The notes beneath the pieces were generated by a model. That model worked only from the letters and a program-made list of their open reading frames with translations. It was not told the origin of the DNA and made no database searches. The translations under genes were made by a program, and so were the position numbers. Below are positions 1 through 64,000 of a stretch of 64,000 nt of DNA, in pieces (position 1 is the first letter of the stretch; every line of letters starts with the position of its first letter). Source of the DNA: Candidatus Fimadaptatus faecigallinarum (GTDB taxonomy: Bacteria > Bacillota > Clostridia > Christensenellales > Aristaeellaceae); NCBI GenBank assembly GCA_018714445.1, contig DVNK01000039.1, positions 62,001-126,000 of the forward strand, written 5' to 3'.

Positions 1-3000
1 AGGTCGGTCAGGTATGCGCGCTTGGCCGGCACGCCCAGCCTGAGCGTGGCCTGAGTGCGCGCGCCGTAGCACTCGTACATGCGCACTATCGTGTTCACGC
101 CATCGAGCTGGCGCTTGACCGCCTCTACCAGCACGCCCGGCGCGTCCACGGCGAACTCGTCCGCGGTCGCACGCAGGTCGCCCGCGCCGCCTGCCGCGCA
201 CGTGGTCATCGGCATATTCAGGCCATACGCCTGCCGCACCACGCCGCCCACGCGCCAGTCGCCCATATGCGGCATCAGCGAATACGTGAACACGTGCTCG
301 CACTGATCGGCCTCGGGGTTGGGGTGGGTCGAGCTCTTGAGCAGCGTAAGCGCCATAGAGTGCTCGTCTATCGAGCAGCCGTACTTGCAGTCGTTGAGCA
401 CCGCCACGCCGTAGCCCGCCTCGCTGACGTCCATCCACTTGTGGTGGCACGACTCAAACCGCGCCACATCCCAGGACGTGTTCTTGTGGGTCGCGCGGGT
501 CACGTTGCCGTACTGCACGTCGTAGGTCGCCGAGTTGTAGAACACGTCGACCGGGAAGTGCGCCTTGAGCATGTACTGCTTCTCGTTCCACTGCACGCGG
601 GTGTCGAAGTCTATGCGCGGCAGCGTGCGGTACAGCAGTATGTACTGCTCGATGGTCGAATGCTCATACGCGAACTCGGCGCGCAGCATCGCCAGCACCG
701 GGCCGTTGCTCACGACCTCCAGCGAGCGCAGGTCGTCGACCTCCCAGCTGTGCTCGGTGTAGTAGATGTTGATATCCCAGGCGTCGTAGTTGTGGGGCTT
801 GTTCTCGTAGCAGACTATGCGGTTGAGCGGCTCGCGCGCGACCTGACGGCCATTGCGCTTGTCTATCAGCGACACTATGCGCGCCGCCGGGCCGAACTCG
901 CCCGCAAAGTACGGCGTATCAAAGCGCTTGTCCGTCACGTCCAGCTTGTCCGCGCTGGCCTCGCCGTACACATATTCGAACGACTTGGCGCCCATCGCCG
1001 GCACGCCGCACACCGCCGCGCAGCAGCCCTTGGGCGTGCGCTGCACCGGATACTCATTGCCCGCCGCGTCGCGCAGCGCCGTCACGCCCTCGGGCGCGTC
1101 GAACCACAGCACGTCGTCGCGCGCCTCGGACAGCGAGTTGAACGCCACTATGTTGCCCGCCGCCTGCGCGCTTATCGCAGCCTGCGCGGCCTGCTTGAGC
1201 GCGGCCAGGCGCTTGAAGCAGTCGGCGTATATCTCGTCGGAGTCGTCGTAGACCTTCTTTATCGACGAGCCGGGCAGTATGTCGTGGAACTGCAGCGTCA
1301 ACGCGCGCTCCCAGATGTCATGCAGCTCGGCCTCGGGGTATTCGACGCCCAGCCGCGCCGCCAGCGTGCTCCACAGTTCGACCTCGCGCAGTTCTATCTC
1401 TATCTTGCGGTTGTTGCGCTTGTTTTTGGCCATCGCGGTATAGGTGCCGCGGTGGTACTCCAGGTACAGCTCGCCCGACCACTTGGGCAGCCGGCGATTG
1501 TCACGCACGCGCGCGTCCAGCTCCTCAAAGAACTTGCGCGCAGTGCTCGGGCGCGTGCGCGGCATGCCCGGCAGCTGATGCGCCATGCGCCGCTGATACT
1601 CGAGCATCTTCTCGGTGGGGCCGCCGCCGCCGTCGCCAAAGCCGTAGCTGACCAGGAACTGGTTGTCCAGGCCCTTCTGCTGGAAGCGGTTCCAGCCGCC
1701 TGCGATCTGCATCGGCGTTATGTCGCCGTTATAGGTCGTGAAGTGCGTCAGCGAGTGATGCTCGTCGCCCACCAGGTCGCGCGTCGGTATGAAGTGCGTC
1801 AGCACCTCCGAGCCGTCCAGGCCCTTCCACATGAACGTGTCATACGGGGTCTTGTTGTACTCCGACCAGCTCAGCTTGGTCGTCATGAAGTAGTCTATGC
1901 CCGACTTCTTCAGTATCTGCGGCAGCGCGGCCGAATACCCGAACACGTCCGGCAACCACAGTATGCGGTTGTCCTTGCCGAACTCCTTGCGGAAGTACTC
2001 TTTGCCGTGCAGCAGCTGCCGCACCAGCGCCTCGCCGCCCGCCAGGTTGCAGTCGGCCTCCAGCCACATGCCGCCCTCGCACTCCCAGCGGCCCTCGGCT
2101 ATGCGCTGCTTGATCTGGTCGTACAGCGCGGGCGCGTCCTCCTTGACGAACTTGTACAGCACCGGTTGGCTGGACATGAACACGTACTCGGGATACCGCC
2201 GCATCAGCTCCAGCACCGTCGCGAACGAGCGCACGGCCTTGTGCCGGGTCTGCTCCAGATCCCACAGCCACGCCACGTCTATATGCGTATGGCCCACGCA
2301 GTTGGCTATGACCTCGGGCTCGCGCGCGCACAGCGCCTCATAGTATTCGCGCTGCATGCACTCGCGCGCGGCGTCGACCGATGCGTAGAACGCCTCCGAA
2401 CCCGGATCGCGCAGGTCGAGGCAGTTGAGCGAATCGCTCATGGCCTCCAGCGCGTTCAGGCGCGTGCGCGATTCGCGCGGCAGCAGCGCCACCGCCTCCA
2501 GCGGCACACGCACATCGTAGTACAGCCCCAGCACATTGGGCGCGACTTCCACGGTGCGCGCATACAGCCGGGCATGGCGACCGGCGTCGGTCTGGCAGTA
2601 CGCCTTGAGGTATACGTCAAAGCTGGCGTCCGCCGCCACGCCCTCGCCCAGCAGCACCTCGGTGTGATTGGTGTCCACGGCCTGGCGCAGCTCGCCGTTT
2701 ATGAACACCTCGAACTGAGGATTGGTCGCATCCCAGGCGCCTTCGCAGCCGGTCGTCAGTTCCAGGCGCAGCTGCTTGCCGGTGTAGCCCTCGGGCACGC
2801 GCGCGGTAAACCTGAAGTCCCACCAGCGCTGTTCGCCGCCCCATTCGCCGCCGTTGGCAAACGGCTGCCACTGGCCTACGCTGGCGTCGTCCAGCGATGC
2901 CTGGCGCAGCGCGATCTCTATGTCGGCCACGTCGCGGGCGCGCTCGCAGGCCAGCGTCTTGATCTCCCTGAGCAGGCGTTCCACACGCCTGTCGAGCAGT

Positions 3001-3014
3001 TCCATTTCCATCAT
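1..3014 (-). CDS. GH38 alpha-mannosidase, C-terminus truncated by window edge
   Basis: Minus-strand frame open from ATG at 3014 (RBS GGGAGGTAA) to the window edge. Reverse translation shows GHTHIDVAWLWDLEQTRHK, WLPDVFGYSAALPQILKKSGIDYFMTTKLSW and QFHDILPGSSIK, which are canonical GH38 motifs. Confidence 0.93.
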   Translation of the reverse strand, partial: MMEMELLDRRVERLLREIKTLACERARDVADIEIALRQASLDDASVGQWQPFANGGEWGGEQRWWDFRFTARVPEGYTGKQLRLELTTGCEGAWDATNPQFEVFINGELRQAVDTNHTEVLLGEGVAADASFDVYLKAYCQTDAGRHARLYARTVEVAPNVLGLYYDVRVPLEAVALLPRESRTRLNALEAMSDSLNCLDLRDPGSEAFYASVDAARECMQREYYEALCAREPEVIANCVGHTHIDVAWLWDLEQTRHKAVRSFATVLELMRRYPEYVFMSSQPVLYKFVKEDAPALYDQIKQRIAEGRWECEGGMWLEADCNLAGGEALVRQLLHGKEYFRKEFGKDNRILWLPDVFGYSAALPQILKKSGIDYFMTTKLSWSEYNKTPYDTFMWKGLDGSEVLTHFIPTRDLVGDEHHSLTHFTTYNGDITPMQIAGGWNRFQQKGLDNQFLVSYGFGDGGGGPTEKMLEYQRRMAHQLPGMPRTRPSTARKFFEELDARVRDNRRLPKWSGELYLEYHRGTYTAMAKNKRNNRKIEIELREVELWSTLAARLGVEYPEAELHDIWERALTLQFHDILPGSSIKKVYDDSDEIYADCFKRLAALKQAAQAAISAQAAGNIVAFNSLSEARDDVLWFDAPEGVTALRDAAGNEYPVQRTPKGCCAAVCGVPAMGAKSFEYVYGEASADKLDVTDKRFDTPYFAGEFGPAARIVSLIDKRNGRQVAREPLNRIVCYENKPHNYDAWDINIYYTEHSWEVDDLRSLEVVSNGPVLAMLRAEFAYEHSTIEQYILLYRTLPRIDFDTRVQWNEKQYMLKAHFPVDVFYNSATYDVQYGNVTRATHKNTSWDVARFESCHHKWMDVSEAGYGVAVLNDCKYGCSIDEHSMALTLLKSSTHPNPEADQCEHVFTYSLMPHMGDWRVGGVVRQAYGLNMPMTTCAAGGAGDLRATADEFAVDAPGVLVEAVKRQLDGVNTIVRMYECYGARTQATLRLGVPAKRAYLTD

Positions 3015-3244
3015 TTTCGCAAGTTACCTCCCATCCAAAAGAGCATTTGCGTTCATCCGCCCGCACGGGCGCGGGCTTCCCGTCTAATGATAATACATTT
3101 GTCCGCGCAAATCAACCGTTTACGCTTGAGCGGTCAAGCGCGCTCAATTACCGGCAAAATGCGTGCTACCTTTATTGCCTGAACGCAAAGCGTTTTGCCG
3201 ACCGGTTATACGCATATGCGCAAGGTTCAGTGCCGCTGGCGTGA

Positions 3245-3750
3245 GTTCGATCGCCTTCATATTGGAGCTACGGCCCGCTTACGCCCGAGCGAGTTCAACT
3301 ACTTTCACATTGAAGCTACGCCCCACGCGCCCGAGCAGGCTCAATCGCCTGCACTTTGAAGCTACGCCCGCGCGCACCCGAACAGGCCCAACCGCCTGCA
3401 CTTTGAAGCAATGCCCCACGCACCCGAGCTGGCCCAACCGCCTGCACTTTGAAACAATGCCCCACGCACCCGAGCTAGCCCAACCGCATGCATACTGAAG
3501 CTATGCCCACGCGTCTGAGCAGGCCCAACCGCCTGCACTTTGAAGCCATGCCCCACGCACCCAAGCAGGCCCAACCGCATGCACATTAAAGCCATGCCCC
3601 ACGCACCATAACAGGCTCGACCGCCTACACACTGAAGCTACGCCCGTGCGCGCCCGAACAATGTCGACTGCCTGCACTTTGAAGCCCTGCCCTTCGCGCG
3701 CCCGAGCAGGCTCAACCGCCTGCACATTAAGCTACTGCCCGCGCGCCCAA
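3245..3750. repeat. Degenerate tandem array, about 47-bp unit, about 11 copies
   Basis: Recurring (A)ACCGCCTGCACTTTGAAGCYAYGCCCCACGCRCCCGAGCAGGCCC; the CTTTGAAG core recurs about every 47 bp. Confidence 0.9.
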
Positions 3751-3756
3751 ACGCAA

Positions 3757-3790
3757 AACTCCCCCGTCGGCGCCGGGCCGGCAGGGGAGA
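3757..3790 (-). terminator. Rho-independent terminator downstream of MarR gene
   Basis: Minus strand CTCCCCTGCCGGC-CCGGC-GCCGACGGGGGAG followed by TTTTGCG. Confidence 0.6.
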
Positions 3791-3802
3791 TAAATATTCC
3801 AA

Positions 3803-4267
3803 TTACTTGTCGTTTTGCAGATTTGAAAGTATGCGGGTGATGCTGTCCAGCGCACGCGCCAGCTCATTGAAGTCCTCCTCGGACATCGTCTCGCTCCATT
3901 CGCGCACCTGGTCGCCTATCGACTTCTGTATCGCCACCAGCTTTTCGCGGCCTGCGGGCTGTATCACAACGTTGACCACACGCCGGTCGCCGGTGTCGCG
4001 CACGCGATCCACCAGGTCGGCAGCTATCAGCCGGTCTACCAACGGCGTGATGTTGGGCTTGGCTATGCCCAGCCGGCGCGATATCTCGGATACCGACATG
4101 CTGTTGGTCTCGCTGAGCATCGTCAACACCTGCGCATGGCTCAGCGGTATGCCGTGCTCCGCCTGCACCACATCCAGCCGCAGCAACCGCTTGCGCAGCA
4201 GCGGTAGCACATGGAATATATTGGACGCTATCTGCTCTACAGTGCGGTCATCGGGCTTTGTGTTCAT
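3803..4267 (-). CDS. MarR family transcriptional regulator
   Basis: 154 aa; winged-helix pattern LSETNSMSVSEISRRLGIAKPNITPLVDRLIAADLVDRVRDTGDRRVV; RBS AGGAGG upstream of ATG. Confidence 0.88.
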   Translation of the reverse strand: MNTKPDDRTVEQIASNIFHVLPLLRKRLLRLDVVQAEHGIPLSHAQVLTMLSETNSMSVSEISRRLGIAKPNITPLVDRLIAADLVDRVRDTGDRRVVNVVIQPAGREKLVAIQKSIGDQVREWSETMSEEDFNELARALDSITRILSNLQNDK

Positions 4268-4764
4268 TGTTCATACCTCCTGTTCCTTTATTCCGGCCAA
4301 ACAAATCTATCTAAAGAATTTCCCATCCACCCCATATTCTATACTATAACAGCTTTAATTGCAAGTATTATATGCGCTTGGAATATTAAGAAATCGCGTA
4401 TTCTTTGTTGCGATATGCCATTTCTCACATAAATCAGCGGCTTTGTGCGGCATTTAATGCTGAGGGTTTTACTCACACGCAATCAGGTTAACAATTTTAT
4501 TGCATGAAATTGCAGATGCGACGCGTCCGCCAGGGCGCCTGCGCGACCGTTAAGGCAAGCGCCGCGGCTCCATGCCGCGCCGTCGGACAGTTGACAAAGC
4601 CTCTTAAACTGAACTGCACGATTGCCACGAGCGCATCTGGGCGTGCTCTGATCGACAGCGCCGCAAAATCATGCCGTGCATTGCCGATATCAGCCGATAA
4701 TCTGCATCGTTTTAGCGCCTGTATTGCGTTGCGACTTTGCGCGCAGGCGTGCGGTTAATCACGG

Positions 4765-4804
4765 CAAAAAGCTCAGCGGCGCGGCACCTTCGTGCCGCGC
4801 CGCC
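4765..4804 (-). terminator. Rho-independent terminator
   Basis: Minus strand GCGGCGCGGCAC-GAAG-GTGCCGCGCCGC followed by TGAGCTTTTTGCC. Confidence 0.75.
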
Positions 4805-4844
4805 GCCAACCGGGCGCCTATGCCGCCCTTGATCCGCATCGCCG

Positions 4845-6803
4845 TCAGCCCATAGCCGCCTGCGCGCGCTCGGACACGGCGTATATGTTGATATCGCCCA
4901 GGCTGTACCACAGCGGATACAGACTGGCTATCAGCGATTCGTCCAGCGCATACTGGCTGCGCTCCTGATTGCTTATGTAGATATAGTCCACGCCGTACTG
5001 CTCAAACAGCGCCGCATTGCCCACCGGATCGGTGAACATGCTGGCGGCATCGGACTCCTGCTGCGCGTAGTTCAGGCCGTGGAAGTACAGGAACGTGCCC
5101 GAACCGCAGACCAGCTTGCGTCCCGCCAGCGACGCAACGGCGTTATTGTGCTGGCCGCCGGTCAGGAACACCGCATCGTCCAGCGCATTGTCGTCCACGT
5201 ATTCCATCGCGGAGACCTCGGTCGCGCTGTACAGCTGGTAGTTGGATATCCACTCGCGCGCTATCGTCAGCGTGCCCGATACGAATGCGCAGCACATGAA
5301 CCCCGCCATAAGCAGCGCGATGCCTCGGAGCTTTGCCGCGCGCAGCGCCTGCCACAGCCGCTCCAGATACCGCACGGTCACCGGCAGCATCAGCAGATAC
5401 CACACGTAGTGGAGCTTGTTGTTGTCGTATATGTTGGGCTGGAACACTATGAACTCGGCAACCGCAAATATCGTAAACGCGCCCACCGCAATCATGCGCT
5501 GTTCGCCGCGCGAGTCCAGCAGCGCCGGTATTATGAACAGCGCCACCGGGCCGATGTTCTTTATCCAGAACCAGAAGTACTCGTCTATCAGCCCGCCGTC
5601 GTTGTTGACCCAGTTGAAGTGGAACTTCAGGAACCCGCCCTCCGACGCCTGATTGATGGTCCATATCAGCACCTGCGGCAACGCCATGACCACCGCTATG
5701 CCGCCGTATATCAGGTAGTTTACCAGCAGCTTGCGCCGCCTGGCGCGCGCCTCGTCCGCGCGTGCGCCGGCCTGCTTTACCTCACGCGTGGCCTGCCACA
5801 GCTGCCAGAACATAAAGCCCGCGCTTGCCAGCCCCAGCGCCAGAAACGCATGAGTGTTTATCATCAGCATGCAGCCCGCCAGCAGTCCGGTCGCCACGAA
5901 CTCCAGCCGCCGCTGACTGCGCGTCGCGCCCAGCAGCAGGTACAGCGCCGGCATCAGCACCGTCCAGCCCGCCAGGAACGTGCGCTGCGGCACCAGCATG
6001 TCCACCAGTATGTTGCTCCAGCGCAGGTTCAGATCGGGCAGATTGGTCGGCGTCTGGTAGTAGCCGGTGAATATGTTGATGAACCGCGACGGGTCGCGCA
6101 GCACCATGTCGAACATGTCAAAGAAGCCAAACCCGCCGTTTACAAACAGCAACAGCGTGCACAGCACGACCATCCAGGCCTTGTGGCCTATCCGCCATAC
6201 CAGACATGCATACCCCAGGAACGTGAGCGCCATCATGACTATCCCCGGCAGCCACAAACTCACCGACAAATCGGTGCCCAGCATGTACATCGAGCTGGAC
6301 ATGGCGTCCACCAGGAACGGATAGCACAGCCGCGTGCCCGGCAACAGTATGTATTCGGCCGGGAACGACGCGTTGCGCAGTCCGGTCACTATGCTCATGT
6401 GCAGGTTGATGTCGCTGTATGTGGACTGGCCGACGTAGTACGCCCCATCGACCGGGCGCAGGTTGTGCGTGTACTGCAAATACGCGCCCACTATCAGCAG
6501 CGGCAGCACTACCGCCAGCGTCGCCAGCCATGGCGGCGCATCGTCGCCCGGCAGCACCCGGCGCGGCTTCAATCCCAGATATACCGCCGCCGCTATCGCC
6601 GCGCCCAGTCCCAGCGCCGTCCACTGCGCCGCCACCGTGAACCGCATCGCAAATGCGCACAGCGTCGGCAGCCACATGGCCATGACCAGCCCGATCACCG
6701 CGCCCAGCCACGCCCGTGTCATAAGCGCATGCCGTCCGAATGCGCGTCGCGCTATCACCTCGCCCTCGGCCACGAACGCACACAGCCAAATTATGCCTAC
6801 CAT
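4845..6803 (-). CDS. Polytopic membrane protein, possibly GT-C-type glycosyltransferase-like
   Basis: 652 aa with many hydrophobic segments; ATG with AGGAGGTG upstream. No diagnostic catalytic motif recognised. Confidence 0.7.
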   Translation of the reverse strand: MVGIIWLCAFVAEGEVIARRAFGRHALMTRAWLGAVIGLVMAMWLPTLCAFAMRFTVAAQWTALGLGAAIAAAVYLGLKPRRVLPGDDAPPWLATLAVVLPLLIVGAYLQYTHNLRPVDGAYYVGQSTYSDINLHMSIVTGLRNASFPAEYILLPGTRLCYPFLVDAMSSSMYMLGTDLSVSLWLPGIVMMALTFLGYACLVWRIGHKAWMVVLCTLLLFVNGGFGFFDMFDMVLRDPSRFINIFTGYYQTPTNLPDLNLRWSNILVDMLVPQRTFLAGWTVLMPALYLLLGATRSQRRLEFVATGLLAGCMLMINTHAFLALGLASAGFMFWQLWQATREVKQAGARADEARARRRKLLVNYLIYGGIAVVMALPQVLIWTINQASEGGFLKFHFNWVNNDGGLIDEYFWFWIKNIGPVALFIIPALLDSRGEQRMIAVGAFTIFAVAEFIVFQPNIYDNNKLHYVWYLLMLPVTVRYLERLWQALRAAKLRGIALLMAGFMCCAFVSGTLTIAREWISNYQLYSATEVSAMEYVDDNALDDAVFLTGGQHNNAVASLAGRKLVCGSGTFLYFHGLNYAQQESDAASMFTDPVGNAALFEQYGVDYIYISNQERSQYALDESLIASLYPLWYSLGDINIYAVSERAQAAMG

Positions 6804-6929
6804 CTGTCGCCAGACACCTCCTTGCCACTACGCCATGCGGGCGGGAACGCAGCCGCACATGCGCCGCCGCGACCCGCCCGCACATATGATAATACTATTA
6901 AGACATCTGCACGCCCGCCGAGCCTTGCT

Positions 6930-7150
6930 TTACCAGCGCGCAACAGCAGCGCCGCGCATTTGCCACGCACGGCAAGCCCTCCGCACGCGCCCTATCGGCG
7001 CGCACTCTCGCGCCCTACCTGACAAACTTGCACAGCAGCGCTGCGCCTTTGCCACACACGGCAAGCCCTCCGCACGCACCCTATCGGCGCGCACTCTCGC
7101 GCCTTACTTGACAAACTCGCGCAGCAGCAGCACCGCGCCTTCCATGTCGG
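6930..7150. repeat. 89-bp tandem duplication, about 2.5 copies, overlapping the 3' end of the M42 gene
   Basis: CTATCGGCGCGCACTCTCGCGCC(T/C)TAC(T/C)TGACAAACT at about 6992 and 7081; a more decayed copy near 6925-6960. Confidence 0.85.
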
Positions 7151-8087
7151 ATATCTGCACGGTCTCGACCGGCGTGTGCACATAGCGGCACGGCACCGAT
7201 ATCACGCCCGCCGGCACGCCGCCGTGGGTCAGCTGCATCGCCGCGCCGTCGGTGCCGCCCGCGGTCAGCACTTCGGGCTGGTACTTTACGCCCGCGCGCC
7301 CGGCCGCCGCACGCATGTCCGCCACTACCTGCGGATTGCATATCAGCGACGAGTCCATGATCTTGATCGTCGGGCCCTCGCCCAGCACTACGCTGTGGCG
7401 CACCGCCTTGGGCATGTCGCGCGTGGGCGTCACGTCCAGCGCCACGCCCACGTCGGGCTTGAGCTCAAACGCCGCCGCGCGTGCGCCGCGCAGGCCGACT
7501 TCCTCCTGCGTCGTGAACACGCAGGCCAGTTCATTGGTGGTCTCGACGTCGCGCAGCAGCTCTATCAGCACCGCGCAGCCCGCACGGTTGTCCATCGCGG
7601 GCGAGGCCATGCGCGCGCCCATGTCCACGACGCCCGGCGCATACGTGGCCGCGTCGCCTATGCTCACGCGCGAGAGCGCCTCCTCGCGGGTCGATGCGCC
7701 AATGTCTATGAACATGCGCGACATGTCCACGTCGTATGCGCCGCCCTCGGAGGTCTGCTCGAAGTATATCACGCCCTCGACGCCGTTTTCAAACACCACC
7801 CGACGGCCCAGCGTCACATTGCGCGCTATGCCGCCCAGCTGGTGTATGCGCAGAAAGCCGTTCTCATCGGCCGACGTGACCACAAAGCCTATCTGGTCCA
7901 TATGCGCCGCAAGCATTATGCGCTTGCCGGTGCCATGCTTTATCGCTATCAGGTTGCCCAGCGCGTCGTAGCGTATCTCGTCGACGTAGGGCTTTATCAT
8001 GTCCTCTATCACGGCGGCCACGCGCGTCTCGTGACCGGTGGGGCCGAACGCCTCGCATACGGCTTTAAGTGTGCTCTTTACATCCAC
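7104..8087 (-). CDS. M42 family metallopeptidase (aminopeptidase/endoglucanase-type)
   Basis: AFGPTGHETRV, AAHMDQIGFVVT, FTTQEEVGLRGARAAAF, GGTDGAAMQ. GTG start at 8087 after AAAGGAG; upstream part of the listed ORF is probably non-coding. Confidence 0.88.
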   Translation of the reverse strand: MDVKSTLKAVCEAFGPTGHETRVAAVIEDMIKPYVDEIRYDALGNLIAIKHGTGKRIMLAAHMDQIGFVVTSADENGFLRIHQLGGIARNVTLGRRVVFENGVEGVIYFEQTSEGGAYDVDMSRMFIDIGASTREEALSRVSIGDAATYAPGVVDMGARMASPAMDNRAGCAVLIELLRDVETTNELACVFTTQEEVGLRGARAAAFELKPDVGVALDVTPTRDMPKAVRHSVVLGEGPTIKIMDSSLICNPQVVADMRAAAGRAGVKYQPEVLTAGGTDGAAMQLTHGGVPAGVISVPCRYVHTPVETVQISDMEGAVLLLREFVK

Positions 8088-8133
8088 AGCAATACAACTC
8101 CTTTTATAATTGGCCGTCACAGTATCGCACCGC

Positions 8134-9147
8134 TCACAGCGTGCGCAGGAACGCGCGCAGCAGCCTGGCCTGCGCATCCATGTCGTCCAGCGCCGCCACC
8201 GACGCGGGCGAATGTATGTTGCGGCACGGCACCGACAGCACGCACGTCGCCACCGCGCCCGCACGCGTCTGTATCGCGCCGGCATCGTTGCCGCCGGCTA
8301 TCACGTTCTTGACCTGATGCGGTATGCCCTCGCGCTCGGCCAGCTCGAGCATCTGGCGGTACAGCTGCACGTTGGCTATCGAGCCGCGGTCCATGAACGA
8401 TATCGCGACGCCCTTGCCGACCTCGCATACGCGCAGGTGCTCGTCCACATCGCCCAGATCGTTGGACGTCGTGCCCTCGAGCACTATCGCTATCTCGGGC
8501 TGCACGCGCGACGCCGCCACCCGCGCGCCGCGCAGGCCGACTTCCTCCTGCACCGTGAACACAGCGGTGAAGTCGCAATCAAAGCTGTCCTCCAGCGCGC
8601 TTATCAGCGCCAGGCAGCCCACCCGGTCGTCCAGCGCGCGCGAACACACGCGCCCGTCGCCAAACAGCTCCGGCTCCGAGTCAAACGTCACGTAGTCGCC
8701 CAGCTTGACCAGCTTCTTGGCCTCGTCGGCGCTGGTCGCGCCTATGTCTATGCGCAGCTTGTCGTGGCCCAGCACCGAATGGTACTCGGTCTCGGACTGC
8801 AGGTGTATCGCCTTGGAGCCTATCACGCCCGGCACGCGGTTTTCGCCTATGACCACGCGCTTGCTGACCAGCACGCGCGGATCTATGCCGCCCACGGTCG
8901 CGTACTCGAGCAGGCCGTCGTCGCGGAAGTGGCTGACCATCATGCCGACCTCGTCCATATGCGCGCAGGCCATCACGCGCTTGCCAGCGCCGCGCTTGTG
9001 CGCGAACAGGTTGCCTATCGTGTCGACGTAGACCTCGTCGCACAGCGGCTTGACCATATCCATTATCGCCGCGCGCACGTCGCCCTCACAGCCCGACACG
9101 CCGCGCCGGCGCAGCAGTTTTAGCAGCCTTTGAGTGTCTATTGCCAT
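8134..9147 (-). CDS. M42 family metallopeptidase, second paralog
   Basis: CAHMDEVGMMVSHF, FTVQEEVGLRGARVAAS, GGNDAGAIQ; start MAIDTQRLL after GGGGGAAC. Confidence 0.88.
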   Translation of the reverse strand: MAIDTQRLLKLLRRRGVSGCEGDVRAAIMDMVKPLCDEVYVDTIGNLFAHKRGAGKRVMACAHMDEVGMMVSHFRDDGLLEYATVGGIDPRVLVSKRVVIGENRVPGVIGSKAIHLQSETEYHSVLGHDKLRIDIGATSADEAKKLVKLGDYVTFDSEPELFGDGRVCSRALDDRVGCLALISALEDSFDCDFTAVFTVQEEVGLRGARVAASRVQPEIAIVLEGTTSNDLGDVDEHLRVCEVGKGVAISFMDRGSIANVQLYRQMLELAEREGIPHQVKNVIAGGNDAGAIQTRAGAVATCVLSVPCRNIHSPASVAALDDMDAQARLLRAFLRTL

Positions 9148-10181
9148 TGTATGTTCCCCCAGTCGGCCAGAGTATCGCGCACGAAGCACGCCAGCAGCCG
9201 CGCGGTCTCGCGCAGCGTGTTCAGGTTGAGCGTCTCCACGGTGGTGTGCATGTACTTGAGCGGCAGCTCAAGCAGCAGCGTGGGTATGCCCTCGCGCGCG
9301 ACCTGAGTGGCGGCGGCATCGGTCGACGTCACGCCGCCGCACACGCTCTCGAGCACCTTTATGCCATTGCGGCGGGCGGTGTCCATCATGCGCGCGTGCA
9401 TCATCGGGTGAATGTTGGGGCCTATCGACATGACGACGCTGTCCAGCGGGTATATCTCCTGCGGACGGCAGTCGGGCATCGTGCCGTGGGTCACGTCTAT
9501 GGCTATGGCCAGATCGGGCGCGAGCCTATGCGCCGCGGTCTGCGCGCCGCGCGAGCCGACCTCCTCCTGCGCCGCGGCCACAAAGCACACTTCACCGGCG
9601 AGCTTTACGTCGCCCAGCAGCCGCGCCGCCTCGCACATGACCGCCACGCATGCGCGGTCGTCCATGGTCTTGGCGGCCAGGTTGTCGCCCGCAAGCTCGG
9701 TCAGCGGCCCGCTGAGCGTCACCAGATCGCCCACGCGCACCAATTCGCGCACGCGCGCGGCGTCCATGCCCAGATCGATATACATGTCCTTGAGTTCGAG
9801 GTTCTTCTTGCGGTCGGCCGCGGTCAGCAGGTGCGGGGGCTTGGCGCCTATCACGCCGGTAATCGCCGCGCCGCCGCCCGCGTACACATGCACGCGCGAC
9901 CCGGGCAGTATGCGCGGATCGACGCCGCCCATGCGCGTAAAGCGCAGCGCGCCGTCCTCAAGTATCTCGGTGACGATGAGTCCTATCTCATCCAGATGTG
10001 CGGTGACCATTATGCGCGGCGCGCCCTCGCCCAGGCATGCGGTGGCATTGGACATCGCGTCTATGTCAGTGCGCGCGCCCAGCGCCTCCATCTCCCGGCA
10101 GAACAGCTGCGCCACTTCACGCTCGTAGCCCGGCAGGCCCGGCGCGGCGGCCATCTCGCCTATGAAGCTCTTGAGTTCCAA
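9138..10181 (-). CDS. M42 family metallopeptidase, third paralog
   Basis: VTAHLDEIGLIVTEI, FVAAAQEEVGSRGAQTAAH, TDAAATQ; TTG start at 10181 after GGGAGG; overlaps the next gene by about 10 bp. Confidence 0.85.
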   Translation of the reverse strand: MELKSFIGEMAAAPGLPGYEREVAQLFCREMEALGARTDIDAMSNATACLGEGAPRIMVTAHLDEIGLIVTEILEDGALRFTRMGGVDPRILPGSRVHVYAGGGAAITGVIGAKPPHLLTAADRKKNLELKDMYIDLGMDAARVRELVRVGDLVTLSGPLTELAGDNLAAKTMDDRACVAVMCEAARLLGDVKLAGEVCFVAAAQEEVGSRGAQTAAHRLAPDLAIAIDVTHGTMPDCRPQEIYPLDSVVMSIGPNIHPMMHARMMDTARRNGIKVLESVCGGVTSTDAAATQVAREGIPTLLLELPLKYMHTTVETLNLNTLRETARLLACFVRDTLADWGNIQWQ

Positions 10182-10579
10182 ATCAATCCCTCCCATACAG
10201 GATGCTATCATTATATCACAAGCGCGCGTCCGTTGCCAGTAGTTACACCGGCGCAATGCGCAAAACTGCGGTAAACCTGCGCAGTCGCCGGGCGCGCGGG
10301 CATGTTGGCGCGGTCGCTCAGCCCATGCCGGCATTCCGCCATGAGTCCGCCGCCGCGCGGGCGATTGCGCGGCGAACGCGACAGGCGTCGCGGCCCGAAC
10401 CTCCGCCGCCGAATCCCGGCATTTGCGCGACTGGCGAGATAGCTGCAGCATCGCCACAGCGCGGCATGCAAACCTCACATCAGGCTGTCAAAAGCGGCGC
10501 CATCGGCATGCGCTCACAAATTGCAGCAGAGCCGCCACGCCAATCGTGCAGCGTTCACGCCTTGCTTGACGCCCGACCG

Positions 10580-13447
10580 CTATCTGAGCGGCGTAATAAT
10601 CACAGTCTTGATCTCGAACGGCGTGAACTCCAGCTCTATCGCCTCGCCGTCGATCGTCAGCGGCGCAGTCACGCGCTCCAACAGGTCGCATACGCTGGCC
10701 GATTCCGCTTCAAAGCCAGTGCGCAGTCGCGCCGTGCAGCTCGCGCCCAAACACTCGTACATGCGCAGCACTATGTCCTGCGAATCCTCGGCGAGCTTGA
10801 CGGTCTCCAGCACCACATTGCGCGCGTCTACCCAGCACAGCGGTCCAAACGTCGGCCCCTGCGCCAGCTCCGGCGGCTGATGGAACGCGCACGCCTGGCG
10901 CGTCACATCCACAATGTCGCCCGCATGCGGGTAGAGCGCGTACCTCAACTCGCATCCAGCCGCATCGCCATCGTCCCGCGCGCGCAGCAGGCTCACGCTG
11001 AGCGCATTGTCCAGACAGCCGTATCCATATCCGCCGTCCAGCATCAGCGCCGCGCCCCGGCCGACCTGACTCAGATCCGCCCAGTTCAGCGCGCTCACCT
11101 CGGCCTGTTCGCGCGGCGTATTGCGGTGCGTCGGGCGCTCCACGCTGCCAAACGGCGCATCGCACCTGAATTTGCCCGCGCTCACGTTCAGCGGGAACTC
11201 CGCCCGCAGCAGCCGCCCCGATTCGCGCCAGTACACCCGCGTTATGAAGTCCACCCGCGCCGAACCCGCAGTGATTTCGACGGTCTGCTCCAGCTTCGAC
11301 TCGCCAAAGCTGTACTCGGCCACGCGCCGGCATACCGCGCCGTCCACCTCGCCCCGCGCGCTGATCTGCGCAAACGCGCCCACGCGCCGCGGCGCATCCG
11401 CATCCAGTTCACCGTCGTCCACCGCGTATACGCTCAACTGGTTGCCCGCGCCGCGCAGCACCTCCCAGTCCTGACGCAGGTCGTACACGCTGGCCAGCCT
11501 CCCGCGCTCGTCGAACCTGAGCCGCAGCCGGTCGTTGGCCAGCATGCGCTCATCCGCGGTGCGCTCGGGCAGTTCGACCCGCCGCGCGCCAATCGTGGAC
11601 GACGCGCTCATAGGCGGCAACGACACGCGCAGCCCCGCGTCTGAGTCGCCGTCCGCAGTGCCCGGCAGCCACATATCCATGGTCCACGCATGCGGATTGA
11701 GCACCACGTCAAGCCCGCGCTCACCGCTCCAGCAGCGCTCAATCAGCGCCCCAAGCCCGGCCAGCAGCGATTCATACTCGCGCCGCCGTGCTTCACCGCC
11801 GGACGCGCCGCACGCCTGCCACGTCAGCAGCCGCTGCCACAGCTCGCTCAACTCGGCGCGCGGATACTCCGCGCCGCGCAGCTGCATCGCCGTGAGCACC
11901 AGTTCGGCCAGTCTAAGCGCGCCTTCCAGCCGCCGATTCAGCCTCTGCGCGCGCACGTCCGCCGTCAACTCGCCCGCAGCCCCGCCGCAGTTCAACTCGC
12001 CGCTCCACCAGGGCAGCTCGACCCGGCTGCGCCGCAACCTCTCAAAAAAGTCCATCGCGCGCTCGCAGCGCACCGGCGGCAGTCCGCGCAGATCGCCCAT
12101 GCGCGCAAGGCGCTCCATCTGCGCGACGCCCGGGCCGGCGCCATCTGCACCATAGAGCATCAGCGCGCCCTCGGTCAGCCCCAGCTCGCCACACCCGCGC
12201 TCCGCAGCGCACACGTCGCCCGGCAACACGTCGCCGCGCGCCATCGCCGGCACATGCGCCAGCACGCGCGAGCCGTCCTGGCCCTGCAGCCAGAAGCTCG
12301 TATGCGGGAACTCCCAGCGCTCCGGCCGCGCCGCGCGACCGCACAGTATGTACTGTATGCCGCTGCGCCGCATCAACTGCGGCATCTGCGCACAGCAGCC
12401 GGGACTGTTCAGCAGCCACACCGCGTTCACATCCAGCGCAAAATTGCGCGCGTAAAAGCGCTTGCCGTAGAGTATCTGGCGGACTATGGCCTCGCCGCCG
12501 GTCATGCGCATATCCGGTTCGGCCCACAGCGCGCCCTGTATCTCCCAGCGGCCCTGGCTGACGCGCTCGCGCATGCGCTCAAACAGTTCCGGCTCGTTCC
12601 GCATGAGCCAGTCGTACAGCTGCGCCTGACCCGCGCCGGTTACATAGCCGTCCCAGCCGTCCATCAGCTGCAATGCGCCCGCGGCCATGCGCGCAAACTG
12701 CCGCGCCGCACTGTCCAACTGCGCCATGCGCGCCGGAGCGACCCGCACGCACCCCACCGCCGACAGCATGAACCCGTAATCGCCGCTCACGCGCTCGAGC
12801 TCGGGCCTGAGCGCATATATCGCCGCCAGCGCGCGCTCCTCGTTCAGATCGGTCAGCACGCCCAGCGCGCGCTGCAACGCCCGTGCGATCATATCGTGCC
12901 GCGCGCCTTCGCCCCGCGCCTGCGCGAGCTCCATTATCACTTCCATGTCGTAATAGAGCTGGCGCAGGTTGGGCTGTTCGGCGCACAGCTCTGCAACAGG
13001 CCGCGCCGGGTCGCACTGGCAGGGCATGTCCGGCGTCAGCTCCGCGCGCAGCCACAGCTCGACTTCGCCCTGCGCCGCATCCTCGTCCAGCGCCAGCACG
13101 CCGTCCTCCAGCCCTGAGCCGGCGCGCAATCCGCACAGCGGCCTGCCCGCGCCGTCCACCGCCAGCATCCCGCCCGCAACATTCAGTCGCACCGCCAACC
13201 GCACGCCGGCAGGCTGGTTGCCGGCCGCTCCATGCACTCGCAGCCACGCGTGACACAGCTCGCCGCGCGCCCATGACCCGCCGGGCTCAGGCACGACCTT
13301 CTGGCCACTCGTGCGCGCATCAAACGGCACGGGCGCTTCGAACAGCCATGCTTCGCACTCCAGCGGCGCGACCGGCGCATATGCGCAGACCCTTACCTCG
13401 TCCAGTCGCCGGCGCGCGCGGCGCAATACATAATCCAGTTCTCTCAT
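10580..13447 (-). CDS. GH38-related protein, predicted catalytically inactive (pseudoenzyme)
   Basis: About 955 aa. Collinear GH38 match (QAQLYDWLMRNEPELFERMRERVSQGRWEIQGALWAEPDMRMTGGEAIVRQILYGKRFY; FWLQGQDGSRVLAHVPA; NWADLSQVGRGAALMLDGGYGYGC), but HxHxD is CVRVA, WLPDxFG is WLLNSPG, and QFHD is QACG. Confidence 0.85.
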   Translation of the reverse strand: MRELDYVLRRARRRLDEVRVCAYAPVAPLECEAWLFEAPVPFDARTSGQKVVPEPGGSWARGELCHAWLRVHGAAGNQPAGVRLAVRLNVAGGMLAVDGAGRPLCGLRAGSGLEDGVLALDEDAAQGEVELWLRAELTPDMPCQCDPARPVAELCAEQPNLRQLYYDMEVIMELAQARGEGARHDMIARALQRALGVLTDLNEERALAAIYALRPELERVSGDYGFMLSAVGCVRVAPARMAQLDSAARQFARMAAGALQLMDGWDGYVTGAGQAQLYDWLMRNEPELFERMRERVSQGRWEIQGALWAEPDMRMTGGEAIVRQILYGKRFYARNFALDVNAVWLLNSPGCCAQMPQLMRRSGIQYILCGRAARPERWEFPHTSFWLQGQDGSRVLAHVPAMARGDVLPGDVCAAERGCGELGLTEGALMLYGADGAGPGVAQMERLARMGDLRGLPPVRCERAMDFFERLRRSRVELPWWSGELNCGGAAGELTADVRAQRLNRRLEGALRLAELVLTAMQLRGAEYPRAELSELWQRLLTWQACGASGGEARRREYESLLAGLGALIERCWSGERGLDVVLNPHAWTMDMWLPGTADGDSDAGLRVSLPPMSASSTIGARRVELPERTADERMLANDRLRLRFDERGRLASVYDLRQDWEVLRGAGNQLSVYAVDDGELDADAPRRVGAFAQISARGEVDGAVCRRVAEYSFGESKLEQTVEITAGSARVDFITRVYWRESGRLLRAEFPLNVSAGKFRCDAPFGSVERPTHRNTPREQAEVSALNWADLSQVGRGAALMLDGGYGYGCLDNALSVSLLRARDDGDAAGCELRYALYPHAGDIVDVTRQACAFHQPPELAQGPTFGPLCWVDARNVVLETVKLAEDSQDIVLRMYECLGASCTARLRTGFEAESASVCDLLERVTAPLTIDGEAIELEFTPFEIKTVIITPLR

Positions 13448-13793
13448 GGGACACCCCCTGTGCAAGGCGCGCACCGCCCCGTCCACGCCGCGCGCACTGA
13501 TTATCGCCTAGTCTACACCAAAGCTATGGTTTTTTCTGGTCATGCCGACGTAAAAGCCGCAAATGTTGACAGCCGGCAGCAGCGCATTTGACATAAAGCC
13601 GCCATTCGCGCCACCATTCCACCCGCCAGGCGAGCCATACCGCCATTGCGCCGCCCGCGCCGTGGCAAGCATGACCGGGCGCATCAGGGTGCGTTGAGTC
13701 CCGCACGCCTATATTATAGAAGTTGTTCGCGCGTTGGCGCCGGTACTCTTCAGCCGGCGCACCACCGCCAGCGCACGCCATCGCATGCGCAAC

Positions 13794-13883
13794 GTCGACG
13801 CTCTCAGCGTTTACATCTGCGCAATGCCAGCGCTCTCAGCGTTTACATCTGCGCAATGCCAACGCTCTCACCATTTACATCGT
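13794..13883. repeat. Short 33-bp tandem array, about 3 copies
   Basis: CGCTCTCAGCGTTTACATCTGCGCAATGCCAA repeated. Confidence 0.8.
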
Positions 13884-14279
13884 TGGGCAGCCGCCGGACC
13901 CCGCGCAAGCCATGCTGACCAGCCCGCCGCCGTCAGTCGCATTCCCGAACTCGCATGCGCCAATCGCTCGCGCATCCCGCCATCCGCCGGCGCATGACCG
14001 CACGCCCAACGCGCCCCATAAAGGCCCGCGCTTTGGCTGGCCTCTGCCAGCGTTCAATCGCTGCGCGCACATCCGTGCCGCAGGCCCGCGCCCAATCGCC
14101 GTCAACGCACACAGCCGGCCGCCAGCCAGGCGAATTATGGCGCAGATGCCCACCGACAATCGCTACAAAGCCCGCGCGGCGACACAAATTTGCCGCGCGC
14201 CGCACTTGACGCGGGTTTCAAAGCGTGATAAACTTAACTTGATTATATTGCACTAATTTGAAGATTGGAGGCGCTCGCT

Positions 14280-15215
14280 ATGCCCGACCGGGTTGACACT
14301 CTATACATCGTCGTGCCGTGCTACAACGAGCAGGCCGTGCTGCCCGAGACCACCCGCCGGCTCAGCGCCAAGCTCCATGCGCTAATCGACGCCCGCCGCG
14401 TGAGCCCCGACAGCCGCGTGCTCTACGTCGACGACGGCTCCCGCGACGAGACCTGGAACATCATTGAACATGCACACGCGGAGGATCCGCTGTTCTGCGG
14501 CGCCAAGCTCAGCCGCAACCGCGGCCATCAGAACGCGCTGCTGGCTGGCCTTATGACCGCCCGCGAACGCGCCGACATGGTCGTGTCCATGGACGCCGAC
14601 CTCCAGGACGACATAGACGTCGTGGACCAGTTCCTCGACGAATACTACTCCGGCCACGATATCGTCTACGGCGTGCGGTCATCGCGCGCTTCGGACACCG
14701 CGTTCAAGCGGCTGACCGGCGAAGGCTTTTACAAGCTGATGGCGCTGCTGGGCGTCGAGCTGGTGTTCAACCATGCCGAGTACCGCCTGATGAGCCGTCG
14801 CGCACTTGAGGCGCTCGAAGGTTATACCGAGATCAATCTGTTCCTGCGCGGCATCGTGCCGCTGATAGGCTTCCCGTCCGCGATAGTCACATATGAACGC
14901 GCCGAGCGCTTTGCCGGCGAGACCAAGTACCCGCTCAAGAAGATGATTGCGTTTGCGGTCGAGGGCATAACCTCGTTCAGCGTAAAGCCGCTGCGACTTA
15001 TAGGCTGGCTGGGCGCGCTGATTATGCTGTTGAGCATAATCGCGCTGATCGTCTGGCTGTGCGCAGGCGGCGGCACGGCGCTGATCGCGTGTTCTGTCTG
15101 GCTGGCGTGCGGCGTACAATTAGTATGCGCCGGCGTCGTCGGCGAGTACATAGGCAAGATATATTCGGAAGTCAAACGCCGCCCACGCTATTTCATCGAA
15201 AAGCTCGTCGAATGA
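14280..15215 (+). CDS. Family 2 glycosyltransferase (DPM1/GtrB-like), two C-terminal TM segments
   Basis: LYIVVPCYNEQAVLPET, YVDDGSRDETW, MDADLQDD; C-terminal hydrophobic helices; GGAG before ATG. Confidence 0.93.
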   Translation: MPDRVDTLYIVVPCYNEQAVLPETTRRLSAKLHALIDARRVSPDSRVLYVDDGSRDETWNIIEHAHAEDPLFCGAKLSRNRGHQNALLAGLMTARERADMVVSMDADLQDDIDVVDQFLDEYYSGHDIVYGVRSSRASDTAFKRLTGEGFYKLMALLGVELVFNHAEYRLMSRRALEALEGYTEINLFLRGIVPLIGFPSAIVTYERAERFAGETKYPLKKMIAFAVEGITSFSVKPLRLIGWLGALIMLLSIIALIVWLCAGGGTALIACSVWLACGVQLVCAGVVGEYIGKIYSEVKRRPRYFIEKLVE

Positions 15216-15275
15216 CCGCTGCGTTCCCGGTGTGTTAAAACGCAGATATATATTGCGCATGTGCGTCATTTTAAC

Positions 15276-15304
15276 GTGACAGAGTCTGGTTGGCATGGTA
15301 AAAT
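15276..15304 (+). promoter_or_regulatory. Sigma-A-like promoter upstream of J-domain gene
   Basis: GTGACA - 17 nt - TAAAAT. Confidence 0.55.
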
Positions 15305-15365
15305 ATAGTGTGCTACCGGTTGCGCCGGCAGCATATACATCGCCAACGGAAAAGGAGGGGGCGCA

Positions 15366-15944
15366 ATGGCCGATGCGTACCAGACGCTGGGCATCGCTCC
15401 GGGCGCTACGGTGGAGGAGATAAAATCCGCCTATCGCGCGCTGGCCCGCCAATGGCATCCCGATCGCTTCCCCGAAGGCCCGGAGCGCATCCAGGCCGAG
15501 GGTAAAATGATAAAGCTCAACCACGCATACGAAGAGGCGCTCAAGCACAGCATGACGCTGCGCCCGCCGCAGTCCGCAACCGCGCCCGGCGCGACCGCTG
15601 GTCGCGAGCAGGAGGAACTGCTCAGCGACGTCAGATCGCTCATGGCGCTGGGACAGCTGGAAAATGCACGCCGTGCGCTTATGCGCGCCGAGGGCCGGGG
15701 CGCCGAGTGGAATTACCTGTTCGGCGCAATACTGATGCGCATGGGGGATTACGACCGCGCGAGCGTGTACTTTGGCGTATCGACGCGCATGAGCCCCGAC
15801 AGCGCCCAGTACCGTGCCGCGCTGCGCAGCGCTGAATCGCTGCGCGACCGCTGCCGCAAGACTACCTGGCAGCAGTGCGTGGCCAATATCATCAATTCGC
15901 TGAGAAAAAACCGGCCGGCCGCGCGCACTTTCGCCGCCAAGTGA
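15366..15944 (+). CDS. J-domain protein with TPR-like C-terminal part
   Basis: YQTLGIAPGATVEEIKSAYRALARQWHPDRFPEG (HPD motif); RBS AAAGGAGGGGG. Confidence 0.88.
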   Translation: MADAYQTLGIAPGATVEEIKSAYRALARQWHPDRFPEGPERIQAEGKMIKLNHAYEEALKHSMTLRPPQSATAPGATAGREQEELLSDVRSLMALGQLENARRALMRAEGRGAEWNYLFGAILMRMGDYDRASVYFGVSTRMSPDSAQYRAALRSAESLRDRCRKTTWQQCVANIINSLRKNRPAARTFAAK

Positions 15945-16283
15945 GCGCGGGCAACGCGCGTCGCAATGGGCGCAGGCCCCGCAGCGACGACTAGCGGCAA
16001 GCGGCGGATCCATAAACCGCGCGGTTTCACAATAGCAGGGATGTCAGCGTGTCGCACTTATGCGGCGCGCGTTTTTGTTTTTGGACTGAACGCAATGCGG
16101 GCCGGGCCCGGAAGCCATGCGCGCGGCGCGTCCGGCCAGGCGAGCAGTGCTCCGCCTTTGATTCGCCAAATTAAAACTCCAATTGTTGCATCCAAATCAA
16201 CCTTTGCCACGTCTAACAGTATATGGCAGAAATTTGGCGCCCTATGGGGAAAACGGGCGCGGCCAATGGAGGGGAGTATAATC

Positions 16284-18131
16284 ATGACGACGCATTTGAG
16301 GCGCATACGGCGCGCGGCATGCGCCATGCTCGCGCTGTTGCTGGCGCTGGGCACGGTGCCGGCGCTGGCCAATGAAGCCGCAACCGGTCTGATTGCGCCG
16401 GTAACCTCGGGCAGACTGGTCTCGGAAAGCATGTTCATAGTCAACTCGACCGGCACGCATGTGGTCACTCCGGCCGCGCTGAACGTGCGCACCGGCCCCA
16501 ACGACTACTACCCGGTGTGCGACATAATTCACCGCGGCGACAAGGTACAGGTCGTGGCGATACTGGGCACGTTTTGCCGGATAGTGTCCACGACCGGCGT
16601 GTACGGCTACGTATCGCGCCAGTACCTGGACCCGATAGGCGCGGCCACGCCCACGCCCACCGCCGCGCCCACAGGCCGCCAGGTTTACCGCGTGACCGCT
16701 TCGGCGCTGAACGTGCGCACCGGCCCCAGCACCGGTTACAGCGTGCTGACGCTGATTTACAACGGCGATGAGATATACAAGCTCGCCGACGTCAACGCGA
16801 GCTGGATGCGCATACAGCTGCGCGACGGGCGCATCGGCTACATTATGAACACCTACGCGACCTACGTGCGCACCGAGGGCGGCGCAGTCCCGACACAGCG
16901 TCCGACCGCTACGCCGACTGTCCGGCCCACATCCCGGCCCACCGCCACGCCCACGCCTCCGCCCATACCCACGACCGGCCTGGGCCCGGGCGATATCTAC
17001 GTGACCACCGCCAACGTCAACCTGCGCAGCGGCCCCTCGACCGGATACGCCAGCAAGCGCGTGCTGTCCAACGGCACCTACGTCACGCTGTACAGCAAGT
17101 ATTCCAACTCCTGGTACTACATCCGCACGACCGACGGCATATACGGCTACATGAGCAGCCAGTACCTGCGCTACGTTAAGACGGTGACATCAACGCCGCA
17201 GCCCACTTCGGGCATAGTCGATACCTCCGAGCAGATCTATTCCTACCAGCAGATGCTCGAGGACATAAACGCGCTCTACAACCGCTATCCCAGCCAGGTC
17301 ACCCGCCGCGTCGCTATCGGCGACACGATGTGGAGCCAGCAGATACCCGCCGTGTGCATAGGCAATGTCAATGCCAGCAGGGCGCTGCTGATCGACGGCG
17401 GCATACACGGCCGCGAATACATGTCCACGCTGCTCATAATGCGGCAGATGGAGTACCTGCTCGACAACCAGAACTCCTACTACGACGGCCACCGCATAGG
17501 CGACATGCTCGAGGAATGCTGCATATGGTTCGTGCCCATGATAAACCCGGACGGCGTGCGCATATCGCAGACCGGTCTGGCGGGCCTGAGCAATACCCAG
17601 AAGAACAACCTCATCGCCATGAACGGCGGCAGCACCTACTTCACGCGCTGGAAGGCCAACGGCTACGGCGTCGACCTGAACCGCAACTTCGACGCGGGCT
17701 GGGTCTATCAGGGCAAGCCGTCGGGCTCGGAGTACTCGGGCGCCTGGGCAAATTCGGAATCCGAGACCCAGGCCATGGTCAACTTCGTCAAGAACCACAC
17801 CAACATAAAGGCCAGCATCAACTACCACACGACCGGCAACTGCATCTACTGGCACTACGGCCAGACCGGCGCCGCCAAGACCCGCGACAAGAAGATCGCC
17901 GACAAGCTGTCGCAGCTGACCGGCTATTACCTGCGCGATGAGAACTATTCCGGCAAGGGCGGCGGGTTCATGGACTGGATGATCGCCTCGCGCGGACTGC
18001 CCTCTTTCACGCTGGAGCTGGGCCCCGGCAGCGAGAACGCCCCGCAGAGCATCGCCCGCTTCAATGCGATCTGGAGCGCCAATCGCAATGTGCCCGCGTT
18101 CATGCTGGCGTACATCATCGACAACCTGTAA
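16284..18131 (+). CDS. Secreted SH3b-repeat M14 zinc carboxypeptidase
   Basis: Signal peptide MTTHLRRIRRAACAMLALLLALGTVPALA; three SH3b-like units (LNVRTGPxxxYxV / VNLRSGPSTGY); M14 motifs GGIHGREYMS, NPDGV, DLNRNFDAGW. Confidence 0.9.
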   Translation: MTTHLRRIRRAACAMLALLLALGTVPALANEAATGLIAPVTSGRLVSESMFIVNSTGTHVVTPAALNVRTGPNDYYPVCDIIHRGDKVQVVAILGTFCRIVSTTGVYGYVSRQYLDPIGAATPTPTAAPTGRQVYRVTASALNVRTGPSTGYSVLTLIYNGDEIYKLADVNASWMRIQLRDGRIGYIMNTYATYVRTEGGAVPTQRPTATPTVRPTSRPTATPTPPPIPTTGLGPGDIYVTTANVNLRSGPSTGYASKRVLSNGTYVTLYSKYSNSWYYIRTTDGIYGYMSSQYLRYVKTVTSTPQPTSGIVDTSEQIYSYQQMLEDINALYNRYPSQVTRRVAIGDTMWSQQIPAVCIGNVNASRALLIDGGIHGREYMSTLLIMRQMEYLLDNQNSYYDGHRIGDMLEECCIWFVPMINPDGVRISQTGLAGLSNTQKNNLIAMNGGSTYFTRWKANGYGVDLNRNFDAGWVYQGKPSGSEYSGAWANSESETQAMVNFVKNHTNIKASINYHTTGNCIYWHYGQTGAAKTRDKKIADKLSQLTGYYLRDENYSGKGGGFMDWMIASRGLPSFTLELGPGSENAPQSIARFNAIWSANRNVPAFMLAYIIDNL

Positions 18132-18181
18132 CATGCCGCCGCGCTGACGACACTGCCCGGCTGTGCACGGTTGAATGATCC

Positions 18182-18236
18182 GACCCCCACCCGCGATTGC
18201 GCTGAAACAGCGCGCTGCGGACGGGGGTCTTGCTTT
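18182..18236 (+). terminator. Probable terminator downstream of M14 peptidase
   Basis: GACCCCC...GGGGGTC long hairpin followed by TTGCTTTG. Confidence 0.5.
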
Positions 18237-18668
18237 GCCCGCGCGCAGGGCCATGGCCGGAAATGATGCGCGGTCTTGCGCGTGCGCACAGCTCTAGCGA
18301 TGCCGTTACAGCAGCTTTGTTGGCAGCGTTGCATCAGGCATAATGATACCGACATTGCCACGCAGCTTTGCACGCCGCACTTATGGCAGCGCAGTTTTGC
18401 ACGTCCACGTAGTTCTACAAACTGCTTTAGTCCAAGTGCTTGCACCGGCCAGGCGCAAGGTCTCGCACGTCCGCGCAGCTCTAAAAAGGCACGAAATCAT
18501 ATGTCCGTGTCATGGCCGAAGCGCCAGATGCTATCGCCACAGCGTCTGTCCACGGCCTTATACAATTCGCGGCAGCCATGCGGCATATGAGCGCCGGCCC
18601 AGCTCCGCCGACTTATGGCCGCAGGAGTTCGCGTCGCCCCGCTTTGAGCCCCACGCATACGACTGTGA

Positions 18669-22049
<3,381 letters not shown>

Positions 22050-22192
22050 CGGCTGGCCCAGCGGCAACGACTTCACGGGCGAGGCGGCGAGCGTCTCGCC
22101 CATTGCCGCGCAGTCGCACTGTCAGTGAAATCGACCCGCCCAATCAACTGCGGCGCACCGTCCGACCGCATGGACCATTTAGGAGGATATAG

Positions 22193-23302
22193 ATGAAAGA
22201 GATCGGCATAGGCGTGATCGGCTGGGGATTTATGGGCCGCACGCACACGTTTGCGATTAAGACGATGCCGCTGCACTACGATTTGGACTTCAAGCCGCGC
22301 CTGGTGGGCGTGTGCTCGCGCCGGCTCGAACAGGCGCAGCGCGCCTGCGACGAACAGGGTTTTTCGTTCGCGACCGACGACTACCGCCGGCTGCTGGCCG
22401 ACCCGGCGATAGACGTCGTATCGATTTGCACGCCCAACGCGCTGCACAAGCAGATGGCGCTGGACGCAATAGCCGCCGGCAAGCACGTATACATAGACAA
22501 GCCCGTCTCGACCGACTACGCCGGCGCGCGCTGCATAGCCGACGCCGCCCGCGCCGCCGGTGTAAAGGGCCAGGTCGCGCTGAATAATCGCTTCTTCCCC
22601 GCCACGATGAAGGCGCATGAGCTGATTACATCGGGCAGGCTTGGGCGCGTGACGTCGTTTACCGCCGAATACCTGCACTCGGGCTCGGTCGACCCGGAGC
22701 GCCCGGTAGGCTGGAAGCAGCGCGCGGACGTATGCGGCGGCGGCGTACTGCTCGACCTGGGCAGCCATGCGCTCGACCTGGTGATGTGGATGTGCGGCGA
22801 GGTGCGCGACATAAACTGCGTCACGCAGACGCTCTACCCCTCCCGCCCCACGCCCGAAGGCGGTCGCACCTCGGCGCTCGGCGATGACCGCGCGCTGATG
22901 ATGCTGCGCCTGAAGAGCGGCGCGGTCGGCACCGTGGACGCCTCCAAGATAGCCACCGGCACCGACGATGAACTGAACCTGAGCATATACCTGACCGGCG
23001 GCGCGATACGCTACTCCAGCCTGACCGGCGATTACCTGGACGTGTACGACTGCGCCTCGGCCGCAGGCGGGTTCACGCATGTGCACTGCGGCGGGCGCTA
23101 TCCCGCGCCGGGCGGCAGCTTCGTGCCCGCCAAGAACGCCATCGGCTGGATACGCGGCCATGTGCACTCGTACTACACGTTCCTGGACGCGGTGGCCCAT
23201 GACGGCCCGTGCAGCCCGTCGCTGGACGAAGGCGCATACCTGCAACTGGTCATGGAAAAGGCGTACCAAAGCGCCGCGGAGGGAGGCTGGATCGGCGTAT
23301 GA
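22193..23302 (+). CDS. Gfo/Idh/MocA family oxidoreductase
   Basis: IGVIGWGFMGRTHTFAI, IDVVSICTPNALHKQMALDAIAAGKHVYIDKPVSTD. Confidence 0.94.
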   Translation: MKEIGIGVIGWGFMGRTHTFAIKTMPLHYDLDFKPRLVGVCSRRLEQAQRACDEQGFSFATDDYRRLLADPAIDVVSICTPNALHKQMALDAIAAGKHVYIDKPVSTDYAGARCIADAARAAGVKGQVALNNRFFPATMKAHELITSGRLGRVTSFTAEYLHSGSVDPERPVGWKQRADVCGGGVLLDLGSHALDLVMWMCGEVRDINCVTQTLYPSRPTPEGGRTSALGDDRALMMLRLKSGAVGTVDASKIATGTDDELNLSIYLTGGAIRYSSLTGDYLDVYDCASAAGGFTHVHCGGRYPAPGGSFVPAKNAIGWIRGHVHSYYTFLDAVAHDGPCSPSLDEGAYLQLVMEKAYQSAAEGGWIGV

Positions 23303-25179
23303 GCGCGCTGCTGGAACATCTGGATGAGATAATGGTATCGCTCCGGCCGCGCAGCGAGTTCCGCCCGCTGCCGCCCGCATCCGACCGCGAGGCCTGGTCC
23401 GCCGTGCGCCAGAAGACCGCCGCTACCGCGATTGGGCGCGCCGAAAAGTACGTGGGCTTTGCCTGGCCGGTCATATACGCCACCGACATAATGCTGGCCG
23501 CGACCGGCGGCGATGCGCGCGCGTTTGCGAGCAAGTACAACTACCGGCGCACGGCGCTGAGCGCGTTGGCGCTGGCCGAGGCGCTCGAGGGCAAGGGCCG
23601 CTTTCTGGGCGACATAATCAACCTGTGCGTCATGATCTGCGAGGAGACCGCCTGGACATTGCCCGAGAACCTGACCCGCCCCGACGGCACGCGCGACTGC
23701 ATGGCCGACATAGAGCGCCCCACACTCGATATAGGCGCGGCGCGCACCGGCGCGCTGCTGGCGACCGCGCTCTACCTGCACCGCGACAAGTTCCGCGAGG
23801 CGTCGCCGCTGATATCGGTGCGCGTTGAGCGCGAGATTACGCTTCGGGTAATCGACCCGTTTCTGAACGCGGCGCAGCTCAACTACGTGCGCGGCGGCGA
23901 GGCCATGACCGCCGAGGGCATAAAGGAGTGCCTGGTCGCGCTGCTGCTGACCGAGCGCGAGGACCGCTACCGCTGGGGCGGCGTCAAGCGCGCTATGAAG
24001 CTGCTGGACGCGTGCCTGGACGCGCTGCCCGGCGACGGCGGCATACCCGGCGACATGGGCGCGTTCGAGGCGGTGGCGGGTTGCCTTATGGAGGCGCTGG
24101 CGCTGATTAACGAGGCCTCCGGCGGCAATACCAGCTTCTTTACGATATCCGCACTGCGGTGCATGGGCGAGTACATCGTGGGCAACCACATCGACCTGGA
24201 TTACTTCAACTGCCCGGGCGACTGCCCCGCGCACCTCAGGCTGGACGCGGGCCTGGCATACAGGTGCGGCGAGCTGATCTGCTCGGATGAGCTGTGTTCG
24301 CTGGGCGCGTACCTGCTCAGCCTCAGCGACGAGGGCGTGTCGGCCGCGGCCACGCTGCTGCGCGGCGCGCGCACCGCGCTGGGCGAGAGCGCGATGCTGC
24401 GCCATGACGCCCGGCCGCCAATGCCCATGGACTACTACCTGCGCAGCGAGGCGCTGCTGTGCGCGCGCGAGCGCACCGGGTCGTCGAGCGGCTTCTTTGT
24501 GAGCCTGTGCGGCGGCGCGAACCTGCCCGGCAGTCACGCCGACTCGGGCAATATGGCGCTGTACTGCGACGGCGAGCCGGTGCTGCCCGACCTGGGCGAG
24601 ATAGAGTACGCCCGCGCGCTCAACCCCGACGAGCGCGCCGCGCTGTGGGAGACCCAGTCGCAGTATCACAACCTGCCGGTCATAAACAATCAGCCCCAGT
24701 CGATGGGCGCACAGTTCCAGGCGATAGAGCCGATCTGGGAGCTGGCCCCCGAGCGCTCGCGCGCGACGCTGGACATAAGCCGCGCCTACCCCGACGAGGC
24801 CGGCGTGCTGACCTGGCAGCGCACCGTGGCGCTGATGCGCAATGAGCGCCCGTGCGTGCGGCTATGGGAGATCGCCGAGTTCAAGGGCGATTCAAACGAT
24901 ATCGAATACAACTTCATAACGACGCACCGCCCCTACCTGGGCAGAAACAGCGTGGAGCTGGGCAACGTGGTCATGTCCTGGGAGACCGAGGGCAAGCTCG
25001 AATGCGACGTGCAGGAGCTGCCGCCGCGCCAGTCCAGCGCCTACGACCCCGAGGGGCTGTATGGCAAATGGCTGCTCACGCTGTGCGGGCGCACGCTGTT
25101 CCGCATGGTGCTCACGCAGCGCGCCGCGCCACGGCGGTTCGACGTGTGCTTCACGTTCACGCGCAAGTCAAACGCATAA
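23299..25179 (+). CDS. Heparinase II/III-like family protein
   Basis: ATGA overlap with upstream gene; ICEETAWTLPEN; GSHADSGNMALYCDGEPVLPDLGEIEYARAL...QYHNLPVINNQPQ. Confidence 0.78.
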   Translation: MSALLEHLDEIMVSLRPRSEFRPLPPASDREAWSAVRQKTAATAIGRAEKYVGFAWPVIYATDIMLAATGGDARAFASKYNYRRTALSALALAEALEGKGRFLGDIINLCVMICEETAWTLPENLTRPDGTRDCMADIERPTLDIGAARTGALLATALYLHRDKFREASPLISVRVEREITLRVIDPFLNAAQLNYVRGGEAMTAEGIKECLVALLLTEREDRYRWGGVKRAMKLLDACLDALPGDGGIPGDMGAFEAVAGCLMEALALINEASGGNTSFFTISALRCMGEYIVGNHIDLDYFNCPGDCPAHLRLDAGLAYRCGELICSDELCSLGAYLLSLSDEGVSAAATLLRGARTALGESAMLRHDARPPMPMDYYLRSEALLCARERTGSSSGFFVSLCGGANLPGSHADSGNMALYCDGEPVLPDLGEIEYARALNPDERAALWETQSQYHNLPVINNQPQSMGAQFQAIEPIWELAPERSRATLDISRAYPDEAGVLTWQRTVALMRNERPCVRLWEIAEFKGDSNDIEYNFITTHRPYLGRNSVELGNVVMSWETEGKLECDVQELPPRQSSAYDPEGLYGKWLLTLCGRTLFRMVLTQRAAPRRFDVCFTFTRKSNA

Positions 25180-25241
25180 TTGGCGGCGCTGCCTGATCGC
25201 GCCGTCCCCACCTGCACGACCCACAAAGGAGGTCTCCCAAC

Positions 25242-25604
25242 ATGAATGGCAGCTGTGAATGGTTCATACCCGATTGCTACTGGCCCGAGATCACGACGCC
25301 CGGCCACTACGTGAGCCACGAGGCGATCTGCGTGCTCAACACGACGGACGCCGACGCCGACATAAGCATCACGCTCTACTTCGAGGACGCCGAGCCGCGC
25401 GGCGGCTTTAAGGCCGTCTGCCCCGCGCGCCGCACGCACCACATCCGGCTGGACAAGCTGACCGACGCCGCGGGCAAGCACATACCGATGGGCGTGCCCT
25501 ACGCGATAGCGCTCAGCAGCAGCGCGCCGGTGTACGCGCAGTACTCGCGCCTGGACACCACGCAGAGCAACATGTCGCTGATGACGACGATCGCCGCGCG
25601 CTGA
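25242..25604 (+). CDS. ASRT-like (Anabaena sensory rhodopsin transducer family) small protein
   Basis: HYVSHEAICVLNTTDADADISITLYFEDAEPRGGFKAVCPARRTHHIRLDKL...YAQYSRLDTTQSNMSLMTTIA matches the ASRT pattern; RBS AAAGGAGG. Confidence 0.85.
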   Translation: MNGSCEWFIPDCYWPEITTPGHYVSHEAICVLNTTDADADISITLYFEDAEPRGGFKAVCPARRTHHIRLDKLTDAAGKHIPMGVPYAIALSSSAPVYAQYSRLDTTQSNMSLMTTIAAR

Positions 25605-25633
25605 AGCATCGCCGCACCCGGACGGAGGTCAGC

Positions 25634-26405
25634 ATGCCCGACAACAGCATAACCAAGGCGTGGGACGAGTGGTCCGACGCATACTATGACCGAATATACA
25701 AAAACGGCGACGTCGCGCGGCTGAAGGCCGACCCGTGGTGGGCCTTCCCCACGCCGGTTCGGGCCATGCTCCGGGCCGGATGCGGCTCGCTCGAGGGTGC
25801 GCGCGTGCTGACGCCCTCCAGCGGCGACAATGGCGCAGCGTTTGCGTTCCACCTGCTGGGCGCGCGTCACATCCGCGGACATATCCCCTCGCCAGCTCCA
25901 CAACGCCCGTTTAATCGCCGACGCGAATGGCTGGGATATCGAGTTCATCTGCGCCGACAGCATGACTTTGGAGGGCATACCGGACGGCGCGTTCGACCTG
26001 GTATACACCTCAAACGGCGTGCACACGTGGATATGGGATCTGAGCGCGATGTACCGCAGCTTTGCGCGCGTGCTCCGGCCCGGCGGGCGCTACATAATGT
26101 TCGACACGCATCCGTTCAACCGCCCGTTCGACGATTCGACCGCCGAGATACGGCTGTGCAGGGACTACGACGACACTGCGGACAACAATTGGCGCGTGAT
26201 GGACATATTCAACGCGCTGAGCGAGCAGGGCTTTGACGTGCAGCGCATCGAGGAGTTTCACGCCGAGCGCGGCGCTCACGACCTGTGGTTTTACCGCACG
26301 CTGGAAGAGGCCCGGCAGGACGGCGAGCGCATGTTCGATGCAAGTTACAACCCCTGGGCGCGCCTGCCGGCGTGGCTGGGGCTGTCGGCGCAAAAGCGAA
26401 TATGA
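25634..26405 (+). pseudogene. SAM-dependent methyltransferase split by a frameshift at about 25865-25875
   Basis: N-terminal half in frame 2 (MPDNSITKAWDEWSDAYYDRIYKNGDVARLKADPWWAFP...GARH), C-terminal half in frame 0 (VTSADISPRQLHNARL...DLVYTSNGVHTWIWDLSAMYRSFARVLRPGGRYIMFDTHPF). Confidence 0.82.
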
Positions 26406-26409
26406 CAGC

Positions 26410-26440
26410 ATGGCCGCGAACGCACAGTCCGCGGCCATTT
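26410..26440 (+). terminator. Possible terminator after methyltransferase
   Basis: ATGGCCGCG...CGCGGCCAT followed by TTATCAT. Confidence 0.45.
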
Positions 26441-26452
26441 ATCATATGCATA

Positions 26453-26488
26453 AAAATGCGCCCCGTCCGTGATCAGTGGACGGGGCGC
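26453..26488 (-). terminator. Rho-independent terminator of PFOR gene
   Basis: Minus strand GCGCCCCGTCC...GGACGGGGCGC followed by ATTTTTATG. Confidence 0.8.
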
Positions 26489-26529
26489 ACGTCGCTTTGC
26501 TAGCTAAGCGGCGCTTATTATGGAATCAA

Positions 26530-30212
<3,683 letters not shown>

Positions 30213-30341
30213 GTTTCGCGCGATGTCATTACGGGAATGGCAAAGTTAAGAGTTTAAATTATGTAAATGGCCGGGCAAAACACCGCCACGCCCGGCCCGC
30301 GCAGCACGGGCCGAACGGCCGCCAGCGACCGTCGATCATCA

Positions 30342-30386
30342 TAAAAAATCCGAGCCGCCCATCCGTTTTGCCGGATGAGCGGCCCT
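30342..30386 (-). terminator. Terminator downstream of 30419-31423 gene
   Basis: Minus strand GCCGCTCATCCG-GCAAAA-CGGATGGGCGGC then TCGGATTTTTTATG. Confidence 0.75.
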
Positions 30387-30418
30387 ACCCTGAGCTCAAA
30401 GCGCCGTATTATCTGCGA

Positions 30419-31423
30419 TCATACATCGTCCACAAGCGAATATGTGAGCCTGACATGCCCGATTCCATCATCATCGACGCAGGTCGCAAGCTCCACGTTC
30501 ACGCCTGGCAGCGAGCCGTCCGCCACCGGCAGGCGCCAGCCGACATCCAGCTCAGACCCGTTCTCCAGCGACGCCAGCGCCTGCCTGAATGGGACGTCGG
30601 CAGAGCTCGTATATTGCATACCATATTCCTGTTCCGCCTGGGCATACAGCTTGCCCGCCATGCCCATAGCATCCGCGCCGCGCAGTACATATGCAATTCC
30701 ACAAAGCGTATCGTCATCGGCGTCAAACAGCAGCGCCCGGTCGAACTCGCCATCCAGCAGCATCACCGGCTCCAGCTCGACCGCGCCATTTGCCTCGGGC
30801 TCAGCATCCGCCTGCGACAGTCCCGCCGCCGCGCACACATCCGCACGGTCATTTCCCAGCATTTCCATATATGGCGCGACCTGGTCGCCCAGCGCGTATT
30901 CCACTCCGGGCAGTGCGCTCAGCGCAAACTGCACATGCACCGCATAGCCGGACTCATCGGCGCCGGTCGCGGCTATTTCGCATACCAGATTCTTCGGACG
31001 CGCAAAGTACCAATACTCGCGCACGCTCTTGTCGGTCTGTTCGATAGGATAGGTCGCAGGCGCGCCATATTGCGCTCTGGCCATTTCCACCAGCGCCTGC
31101 GCACAGTCTGCCGCGCCCTGCCCGTCCAGCCCTCCGCGCGTGAAGCGCACGCCGTAAAGCAGTTCGCCATTGTACAATAGCGCTATGTCATACGCCTCGC
31201 CCGCGAGCGTCGCTTTTGCATCCAGCACGGCCTCGTGCGCGGCATCATCCTGACGCAGCGCGCTCTGACCCAGCTCAGCGCTCAGTTCGGTCTCGCTCCG
31301 CCCGATCAGCGGCACATACCGCTTCGCCAGCGCAGTCAGATCATCCGTCGCCGGTTCAGCCAAAGCCGGCGCCATTGCCAATAGTACCGCGAGCATCAAA
31401 ACGCATGTGATTTTCCACTTCAT
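30419..31423 (-). CDS. Secreted hypothetical protein
   Basis: Signal peptide MKWKITCVLMLAVLLAMAPALA; no family recognised. Confidence 0.75.
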   Translation of the reverse strand: MKWKITCVLMLAVLLAMAPALAEPATDDLTALAKRYVPLIGRSETELSAELGQSALRQDDAAHEAVLDAKATLAGEAYDIALLYNGELLYGVRFTRGGLDGQGAADCAQALVEMARAQYGAPATYPIEQTDKSVREYWYFARPKNLVCEIAATGADESGYAVHVQFALSALPGVEYALGDQVAPYMEMLGNDRADVCAAAGLSQADAEPEANGAVELEPVMLLDGEFDRALLFDADDDTLCGIAYVLRGADAMGMAGKLYAQAEQEYGMQYTSSADVPFRQALASLENGSELDVGWRLPVADGSLPGVNVELATCVDDDGIGHVRLTYSLVDDV

Positions 31424-31526
31424 TTCTGCCACTCTCCTCCCGTTGATGGCAGTCCGATGATCCGGCGCGCCATACGTCCTGGTGTGCGCCTGCGCGGGCG
31501 CCCCCTGACCGCCCGATCCAGCGTGC

Positions 31527-32282
31527 CTATGAATACATGCGCTCCAGTTCCTCGAACTTCTCGTGGGTTATCAGCGCATCCTGTTCTATGCCCTTGAGCC
31601 GTATTATGTACGTCCAGCGGCCATAGGGCGTGATGTCCTCGATGTGGTTCAGATTGACTATGTACGACTTGTGGCAGCGGAAGAACAGCGCCGGATCCAG
31701 CCGCTCCTCCAGCTCGGAGAGCGTATCGCCGGTCACGTAGCGCCCGCCGTCGCGCGTATATATCACCGTCGCGCGCTGCTCGCGCTGCACCAGCAATATG
31801 TCGTCCAGGTTCATAAAGCTCACGCCGTCGCGGTGTTTGAGCATTATGCGGCCGGTGCGCGCGCGGGGCGCGGGCGCGGTCAGCGCCGGTTCGCCGCGCG
31901 CGCCGTGGCGCAGCAGCTGCCGCACCCGCTCCAGCGTCTTGACCACCCGCTCCACCTTGAACGGCTTGAGCAGATAGTCGAACGCATACACCGCAAACGC
32001 GTCGCCCATATACTCCTCGTGCGCGGTGGCGAATATCAGCACCGTCATGGGGTTCGTGTCCTGTATCACGCGCGCGCACTCGACGCCGGTCATGCCCGGC
32101 ATCTCCACGTCCAGCACGCACACCTCGGGCTCAAGTTCGTCCAGCGCGTCCAGCAGTTCCCGCCCGTCCGCGAACTCGCCCACCAACTCGTATCCGGGCT
32201 GGCGCTCGATTATCTTGCGCATCACCAGGCGCATGCCCGCGTCGTCATCGACTATCGCTACCCTTATCAGATCCTCACCCAA
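31527..32282 (-). CDS. LytTR-type response regulator
   Basis: IRVAIVDDDAGMR...VCVLDVEMPGMTG...LLKPFKVERVVKTL; LytTR domain ...RCHKSYIVNLNHIEDITPYGRWTYIIRLKG. Confidence 0.92.
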   Translation of the reverse strand: MGEDLIRVAIVDDDAGMRLVMRKIIERQPGYELVGEFADGRELLDALDELEPEVCVLDVEMPGMTGVECARVIQDTNPMTVLIFATAHEEYMGDAFAVYAFDYLLKPFKVERVVKTLERVRQLLRHGARGEPALTAPAPRARTGRIMLKHRDGVSFMNLDDILLVQREQRATVIYTRDGGRYVTGDTLSELEERLDPALFFRCHKSYIVNLNHIEDITPYGRWTYIIRLKGIEQDALITHEKFEELERMYS

Positions 32283-32953
32283 CCGTGCCGGCCTCCCCGC
32301 TTGTTGATTATTTCGGAAAACACCACCGCGCGGCGCATCGTCTCGGCATCCAGCTCCATGCCCAGCAGCTCGGGCACGGCCTCGTCGCTCGCCATCGCGA
32401 CCGCCTGCGTTCCCTGCGCCGCCAGCGCGCCCGGTTTGCGGCCCGCCATGCCGTGCGTGCCCGGCGAATGGAACTCCTCGCCTTCATGCCGGGTATGCTC
32501 CAGCGAACCATACCCATCGTCGCAAGGCTTTGACGGTTGCGCCGGCCGCAGCGTCTGCATCGGCCGCGCCGTCGGTCGCTCGGGCAACATGGTCTCCTCG
32601 CGCCGCGCCACCGGCCGCTCGGGCAGCATGGTCTGCTCCTGCGCCGGAGCCGCGGGCTGTGCCGGGCGCGCCGGTTTCGCAGGCCGCATCGGCCCCATGG
32701 GCGCAACCGGAGTCAGCGGCCGCGGCGCAAACGGCTTGCGCATGGGCCGGGCGGTTCCGCCCTCGGGAGCGGCCTGGGTGGGAACGCCTTCCGCCGGCGC
32801 GCGCCGCTCCGCGTCCTGGGGCTGAGCGTCGCGCGTCATGCCCTCAGCAGGCTTATACGGCGTACCGTTTCCCGAGCGGCTTTTGCCCTTGGTCTGCTTG
32901 CGCAGGTTGCTCACCACTACCAGTATGATTATGATTACGACTAATCCTTCCAC
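32267..32953 (-). CDS. Hypothetical protein, single N-terminal TM segment, Pro/Ala-rich
   Basis: MEGLVVIIIILVVVSNLRKQ; GTG start with upstream GGAAGGGGGG; overlaps the response regulator start. Confidence 0.6.
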   Translation of the reverse strand: MEGLVVIIIILVVVSNLRKQTKGKSRSGNGTPYKPAEGMTRDAQPQDAERRAPAEGVPTQAAPEGGTARPMRKPFAPRPLTPVAPMGPMRPAKPARPAQPAAPAQEQTMLPERPVARREETMLPERPTARPMQTLRPAQPSKPCDDGYGSLEHTRHEGEEFHSPGTHGMAGRKPGALAAQGTQAVAMASDEAVPELLGMELDAETMRRAVVFSEIINKRGGRHGWVRI

Positions 32954-33028
32954 TTATGCGGCCCCCCTTCCCGCGCGCTGCGTGCCCGCCGGAACCGGTC
33001 GCTCCGGCGGGCGGTGCACATGCGCGCA

Positions 33029-34036
33029 TTACTTCTTGGGCGCTTCGGCGGGGCTATCCGACTTGCCGCCCTTGGCTATCGCGTCGCGCATGGCGGTATC
33101 GGATATGACGTTTTGCATGTTGTAGTAGTCCATCACGCCCAGCTTGCCCTCGCGCAGTGCGGCGGCCATGGCCTGAGGTACCTCGGCTTCGGCTTCGACG
33201 ACCTTGGCGCGCATCTCCTGGACGGCGGCCTTCATCTCCTGCTCCTTGGCGACGGCCATCGCGCGGCGCTCCTCGGCCTTGGCCTGAGCTATGCGGCGAT
33301 CGGCCTCGGCCTGATCCATCTGGAGCTGAGCGCCCACATTGCGGCCCACGTCGACGTCGGCTATGTCGATGGACAGTATCTCAAACGCAGTGCCGGCATC
33401 CAGGCCCTTGCTGAGCACGGTGCGGCTAATGCGGTCGGGGTTTTCGAGCACTTCCTTGTGGGTCACGGCCGAGCCTACGGTCGTGACTATGCCCTCGCCT
33501 ACGCGGGCGATTATGGTCTCCTCGCCGGCGCCGCCGACCAGCCGGTCTATGTTGGCGCGAACGGTCACGCGGGCCTTGGCGCGCAGTTCGATGCCGTCCT
33601 TGGCTATCGCGGCGACTATCGGCGTCTCAATGACCTTGGGGTTGACGCTCATCTGCACCGCCATAAGCACGTCGCGGCCGGCCAGGTCTATCGCGGTCGC
33701 GTTGGCGAACTCCAGCGGTATGCCGGCGCGCTGCGCGGCTATGAGCGCATTGACGACGCGATCGACGTTACCGCCGGCCAGCAGGTGCGTCTCAAGCCCG
33801 TTTATCGACACGTCCAGACCGGCCTTGGTGCCCTTTATCAGCGGCAGCACCACGCGTTCGGGGTTGATGCGGCGAATGCGCATACCTATCAGCGTACCCA
33901 GCCCGATGCGCACGCCCGAAGCCATGGCCGATATCCACAGCCGCAGCGGCACCAGCCACAAAAAGATTATCAGCGCAATGAATATCACTGCAATCAAAAT
34001 TATAAGACCTATTACTCCACCTTCAGCAAACGGCAT
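33029..34036 (-). CDS. floA: Flotillin-like protein FloA
   Basis: [91 protein letters not shown]. Confidence 0.93.
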
Positions 34037-34106
34037 ACCAACACTCCTCCCTATAATTTAAGCATACCTTGAATCCGCAAAGCTGCGGGAGATGGCCGCC
34101 AGACCG

Positions 34107-34625
34107 TCACGCCTTGGCCGGTTCGCCGAGCGTGCGCACGACTATGCGATTGCCCTCGACGCGCTCCACGCGCACCTTGACGCCGCTGTCTATGAACTCG
34201 CCGTCGGACACTACGTTGAGCTTTACGCCGTCGAACTCGGCTATGCCCGCCGGTCGCAGCGCACACTGCGTCACGCCCTTATGCCCTATGAAGAACTTGA
34301 GGTCGACCTCGCTCACCTCGGACGCGTCGCCCTTGAGCACGTCGCTGAGCACCAGTGATGAGCGCGATAATCGCCCCTTGGCCGCGCTTCTGAGCGATAT
34401 GGACAGCGCCACGCACAAAAGCAGTATTATAACCGCCGCGATTATCAGCGCCTCCAGCGGCGAGCGCGCCTTGAGCGCCACGCCTATCACCAACAGTATG
34501 ATGCCCGATATGCCGGGCAGCCCGAACCCCGGCACGAACATCTCCACCACTACCAGCACAAACCCGAACATCAGGCACAGTATCGCCGGCAGATTCTCCA
34601 ATATGAACTGGCTGAGCGCCTCCAT
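34107..34625 (-). CDS. NfeD family protein
   Basis: TM segments plus C-terminal OB-like GKGVTQCALRPAGIAEFDGVKLNVVSDGEFIDSGVKVRVERVEGNRIVV; adjacent to floA. Confidence 0.88.
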   Translation of the reverse strand: MEALSQFILENLPAILCLMFGFVLVVVEMFVPGFGLPGISGIILLVIGVALKARSPLEALIIAAVIILLLCVALSISLRSAAKGRLSRSSLVLSDVLKGDASEVSEVDLKFFIGHKGVTQCALRPAGIAEFDGVKLNVVSDGEFIDSGVKVRVERVEGNRIVVRTLGEPAKA

Positions 34626-34809
34626 ACCCACCATCCTCTCCGTTTAAGCAGCTTTATTGCCTGGTTGCATTATAGCATCCGTCCGCCAATGCGAAAAGAG
34701 CTTTTGCCCCAAACATACATATTCGCGTCTGAATTGTCAGCGCAAAGCGGAGATGGCCGGGCGGTGGCGCCAAAGTGCAGTTTTGCGCGCTGTTGCTTGG
34801 TGCGCTGTT

Positions 34810-35400
34810 GCTTGGCGCGCTGTTCATGCGCGCGGGGTGATTGTTGCCCTGGTTTGAGTTACGTGGTTCGGCGTGCCGCTAATGCGCGGGGTGACTGTTG
34901 CATTGGCTCGCGCGATGTCGTTTGGCGCGCTGTTCATGCACGCGGAATGACTGTCGCCCTGGTTCGCGCGATGTGGTTCGGCACACTGTTCATGCGTGCG
35001 GGGTGATTGTTGCCCTGGTTCGCACGACGTGGTTTCGCGCACTGTTCATGCGCACAGGGTGACTGTTGCCTTGGTTCGCGCAACGTGGCTTGGCGCGCTG
35101 TTCATGCACGCGAAATGACTGTCGCCCTGGTTCGCGCGATGTGGTTCGGCACACTGTTCATGCGTGCGGGGTGATTGTCGCCCCTGGTTCGCATGACGTG
35201 GTTTGCGTGCCGCTAATGCGCGCAGGGTGACTGTTGCCTTGGTTCGGGCAACATGGTTTGGCGCGCTGTCCATGCACGCGTGGTGATTGTCGCCCTGGTT
35301 CGCGCAATGTGGTTCGGTGCGCTGTTCATGCACGCGTGGGTGATTGTCGCCCTGGTTCGCGCGACATGGTTTGGCGCGCCGCTAATGCGCGCAGGTCGAT
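34810..35400. repeat. Degenerate tandem array, about 56-bp unit, about 10-11 copies, with 168-bp trimeric higher-order repeat
   Basis: CGCGCTGTTCATGCACGCGGGGTGACTGTCGCCCTGGTTCGCGCGATGTGGTTTGG repeated; subtype order recurs every 3 units. Confidence 0.92.
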
Positions 35401-35487
35401 TGATCCCCATATCGCAAAGCCAGTCAGCTTGGCGTCCTCCAGGCGCCGACGTGCGCTTTGGAACATCGCGCCACAGCAGCGGTTCCC

Positions 35488-37188
35488 CTACGCCAGCCGC
35501 ATCTGCTCGCGCCACAGCTCCAACTGCGCGCCGCAGCCCAGCGCCGTAAGCCAGCACTCCAGCTGCATGTCCAGCCGGCAATCGTAGTCTATCAGCGCAT
35601 GGCAAAACGCAACCAGATGCTCATAGCCGCGATTGAGCAGCGCCTGCATGTAGCCGGTCAGCTCGGCAACGCTCTTGAACTCCTGCCCGGCCAGATGCAG
35701 CACCCTGTGGCCGCTGGTCAAATAGCTCAGCAGGTAAAACGCGCGCTCGGGCGGACGGCCGTTCACCAGGTCGTCGGCATAGCCGTCCTCAATCGCCGCC
35801 ACCGACGCCGCCAGCGCCGCGTCGTCCGGTTCGAACAGCCTCAGATGCTCGCCTATCACGCGCTCGCGCAGCACGCCGTCGCACAGCGCATACCCCTGCT
35901 CATCGCCCGCCCACAAGCGCCTGAGCATCTCCCGCCCAAACGCAGCTATGCTTGAGAACTCCGCCCCGCGCCAGTAAAACGCGCCCAGGTGCGGATTGAG
36001 CCGGTACAGCGCCTTCCAGTATATGACGTCCTCATGCCCCGGACGACGCGCCGCGTCGCGCTCGGCATGCAGGCAGATCTCCTCCATGTCGGGCCGCGTC
36101 AGCCTGAAAAACCGCGCCAGCGTGCCGTCCAGCAGCAGCGCCCGGCCCGCGTCCCAGTTGCGCGCCAGCGCCCGCGTCAGCGCCGGCATGTCGTGCAGCG
36201 TCTCGCCCGCCAGCCTGAACGGCCGCGCAAACGGTTCGTCCACCGCGCCCGCCGCGCCCGGCAGCGCCACGTACTCGCCCAGCAGGTACCTGCGCACCTC
36301 GTCGTACTTCCAGCGGCGGTTGGGGTTGTACTTGTCGTGGCGATTGGTTATGTCCGCGTAGGTCAGCGCGCCGATGAGTTCGCGCAGTCTGAGCGGCATG
36401 TCCGCCGGGTATGGCAGCGGCTGGCTCATGCGGCGCTCTATCTCCTCGGGTATCAGGCCATGGTACGGCCCATAGCCGGCGTAAAGTTCAAACAGCGTTA
36501 TGCCCAGCGAGTAGTAGTCCGACTCCTCCAGGTACAACCCCACCAGCGTTTCAGGCGCGCTGTACTCGGGCGTGAGACCCGCCGGCTGCGCCACCACCAT
36601 GCCCGCGCCGCCCCGGTACGCCGCCACGCCAAAGTCTATAAGCGCCACGCTCCTGCCGTCGTCGCTGAGCATTATGTTGGACGGCTTTAGATCGCGGTGC
36701 AGCACGTGACCCGCATGCAGCGCCCGCAGACCTTCTATCGCGCCGGGTATCACGATATGCTCCAGCTCATCAAGCGTAAACACGCGCCCCGCAAGCGAGC
36801 CGTTCCGGTAAAACGGAAACACCTCCACCGGATGCCCATCCAGTTCAAAGGCGTCCACCAGCGGTGCGACATACGGCGAATCCAGCGCCTTGAGCGCGCG
36901 GCTGATGTCCGCGCTGAGCGCCCCGGAGCGCCGGTACAGCTTGGCCACGTACTCGCGCCCGTCGCGCCGGCACCGGTACAGCGCCGCCTCGCCCGACGCG
37001 GTCGACAGCGGCCCGGTCACGGTGTAATCGCCTATCCGCTCGCCCGGTCCAAGCGCTATCTCGCGTGGCGAATGCGCCTCCGGGTTCAGCAGCGTAGGCA
37101 CCATGCGCGCCGCCTCGAAGTTGAACCGGGTGACCGGCGGCCCGCCCGGCTGATGCGGCACCGCCGGATGCACGTATTGTATCGACAC
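35488..37188 (-). CDS. Serine/threonine protein kinase with about 300-aa C-terminal extension
   Basis: YVAKLY, VLHRDLKPSNIMLSDDG, LIDFGVAAY, GLTPEYSAPETLVG; GTG start with GGGAGG upstream. Confidence 0.88.
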   Translation of the reverse strand: MSIQYVHPAVPHQPGGPPVTRFNFEAARMVPTLLNPEAHSPREIALGPGERIGDYTVTGPLSTASGEAALYRCRRDGREYVAKLYRRSGALSADISRALKALDSPYVAPLVDAFELDGHPVEVFPFYRNGSLAGRVFTLDELEHIVIPGAIEGLRALHAGHVLHRDLKPSNIMLSDDGRSVALIDFGVAAYRGGAGMVVAQPAGLTPEYSAPETLVGLYLEESDYYSLGITLFELYAGYGPYHGLIPEEIERRMSQPLPYPADMPLRLRELIGALTYADITNRHDKYNPNRRWKYDEVRRYLLGEYVALPGAAGAVDEPFARPFRLAGETLHDMPALTRALARNWDAGRALLLDGTLARFFRLTRPDMEEICLHAERDAARRPGHEDVIYWKALYRLNPHLGAFYWRGAEFSSIAAFGREMLRRLWAGDEQGYALCDGVLRERVIGEHLRLFEPDDAALAASVAAIEDGYADDLVNGRPPERAFYLLSYLTSGHRVLHLAGQEFKSVAELTGYMQALLNRGYEHLVAFCHALIDYDCRLDMQLECWLTALGCGAQLELWREQMRLA

Positions 37189-37385
37189 TGTGCTGTTCGC
37201 CTCCCGTGTAAACTGCCTCAAAGGTAGTGCATGGCTGCGCCCGGCATTGGCCGTGCGCAGCGTCCACGCCTTAGCGCGTGCGCGCGTTCAAGCGCATCAG
37301 AGTGCGCGCGGCCGCACCACGCCAGGCGCAGCGCCGTCAATTGCATTCCCGGCCGGAACGAGCGCGGCGCACCATCGCTCCTGCG

Positions 37386-40300
37386 CTACTGCCCGCCCGT
37401 AAGCTTCAGCTTGCCGTCCAGCAGCCCGGCCCGGCCACTGCTGAGTATATGCGCATACGCGCTGTTCAACGCCGCGGTTATGCGCGCGCCCGCACGGTCA
37501 TAGCCCAGCGCGTGCACCGTCTCGCTCATCAGCGCTTCGGGCGTTATGCCGAACGTGCCCGCGATTATGCCGCACATGCACTCCTCTATCTCCTCGGGCG
37601 CTATGTGCTCTATGCGGCGCGGCGCATCTCCCGGCGCGGGCGTGCGCGCGCGTATCGGCGGCCGCGGCGTCAGGTATACAAAGTCCTCCGGCGTGCGCTC
37701 GATCTCGCGCCCATCCAGCCGCGCCAGCACCTCATCGACCGCCCGGCGCGAGTTGGCCGTGACCTTCTCGTTGCCAAAATAACCCGCCAGCCGCCGCTGG
37801 AGCAGTTCGATATGTATCGGCTGTTCTATCGAGATTATGTACTTTATGCACGCCTCCAGCCCTGCGCCGCGCTCGCCGGCGCCGGGCGCGGCCCGCCAGT
37901 CCGCCACGACGTATTCCGCCATGCCGTAGCGCAGCGAATCCGACTCGGGCTCGGACGGCGGACTGGTCAGCCAGTCCTGCTCAGGTTCCAGTTCAGGTTC
38001 GGGCGCGGGCGGGTCCTCGGTGTATGAAGCATACGCCGCCGCAGCAAACTCGTATACGCGCTGGAGCTGGCCTTCCGGATCGCTCAGGAACTCGCGCGAC
38101 CACACCCTGAGCAGCTGCCAGCCCATGCCCTCCAGCACCCGCGCGCGCAGGTGATCGCGTTCGCGCGCGGTGCGGGCCGTGGCATACATCGGGCCGTCGC
38201 ACTCTATGCCGGCAAAGTACGCGCCCTGCGCCTCGGGGCGTCTGAGCGCTATGTCCACCCGGTACGCCGAACACCCCACCCGTCGCTCAACGATATAGCC
38301 CGCCCGCGCGAGCATTGACGCTATGTAGTCGGCAAACTCGTCGCGCCGCGCCTGCGAAACGGCGACTGCGCCCAGCGCTGACGCGCCATGCAGCGCAAAC
38401 TCCATATACCCCTTGAGCATATGCGCGCCCGCCGCCGACGTGCGGCTCACGTCCATGTCCTCGGGCAATATCGATCCCACCAGCTTCACATTGAGCTTGG
38501 CGCGGGTTATCGCCACGTTCAGCCGCCGCTCGCCTCCGGCGCCGCTGAGCGGTCCAAATCGCATGTACATGCGCCCCTGCCGGTTGCGCCCATAGCCTAT
38601 TGAGAATATTATCGTGTCGCGCTCATCGCCCTGCACGTTTTCCAGGTTCTTTATGAAGAACGGCTCGTCGCGCCGCACGCCGTTGCCGTCCGCTTCGCCG
38701 AAAAACCACTCCAGCTCGGGATGGCTCAGCCGGAACTGCTCAATGGCGTACTCTATCGCGGCCTGCTGCTTCTGCGAGAACGCTATCACGCCCAGCGACC
38801 GCTCGGGATGCGTAAGTATATGCCGGTGCACCAGCTGCACGCAGCGCCGCGCCTCGCTCTGGTTTATGCCCTGGCCCTCGTATACGCCGTTTTCGACGTA
38901 CACGTATTCAACGCCCATGTCGCGCTGGCGCTCGCGCGCGCCCGGGAACGTTATCAGGCTCCCGCCGTATATGTGCGCGTTGGAGAACGCTATCAGGTGC
39001 TCGTGCCGGCTGCGGTAGTGCCACTTCAGCATGCAGCGCCTCAGCGCGGTGCCTGCACCCTCCAGTATAGAGTCGTACAGCGGCTCGTCGTCGCCCTCGC
39101 CGTCCGACTCGTCGTCCAGCGCCGACGCAAAGAACCGCGTCGGCGGCAGCTGCAACGGGTCGCCCGCTATCACTACCTGCGTTCCGCGCGCAATCGCGCC
39201 CAGGGCATCCTGCGGCTGTATCTGCGAGGCTTCGTCGAATATAACCAGGTCGAACTTATACGTCTCCGCCTCCAGGAAGTACGCCACCGACAGCGGCGAC
39301 ATCATCAGGCACGGCTTCAGCCGCATGAGCAGATTGGGTATCGCGCTGAACAGCCGCCGCAGTGGCATGTGCCGCTGCCGCTTGCCCAGCTCGCGCATCA
39401 GCACCGCATATTCGTCGCCGCCGCGCACCACATGCCCCGAACCCGGCAGATTCGCACACAGCTGTTGCCGCAGCCGCGCCTGAGCTATCTTGAGCTGCAC
39501 ATCGTCCAGGCGGTCGAACTCGTCCACCCGCGCCGACTGCGCCGCCGCCGCGAACTCACGCAGCGCCGGCTGACCCGCCACCGCCCAGTCCAGCCAGTTC
39601 TCCAGAAACACGCGCCGGTACGCATCGCGCGCCGCCGTCGCCAACGCTTCGCGATCCTGTACGCCTAAAACGCGCCGTTGCCGTTCGACCGCGCCGTCGC
39701 CGCTCGCCGAATTCGAACCGGCCCCAATTGAGGAATCAGTCTCGCGCATCGCTTTGCCGCGCAAGGCGCCCTCAGCATGGTTCGCCCTGCCGTCGGACTG
39801 AGCCTGCGCGTTCAGTTCGCCATGCAACGATGCGCGTTCTTTTGTTATGTTGCCCGGCTGCGCTTGACCATTGTCAGACTGCGCAGGGGTGCTCATCATG
39901 CCGCCCGGCTGCGTATGTTCATTGTCGGACTGCGCAGAGATGCTCATCACGTCGCCTGGCTGTGTATGTTCATTGCCGGACTGCTCAGGGATGCTAACCA
40001 CGCCACCCGGCTGCGTGTGTTCATTGCCGGACTGCTCAGGGATACTAACCACGCCGCCAGGCCGCGCATGTTCATTGCCAGACTGCTCAGGGATGCTAAT
40101 CACGCCATCCGACTGCGCTTGACCATCGCCGAACCGGGCGCGCTCATTCGCTCCATCGCCGGGCTGGGCATGCGCCCGCGCCGCGCCGACGTTGGCAGGC
40201 GCATCGCACATGCCGTCAGCCTCAGCGGCAAACTCCTCATCAACCGCGCGCACAAATTCCGCCATGCCCGCCTGCACACAGTCCTGCCGCGCCGCATCCA

Positions 40301-43300
40301 GCGCCACCTGCGCCGCCAGCAGTTCCGGCCGGGCCAGGCACCGCTCAAGCCGCGCCTTCAACGCGTCCGGCTCCAGTTGCAGCAGTGATTCGCCCACCTG
40401 CGCGCCTTCCAGCGCGGCGCGCGCACGCTGCGCGCCGCTCAGTGCCATTATCGCCTTGTCGCACAGCGCATCCGCCGGGCCGCGCCCAAATGCGCCGTCT
40501 ATAAGCGCCTCAAACCCGCTCAGACGCGCACGAGCCGCGCGCACCTGTTCGAGCAGCGTCACGCAGTCGTCCAGATAAGCCCAATTGGTGTCCGCGCCGC
40601 GCCACAGTTCGCCCAGCGCCGCCGCCGCTTCGCCATCCGCGCCCAGCCGTCGCCGCAGCGCCCGCAAATGCGCAAAATCGCGCGCATAATCGGCTATCCG
40701 CCGCTCGGGCACGCCCGGTTTCAGCGCCGTGCACGCCTCATCGAATGCCGCCGCGCCCTGCGCCGCGCGCCCCAGCAGTGCTTCCAGCGCCGCGCACAGC
40801 TCATCCGGCGCCGCCCCGTCCACGTCTGCGCCCAGCAGTCGCGCCGCATCTTCGCACAGCCGTGCCGCGCTGATGTCGGCCCCTTCGCCAGCCGGCTGCG
40901 CACCCGCCGCACGCGCGCTTGCCCACGCGCCCGCATCCGCCAGCGCCGCCGCCATCAGCCGGTCGCGCGCCCGGCTCAACAGCAGTTCGCGCGTGCGCAT
41001 AGTGAGCCGCCCGCCCTGTGCGCGCGCCAGTTCGCCCAGCGCCGCCATGCCGCGTTCAAGCGCCGCCCACTCAGCCGGCGTGCGCGGCAATTCCGCGCCC
41101 AGCACCCGCCAGCCGTCGCCGGGATGTCGGAGCGCCGCGTCCAACGCATTGAGCTCCTGCGCCGCGCGCACATACTCGCAAGCCGTCTCGTAATCGGCGT
41201 CCGGCGCGCCCAACGCGGCGCAGCTCTCCCGCACCTGCGCCGCCAGCGCACGCCCCCGCGCCGCCGCCTGAGCGCACGCATCCAGTCCCGACGCCGCGCC
41301 CTTGTCAAGGTCTATGTGCACGCCCAACTGTCCCAGTTCTTCCACGCCGCGCCTGAGCGCCAGTATCGCCTCGCGCAGCGCCGCCACTGGAGTCCTGTCG
41401 GGCTGATTGGCCGCCAACAGCGCGCCCTGCGCGCCCAGCAGTCCGCACAGCTCTGCGAACGCGCTCAGCTCAGCCATCAGCTGATCCCAGGCGACGCTGC
41501 CGTCGGCAGCCAGATGCCTGCCCAGCAGCGGCGCCCGCGCCCACAGCTCTGCGCTCAGTTCGCCGGCGCGCGACGCATGCTCTACCGCCTCGCTGAGTTG
41601 ACGCGCCATGTCCTCGTCGGACAGCTCCGAATTGCGGAAGCATTCTCGCATCTGCTGCCGGTCGGCATGGTACGCCGGCCGGAACATGCGCAGCACCGAC
41701 CCGCGCATCGAATTAAACCGCGTCAGCAGCCGCGCCGTTTCCGGCGCGAACGCGCGCGCAGTGAACCGGGTTTCCAGCGCGCTGCGCTCACGCGCCAACT
41801 CCTGGGCACGCGCGCGCAGTTCGACCAACGCGCCAGCCAGCTGACTGCGCACGCCCGCGTCGACCCACGCCGGCGGCACGTCGCCCAACATGTCGAGCAA
41901 CGCGCACGCCCGCAACGCCGCATCCAGCGAATCGCCCTCGACCTGCGCCGCGCGCGCCGCCGCCGTCACCGCATCGCACAGCCGCCCGTACCGCTCGCGC
42001 GCCGCCTGGGCAGCGCCCGCCCAGCGCTCTATGCCCTCGGGCGTAGTCGCAAGGCCCGCGGCATGAACGCCCGCGGCTATGTCGAGCGCCGACTCCAACG
42101 CCGCCATATGCCGCGCCGCGTCCCAGTCAGTCAGATCTACATCAGCCCTGCCGAGCTTTGATGTCAACTGTGCCCGCCGTTCAAGCTTCTCCGCCAACGG
42201 CGCGCGCAGCGCTTCCAACGCCCCGGGCTCAGCCAGCACGCAGCCCTCGGGCAGGCCAACGCAAGCCTGCAAAAGTTCCAGTTCCACACGCCGCGAATCG
42301 GCCGCCGCCAGCGAATTATCGCCCGCCATGCCGGTCAGCGCGCAGTAAGCCCGCGCCCGCGCCAGCAGGCCCGCCACGCCCGAAAGCACCTCGCCCGTCA
42401 GCGCGCGCAATCGTTCCACGCCGCTGCGCAGCTCGTCGCCGGAGCGCGGCGGCGCGCCATCCACGCGCACCAGCACATCCAGCAGCGCGCATATCGCGTC
42501 AAAGTCCACGTCCAGCACCCGCGCGTCGCAGACCGATTCGATGTCCGCAAGGCCCTGCGCCAGCTGCCCGGCGTCGGCGCGCAACCCGGCGCACAGCGCG
42601 CGCAGTCGTGCGCCGTCGCGCTCGCCCAGCCAGTTCTCGGGCAGCAGCCGCGCACTCGACGCCGCCTGCAGCGCGGCGCGCAATGCGTCCAGATCCTCCA
42701 GCGTAACTTTGCGCACTCCGCGCGCACGCAGTTCGGACATCAGCGTTGCCAATTCGTCCACGCCATCCCGGGCTGACTCCAGCGCGCGCATCAGCTCGCC
42801 GCGCCGCGCCAATCCACCCGCCGCGCACATGCCCTCAAACGGATTGTCAATCGGACAATCAGCGCGCGCCGCGCCATAGACGCGCGCCCGCTCGCAGCGC
42901 AGCGCCAGCGCCGCCGCATTAAGCGCCGGAGCATCCTCCACCGCAAAGCTGACGCGCGCCAGCCGCTCGATCAGCGCGACGGTACGCGGCGCAAGCGCGG
43001 CATATTCGGCACTGTCGCGCGCCGCCTGAGATATATCTGTCGATTGCGTGTTATGATTGTCATGAGCGTCGTCGCCGCGTACATCGGCCGCGACCGGCGT
43101 CACGGACGCGCCTGCAGCCGCAGCGCTCACCGGCGCTGTCGATTGGACGGCATCATATGTTTGACATGCATCTGTATCTGATATGTTTGCGTTATCCGAC
43201 TTGTCCGGGTTCAAAAACGGCGCATTACCCCCGCCGCCCGCCTGCACCTTGGCATCCAGCGGCGCCGCCGCGGCATTCGGTTTTGCAGCAGCGCCGGCAC

Positions 43301-44672
43301 AGGCATCACGCCCGCCCGCCAGTTGCGCTTCGCCTGCGCCCGTCATGCCGCCTTTTGCCAGCGCCGCGCCAGTTCGCAGTTGCGCCAGTTCGCCACAGGC
43401 CTCGTACACGCTCAGCCCCAGCGCTCCCAGCGGCGCGTGCAGCTGACGCGCATAGGCGTTCAATGCGTCGCGCGTGCGGCGCAGTTGCTCCAGCTGAGCG
43501 CGCGCCTCGTCGCGCACCTGCGGCCGGTCGAGTTCCAGCGTGCGCTTCAGTTTGGACAGCACGTCGCGCTTGTTGGCCTTGTGGCTGTGGATCGGCAGGC
43601 AGAAATCGCTCAGGCCCGCGTCCTGCAGTTTGCGGTACACGACCTGCAGCGCGGCCATCTTCTCGGCCACGAACAGCACCCGCCGCCCATCGGCCAGCGC
43701 CTGAGCTATCATGTTGGTGATCGTCTGGCTCTTGCCGGTGCCGGGCGGGCCCTGCATTATGAAGCTCTCGCCGCGCCGGCTCAGCTCTATCGCGTCCTGC
43801 TGGCTGGAGTCGGCGCTGACCACCTGACAGCTGTCAGCCGGGTCCTGCGCGTCGTGGAAGTCCCACGCCACGTCCTCGCCCGGCGTCAGGGCGCTGCGGT
43901 CGCCGGCTATCGCGCGTATCACCGGATGCGCGCGCATCGCGGCGCGGTTGCGCTCCATGTCCTGGTACATGCTCAGCTTCAAAAACGACAACAGTCCCAG
44001 GCTGGCCGCGCGCACGACTCGCCAGCCCCGTCCGCTCACCAGCTGCTGCACGCCGTTAAGGTACTCGTCCAGCGCAGGCGCATCGCTGTCAAACGCGGGC
44101 AGTTGTATCCCATACGTGCTGCGCAGGAAGTACTCCAGCGTCTGATTGGCCACGACCTCCTCGTCGCGCCGCTCCAGCATCAGCGGCGCGCCGACCGTAG
44201 CCTGCGTTATGTTGACCGGCATCAGCACCAGCGGCGCAAGTCGATCCACGCTCTGAGCGCCCTCGCCATCCCGCCACTTTAAAAAGCCCAGCGACAAAAA
44301 CAGTATGTTTGCGCCCTGCTCCTCCAGCGCCAGCCGCGCCTTTTGCCTGAGGTTGGCCAGCGTGCGCTGCCGTTCGAGCATGGTGCCCTCGGTCTTTATG
44401 TCGCCCAGCACCACCGGCAGCGGCGTGCCCAGCGCCTCCATCAGCGCCAGCAGCGAATACACCCGCGCGTCGGTCATGCGGTCCAGCGGCCGCTGAAATG
44501 ACAGCGTCGCTCCTTCCGCGCCCAGCCGCGCGTACAGCTCGTCAAAGCCCGGCTCCACTATGCTCAGCGTGGAGCGGCTCGTCAGGCGGTAATTCAGCAT
44601 TCGGTTGCGCCGGGTCAGATCCAGCAGCTCGCTTTGCCATCTGTCCAGCCTCGCGTCGATATCGACTTGCAT
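37386..44672 (-). CDS. Giant DUF4011 / SF1 helicase / REase-fold nuclease / DUF3320 protein
   Basis: About 2428 aa: N-terminal LLDLTRRNRMLNYR; Walker A QGPPGTGKSQTITNMIAQ; Walker B LVIFDEASQIQPQDALGAIARGTQVVIAGDPLQLPPTRFF; nuclease RVDIALRR...GIECDGPMY...RVWSREFL; DUF3320 IISIEQPIHIELLQRRLAGYFG. Confidence 0.92.
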   Translation of the reverse strand: MQVDIDARLDRWQSELLDLTRRNRMLNYRLTSRSTLSIVEPGFDELYARLGAEGATLSFQRPLDRMTDARVYSLLALMEALGTPLPVVLGDIKTEGTMLERQRTLANLRQKARLALEEQGANILFLSLGFLKWRDGEGAQSVDRLAPLVLMPVNITQATVGAPLMLERRDEEVVANQTLEYFLRSTYGIQLPAFDSDAPALDEYLNGVQQLVSGRGWRVVRAASLGLLSFLKLSMYQDMERNRAAMRAHPVIRAIAGDRSALTPGEDVAWDFHDAQDPADSCQVVSADSSQQDAIELSRRGESFIMQGPPGTGKSQTITNMIAQALADGRRVLFVAEKMAALQVVYRKLQDAGLSDFCLPIHSHKANKRDVLSKLKRTLELDRPQVRDEARAQLEQLRRTRDALNAYARQLHAPLGALGLSVYEACGELAQLRTGAALAKGGMTGAGEAQLAGGRDACAGAAAKPNAAAAPLDAKVQAGGGGNAPFLNPDKSDNANISDTDACQTYDAVQSTAPVSAAAAGASVTPVAADVRGDDAHDNHNTQSTDISQAARDSAEYAALAPRTVALIERLARVSFAVEDAPALNAAALALRCERARVYGAARADCPIDNPFEGMCAAGGLARRGELMRALESARDGVDELATLMSELRARGVRKVTLEDLDALRAALQAASSARLLPENWLGERDGARLRALCAGLRADAGQLAQGLADIESVCDARVLDVDFDAICALLDVLVRVDGAPPRSGDELRSGVERLRALTGEVLSGVAGLLARARAYCALTGMAGDNSLAAADSRRVELELLQACVGLPEGCVLAEPGALEALRAPLAEKLERRAQLTSKLGRADVDLTDWDAARHMAALESALDIAAGVHAAGLATTPEGIERWAGAAQAARERYGRLCDAVTAAARAAQVEGDSLDAALRACALLDMLGDVPPAWVDAGVRSQLAGALVELRARAQELARERSALETRFTARAFAPETARLLTRFNSMRGSVLRMFRPAYHADRQQMRECFRNSELSDEDMARQLSEAVEHASRAGELSAELWARAPLLGRHLAADGSVAWDQLMAELSAFAELCGLLGAQGALLAANQPDRTPVAALREAILALRRGVEELGQLGVHIDLDKGAASGLDACAQAAARGRALAAQVRESCAALGAPDADYETACEYVRAAQELNALDAALRHPGDGWRVLGAELPRTPAEWAALERGMAALGELARAQGGRLTMRTRELLLSRARDRLMAAALADAGAWASARAAGAQPAGEGADISAARLCEDAARLLGADVDGAAPDELCAALEALLGRAAQGAAAFDEACTALKPGVPERRIADYARDFAHLRALRRRLGADGEAAAALGELWRGADTNWAYLDDCVTLLEQVRAARARLSGFEALIDGAFGRGPADALCDKAIMALSGAQRARAALEGAQVGESLLQLEPDALKARLERCLARPELLAAQVALDAARQDCVQAGMAEFVRAVDEEFAAEADGMCDAPANVGAARAHAQPGDGANERARFGDGQAQSDGVISIPEQSGNEHARPGGVVSIPEQSGNEHTQPGGVVSIPEQSGNEHTQPGDVMSISAQSDNEHTQPGGMMSTPAQSDNGQAQPGNITKERASLHGELNAQAQSDGRANHAEGALRGKAMRETDSSIGAGSNSASGDGAVERQRRVLGVQDREALATAARDAYRRVFLENWLDWAVAGQPALREFAAAAQSARVDEFDRLDDVQLKIAQARLRQQLCANLPGSGHVVRGGDEYAVLMRELGKRQRHMPLRRLFSAIPNLLMRLKPCLMMSPLSVAYFLEAETYKFDLVIFDEASQIQPQDALGAIARGTQVVIAGDPLQLPPTRFFASALDDESDGEGDDEPLYDSILEGAGTALRRCMLKWHYRSRHEHLIAFSNAHIYGGSLITFPGARERQRDMGVEYVYVENGVYEGQGINQSEARRCVQLVHRHILTHPERSLGVIAFSQKQQAAIEYAIEQFRLSHPELEWFFGEADGNGVRRDEPFFIKNLENVQGDERDTIIFSIGYGRNRQGRMYMRFGPLSGAGGERRLNVAITRAKLNVKLVGSILPEDMDVSRTSAAGAHMLKGYMEFALHGASALGAVAVSQARRDEFADYIASMLARAGYIVERRVGCSAYRVDIALRRPEAQGAYFAGIECDGPMYATARTARERDHLRARVLEGMGWQLLRVWSREFLSDPEGQLQRVYEFAAAAYASYTEDPPAPEPELEPEQDWLTSPPSEPESDSLRYGMAEYVVADWRAAPGAGERGAGLEACIKYIISIEQPIHIELLQRRLAGYFGNEKVTANSRRAVDEVLARLDGREIERTPEDFVYLTPRPPIRARTPAPGDAPRRIEHIAPEEIEECMCGIIAGTFGITPEALMSETVHALGYDRAGARITAALNSAYAHILSSGRAGLLDGKLKLTGGQ
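39846..40135. repeat. In-frame 51-bp (17-aa) tandem array inside the giant helicase gene, 5-6 copies
   Basis: Protein HTQPGGVVSIPEQSGNE repeated; DNA CATTG(C/T)C(G/A)GACTG at 51-bp spacing (about 39869, 39920, 39971, 40022, 40073). Confidence 0.92.
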
Positions 44673-44896
44673 AATAAACCCTCTTTGCGCAGCTGTCGTA
44701 CTTATTATGTCCATTATAGTGCGGCGGCGGCGCTTTGGCAATGCGCAAGTGCTTGCCCGCCCGTTAACTCATGGCGCCTTCATTTGGCATAATTGCACAT
44801 ATCGGCCTGCGCATACTGGCCGGTGTGCGCGGCGGCGCATAAGCAACCGCAGCCCCGGCTCGCAAATGTCGCCGGGGCTGCCCTGAAAAACCTTAA

Positions 44897-46039
44897 TCAC
44901 CTGCACAAAAAGTCGCACAGTTCGCTCACATCGTCCAGCGAATGCGGATGATGCCCGCACGACGGCTTTATGTTCAGCAGCAGCAGTCCGCCCGCCGCCG
45001 CAAACGCGTCGGCAAACGGCCGCCCATTCTCCTCAAACGGCACGAGATCGTCCGCGCCGCCTATGACCATAGCCAGCGGTATGCCCAGCCGCGCCAGTTC
45101 CGCGCCCCGCTTGACCGGGCGTGCCTGCACGTTGGACTGGATCGTGGCCTCGGTCGCGCCGTAGCACGCAAGGCATTCGCGCCACTCGCGCTCAGCGCCC
45201 ACGCCCCTGCCGCGCCCGCCGGGCCAGCTCAACACGTCCAGCACCGGCGCGTCCAGGTACAGCTTGCCCACGCGCTCGGGAAAGCTCAGCGCAAAGTTGA
45301 CCGCGTACAGTCCGCCGCGGCTGAAGCCTATCAGCACCGGGTGCGCGCCCAGTCCGCGCTCCCGCGTCAGATATTCATGAAACATGCGCATGCGCTCCAC
45401 TGCCCATGGACAGCCGTACTTGTCCGACAGCCGTATGTACGCCAGATGATACCCGCGCCGCACCATCTCCAGATCGCACTGCGCGAACGCGTCGAAGAAT
45501 TCCGCCCGCCATGCAAACGGCCTGCCCGGCAGCGGATCGCGCGGCGTCACCAGTATGCACTCCAGCCCGTCCAGCGTGAAGTCCTCGCGCGCATAGCCGT
45601 GCCATTCGCTCATTCGCACGTTCGACGCTTTGGCGTTTGAGGCGGATGGTGGCGTCGCCGTGTCGGCGACATATGAGGCATCCGGCGCTTTAGCCGCGTC
45701 CGTGCCGCATGTAACGGTCGATGTCGTCGCCGTGTTGGCAACATATGAGGCGTCCGGCGTTTTGGCCGCGTCTGTGCCGCATGTAACAGCCGATGTCGTT
45801 GCCGTGTCGGCGGCATATGAGGCGTCCGGCGCTTTGGCCGCGTCTGTGCCGCATGTAACAGATGGTGGCGTTGCCATGTTGGTGGCATATGAGGCATCCG
45901 GCGCTTTGGCCGCATCCGTGCCGCATGTAACGGCTGATGCACTTGCCGTGTTGGCGGCGCATGCAGCGTCAAGCGGCTTTACCGCCGCGCCTGAAGTATT
46001 GAGCGGCGCGCCCTCTGCAGCGCTTGCCCCGGCGCTCAT
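44897..46039 (-). CDS. Alpha/beta hydrolase with repeat-derived N-terminal extension
   Basis: HPVLIGFSRGGLYAVNFALSFPERVGKLYLDAPVLD; GADDLVPF; CGHHPHSLDD. ATGA overlap with pap; N-terminal about 140 aa consist of 24-aa repeats. Confidence 0.8.
   Translation of the reverse strand: MSAGASAAEGAPLNTSGAAVKPLDAACAANTASASAVTCGTDAAKAPDASYATNMATPPSVTCGTDAAKAPDASYAADTATTSAVTCGTDAAKTPDASYVANTATTSTVTCGTDAAKAPDASYVADTATPPSASNAKASNVRMSEWHGYAREDFTLDGLECILVTPRDPLPGRPFAWRAEFFDAFAQCDLEMVRRGYHLAYIRLSDKYGCPWAVERMRMFHEYLTRERGLGAHPVLIGFSRGGLYAVNFALSFPERVGKLYLDAPVLDVLSWPGGRGRGVGAEREWRECLACYGATEATIQSNVQARPVKRGAELARLGIPLAMVIGGADDLVPFEENGRPFADAFAAAGGLLLLNIKPSCGHHPHSLDDVSELCDFLCR
45640..45990. repeat. 72-bp tandem array, 4-5 copies, in-frame at the N-terminus of the hydrolase ORF
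   Basis: CATATGAGGC(A/G)TCCGGCG...GCATGTAAC repeats at exact 72-bp spacing (45671, 45743, 45815, 45887, about 45959). Confidence 0.92.
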
Positions 46040-47622
46040 AGACGCTCCTCCAGCGCGGTTATGACCGACTCGAGCACCTTGAGCCGCGCATAGCGCTTGT
46101 CGTTGGACTCGACTATTATCCACGGCGCATCGACGCTGCTGGTAAGGCTGAGCATCTGATCGACCGCTTCCTCATACTGCGGCCACTTGTCGCGATTGCG
46201 CCAGTCCTCGTCGGTTATCTTCCACTGCTTTTCGGGGGTCTGCTGGCGGTCGGTGAACCGGCGCAGCTGCTCGTCGGGGTCGATGTGCAGCCAGAACTTG
46301 AGCACTACCGCGCCCCATTCGGTCAAACTGCGCTCGAACTGATTGATCTCGGTATACGCGCGCAGCCACTGGTCGGGCCGCGCAAATCCCTCTATGCGCT
46401 CGACCATGACGCGTCCATACCATGTCCTGTCGAATATAGTTATATGGCCATCCTTGGGCAGCGCCCGCCAGAACCGCCACAGATACTGGTGGTTCAGTTC
46501 AACCGGAGACGGCGCCGCCGTGGGCACGACCTCGAATCCGCGCGGATCCAGCGCGCGCGTCAGCCGCTTTATCGCGCCGCCCTTGCCGGCCGCGTCCCAG
46601 CCCTCAAAGCCCAGCACCACCGGCATCTTCTTTTGATAGAGCCGGTTATGCAGCTCGCCCAGGCGCTGCTGTGCGTCCTTCAGTTCGGCGCGATACTGCT
46701 CGTCGGCGACCTCGTGCTTCAGGTCGATATCGCGCAGGCGCGGCATCGCCATCAGCCTGGCGCCCGATTCGCGCGCTACGGTCTCGCGCGTGGGCAGCGC
46801 CGGCGCAGCGGCGGGCTTTGCCTCGGATTTGGCATCCGACTTGGCGTCGGCTTTGGCGTCGGCCTTGGCCTGTTTGGCGGACTTGTCCTGGTCCTTGCGG
46901 CGCGCGGCATCGGCTTCCTTTTGGCGCAGCGCGGCGTCCAGCGCGCTTATCACGACCGAGTAGACCTGACTGGCGACCAGGCGGCGATCGGTCGCATGTA
47001 TCGCCGTCCAGGGCGCCCAGGGCTTGTCGGTGCGTTCGAGCATCTCGTCATATGCAGCGAGCAGTTCATCGTACTCCTTGTTGTGCTTCCAGTCCTGCTT
47101 GGTCACGCGCCAGCGGGTCTCAGCGCTGTCCTCAAGTGCCTCAAAGCGCTGCTTCTGCTCCTTGCGCGTTATGTGCAGGAAGAACTTGAGTATGACGTAG
47201 CCATCGTCGGCCAGCTGCTTTTCAAAGTCGATTATCTGGCCATAGCGGCGCTCCAGCTCCTTGTGGCCGGGGCGCACTTCCGGATCGGCCACGCCCCGGT
47301 ACCAGCTGCCGTCCAGTATCGCCATATTGCCATACAGCGGCACCACGTTCCAGTAGCGGTGCATGTACGGATAGCGCTCCTCGGCCGGGTCGTCCACGTC
47401 CAGCGTGAACACCTTGAACCCGCGCGGATCCAGATTGCGTATCAGCTCGCCTATCATCGAGCCCTTGCCCGACGCGTCCCAGCCCTCAAACAGCACTATC
47501 ACCGGTATCTTGGCCGCACGCACCTGCTGCTGGAGCAGCATAAGGCGCGTACCCTGCTCGGCGCGCAGCGCTTTGAGCGTATCGGCATCCATTGCAGACG
47601 CCTTTGCAACATCGCGTAACAT
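46036..47622 (-). CDS. pap: Polyphosphate:AMP phosphotransferase (two-domain PPK2)
   Basis: Two PPK2 domains: IVLFEGWDASGKGSMIGELI and VLGFEGWDAAGKGGAIKRLTRALDPRGFEV; DRTWYGRVMVERIEG; RBS AAGGAGG. Confidence 0.92.
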   Translation of the reverse strand: MLRDVAKASAMDADTLKALRAEQGTRLMLLQQQVRAAKIPVIVLFEGWDASGKGSMIGELIRNLDPRGFKVFTLDVDDPAEERYPYMHRYWNVVPLYGNMAILDGSWYRGVADPEVRPGHKELERRYGQIIDFEKQLADDGYVILKFFLHITRKEQKQRFEALEDSAETRWRVTKQDWKHNKEYDELLAAYDEMLERTDKPWAPWTAIHATDRRLVASQVYSVVISALDAALRQKEADAARRKDQDKSAKQAKADAKADAKSDAKSEAKPAAAPALPTRETVARESGARLMAMPRLRDIDLKHEVADEQYRAELKDAQQRLGELHNRLYQKKMPVVLGFEGWDAAGKGGAIKRLTRALDPRGFEVVPTAAPSPVELNHQYLWRFWRALPKDGHITIFDRTWYGRVMVERIEGFARPDQWLRAYTEINQFERSLTEWGAVVLKFWLHIDPDEQLRRFTDRQQTPEKQWKITDEDWRNRDKWPQYEEAVDQMLSLTSSVDAPWIIVESNDKRYARLKVLESVITALEERL

Positions 47623-47757
47623 ATTGACCTCCTTGGCGGACGCGCGCGTCCGTTTGATTTATTATTAAGCAAAAGTATACCATTATTTTAACCAGTTTTC
47701 AATACCGAGTCGCGCGCCGCCGGCACGCTTTTGCGAAATTTTTTAGCGACATAGATA

Positions 47758-47786
47758 TTGACAAACGCACCGCACAGGCGTATAAT
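47758..47786 (+). promoter_or_regulatory. Consensus sigma-A promoter for tRNA-Leu
   Basis: TTGACA - 17 nt - TATAAT, tRNA starts 23 nt downstream. Confidence 0.92.
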
Positions 47787-47808
47787 ATACCTTGTTGTCA
47801 AGTCATGC

Positions 47809-47889
47809 GCGATCGTGGCGGAATTGGCATACGCGCACGTTTGAGGGGCGTGTCCGATAAGGGTACGGGTTCAAGTCCCGTCGATCGCA
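47809..47889 (+). tRNA. tRNA-Leu(GAG)
   Basis: Acceptor GCGATCG/CGATCGC; anticodon stem CACGT/GCGTG with loop TTGAGGG; T arm ACGGGTTCAAGTCCCGT; no encoded CCA. Confidence 0.95.
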
Positions 47890-47897
47890 TTTCAACA

Positions 47898-47939
47898 TCC
47901 GAATCGCTTTAATGTAAAGCGGTTCGGATTTTTTGTTTT
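47898..47939 (+). terminator. Rho-independent terminator of tRNA-Leu
   Basis: CCGAATCGCTTTA-ATG-TAAAGCGGTTCGG followed by ATTTTTTGTTTT. Confidence 0.93.
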
Positions 47940-48254
47940 ACGGCGGGATTCGGCCCGGCGCGCTCGAGCCGCCGACAGCGCGCGGTCGCAAGGCAATTTA
48001 CAAGGCGAACCGCCGACCCCGAGAGTCAGTCGCCCGGCACATCGCATGCGCCGTCGCCGGACTGGCCCGGCGGCTCGCGTTTCAGCCGCGGGGCTGTCCA
48101 TCGTAGCGCCGGTGTTCTGCGCACTTGCCGTTCGGCTTCACCACCCGGAGCTTTGGCATAAGCCTGTTCATCTGAGACTCGCTCAGATCCAGCACCTGCT
48201 CGGCACATCGCACTGCGACCTTACCATGCGCATATGACGCGGCGCGCGTCCGCC

Positions 48255-48535
48255 CGGCGCAGTTCCATTGCGCCACCCGGCTCTGCCGCGCAATCCAGCT
48301 CAGCCGCAATACCCGGCCCAGCCACACCATTCAGCTCAGTCGCAATACCCGGCTCTGCCACAATATCCAGCTCTGCCGCAATACCCGGCTCTGCCGCACT
48401 ATCCAGCTCTGCCGCACTATCCGGTTCAACCGCAACACCCGGCTCTGCCGCAATACCCGGCTCTGCCGCACTATTCAGCTCAGTCGCACTATTCGGTTCA
48501 ACCGCAACACCCGGCTCAGCCGCGCAATCCGGTCC
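48255..48535. repeat. 18-bp tandem array, about 15 copies, starting at the GDPD stop codon
   Basis: CAATACCCGGCTCTGCCG-type 18-mers; six codons per unit in every frame. Confidence 0.92.
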
Positions 48536-49355
48536 AGCGCCGCAACACGTCCCATCTGCCGGCATACTCGCGCTCGACCGCCGCCCGCGCTTCCTCGCCT
48601 TCGAATATCGCGATATCGCCCTGCGCACGCGCACGGCGCACCTGTGCCCGGGTCGTGAGCGTCCACGCGGCGCATGCCCTGCCCCGCCTCCGCCACGCGG
48701 CTATGCCGCGGCTGTGCGCATCCGCCTGGACTGCCGCCAGCGCCGGCTGCGACACGCGGTTCAGCAGCAGATTGCCCAGCAGCCAGCCCAGCGCCCCGCC
48801 GCACCAGCGCCGCATATCGGCCCTGCCCGCGACCAGCTGCCCACGCGGCACATCCGGCAACAGCTTCCCAAACGCCCTGAGCGCTCGCGGGTCGAACGAC
48901 AGCACGCAGCGCGGCCCCGCATAATTGCCCAGCGCCTGCGCCGCGGCACGCGCCAGCTTGCCCGCGCCGCGCAGTCCGTCGCTCTTGAGCTCGACCGCCA
49001 CCGGCACCCGCCCGGCTATCAGCATCAGCGCCGGGCCCAGCTCCGGCGCACAGCCCTTAGGCAGCGCCGCCAGCAGCTCGGCGCGCGTCATGTCGCGCAC
49101 CCGCCGCACGCCGCCTGCGCAGTCCACCGTCCGGTCGTGCAGCACCACCAGCCCGTCCTTGCACAGCCGCACGTCCAGTTCGATGCCATATCCGCTCCGC
49201 GCTGCCTTATCGAACGCCTCCAGCGAGTTGCCCGGCGCGTCCGGCCCGACCAGTCCCTGGTGCGCCAGCGGCACCTCGCGCCAGCGCTCAATGCCCTCAA
49301 ACGCCATGGCTGGCCCGGTCAGCGCGTCCAGCAGCCGCTCCATGCGCTTTGTCAT
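48516..49355 (-). CDS. Glycerophosphodiester phosphodiesterase family protein
   Basis: LAHQGLVGPDAPGNSLEAFDKAARSGYGIELDVRLCKDGLVVLHDRTVDCAGG; VAVELKSDG; overlaps the nudix stop. Confidence 0.87.
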   Translation of the reverse strand: MTKRMERLLDALTGPAMAFEGIERWREVPLAHQGLVGPDAPGNSLEAFDKAARSGYGIELDVRLCKDGLVVLHDRTVDCAGGVRRVRDMTRAELLAALPKGCAPELGPALMLIAGRVPVAVELKSDGLRGAGKLARAAAQALGNYAGPRCVLSFDPRALRAFGKLLPDVPRGQLVAGRADMRRWCGGALGWLLGNLLLNRVSQPALAAVQADAHSRGIAAWRRRGRACAAWTLTTRAQVRRARAQGDIAIFEGEEARAAVEREYAGRWDVLRRWTGLRG

Positions 49356-49903
49356 ACGCCCAGCACGCGCGCCGCCATCACCGCGCCCAGCAGCGTCTTG
49401 GCGTCGGTCAGCTCGCCGCGCATCACGCGCCCAACCAGCTCGCCCAGCGGCAGCTTCTCCACGCGCAGGAACTCGTCGTCATCCAGGTCTGTCTCGCCCT
49501 GGCTCAGGTCGCGCGCCAGAAACAGCGCTATCCGCTCGGTAAGATACCCCGGCGACGGCGTTATGTCGCACAGCTTTACCCAGTTGGCGGCTATCAGCCC
49601 AGTCTCCTCGCGCAGCTCGCGCTGAGCGGCCTCAAGCTCGGGCTCGTCGGGCGAGTCGAGCAGCCCCGCCGGTATCTCCAGCATCGCCCGGCCCACCGCC
49701 GGCCGGTACTGCCGCACCAGCGTCACATACCCGTCCGCGTCGACCGGCACGACCGCTACCGCCGCGCCGTGCACGACTATCTCGCGCAGCGCCGTCCGCC
49801 CGTCGGGCAGTTCGACCTGCCAGTGCTCCACGTCCAGCAGTTTGCCTCTGAACATCGTCTCGCCGCTGAGCTTGCGCTCCATTATGTCCTCATTTGCCAT
49901 CAT
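49352..49903 (-). CDS. NUDIX hydrolase (ADP-ribose pyrophosphatase-like)
   Basis: LEIPAGLLDSPDEPELEAAQRELREETGL Nudix box; RBS AAGGAG. Confidence 0.94.
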   Translation of the reverse strand: MMANEDIMERKLSGETMFRGKLLDVEHWQVELPDGRTALREIVVHGAAVAVVPVDADGYVTLVRQYRPAVGRAMLEIPAGLLDSPDEPELEAAQRELREETGLIAANWVKLCDITPSPGYLTERIALFLARDLSQGETDLDDDEFLRVEKLPLGELVGRVMRGELTDAKTLLGAVMAARVLGV

Positions 49904-49967
49904 ATCGCTCCTTCCACCGGTCTGCGCGGCCGCATGCGCGCAGCGCACCCGCCCTCAAAGCAAAAAA

Positions 49968-50005
49968 CGGGCGGCGGACACCGGTATGATCCGGGCCCAC
50001 CGCCC
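49968..50005 (-). terminator. Terminator of pepC
   Basis: Minus strand GGGCGGTGGGCCCGG...CCGGTGTCCGCCGCCC followed by GTTTTTTGC. Confidence 0.65.
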
Positions 50006-50018
50006 ACGCTACGCGCGA

Positions 50019-51347
50019 TTACAGCGCCAGCGATCCCATCGGATCCCACGGCTCGAGCACAATCGGCTCCTGCTTGAACTGCGCGCGCTCCTCGTCGGTC
50101 AGGTACTTCTCGTCGACGACCACCTGATAGGTGAACTCGTCGAACCACTTGTCGCTCATTATGTAGTAGCCGTCCTTGCCGGCATCCTTGCCCCAGCTGT
50201 TTTCAACGCGCCAGCGGGTGGGCTTGCCGTCCTCGTCGAGGTTGACGCCCATCAGCACCATGGCGTGGGTCATCAGGCTCTCGCCGTAGTCAAGGCGCTG
50301 CGCCTTGTCCATCGGGAAGTCGGTGTCAAACAGCTGCTCCAGCTCCAGCACATTCATGTCCATCAGTCCGCCCTGGCGCACCAGCCACTGGCCCACGTCC
50401 GAGCCGAACCACACCGGCTGGCCGTCCTTGAGCTGCGCTATCGCCGCGCGCTTGAGCGACTCTATCGGCAGGTTCAGGTACTTGACGGGCCGGCCCTCGT
50501 GCACGCTGCCCAGGAAGCGCACCGTGAAAGTGCGGCCATAGGGCTTGTCGGCGGTCGGCGCGTTTATGAGGCTGACGTACTTGTTGAGGTCCCAGCCCAC
50601 GTACTTCTTGAAGAACTCCTGCGGGGTTATGCCGGCGTCGCGGATGAACTTGTCGTCCTTGTCGCGCACTTCGAGCGTGACGGTCTTAGGCGGCTCGCCC
50701 AGGCAGATGCACAGCATCCGGTATATCGTGGACAGCATGGCTTCCTTTTCGCCGGCCAGTTCCTGAGCCGACTTGCCCTCGGCATGCATCGCGCGCAGCT
50801 TGCACGCGTACTCGCGCAGCTTCAGCGTGAGGAACTTGTCCATCTCGCGGGTGTTGCTGGAGCACTCGGTCTCGGGCATCGCGTCCTTGGGCACTACGCC
50901 GTACTTGTCGACCAGCGCGCAGAACATGTCCCACTGACCGCCGTCGCCCAGCGGCGCCGACAGCAGCCACGCTATCAGCCGGCCACCGGTCGGCTCGTCC
51001 AGCGTCGCCAGTATGTTCTCCAGGAAGTAGTTCGACTTTTCGAGCTTATCCCAGAACAGCGGGTAGTTCTGCGACAGTTCGTACGTCTCCAAGTTCAGCT
51101 TCTTTATGATCGCAAAGCGCATCGTGTTCAGCGCCGCGAACATCCAGCAGCGGCCCGACGACTTCTGATTGGTTATCTCGCCCTGCTTGAGGTTTATCGA
51201 GAACTGGTGCACATCCTCGCGCAGCGCAGCCTGCGACACCGCAGACTTGGTCACGCCGTTTTGCGTCACGGCGTTCATCGCTATCCGATGGCACTTGTCG
51301 GCATTGAAGTCGGCGGAGAAGCGGCTCAACATTTCATTAGTTATCAT
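50019..51347 (-). CDS. pepC: Aminopeptidase C (C1 peptidase, bleomycin-hydrolase family)
   Basis: ITNQKSSGRCWMFAALNTMR; THAMVLMGVNLDEDGKPTRWRVENSWGKDAGKDGYYIMSDKWFDEF. Confidence 0.95.
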   Translation of the reverse strand: MITNEMLSRFSADFNADKCHRIAMNAVTQNGVTKSAVSQAALREDVHQFSINLKQGEITNQKSSGRCWMFAALNTMRFAIIKKLNLETYELSQNYPLFWDKLEKSNYFLENILATLDEPTGGRLIAWLLSAPLGDGGQWDMFCALVDKYGVVPKDAMPETECSSNTREMDKFLTLKLREYACKLRAMHAEGKSAQELAGEKEAMLSTIYRMLCICLGEPPKTVTLEVRDKDDKFIRDAGITPQEFFKKYVGWDLNKYVSLINAPTADKPYGRTFTVRFLGSVHEGRPVKYLNLPIESLKRAAIAQLKDGQPVWFGSDVGQWLVRQGGLMDMNVLELEQLFDTDFPMDKAQRLDYGESLMTHAMVLMGVNLDEDGKPTRWRVENSWGKDAGKDGYYIMSDKWFDEFTYQVVVDEKYLTDEERAQFKQEPIVLEPWDPMGSLAL

Positions 51348-51519
51348 TGGTTACACACTCTCCTCATATATTCAGCATTCAGCACTGCACTATAATTGTA
51401 CTCCACTTTTGCCAAAAGCGCAAGTCGGCAATTGGCGCCGGCCGCGCGATCCGCCCGGCGCACGCCGCACGCTCTGCCGCCGGCATGCCAGCCTGAACGC
51501 GTCACGCGCGCCGCACGCG

Positions 51520-52311
51520 TCAACCCTCGCCGCCGTCGGGCGCGTGCGTGGGCAGCTCGGCTATGATAAGCTCCGTGCCGGCATCGCGGCAGGCGCGCTC
51601 ATACTCGGGTGCGGGCATGCGCTCGGTGACTATCGCGTCAAAATCGGCGATCTGCGCATATGTCAGCAGTGCGGTGCGACCAAACTTTTCGCTGTCCAGC
51701 AGCAGCACGCTTTTTTCGGCGCGCTGCATCGCGGTCATCTTGATCTCATACTCCAGCGGCGAGGAGTTGGACACGCCATGCTCTATCGAGAACGCCGACG
51801 CGCCCATGAACGCGACCGATATGTTATATGTCTTCAGGAACCGTATCACGTCCAGCCCGGTAAACGAGCTGGTCTTGCGGTAGAGCTGGCCGGGCAGCGA
51901 GATTATGTTGAGGTTCTGATACGGCAATGCGGCCATCATCGCCTGCAGCGAATGGGTGACGATCGTGACGTTGTGCAGTGCGGAGAGGTTATCCAGCACG
52001 TGCAGCGTGGTCGTGCCGCTGTCCAGGAACACCGTATCATTGTCGTGCACGAACTGCGCGGCGCGCGCGGCTATGGCTGCCTTGGCCTCGCGCCCCTTTA
52101 TGCGGCGCACGTCGAAAGGCGTGAGCTGTTCGCCCTTGCGCGCTGTGACTCCGCCGTATATCTTTTCTATCGTGCCTTTGCGTTGCAGCTGGGCTATGTC
52201 GCGGCGCACGGTTATCATGGACACCTTGAACTGCTGGCACAGCTGCTCCATCGACACAGATTCGTTTTGCAGTATATATTTCTCCATCTCATCGAGCCGG
52301 GTATTTCTCAT
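51520..52311 (-). CDS. DeoR family transcriptional regulator
   Basis: VSMEQLCQQFKVSMITVRRDIAQLQRKGTIEKIYGGV; DNDTVFLDSGTTTLHVLDNL; RBS GGAGG before MRNTR. Confidence 0.93.
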   Translation of the reverse strand: MRNTRLDEMEKYILQNESVSMEQLCQQFKVSMITVRRDIAQLQRKGTIEKIYGGVTARKGEQLTPFDVRRIKGREAKAAIAARAAQFVHDNDTVFLDSGTTTLHVLDNLSALHNVTIVTHSLQAMMAALPYQNLNIISLPGQLYRKTSSFTGLDVIRFLKTYNISVAFMGASAFSIEHGVSNSSPLEYEIKMTAMQRAEKSVLLLDSEKFGRTALLTYAQIADFDAIVTERMPAPEYERACRDAGTELIIAELPTHAPDGGEG

Positions 52312-52469
52312 GTAGACTGCCTCCATATCCATTGAAATGCACGGCGCTCCATATGATAATTATATGAGTAATTTGTGCAGATGTAAAGAGTAAAATACTG
52401 CCGATTATGAATTTTTGCCGCGCATGAGCCGCCTGTTCGTGAAGCCCGGCCGGCGAATAAGCTGCACGG

Positions 52470-52720
52470 CAGCGGCCAGTGGCGCGTTCGTGGGGCAATC
52501 GACCGCTTGGCACGCTGACCGCGCGGGCGCTGTCGATGGCTCGGCCATGGGGCAATTGACCGATTTGCACGCTGACTGCGCGGGCGCTACCGATGGCTTG
52601 GCCATGAGACAATCAACCGTTGACATACTGACCGCGCGGGCGCTGTCGATGGCTCGGTCATGGGGCAATTGACCGATTTACACGCTGACTGCGCGGGCGC
52701 TGCCAATGGCACAGTCACGC
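52470..52720. repeat. 57-bp tandem array, about 4 copies
   Basis: GGCAATTGACCGATTTGCACGCTGACTGCGCGGGCGCTGTCGATGGCTCGGCCATGG repeated. Confidence 0.9.
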
Positions 52721-52994
52721 TTCAAACCACCCAATATTGCCAGTAAACCACAACAAATGCCCATGTTTCACGCCCCCGCGCAGCGTATGAACCTGCGCTG
52801 GGCATCCACTGCGGCTGCGGCGCCTCCGGGCGTATCGCGAGCGCAAGTCGCTCACAGCCGTGCAGCATGGACTGGATCTTTGCCATGCCGCACCGTGCCC
52901 GCATGACCGCGCGGCCGCCGCAGATAAAAAGCCGCCGCCGTATCGTCGATACGGCAGCGGCAGGTATCATCCATATGTCCGGCGCAGTCCGGCC

Positions 52995-54116
52995 TTATTC
53001 GCCCGCGGCGTTCATCAGCTCGCGCTTGCCACGGAAGTCCTCTTTGTCGACTATGCCGTTTTCGAGGGCCTCGCGCTTGAGCATCACATAGCACATCGAG
53101 TGCACGCCCACACGATACGGCATCAGCAGATACATTATCAGCAGCGCCGCCACGACCAGCACGCCCAGCGTGATTATCAGCCCCAGCTGACCCATGTTCA
53201 GCGCGTTCATGCCCACGCCCAGCGCGACGACCAGCCCGAACGCCAGCCCGGCCAGTATGTACCAGCCCAAAAAGCTCAGGCTCACCACCAGCAGCGCAAA
53301 GTGATTGCCGCGCACTATGCGGCGGCTGGCGCGCACCGCCTTGCGCACGCCCATCTGCGGACGCTCGGCCAGCGCTACCGGCGCCATCGAGTAGCTTATG
53401 CACTTGAATATAATCAGCCATATGTCCAGCACGTACCACGCGCACAGCACCGCCGCATATATCCAGCCGCAGCGGGCTATGTATTCAGCCGTGAACACCG
53501 CGCTTATCGACTCCATCGACACGCCGCTGCTCAGCGCCGCAAAGTCCTGCGTGCTCAGCCCGGTCGCCAGCGCCGTGCCCGCCAGGCCGCCCACCAGCAG
53601 TATCAGCATTATTATCTGCCAGCCCAGCAGGCAAAGCCCCTGCCAGAACGGCAGTATTATCGACCTGAAGAAATACGATCCCGTATATCCCTTGAACACC
53701 GTGCCCGCGCTCGGGTTCTTGAGCCTTATCACGCGCAGCATGAACTTGCGCACGCCGGTCATTAGCGGCAGTACTATTATCAGCTCCAGCACGAACGCTA
53801 TCAGGTATATCATGCCGATGTTGGTCAGCGTGCGGCCCAGCGTGCTCAGGCCCTGCATGAACCCGCCCAGCGCGTTCGCCGTGCCCGCCGCATTGACCGC
53901 GCCCGCCGTCTCATATGCTATGGGCTGCTGATACCATGCCACTATCGCGTCTATATCGGCCTGCGTCACCGGGTAAAACTGCCCCAATGCCCACACGCCG
54001 CCAAAGTATACAATCAGCACTATGAACGTTAGCAGCACCGCCAGAAACACGGCTCCCCTGCTCTCGCCGCCAAGGATACCCTTGACATCCCTCTTTATCG
54101 TCCTTCTGTCCAGCAT
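52995..54116 (-). CDS. DUF975 family membrane protein
   Basis: YSMAPVALAERPQMGVRKAVRASRRIVRGNHFALLVVSLSFLGWYILAGL; multiple TM segments. Confidence 0.78.
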   Translation of the reverse strand: MLDRRTIKRDVKGILGGESRGAVFLAVLLTFIVLIVYFGGVWALGQFYPVTQADIDAIVAWYQQPIAYETAGAVNAAGTANALGGFMQGLSTLGRTLTNIGMIYLIAFVLELIIVLPLMTGVRKFMLRVIRLKNPSAGTVFKGYTGSYFFRSIILPFWQGLCLLGWQIIMLILLVGGLAGTALATGLSTQDFAALSSGVSMESISAVFTAEYIARCGWIYAAVLCAWYVLDIWLIIFKCISYSMAPVALAERPQMGVRKAVRASRRIVRGNHFALLVVSLSFLGWYILAGLAFGLVVALGVGMNALNMGQLGLIITLGVLVVAALLIMYLLMPYRVGVHSMCYVMLKREALENGIVDKEDFRGKRELMNAAGE

Positions 54117-54171
54117 AGCAAACCGTCCTTCCTCTTTGTCGCCCCATCAGCGCCACTGGCGCCGCTTTACG

Positions 54172-55344
54172 TCACGTATTGCCCGCGCCGTTCCCGCTCC
54201 GATCATCGCCGGGCCGCGCTCCGCCATCAGTCGCGCCGTCCGCCCCGGGCGCGCTGCCGTCGTTGGGTGTGCTGCCACTGGGCGCATTGCCATCGTTGGG
54301 CGCGTCGCCACTGGGCGCATTGCCGTCGTTGGGCGCGTCGCCACTGGGCGCATTGCCGTCGCTGTGCGCGTCGCCACTGGGCGCGCTGCCGTTGCTGGAC
54401 TCGCCCCAGCCCGGCAGGCTGCCGCTCGACTGCGCGGCCTCGTTGAACGCATCCTCGTGCGCGCGTCTGAGCTCCTCGGCGCGGCGCGACAGTATCTCGT
54501 TTAGTCGAACGAAGTATATCGCCGACGCGGTCTCCAGCACCGGCATGCACAGGCTCGTAAGCACTATCGTCGCCAGCGTCACGCCCACGCCCACCAGCGC
54601 CTGCTCAGCCGTGTTCAACTCAAACCCCAGTTGCGTCGTATTGGCCATCACCTGTAAAGCCACATTGGGCAACGCAGTCAGTATAAAGCAGTAAAAGAAC
54701 CTCAAATACAGGCAAAACAGCTCTTTGAGCCGGCCGTGCATGACCATGGTGCTGAGCCTGAGCGACATTATCGCGCCCACGTGCGGCTCCTGCGCCAGAA
54801 AGTAGAACTGCTGCGAATACGCCAGACCGCGATTGAACATCAAAAACAGCAGCGTCAACAGCGCCGGCCAGAACATGAGCGACATCTGTCCGTACAGCTG
54901 CGCCATGGCGATCTCGTTCAGCACCAGCGACATGGGTATCATCACCCACACCAGCATCGACAGCGCGCGCCAGAGCATCGCGCGCACCGACAGGAAGTAG
55001 CTCCCGCGCGTCAGCCCCTCGAACAGGTCCATCGGCGAACGCGGCCGCCCGTTGTACATGTTCAGCTCGTACCGCGCCAGCCCCAACGTGAGCGCCGGCG
55101 CCACCAGCGCCTGCATCAGCATCATGAACAAATTGCCTATGTTCATGGTGGTCTGAGCGTCCTGCGCCACCCCGCCCCCCGTGAACATGAGCGCGTAGTT
55201 GAGTATCATCACCGGCACGGAGATCAGCGTCTGCATCAGCGCGACGGTCAGCGCGGTGCGGCGGTAGTTGCCGTCGCGCCGCAGCAGCGCGCGCGTCTCA
55301 GCCGCGACCTGCGCAAGATTTATTCGGGGCGCGTCCGCCCTCAT
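54172..55344 (-). CDS. Polytopic membrane protein with repeat-derived C-terminal tail
   Basis: About 390 aa; several TM segments, then SAPSGDAHSDGNAPSGDAPNDGNAPSGDAPNDG tail. Confidence 0.75.
   Translation of the reverse strand: MRADAPRINLAQVAAETRALLRRDGNYRRTALTVALMQTLISVPVMILNYALMFTGGGVAQDAQTTMNIGNLFMMLMQALVAPALTLGLARYELNMYNGRPRSPMDLFEGLTRGSYFLSVRAMLWRALSMLVWVMIPMSLVLNEIAMAQLYGQMSLMFWPALLTLLFLMFNRGLAYSQQFYFLAQEPHVGAIMSLRLSTMVMHGRLKELFCLYLRFFYCFILTALPNVALQVMANTTQLGFELNTAEQALVGVGVTLATIVLTSLCMPVLETASAIYFVRLNEILSRRAEELRRAHEDAFNEAAQSSGSLPGWGESSNGSAPSGDAHSDGNAPSGDAPNDGNAPSGDAPNDGNAPSGSTPNDGSAPGADGATDGGARPGDDRSGNGAGNT
54240..54410. repeat. In-frame 33-bp (11-aa) tandem array in membrane protein tail
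   Basis: TTGGGCGCGTCGCCACTGGGCGCATTGCCGTCG repeated; protein NAPSGDAPNDG. Confidence 0.9.
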
Positions 55345-55558
55345 CGAGTTCACCTGAGCGATGCCACCTCGTTTCGCGCGCCGGGCGCGCATTTATTTTA
55401 ATCCAGTGGCTTGATTATACCATCTTTGACCCGAATAGAAAAGTCATTTATGCGTAAAAGCTGCGATTTTTGATAGAAATTCTTAACACTCGGCAGCATT
55501 CGCCGATAATCACGGAATTTTATACTTGTAAAGGAAGATTTATCTGCGGAGGTGCGCT

Positions 55559-56362
55559 ATGCAGGATTATCATATGCATACTACATATTCACCCGACGGC
55601 CATGCAACGATGGCGCAGCAGCTCGACGCCGCCGAACGCGTCGGCCTCAGCGGCGTGTGCCTGACCGACCACCTGGATCTGAAGCATCAGGAGCCCATAT
55701 TCGACGTCCCGGTCGACTACGACCGCTGGTTTGCCGAACTGGACGCACTGCGCGCACAGCATCCCGCCCTCACCGTGCGCGCCGGCATAGAGGCCGGCGA
55801 ACATGCCTGCGTGACCGCCGAAACGCTGGCCGTCGTCCAGGCGCATCCGTTCGACTACGTACTGCTGAGCCAGCACATGATAGACGGCGTGGACCCGTAC
55901 TATTACGAGCGCTTCCTGAACGGGCGCACGCCCGAGGCCGCGTTCCGCCGCTACGCCGAGTGCGTATGGGAGTCGATAAACCGCTTTGACGATTTCGACT
56001 GTCTGGCGCATCTGGGGTACTGTTCCAAGTTTGCGCCGCGCGAGGCGGGCGTGCGCCCGTTTGACCGCGAATACGCCCCCGACGTCGTCGACGCGATACT
56101 CAAAAAGCTCGCCCAGGACGGCAAGGCGCTGGAGATCAACACGTCGGGCCTCAAAAACGGCGGCTCCGCCCCGATACCCGGCCCCGACATAGTGCGCCGC
56201 TTCATAGAGCTGGGCGGCGAGTTCGTTATGCTGGGCAGCGACGCGCACTACGCGGAGTACGTCGGCTATGAATTCGACCGCGCCCGCCGCATGGCGCTGG
56301 AATGCGGAGCAAAGTATACGCTCTCATTCGAGCAACGCCATGGCACGCCAATCGCGCTGTGA
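55559..56362 (+). CDS. PHP-domain phosphatase (histidinol-phosphatase HisJ-like)
   Basis: DYHMHTTYSPDGHATMAQQLDAAERVGLSGVCLTDHLD; GSDAHYAEYVG. Confidence 0.9.
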   Translation: MQDYHMHTTYSPDGHATMAQQLDAAERVGLSGVCLTDHLDLKHQEPIFDVPVDYDRWFAELDALRAQHPALTVRAGIEAGEHACVTAETLAVVQAHPFDYVLLSQHMIDGVDPYYYERFLNGRTPEAAFRRYAECVWESINRFDDFDCLAHLGYCSKFAPREAGVRPFDREYAPDVVDAILKKLAQDGKALEINTSGLKNGGSAPIPGPDIVRRFIELGGEFVMLGSDAHYAEYVGYEFDRARRMALECGAKYTLSFEQRHGTPIAL

Positions 56363-56409
56363 CCGCGCGTGCGCTCGCATTTCAGACTATACAGGCGTGG
56401 GCGCGTTGC

Positions 56410-56820
56410 CCGGACGCCGCGACGTCGTGCCCGGCCGTGGCGTCATGCCCGGCCGTGGCGTCATGCCCGGCTGCGGCGCCTGGTCTTGCATTTGATTGCG
56501 GCATATTCCGCACTTCATCAGGCGTCACGCACCGGCCGCGGCGCGCAATCTTGCATTTGATGGCAGCGGCATATTCCGCATTTCATCCGGCGTCACGCTC
56601 TGCGGCGACACTTGATCTTGCATTTGATTGCGGCATATTCCGCACTCCATCCGGAGTCACGCTCAGCCGCGGCGCGCAATCTTGCATTTGATGGCGGCGA
56701 CATATTCCGCATTTCATCAGGTGTCACACTCAGCCGCGGCACCTGATCTTGCATTTGATGGCGGCGGCATATTCCGCACTCCATCCGAAGTCACGCTCCG
56801 CCGCGACGCCCGATTTTACG
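56410..56820. repeat. Tandem arrays: 18-bp unit x3 then 64-67-bp unit x5
   Basis: GTCATGCCCGGCCGTGGC x3; then CTTGCATTTGATTGCGGCATATTCCGCACTTCATCAGGCGTCACGCTCAGCCGCGGCGCGCAAT-like units at about 56485, 56550, 56617, 56681, 56748. Confidence 0.9.
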
Positions 56821-56828
56821 GCGTAAGG

Positions 56829-56857
56829 TTGCGTTTTATATTAAAACGCGATACAAT
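56829..56857 (+). promoter_or_regulatory. Sigma-A-like promoter for PatB/MalY gene
   Basis: TTGCGT - 17 nt - TACAAT just after the repeat array. Confidence 0.6.
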
Positions 56858-56932
56858 AATATCACATAGACCGGCGCGCAGTCCGCGCCCGGCGGCATAT
56901 ACGCAAACACATATGCAAAGGAGAGTTACGCA

Positions 56933-58108
56933 ATGAGCCAATTCGACAGAATAATAGATCGCCGCGGCACCTCAGCTGAAAAGCTGCTCGCCTGCAAGTC
57001 CATATTCGGCAGCGAGGACGTGATACCGATGTGGGTGGCCGACATGGACGTGGCCACCGCGCCCGAAATAGTCGAGGCGCTCAAGGCGCGCGCCGAGCAC
57101 GGCATATTCGGCTACACCGGCGAAGTCGACGAGGACTATGACGCAGTTATAGGCTGGCTGCGCGACAGGTTCGGCGTGCATATAGAGCGCGAATGGATAA
57201 TGTGGAATTCCAACGTGGTCTGCGCGATACGCGTTGCGATAAACGCGCTGACGCGCCCCGGCGACAAGATAGTGATAGCCACGCCCGTATACACGCCGTT
57301 TTTCAACGCCACGCGCGACGCCGGACGCATGCTGCGCGTAAGCCCGCTCAAGGAGCAGGACGGCTACTTCACGCTCGATTACGAGGATCTGGAAAACGCG
57401 TTCCGCGGCGGCGCGCGCATGATCGTTATGTGCAACCCGCACAACCCGGTGGGCCGCGTCTGGACGCGCGAGGAGATGGCGCGGCTGGTCGAACTGTGCC
57501 GCAAATACGACGTGCTGCTGCTGTCCGACGAGATACACGACGGCTTCATATTCAAGGGCCATAAGCACACCTCGGTGCTGACTTTCGACTACGACAACGT
57601 GATAATGCTCATGTCGGCGACCAAGTCGTTCAACCTGGCCGGCCTGGGCATAAGCAACATGATAGTGCCCCGGCGCGATTACCGCGAGCTGATAAGCCGG
57701 TTCATGCAGTGCAACGGCGCCAACAACGGCGCCAACAACGTATTCGGCTCGGTCGCACAGCGCACCGCCTACACGCGCTGCGGCAAGTGGCTCGACGAGC
57801 TGACCGAATACATAGAGGCCAACGTCGACGTCACCCTCAAGCGCCTGGCGGAGACGATGCCGCTCATTAAGTGCCGCAAGCCCGAGGGCACGTACCTCAT
57901 GTGGCTGGACGCGCGCGCGCTGGGCGAGCCGGACGCGGTGTTCAAGGCGCTGTGCGAGGCCGGCGTGGGCCTCAACCGCGGCGAAGGCTACGGCGTGGGC
58001 AACCAGTGCGCGGGTTATCTGCGCTTTAACGTGGCCTGCCCGCGCGCACAGCTCGAAGCCGCGCTGGATTGCATGGAAAAGGCCTATCGCACATTGACGG
58101 CCAAGTAA
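56933..58108 (+). CDS. MalY/PatB family PLP aminotransferase (C-S lyase)
   Basis: IPMWVADMDVATAPEIVEAL; CNPHNPVGRVWTREEM; LSDEIHDGFIF; SATKSFNLAGLGISNMIV. Confidence 0.95.
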   Translation: MSQFDRIIDRRGTSAEKLLACKSIFGSEDVIPMWVADMDVATAPEIVEALKARAEHGIFGYTGEVDEDYDAVIGWLRDRFGVHIEREWIMWNSNVVCAIRVAINALTRPGDKIVIATPVYTPFFNATRDAGRMLRVSPLKEQDGYFTLDYEDLENAFRGGARMIVMCNPHNPVGRVWTREEMARLVELCRKYDVLLLSDEIHDGFIFKGHKHTSVLTFDYDNVIMLMSATKSFNLAGLGISNMIVPRRDYRELISRFMQCNGANNGANNVFGSVAQRTAYTRCGKWLDELTEYIEANVDVTLKRLAETMPLIKCRKPEGTYLMWLDARALGEPDAVFKALCEAGVGLNRGEGYGVGNQCAGYLRFNVACPRAQLEAALDCMEKAYRTLTAK

Positions 58109-58696
58109 ATGCGCGCGCTCATATTCGATGTGGAAGCCAATGGCACGCCTCAGCCGCAGGTGTGCCAGTTGGCATATCTGATCTCGGACGGCGCGCGGCT
58201 TGAGGCGCGCAACTTCTTCTTTCGCGTGAGCGCCATGAATCCCCACGCCTACAAGGTGCATCACCTGAGCATGAAGGCGCTGGATAAGCTGTCGGGCGGG
58301 CGCACGTTCGCCGACCACGCCCGCGAGATCTGCCGCGACTTCTACTGGGCCGAGGTGTACATAGGCCACGGCGTCAGCGGCGACATGGACTACCTGCGCC
58401 GCGAGTTCGAGCGGCTGGCGCTGGCGCTGCCCGAGCGCCGACGCTTCTGCACCATGCGCCACTTTACCGGGCGCTGCGGCGGCGAACTGCCCGGCGGCAA
58501 GCCCAAGCCGCCCAGCCTGAGCGAGCTGTGGACGCATTACGGCCTGACCGAGCCCGAAATAGCCACGTTCGCCGCGCAGACCTTCGGCGCAGGCGCGGTG
58601 GCGCACGACGCGCGCTTTGACGCGGCGGCGACGTATCTGGCGCTCAGGCGCGCACAGGCCGCGGGAGAGCTGCCCCGCGGCGTGCTGGACGACTGA
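58109..58696 (+). CDS. DEDD-type 3'-5' exonuclease (DnaQ/RNase T-like)
   Basis: ALIFDVEANGTPQPQVCQLAYL; GHGVSGDMDYLRREF; AHDARFDAAATYLAL; abuts upstream stop. Confidence 0.85.
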   Translation: MRALIFDVEANGTPQPQVCQLAYLISDGARLEARNFFFRVSAMNPHAYKVHHLSMKALDKLSGGRTFADHAREICRDFYWAEVYIGHGVSGDMDYLRREFERLALALPERRRFCTMRHFTGRCGGELPGGKPKPPSLSELWTHYGLTEPEIATFAAQTFGAGAVAHDARFDAAATYLALRRAQAAGELPRGVLDD

Positions 58697-59510
58697 GCCG
58701 TGCGTGAACTTCCGGCTTGCATGCTGCAAGGCCAACCGGCCTTATCCCGGCACAGGCGCATTCCCGCCACAAGCGCATTCCCGGCACAGGCGCATTGCGG
58801 CCAACAGCCAGCCCTGCATCATGACGGGCAAACGCAGCGGGCCACATGCCGCCCACTGAGCCGCGCGTGAACTTACGGCTTGCACACCGCAAGGCCAATC
58901 GGCCTTACCCCGGCACAAGCCCATTCCAGGCATAATTGTATTCCAGGCACAAGCGCATTGCGGACAGCGGCCAGCACGGCATCATACCGGGCAAACGCAG
59001 CGGGCCACATGCCGCCCCACTGAGCCGCGCGTGAGCTTCCGGTTTGCATGCTGCAAGGCTAACCGGCCTTATCCCCGGCACAGGCGCATTGCGGCCAACG
59101 GCCAGCACTGCATCATGCCGGGCAAACGTAGCGGGCCACATGCCGCCCACTGAGCCGTGCGTGAACTTACGGTTTGCACACCGCAAGGCCAATCGGTCTT
59201 TCCCCGGTACAGGCGCATTGCGGCCAATGGCCAGCACAGCATTATGCCGGGCAAACGTAGCGGGCCACATGCCGCTCCACTGAGCCGTGCGTGAACTTAC
59301 GGTTTGCACACCGCAAGGCCAATCGGTCTTACCCCGACACAGGTGCATTGCAGCCAACGGCAGCACAGCATATTGCCGGCCAACCCAGAGGGCCACATGC
59401 CGCTCCACTGAGCCGCGCATGAACTTACGGTTTGCATGCCGCAAGGCCAATCGGTCTTACCCCCCGGCACAAGCCCATTCCCGGCACAAGCTCATCCCCG
59501 GCGCGACCGC
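58692..59510. repeat. 129-165-bp tandem array, 6 copies, with nested 17-bp subrepeats, beginning at the exonuclease stop codon
   Basis: CTGAGCCG(T/C)GCGTGAACTTACGG(T/C)TTGCA at about 58694, 58856, 59021, 59150, 59279, 59408. Confidence 0.93.
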
Positions 59511-59679
59511 AAACCCAACGCCGAGCCAGCCAAGCCACGCGGCAATCTAATGATAAGTCGGTAAATCGAGCCGGCCGCAAGTCCTTTGGACCGCCGGCCG
59601 GCCCATTGCATTTTGCACATGTCGGCAGGCGCAGGCCTGCCACGGCGCGCTCCACCGCGCGCAGATGGTGAGGATGATT

Positions 59680-61665
59680 ATGAACTACTCGCGCGACACA
59701 CTCAAGTACCTAAAGCAACTGCGCCGCCAGTACCCCACGGCGCGCCAGGCCTCCGCCGAGATAATCCGCCTGCGCGCGGTGCTCAAGCTGCCCAAGGGCA
59801 CCGAGCACTTCCTGTCAGACCTGCACGGCGAGAGCGCCGCGTTCCTGCACATGCTGCGCAACGCCAGCGGTGTCATCAAGCAAAAGACCAACGACCTGTA
59901 CCGCGACATACTGCCCACTCATGAGCGCGACATGCTGTGCACGCTGGTGTACTACCCCGAGGAAAAGCTGTCGCTGCTTAAAAAGCAGGGCGCGGTCAAC
60001 GCCGAGTGGTACCGGATAACGATACTGCGCCTGGTCGAGCTGGCGCGGCTGATGGCGGTCAAGTACACCCGCACTCATGTGCGCGCGGCGATGCCCGAGG
60101 ACCTGGGCGAGTTGATGGAAGAACTGCTGCTGCGCGAGGACGTGCACGACAAACAGGCGTACTACTCCGAGACAGTGGACGCGATAATCGAATGCGGCCA
60201 GGCCGACGCCGTGATAATCGAGCTGTCGCGCGTCATACAGTACCTGTCCATCGACCATCTGCACATCATAGGCGACATATACGACCGCGGCCCGCATGCC
60301 GATCTGATAATGGACGCGCTGGACAATTACCACAACGTCGACGTACAGTGGGGCAATCACGACATCGTCTGGATGGGCGCGGCAGCCGGTTCGCAGGTGT
60401 GCATCGCGCAGGTGCTGGTAACTCAGCTCAAGTACGGCAACCTCGACGCGCTGGAAGTGGGATATGGCATATCGCTGCGCGCGCTGGCCACGTTTGCCGC
60501 CGGCGCGTATGCGTCCGATCCCTGCGCCGAGTTCATGCCCAAGCGCCTGGGCGGCGCCGACTCCGGCGAGGACGACATGGAGCTGGCCCGCATGCACAAG
60601 GCCATGGCGATAATCATGTTCAAGCTCGAATGCCAGCTGCTGCGCCGCCACCCCGAGTACGGCATGGACGACCGCCGGCTGCTGGAGCGGGTCGACTTCG
60701 GCGACGGCACGCTTGAGATCGACGGCGTGCGCCATGCGCTCACGTCCAACGCGTTCCCCACGGTCGATCCGGCCGACCCAACCGCGCTGACCGAGGGCGA
60801 GCGCGAACTTATGTACCGGCTCCAGATAGCGTTCGAGCACTCCGAAAAGCTCCAAAAGCACGTCAAGTTCCTGTTCGCGGCGGGCAGCATGTACCTGTGC
60901 TGCAACGGCAACCTGCTGTACCACGGCTGCATACCGATGAACGCCGACGGCTCGCTGATGCAGTTGCCGATAGACACCCCCGACGGCCGGCCCACCGGGC
61001 GCGCCGCGCTGGACTGCGCCGAGCGGATCGCGCGCCAGGGCTATTTTGCGCGGGCGGGTTCGCGCGCGCGCCGCGACGGTCAGGACATGATGTGGTATCT
61101 GTGGTGCGGACCGGTGTCGCCGCTGTTCGGCAAGTCGCGCATGGCCACGTTCGAGCGCTACTTCATAGCCGACGAGACCACATGGACCGAACAGAAGAAC
61201 CCGTACTACGCGCTGATGCACGACGAATCGGTCGCACGCGGCATACTGGAGGCGTTCGGACTCAGCCCCGACACCGGCCATATAATCAACGGCCATGTGC
61301 CGGTGCGCGTCAAAAAGGGCGAAAGTCCCGTGCACGCCGGCGGACGGCTGCTGGTGATAGACGGCGGGCTGTCGCGCGCATACCAGGGCGTGACCGGCAT
61401 AGCGGGCTACACGCTGATATTCAGCTCGCACGCGCTGCTGCTGGTGGCGCACCAGCCGTTCGAGTCCACCACGCGCGCGATCACCGACGAGCAGGACATC
61501 CACTCGGTACAGACCGTGGTCGAGCAGATGCCCCGCCGGCTGCGCATACTCGACACCGATCAGGGCGCCCGGCTCCAGGAGCGCATCGACGACCTGACCT
61601 GTTTGATAGACGCGTATGCCTCCGGCGCGATAAAGGAGGGCGGCCTCGACGAGCGCGAGATGTGA
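59680..61665 (+). CDS. fbp: Class III fructose-1,6-bisphosphatase
   Basis: PKGTEHFLSDLHGESAAFLHMLRNASGVIKQK; HIIGDIYDRGPHADLIMD; WGNHDIVWMGAAAG; INGHVPVRVKKGESPVHAGGRLLVIDGG. Confidence 0.96.
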   Translation: MNYSRDTLKYLKQLRRQYPTARQASAEIIRLRAVLKLPKGTEHFLSDLHGESAAFLHMLRNASGVIKQKTNDLYRDILPTHERDMLCTLVYYPEEKLSLLKKQGAVNAEWYRITILRLVELARLMAVKYTRTHVRAAMPEDLGELMEELLLREDVHDKQAYYSETVDAIIECGQADAVIIELSRVIQYLSIDHLHIIGDIYDRGPHADLIMDALDNYHNVDVQWGNHDIVWMGAAAGSQVCIAQVLVTQLKYGNLDALEVGYGISLRALATFAAGAYASDPCAEFMPKRLGGADSGEDDMELARMHKAMAIIMFKLECQLLRRHPEYGMDDRRLLERVDFGDGTLEIDGVRHALTSNAFPTVDPADPTALTEGERELMYRLQIAFEHSEKLQKHVKFLFAAGSMYLCCNGNLLYHGCIPMNADGSLMQLPIDTPDGRPTGRAALDCAERIARQGYFARAGSRARRDGQDMMWYLWCGPVSPLFGKSRMATFERYFIADETTWTEQKNPYYALMHDESVARGILEAFGLSPDTGHIINGHVPVRVKKGESPVHAGGRLLVIDGGLSRAYQGVTGIAGYTLIFSSHALLLVAHQPFESTTRAITDEQDIHSVQTVVEQMPRRLRILDTDQGARLQERIDDLTCLIDAYASGAIKEGGLDEREM

Positions 61666-62049
61666 CTGTACAGCGTTTGCGCGCCGCGGCCCGAAGTCCC
61701 ATACACATGGGCCGCATTGGGGGGCGGCATGGCAAGTCCAAAACCCGGCGCACGGCATCACCGGCGATGAACCGGCGGTGCGCTTCATATGATACTCACG
61801 CGGGCGCGGCGTCAGCCGTGCCCGCGCTGCATATCTCTTGCAACGGACGCCTTGTCCCATGCGCCAAGTGTTGCGCCATGCGGTGTATTTGGATCATGTT
61901 CACACCGGTCGAGAGCCGCGCGCATGCACTTGCGTGCTTCATGAATATGTGCTCTGTCGTCCGCATGTGCTGCCTGGCTGTTTTGCATGCGGCTTTGCTC
62001 TTCTGACCGCATGACTTGCGGTCATTAGCTCCACAACATTGCTCTGCCC

Positions 62050-62760
62050 GTTTGTTTTATCCACAGCTTTGACAGCACCGTGGTACATTCGCGACGTCGG
62101 CCGCATGCCCGCGACCGTTCACACCGCGCCCGCGCCGCCAGGTAGTTCAGCGCCAAAACATCCGCACGGCGCGACTCCCGTCTTGCGCAACTTGTCCACA
62201 GTTTTGACAGCACCGTGGTACATTCGCGCCGTCGGCCGCATGTCCACGACAATTCGCACCGTAACCGCGCCGCTAAACCATCCAGCGCCCAAACATCCGC
62301 ACGGCGCTACTCCAGTCTTGCGCAAATTGTCCACAGCTTTGACAGCGCCATCGTACATTCGCGCCATCGGCCGCATGCCCTCGACCGTTCACACCGCACC
62401 CGCACCGCCAGGCCGTTCAGCGCCCAAACATCCGCACGGCACAACTCTCGTATTGCGCGACTTGTCCACAGCTTTGACAGCGCCATCGTACATTCGCACC
62501 GTCGGCCACATGTCCACGACAATTCACACCGCGCCTGCGCTGCCAAACCATCCAGCGCCCAACATCCGCCCGGCGCAACTCCCGTATTGCACGACTTGTC
62601 CACAACTTTGACAGCACCATCGTACATTCGCGCCGCCCGCCGCATGCCCGCGACCATTCACACCGCGCCCGCACCGCCAGGCCGTTCAGCGCCCAAACAT
62701 CCGCACGTCGCAACTCCCGTCTTGCGCAACTTGTCCACAGCTTTGCGCACTGCGCCGGTT
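62050..62760. repeat. 135-bp tandem array, 5 full copies plus partial, alternating A/B subtypes, each with DnaA-box-like nonamer
   Basis: TTATCCACA at 62057, TTGTCCACA at 62192, 62327, 62462, 62596, 62731 (spacing 135,135,135,134,135). Confidence 0.95.
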
Positions 62761-62820
62761 CGCCGGCCACATATCAGCCACACATATTCGCAAAGTTATT
62801 CATCTTTTTCACGGCTGTGG

Positions 62821-62850
62821 TTGACAGCGCCGCCCATCGTTTAATAAAAT
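62821..62850 (+). promoter_or_regulatory. Sigma-A-like promoter for Na/Pi transporter gene
   Basis: TTGACA - 18 nt - TAAAAT. Confidence 0.7.
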
Positions 62851-62932
62851 GGGTTTGTAAGAAACAGGCAAGAGAAAGAGCGCGATGTGTAAGGACACGC
62901 GGGTGCGTGCCGCGCGCAAGAAGGAGAATATT

Positions 62933-64000
62933 ATGTCGCTTACCATGACAATGTCACTGCTGGGCGGTCTGGCGCTGTTCCTGTACGGCATGAAGATGAT
63001 GGGCGAAGGCCTTGAAAAGGCTGCCGGCGATAAGCTGAGGCGGCTGCTTGAGTCGCTCACGCGCAATCCGATAATCGGGTTGCTGGTTGGCGTAGTGTTC
63101 ACGATGATAATACAGTCCTCATCCGCGACCACGGTCATGGTCGTGGGCTTTGTAAACGCCGGTTTGCTGGATCTGATGCAGGCAACCGGCGTTATTTTGG
63201 GCGCGAACATAGGCACGACTGTGACCGCGTGGATAGTGGCCGGCTTCCAGGCGATGACGTTCATGCCGCTGATACTGCTGGTGGGCGTGGCGATGATAAT
63301 GTTCGTAAAGCGCCTGAAGCTCCAGCGGATAGGCCAGATAGTCGCCGGATTCGGCATGCTGTTCGTGGGCATGGACATGATGAAAAACGCAATGAGCCCA
63401 CTGGCTGAATCGGCCGAGTTCGCACGCCTTATGACCACGTTCTCCAATCCGCTGCTGGCGATGCTGATGGGCGTGGCGATAACGGCGGTCATACAGTCGT
63501 CGTCGGCGTCGGTGGGCATACTGGAGCTGCTGGCATTGCAGGGCCTGGTGCCGCTGGAGACCAGCCTGTACATAATCATGGGCACGAACATAGGCACATG
63601 CGTCACCGCTATGCTGGCCGCGATAGGCGCGACCCGCACCGCCCGGCGCGCGGCGCTGATCCATCTGATGTTCAACGTGTTGGGCACGCTGGTGGTGTTC
63701 GTGCTGGTGAGCGTGCTGCCGGTGGCCAACTGGCTCAGCGCGATAGAGGATCCCGCGCTGCAGATAGCCGTGGCGCACACGTCGTTTAAGGTGTTCGAGG
63801 TCATGTGCTTCATAGCGCTGCGCGGATACCTGGTAAAGCTGGTCATGATACTCGTGCCCGGCGACGACTCGCGCACCGAGGAGCGCCGGCTCAAATACCT
63901 CGACGACCGCATACTGTCCACGCCCCCGATAGCCGTCGCCCAGATCTCCAAGGAGATCGAACGCATGGGCGATATAGCCGTGGACAACCTCAGCCGCGCC
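62933..64000 (+). CDS. Na/Pi cotransporter family protein, truncated by window edge
   Basis: ATG after AAGGAG; LLGGLALFLYGMKMMGEGLEKAAGDKLR; VFTMIIQSSSATTVMVVGFVNAG; GANIGTTVTAW; second QSSSASVG repeat. Confidence 0.93.
   Translation, partial: MSLTMTMSLLGGLALFLYGMKMMGEGLEKAAGDKLRRLLESLTRNPIIGLLVGVVFTMIIQSSSATTVMVVGFVNAGLLDLMQATGVILGANIGTTVTAWIVAGFQAMTFMPLILLVGVAMIMFVKRLKLQRIGQIVAGFGMLFVGMDMMKNAMSPLAESAEFARLMTTFSNPLLAMLMGVAITAVIQSSSASVGILELLALQGLVPLETSLYIIMGTNIGTCVTAMLAAIGATRTARRAALIHLMFNVLGTLVVFVLVSVLPVANWLSAIEDPALQIAVAHTSFKVFEVMCFIALRGYLVKLVMILVPGDDSRTEERRLKYLDDRILSTPPIAVAQISKEIERMGDIAVDNLSRA

Follow-up and report, generated by a model that had tools for sequence, protein, structure and literature searches.

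The gene at positions 10580 to 13447 (minus strand) of the 64,000-nucleotide stretch of DNA analyzed here (the window) encodes a 955-residue protein, referred to as pseudo-GH38, that belongs to the GH38 family by sequence and by fold and that has lost the zinc ligands and the nucleophile of that family. Its reading frame is intact, its predicted fold is retained, and its losses are concentrated at the active site. The best reading, and one that we consider probable, is that pseudo-GH38 is a lineage-specific, folded, non-hydrolytic GH38 pseudoenzyme; we infer that the protein is made and used and that it does not act by hydrolysis.

RESULTS

The gene is unbroken and encodes a full-length GH38 protein

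The open reading frame runs from an ATG at 13447 to a stop codon at 10580-10582 and comprises 955 codons with no internal stop; a possible ribosome site (AGGGGG) lies a few bases 5' of the ATG. Pfam models for GH38N (PF01074; 134 bits, 8e-39), GH38C (PF07748; 106 bits, 4e-30), and GH38C2 (PF17677; 65 bits, 6e-18) all matched above their curated cutoffs, and the middle domain (PF09261) gave a weak match (25 bits versus a cutoff of 31). An HMM of the nearest subfamily aligned over its entire length within a single frame (658 bits), and no out-of-frame similarity to the family HMM was found at this locus. This single-frame fit rules out a frameshift or assembly artifact masking intact motifs, and it bears out the initial annotation of full-length GH38 similarity with an intact open reading frame of about 955 residues. 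Synonymous codon usage is gene-like, and GC content by codon position is 0.72/0.50/0.84, compared to 0.62 to 0.65 in intergenic DNA nearby. The protein contains 0.6% Lys, 10.9% Arg, and 2.7% Cys, and GC1 and GC2 are raised. No sigma-70-like consensus promoter was found 5' of the gene. Upstream, at 13786-13881, a 32-base unit is repeated in tandem, with three copies; allowing up to 3 mismatches, no further copy was found elsewhere in the genome.

An AlphaFold model of pseudo-GH38 (pLDDT of 81.8, pTM of 0.84) matched known structures in Foldseek with TM-scores of 0.87 (Ams1) and 0.84 to 0.86 (Bl_Man38A), at 20 to 24% identity to the solved class II GH38 structures over the whole length. Low model confidence at the active-site loops is a weak argument for a disordered pocket, since the QFHD loop of an active relative, modeled from the same sequences, was also of low confidence.

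The zinc ligands, the nucleophile, and the sugar contacts are replaced

Key residues were compared position by position with Schizosaccharomyces pombe Ams1 (SpAms1), in which the zinc ligands are H290, D292, D402, and H615, the nucleophile is D402, the acid/base is D493, and the substrate is contacted by W295, Y460, and D616 (PMC7609781); the zinc ligands of a Streptococcus pyogenes GH38 enzyme (H13, D15, D125, and H351) agree with this set (PMC2815779). All four zinc ligands are replaced in pseudo-GH38 (H290>R235, D292>A237, D402>N347, and H615>C546), and with D402>N347, a position that doubles as a zinc ligand, the nucleophile Asp is absent. The sugar contacts are gone as well (W295>R240, D616>G547, and a gap at Y460). 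On the minus strand, the zinc motif (family GHxHxDxxWLWP) reads GCVRVAPARMAQ at residues 232 to 243 (12719-12754), and the nucleophile motif (family WLPDxFGxxxxLPQ) reads WLLNSPGCCAQMPQ at residues 344 to 357 (12377-12418). The loop that in active enzymes carries the −1-subsite Tyr (Y460 of SpAms1) is shortened and lacks that residue (12218-12250), the ELYLExHxGT motif has become ELNCGGAAGEL at residues 484 to 494 (11966-11998), and QFHD has become QACG at residues 544 to 547 (11807-11818), with C546 in place of the zinc His and G547 in place of the Asp. Rechecking of the translated open reading frame showed that three motifs had been read correctly at the outset (GCVRVA, WLLNSPGCCAQMPQ with D to N, and QACG).

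The acid/base loop, G-x-GDGGGGP in the family, is 2 residues shorter and reads GADGAGP (12131-12151); a lone Asp nearby (D435), in a different register, is possibly a shifted remnant and could serve as an acid. As read from the sequence, then, loss is certain for the zinc site and the nucleophile and ambiguous for the acid/base, so that the original statement that all sites were lost stands for the former two and goes too far for the third. Because the zinc ligands and the nucleophile are replaced, established knowledge of the family makes hydrolysis by the GH38 mechanism very improbable, and pseudo-GH38 presumably binds no zinc. The indels in the catalytic half of the protein sit in active-site loops, three of which are shortened. 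The non-catalytic conserved residues E310, D312, R323, and Q324 survive, and some conserved residues away from the active site have also been lost.

The survival of these four residues and of the cleft would fit a lectin or glycan sensor, with mannosides still bound in the old pocket but no longer cut, and dead glycosidases serving as lectins are known. However, zinc, Trp295, Tyr460, and Asp616, which contact the sugar at the −1 subsite, have all been lost, and the loops are shorter; we regard this possibility as quite improbable. Sugar binding at the old pocket, one of the roles first proposed for this gene, is not supported, given the absence of the contacting Trp, Tyr, and Asp and the three shortened loops. 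Because these contacts have disappeared, we prefer a cytoplasmic function in binding or scaffolding, as the most likely one, to one in which mannose is held in the old −1 subsite. A remodeled pocket with Cys and several Arg residues might instead form a new metal or catalytic site. There are Cys residues at or beside former zinc-site positions (C233, C351, C352, C369, and C546), with one at a former zinc-ligand position and others at or beside several other active-site motif positions. We consider such new chemistry highly improbable, as Cys (2.7%) and Arg (10.9%) are frequent throughout the protein, the clustering may be due to chance, and the site is common to no relative; given the high overall Cys content, the clustering of Cys in the motifs is unconvincing as a signal. 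In broader terms, it is rather doubtful that the remodeled pocket, with its zinc ligands gone and several new Arg and Cys residues, is a new binding or catalytic site for a different, perhaps anionic, ligand; if it were, a GH38 scaffold would have been repurposed within one bacterial lineage.

Pseudo-GH38 is the only dead-site member among its aligned homologs

We aligned pseudo-GH38 with 176 homologs (177 sequences in all) drawn from its own family, order, and class and from other phyla. No zinc ligand or nucleophile was changed in any of the 175 homologs readable at these positions (the contig of the remaining homolog, L235, ends before motif 1), pseudo-GH38 being the sole exception, and no other dead-site GH38 gene was found among the 176. 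Searches of more than 1,100 genomes with the pseudo-GH38 protein as the query yielded no ortholog among 308 genomes of the family or in samples of 396 genomes of the order, 391 of the class, and 399 of the phylum (at stringent cutoffs), and none was present in 18 relatives returned from GTDB contigs. Only intact GH38 genes were seen among the hits examined, and a scan of viral contigs gave no relative. The dead-site gene is therefore known from one genome, in a single copy.

In the tree, pseudo-GH38 has the longest branch (2.6, versus a median of 0.6) and groups with a Clostridia-wide GH38 group. Its nearest relatives, which align over almost their full length at about 35% identity, belong to a Clostridia subfamily represented by G788/L110, G744/L111, and G125/L078; they have intact GHxHxD, WLPDxFG, GDGGxGP, and QFHD motifs and look active. 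The other GH38 gene of the window (3-3014, minus strand, running past the window start) falls in another group. A reading of its motifs confirmed that all are intact, as had been stated, and it is the sole intact active GH38 gene found in the genome, with about 30% identity to pseudo-GH38. The tree thus rules out a recent duplication of this gene; "paralog," the term used in the initial annotation, holds in that both belong to the GH38 family and fails if taken to mean a copy of the neighboring gene, which is of another subfamily.

Several side observations were made among the GH38 genes. Changes of W295 to Tyr and of the acid/base Asp to His are natural variants in other GH38 clades, with zinc sites intact. 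One same-family clade with Trp replaced by Tyr (HSHLDIAYYW; L210, L215, L216, L220 to L222, L225 to L227, L229, L231, L232, L234, and L240) retains its zinc ligands and nucleophile and may have changed specificity. A single in-frame TAG splits the reading frame of another relative, L007 (G002). The source genome has a third GH38 gene (L187; contig C4, ~41800-42550), which is MngB-like with intact catalytic motifs and one in-frame TAG; the TAG may reflect a real pseudogene, a sequencing error, or readthrough.

Losses are concentrated at the active site, and the reading frame and hydrophobic core are kept

Of the columns conserved at 95% or more, 19 lie no farther than 3 residues from a key residue, and 15 of these were lost; of the other 77 columns, 19 were lost (Fisher P = 2e-5). 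The key positions were taken from literature on other enzymes, yet they include the motifs that first drew attention, so this value is partly post hoc. With other neighborhood widths or conservation cutoffs, P was between 7e-5 and 0.011. Where residues in hydrophobic columns had been substituted, 38 of 48 were still hydrophobic or Ala, against a background of 46% (P = 3e-6). Neutral simulations that changed 15 of the 19 active-site columns (~1 substitution per site) produced, depending on mutation bias, a mean of 10 to 53 stops, whereas none is observed, and 0 of 300 runs per setting were stop free at that distance; the simulations were crude, with relatives as starting genes and no indels. 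On the basis of these simulations, simple neutral decay was rejected. More generally, simple pseudogene decay is unlikely because the 955 codons contain no stop or frameshift, the losses lie at the active site, and codon structure and the hydrophobic core are kept. These results support the earlier proposal of a catalytically dead gene kept as a protein and would fit a selected role. Such a role might, as was also suggested, lie in regulation or scaffolding. The same tests would also be compatible with a protein that long served as a working pseudoenzyme and lost its function very recently.

The high GC1 and GC2, the low Lys content, and the high Arg content suggest drift to GC-rich codons under relaxed constraint. 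A serious rival reading, if an unlikely one in our judgment, is that pseudo-GH38 is an aging gene whose enzyme became dispensable and whose functionless product, under weak selection for solubility, is on its way out. Its presence in a single genome, its branch length of 2.6, the GC-driven loss of Lys and gain of Arg, the lack of a clear promoter 5' of the gene, the loss of some conserved residues beyond the active site, and the in-frame TAG in the third GH38 gene of the same genome would all fit such a history. In contrast, drift sufficient to erase the active site predicts 10 to 50 stops in a gene that has no stop or frameshift; the concentration of losses at the active site and the kept hydrophobic core also speak against this history.

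The gene stands apart from a conserved aminopeptidase cluster

Downstream of pseudo-GH38 and on its strand are three genes for M42 aminopeptidases, in tandem at window positions 4845-10190, and, following these in the source genome, one for a membrane protein. The M42 trio was found together in every one of the 18 genomes of the family that were inspected, 17 times complete and once truncated by the end of a contig. The membrane protein gene, which has no Pfam match, was recognized beside the trio in about half of them, and a GH38 gene adjoined it in none. The first M42 gene (9138-10190, minus strand) is preceded by a TATAAT promoter-like site at 10239-10210, ~340 to 370 bases past the pseudo-GH38 stop, and by this arrangement it is probably not cotranscribed with pseudo-GH38. 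An operon with the M42 peptidases is thus unsupported: since the trio has its own promoter-like site and no neighboring GH38 gene in the relatives inspected, pseudo-GH38 is an isolated addition in its lineage, outside any conserved operon. A contaminant contig is unlikely as its source, as the 146-kb contig that carries it has, beside it, the M42 cluster seen in the 18 family genomes inspected.

The location also bears on whether pseudo-GH38 is a subunit with a regulatory or structural function, in which case the dead chain would form a hetero-oligomer with an active GH38 enzyme and tune its activity or substrate choice. A gene for an active GH38 enzyme lies ~7.6 kb from pseudo-GH38 in the same orientation, the fold and the N-terminal region of pseudo-GH38 are retained, and SpAms1 is a tetramer (PMC7609781), as are Ams1-type GH38 enzymes. 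However, the only intact active GH38 gene found in the genome is of another subfamily, with ~30% identity, and the two genes are probably in different transcription units; we think a subunit role unlikely.

DISCUSSION

We favor the view that pseudo-GH38 is a folded pseudoenzyme with a history of the following kind. An ancestral class II alpha-mannosidase (of the Ams1/MAN2C1/Bl_Man38 type) would first have lost the zinc site and the nucleophile. Its active-site loops would then have been rebuilt (R235, A237, R240, N347, C546, G547, and short loops), while the multidomain fold would have remained under selection. The protein would then most likely act without hydrolysis, its retained N-terminal and beta domains, together with the remodeled cleft, serving in cytoplasmic binding or scaffolding.

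Automatic annotation would label this gene an alpha-mannosidase and so credit the organism with an activity that is very probably absent. Should the protein indeed be made and used, it would be a clear example of a multidomain glycosidase, 955 residues long, that has kept its reading frame and fold while its entire catalytic apparatus was replaced, and pseudo-GH38 would be the first GH38 pseudoenzyme described, as far as the literature searched (with incomplete coverage) shows. The present value of the observation is limited because it rests on one gene copy from one genome.

Among known systems, the class II GH38 enzymes (Bl_Man38A/B/C of Bifidobacterium longum, yeast Ams1, and MAN2C1) share the domain order and fold of pseudo-GH38, which, unlike them, has no zinc ligands, no nucleophile, and shortened active-site loops. 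The active GH38 protein encoded at 3-3014 shares its family and genome and differs in its subfamily and its intact active site. Pseudoenzymes with a glycosidase fold exist, for example, the chitinase-like lectins, in which the fold is kept and catalytic residues are lost. Pseudo-GH38 resembles these proteins in that its glycosidase fold is retained and its catalytic residues are gone.

Follow-up and report, generated by a model that had tools for sequence, protein, structure and literature searches.

The non-coding gap between fbp and a Na+/Pi cotransporter gene contains a tandem array which, judged from its sequence, is probably a minisatellite of the sort usual in this genome, one whose repetition has multiplied genuine DnaA-box sequences; passive titration of DnaA by the array is possible. 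The favoured reading, to which a probability of about two in three is given, is that the array arose locally, as did several hundred intergenic minisatellites of this genome, and that its DnaA boxes were multiplied as passengers rather than built or kept for titration. The array is 689 bp long within the window, the 64,000-nucleotide stretch of DNA that was analysed. The features of this region are:

59665-61665, + strand: fbp, Firmicute-type fructose-1,6-bisphosphatase, upstream neighbour (Pfam PF06874 FBPase_2, E 2e-273)
62057-62745, no strand: non-coding minisatellite, five complete 135-bp units followed by 15 bp of a sixth (repeat analysis)
62057-62065, + strand: DnaA-box nonamer 1, TTATCCACA, left edge of the array (exact motif scan)
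62192-62200, + strand: DnaA-box nonamer 2, TTGTCCACA (exact motif scan)
62327-62335, + strand: DnaA-box nonamer 3, TTGTCCACA (exact motif scan)
62462-62470, + strand: DnaA-box nonamer 4, TTGTCCACA (exact motif scan)
62596-62604, + strand: DnaA-box nonamer 5, TTGTCCACA (exact motif scan)
62731-62739, + strand: DnaA-box nonamer 6, TTGTCCACA; unit homology ends at 62745 (exact motif scan)
62821-62850, + strand: sigma-A-like promoter of the Na/Pi gene, TTGACA-18-TAAAAT, outside the array (11/12 consensus positions; consensus match only)
62933-64000, + strand: Na+/Pi cotransporter gene (Na_Pi_cotrans), downstream neighbour, running off the window (Pfam PF02690, E 7.6e-67)

The five full units measure 135, 135, 135, 134 and 135 bp, and TRF reports a period of 135, 5.1 copies and 83% matches. 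A 270-bp dimer receives a higher TRF score than the 135-bp monomer, and the copies are partly of two kinds (1, 3 and 5 versus 2 and 4), so that they represent fewer than six independent samples. The first-pass annotation had described six regularly spaced nonamers here, and this is confirmed: six TTRTCCACA sequences lie on the + strand between 62057 and 62739, at spacings of 135, 135, 135, 134 and 135 bp. They are the only ones in the window when both strands are scanned, where shuffled sequences would give 0.36; as the sites are repeats of one another, this excess over chance counts as a single event rather than six. The left edge of the array is exactly nonamer 1, while unit homology stops 6 bp past nonamer 6. 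As both edges fall at a box, a 15-bp direct repeat that includes the nonamer delimits the array.

The array shows what marks a minisatellite: similar units, between 10 and a few hundred bp long, that follow one another head to tail in non-coding DNA. Other identities were considered and rejected. Reading frames cross the array, but the 134-bp unit shifts the frame, and a codon-usage scan classes the region as intergenic. A comparison with Rfam gave no match up to E = 1, which argues against an RNA family, and the 135-bp unit has no second copy or relative elsewhere in the genome, as a dispersed repeat or mobile element would. Nor is the array part of oriC, since the dnaA-dnaN locus, with the box-rich region upstream of it, lies on contig C8 and the array on contig C17.

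The nonamers are probably true DnaA boxes. The genome (2.62 Mb in 65 contigs) encodes one DnaA, which is B. subtilis-like, carries the GGRDHTTV helix-turn-helix DNA-binding signature and has the B. subtilis-type DnaA structure 8btg as its nearest solved structure (E 6e-153). The gene after dnaA, recognised by eye from its translation, appears to be dnaN. Upstream of dnaA, the presumptive oriC (L008 2430-2780) contains TTTTCCACA, TTGTCCACA, CTATCCACA, TTATCCACA, ATATCCACA, CTGTCCACA and TCATCCACA. Because both nonamer forms of the array occur in this presumptive origin, in a genome with a canonical DnaA, the nonamers can be read as DnaA boxes, as had been proposed from the window alone, and binding of DnaA to the array is likely. 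A connection to the actinobacterial form of the box had also been drawn; judged by fbp, the closest relatives belong to the Clostridia rather than to the actinobacteria. Exact TTRTCCACA occurs 64 times genome-wide, compared with 16 occurrences of the reversed control motif, and is often extended to TTRTCCACAGC. The total is unremarkable, counts ranging from 20 to 88 across 25 genomes of the family and order.

Tandem arrays are a pervasive feature of this genome. A census using TRF and a simple codon-usage gene caller found 49 intergenic arrays in 223 kb, making up 28% of intergenic bases and having unrelated units; these figures are rough, as the window itself and stretches close to box sites were part of the sample. 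Extrapolation from the sampled stretches gives a genome total of about 575. Thus, to have an intergenic array is the norm here. Further minisatellites in the window lie, for example, at 3306-3740, 34820-35395, 45653-45956 and 58692-59479. Under a stricter definition of an array, the density is 18 per 100 kb, among the highest of 20 family genomes sampled, the other 19 having mostly 0-5 per 100 kb and three of them 10-21. Array-rich relatives in this sample are G015, G005 and G017. In their non-coding head-to-tail copies of about 50-200 bp, 80-90% identity and partial last copy, such arrays are like bacterial VNTR loci, for instance the MIRU of M. tuberculosis. They differ in that their units are unrelated between loci rather than members of one dispersed family, in their density of about 18 per 100 kb and, for the array in the window, in the presence of DnaA boxes.

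Two other arrays in the genome bear boxes. One, at C9:69424-69955 (L009), has a 92-bp unit and six boxes, one of which is TCGTCCACA. The other, at C17:22900-23346 (L017; bounded alternatively at 2404-2857 of that locus, C17:22903-23356), has a 64/128-bp unit and seven boxes, including CTATCCACA and TTGGCCACA; a decayed eighth, CTATCTACG, is possible at its right end, near L017 2857. If arrays sample intergenic DNA randomly, 2.1 box-bearing arrays are expected, a value obtained by scaling the 17 TTRTCCACA of non-array intergenic DNA to the array unit sequence. Three are observed (P = 0.34), or four when the two L017 half-units are counted apart (P = 0.16). Base composition alone would predict only 0.29-0.45 (P 0.003-0.011 for three). 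Since the observed number is close to 2.1 and above that expected from composition, the boxes look as though they were drawn from the pool of intergenic boxes and not enriched in arrays beyond it; the frequent TTRTCCACAGC extension fits a pool of real boxes. The same comparison means that the passenger reading needs this pool as its source, the composition-only expectation being too low.

It had been claimed that the flanking sequence diverges much more than the nonamer, which overstates the case. Of the nine columns of the nonamer one varies, and conservation equal to or greater than this is seen in 12 of the 135 nine-column windows of the unit, a count that takes in the box itself; TTTGACAGC, GTACATTCGC and AACATCCGC are fully invariant across the five full copies. 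The corresponding numbers are 50 of 94 in the L009 array and 7 of 68 in the L017 array, so that the conservation ranks of the box are unremarkable in all three and decisive in none. The L017 array is the most suggestive of them: its boxes lie about 64 bp apart, and the box is common to alternate half-units whose identity is only about 50%.

Relatives were compared in two ways. Downstream of fbp, no array was present in nine close fbp relatives (62-66% identity; L053-L061), and the family searches met no genome of the same genus. A family-wide search for triple-box patterns covered 309 genomes at spacings of about 60-90 bp, 309 at about 90-120 bp and 195 at about 120-150 bp. Most matches lay outside tandem arrays, and several were dense and origin-like. 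Tandem box-bearing arrays were the three of this genome, the only one among the 195-309 to have as many, together with G010 C72, G074 C55 (with CTGTCCACA) and G008 C17 (with ATATCCACA). The reversed-motif control (triple, 60-150 bp) gave 0, 5 and 0 matches; the ones within tandem arrays came from G106 and G230, and these arrays may be coding or intergenic. Box arrays therefore recur in the family but are rare. The G010 array (L186 12127-12996), from another genus, has 207/175-bp units with ten canonical or near-canonical boxes, in which TGTGGATAA and TGTGGACAA alternate 68 bp apart within each unit. It is apparently intergenic and lies off the dnaA contig, in a genome otherwise poor in arrays (no other in 74 kb sampled), and is the best argument that some box arrays may be functional. 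A literature search for DnaA boxes in intergenic tandem repeats found nothing closer than the systems compared here.

The passenger reading is favoured by the density of unrelated arrays, the uniqueness of the unit, the number of box arrays (3 versus 2.1), the plain conservation ranks, the edges at a 15-bp repeat and the nine fbp relatives that have no array at this site. Against it stand the low expectation from composition, the three box-bearing arrays found together in this genome alone, the ten boxes of array-poor G010 and the box shared by half-diverged 64-bp half-units at C17:22.9 kb. A direct repeat at both edges is the usual mark of duplication between short direct repeats, which suggests a pair of boxes as the seed. 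Such repeats may have been supplied by a pair of DnaA boxes roughly 135 bp apart in the gap between fbp and the Na/Pi gene, with slippage or unequal recombination between them duplicating the spacer; later rounds, in part as a 270-bp dimer, would have increased the copy number. DnaA would probably be able to bind the resulting boxes, and a weak titration of DnaA may follow. The first-pass annotation had itself cautioned that any motif of an ancestral unit would be repeated, and this caveat describes the array better than the dedicated cluster it qualified.

The best surviving alternative, although an unlikely one, is that the array is a selected DnaA sink, its six boxes and the approximately 13 of the other two arrays lowering free DnaA and delaying initiation. 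In B. subtilis, joint removal of six DnaA-box clusters (DBCs) outside oriC leads to early initiation, which is partly relieved when one is put back (PMC5295017). Like these clusters, the array lies in non-coding DNA outside oriC, in a member of the Bacillota whose DnaA is of the B. subtilis type, and it has several consensus boxes (six exact TTRTCCACA), identical to those of the presumptive oriC. The three arrays together hold 15 of the 64 exact TTRTCCACA in the genome, and G010 has a box-bearing array as well, as does G074, there with CTGTCCACA. Unlike the B. subtilis clusters, the array has isolated boxes within a tandem repeat, each 135-bp unit contributing a single box and the DNA between boxes holding no site with at most one mismatch, rather than the dense packing associated with cooperative DnaA binding. 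Neither conservation of the boxes beyond their surroundings nor an orthologous cluster in relatives was found, the number of box arrays fits passive sampling and the genome total of boxes is ordinary. Furthermore, only eight of the 269 regions bound by B. subtilis DnaA in vitro were seen bound in vivo (PMC4447404). Of the proposal that the array is a datA- or DBC-like control cluster, the part that stands is that its boxes are probably genuine; a dedicated cluster is disfavoured by the commonness of arrays, their passive-sampling number, the plain conservation, the wide, unphased spacing and the lack of an orthologue. Titration by the array is possible, whilst selection for titration is not supported by the present analysis.

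A better DBC candidate than the array is C16:23424-23497 (L013 2425-2497), where four DnaA boxes lie in 73 bp. Beside it is a tandem array with units of about 34 bp that carries AAATCCACA on the opposite strand (L013 2035-2305; C16 approximately 23034-23304). A further stretch of 400 bp, box-rich and non-tandem, lies at C33:14085-14485 (L024 3085-3485), away from dnaA and upstream of a kinase gene of the FGGY family; it has TTGTCCACA, TTATCCACA and several TTTTCCACA. A broader and rather improbable extension of the sink idea is that some Clostridia repeatedly evolve adjustable DnaA sinks through the expansion of box-bearing minisatellites, whose copy number would tune the timing of initiation and would change by slippage instead of point mutation.

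It is very unlikely that the array regulates the Na/Pi gene, with DnaA or another protein on the repeats modulating the promoter 76 bp past its right end. That promoter is a strong match (TTGACA-18-TAAAAT, 62821-62850), and TTGACAGCGCC is common to the unit and to its -35 region; no complete promoter match is found within the units, however, and similar arrays occupy many unrelated gaps. DnaA-regulated promoters usually carry boxes at, or overlapping, the promoter. Each unit contains TTTGACAGCRCC, in most copies followed by ATCGT (e.g. 62066-62085), which resembles the -35 region (TTGACAGCGCC...CATCGT, 62821-62841); an old copy of that region may thus be part of the unit.

A datA-like site of DnaA-ATP hydrolysis or a DARS-like site is barely credible: the array resembles E. 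coli datA in having five or six boxes within about 1 kb (PMC5295017), but datA requires a fixed box spacing around an IHF site (PMC4585315), whereas here the spacing is even and wide, with one box per 135 bp (135/10.5 = 12.9 turns, so that box faces rotate on the helix), which argues against an IHF-organised geometry; the position is not conserved, and the array is of tandem-repeat origin.

If the boxes are passengers only, repeated DnaA boxes in repeat-rich genomes need a genome-wide baseline before they are labelled as control elements. If they do act as a sink for DnaA, changes in repeat copy number could be a means by which replication timing evolves. In both cases the genome, which has some 500 intergenic minisatellites with unrelated units, is well suited to studying how such arrays originate.
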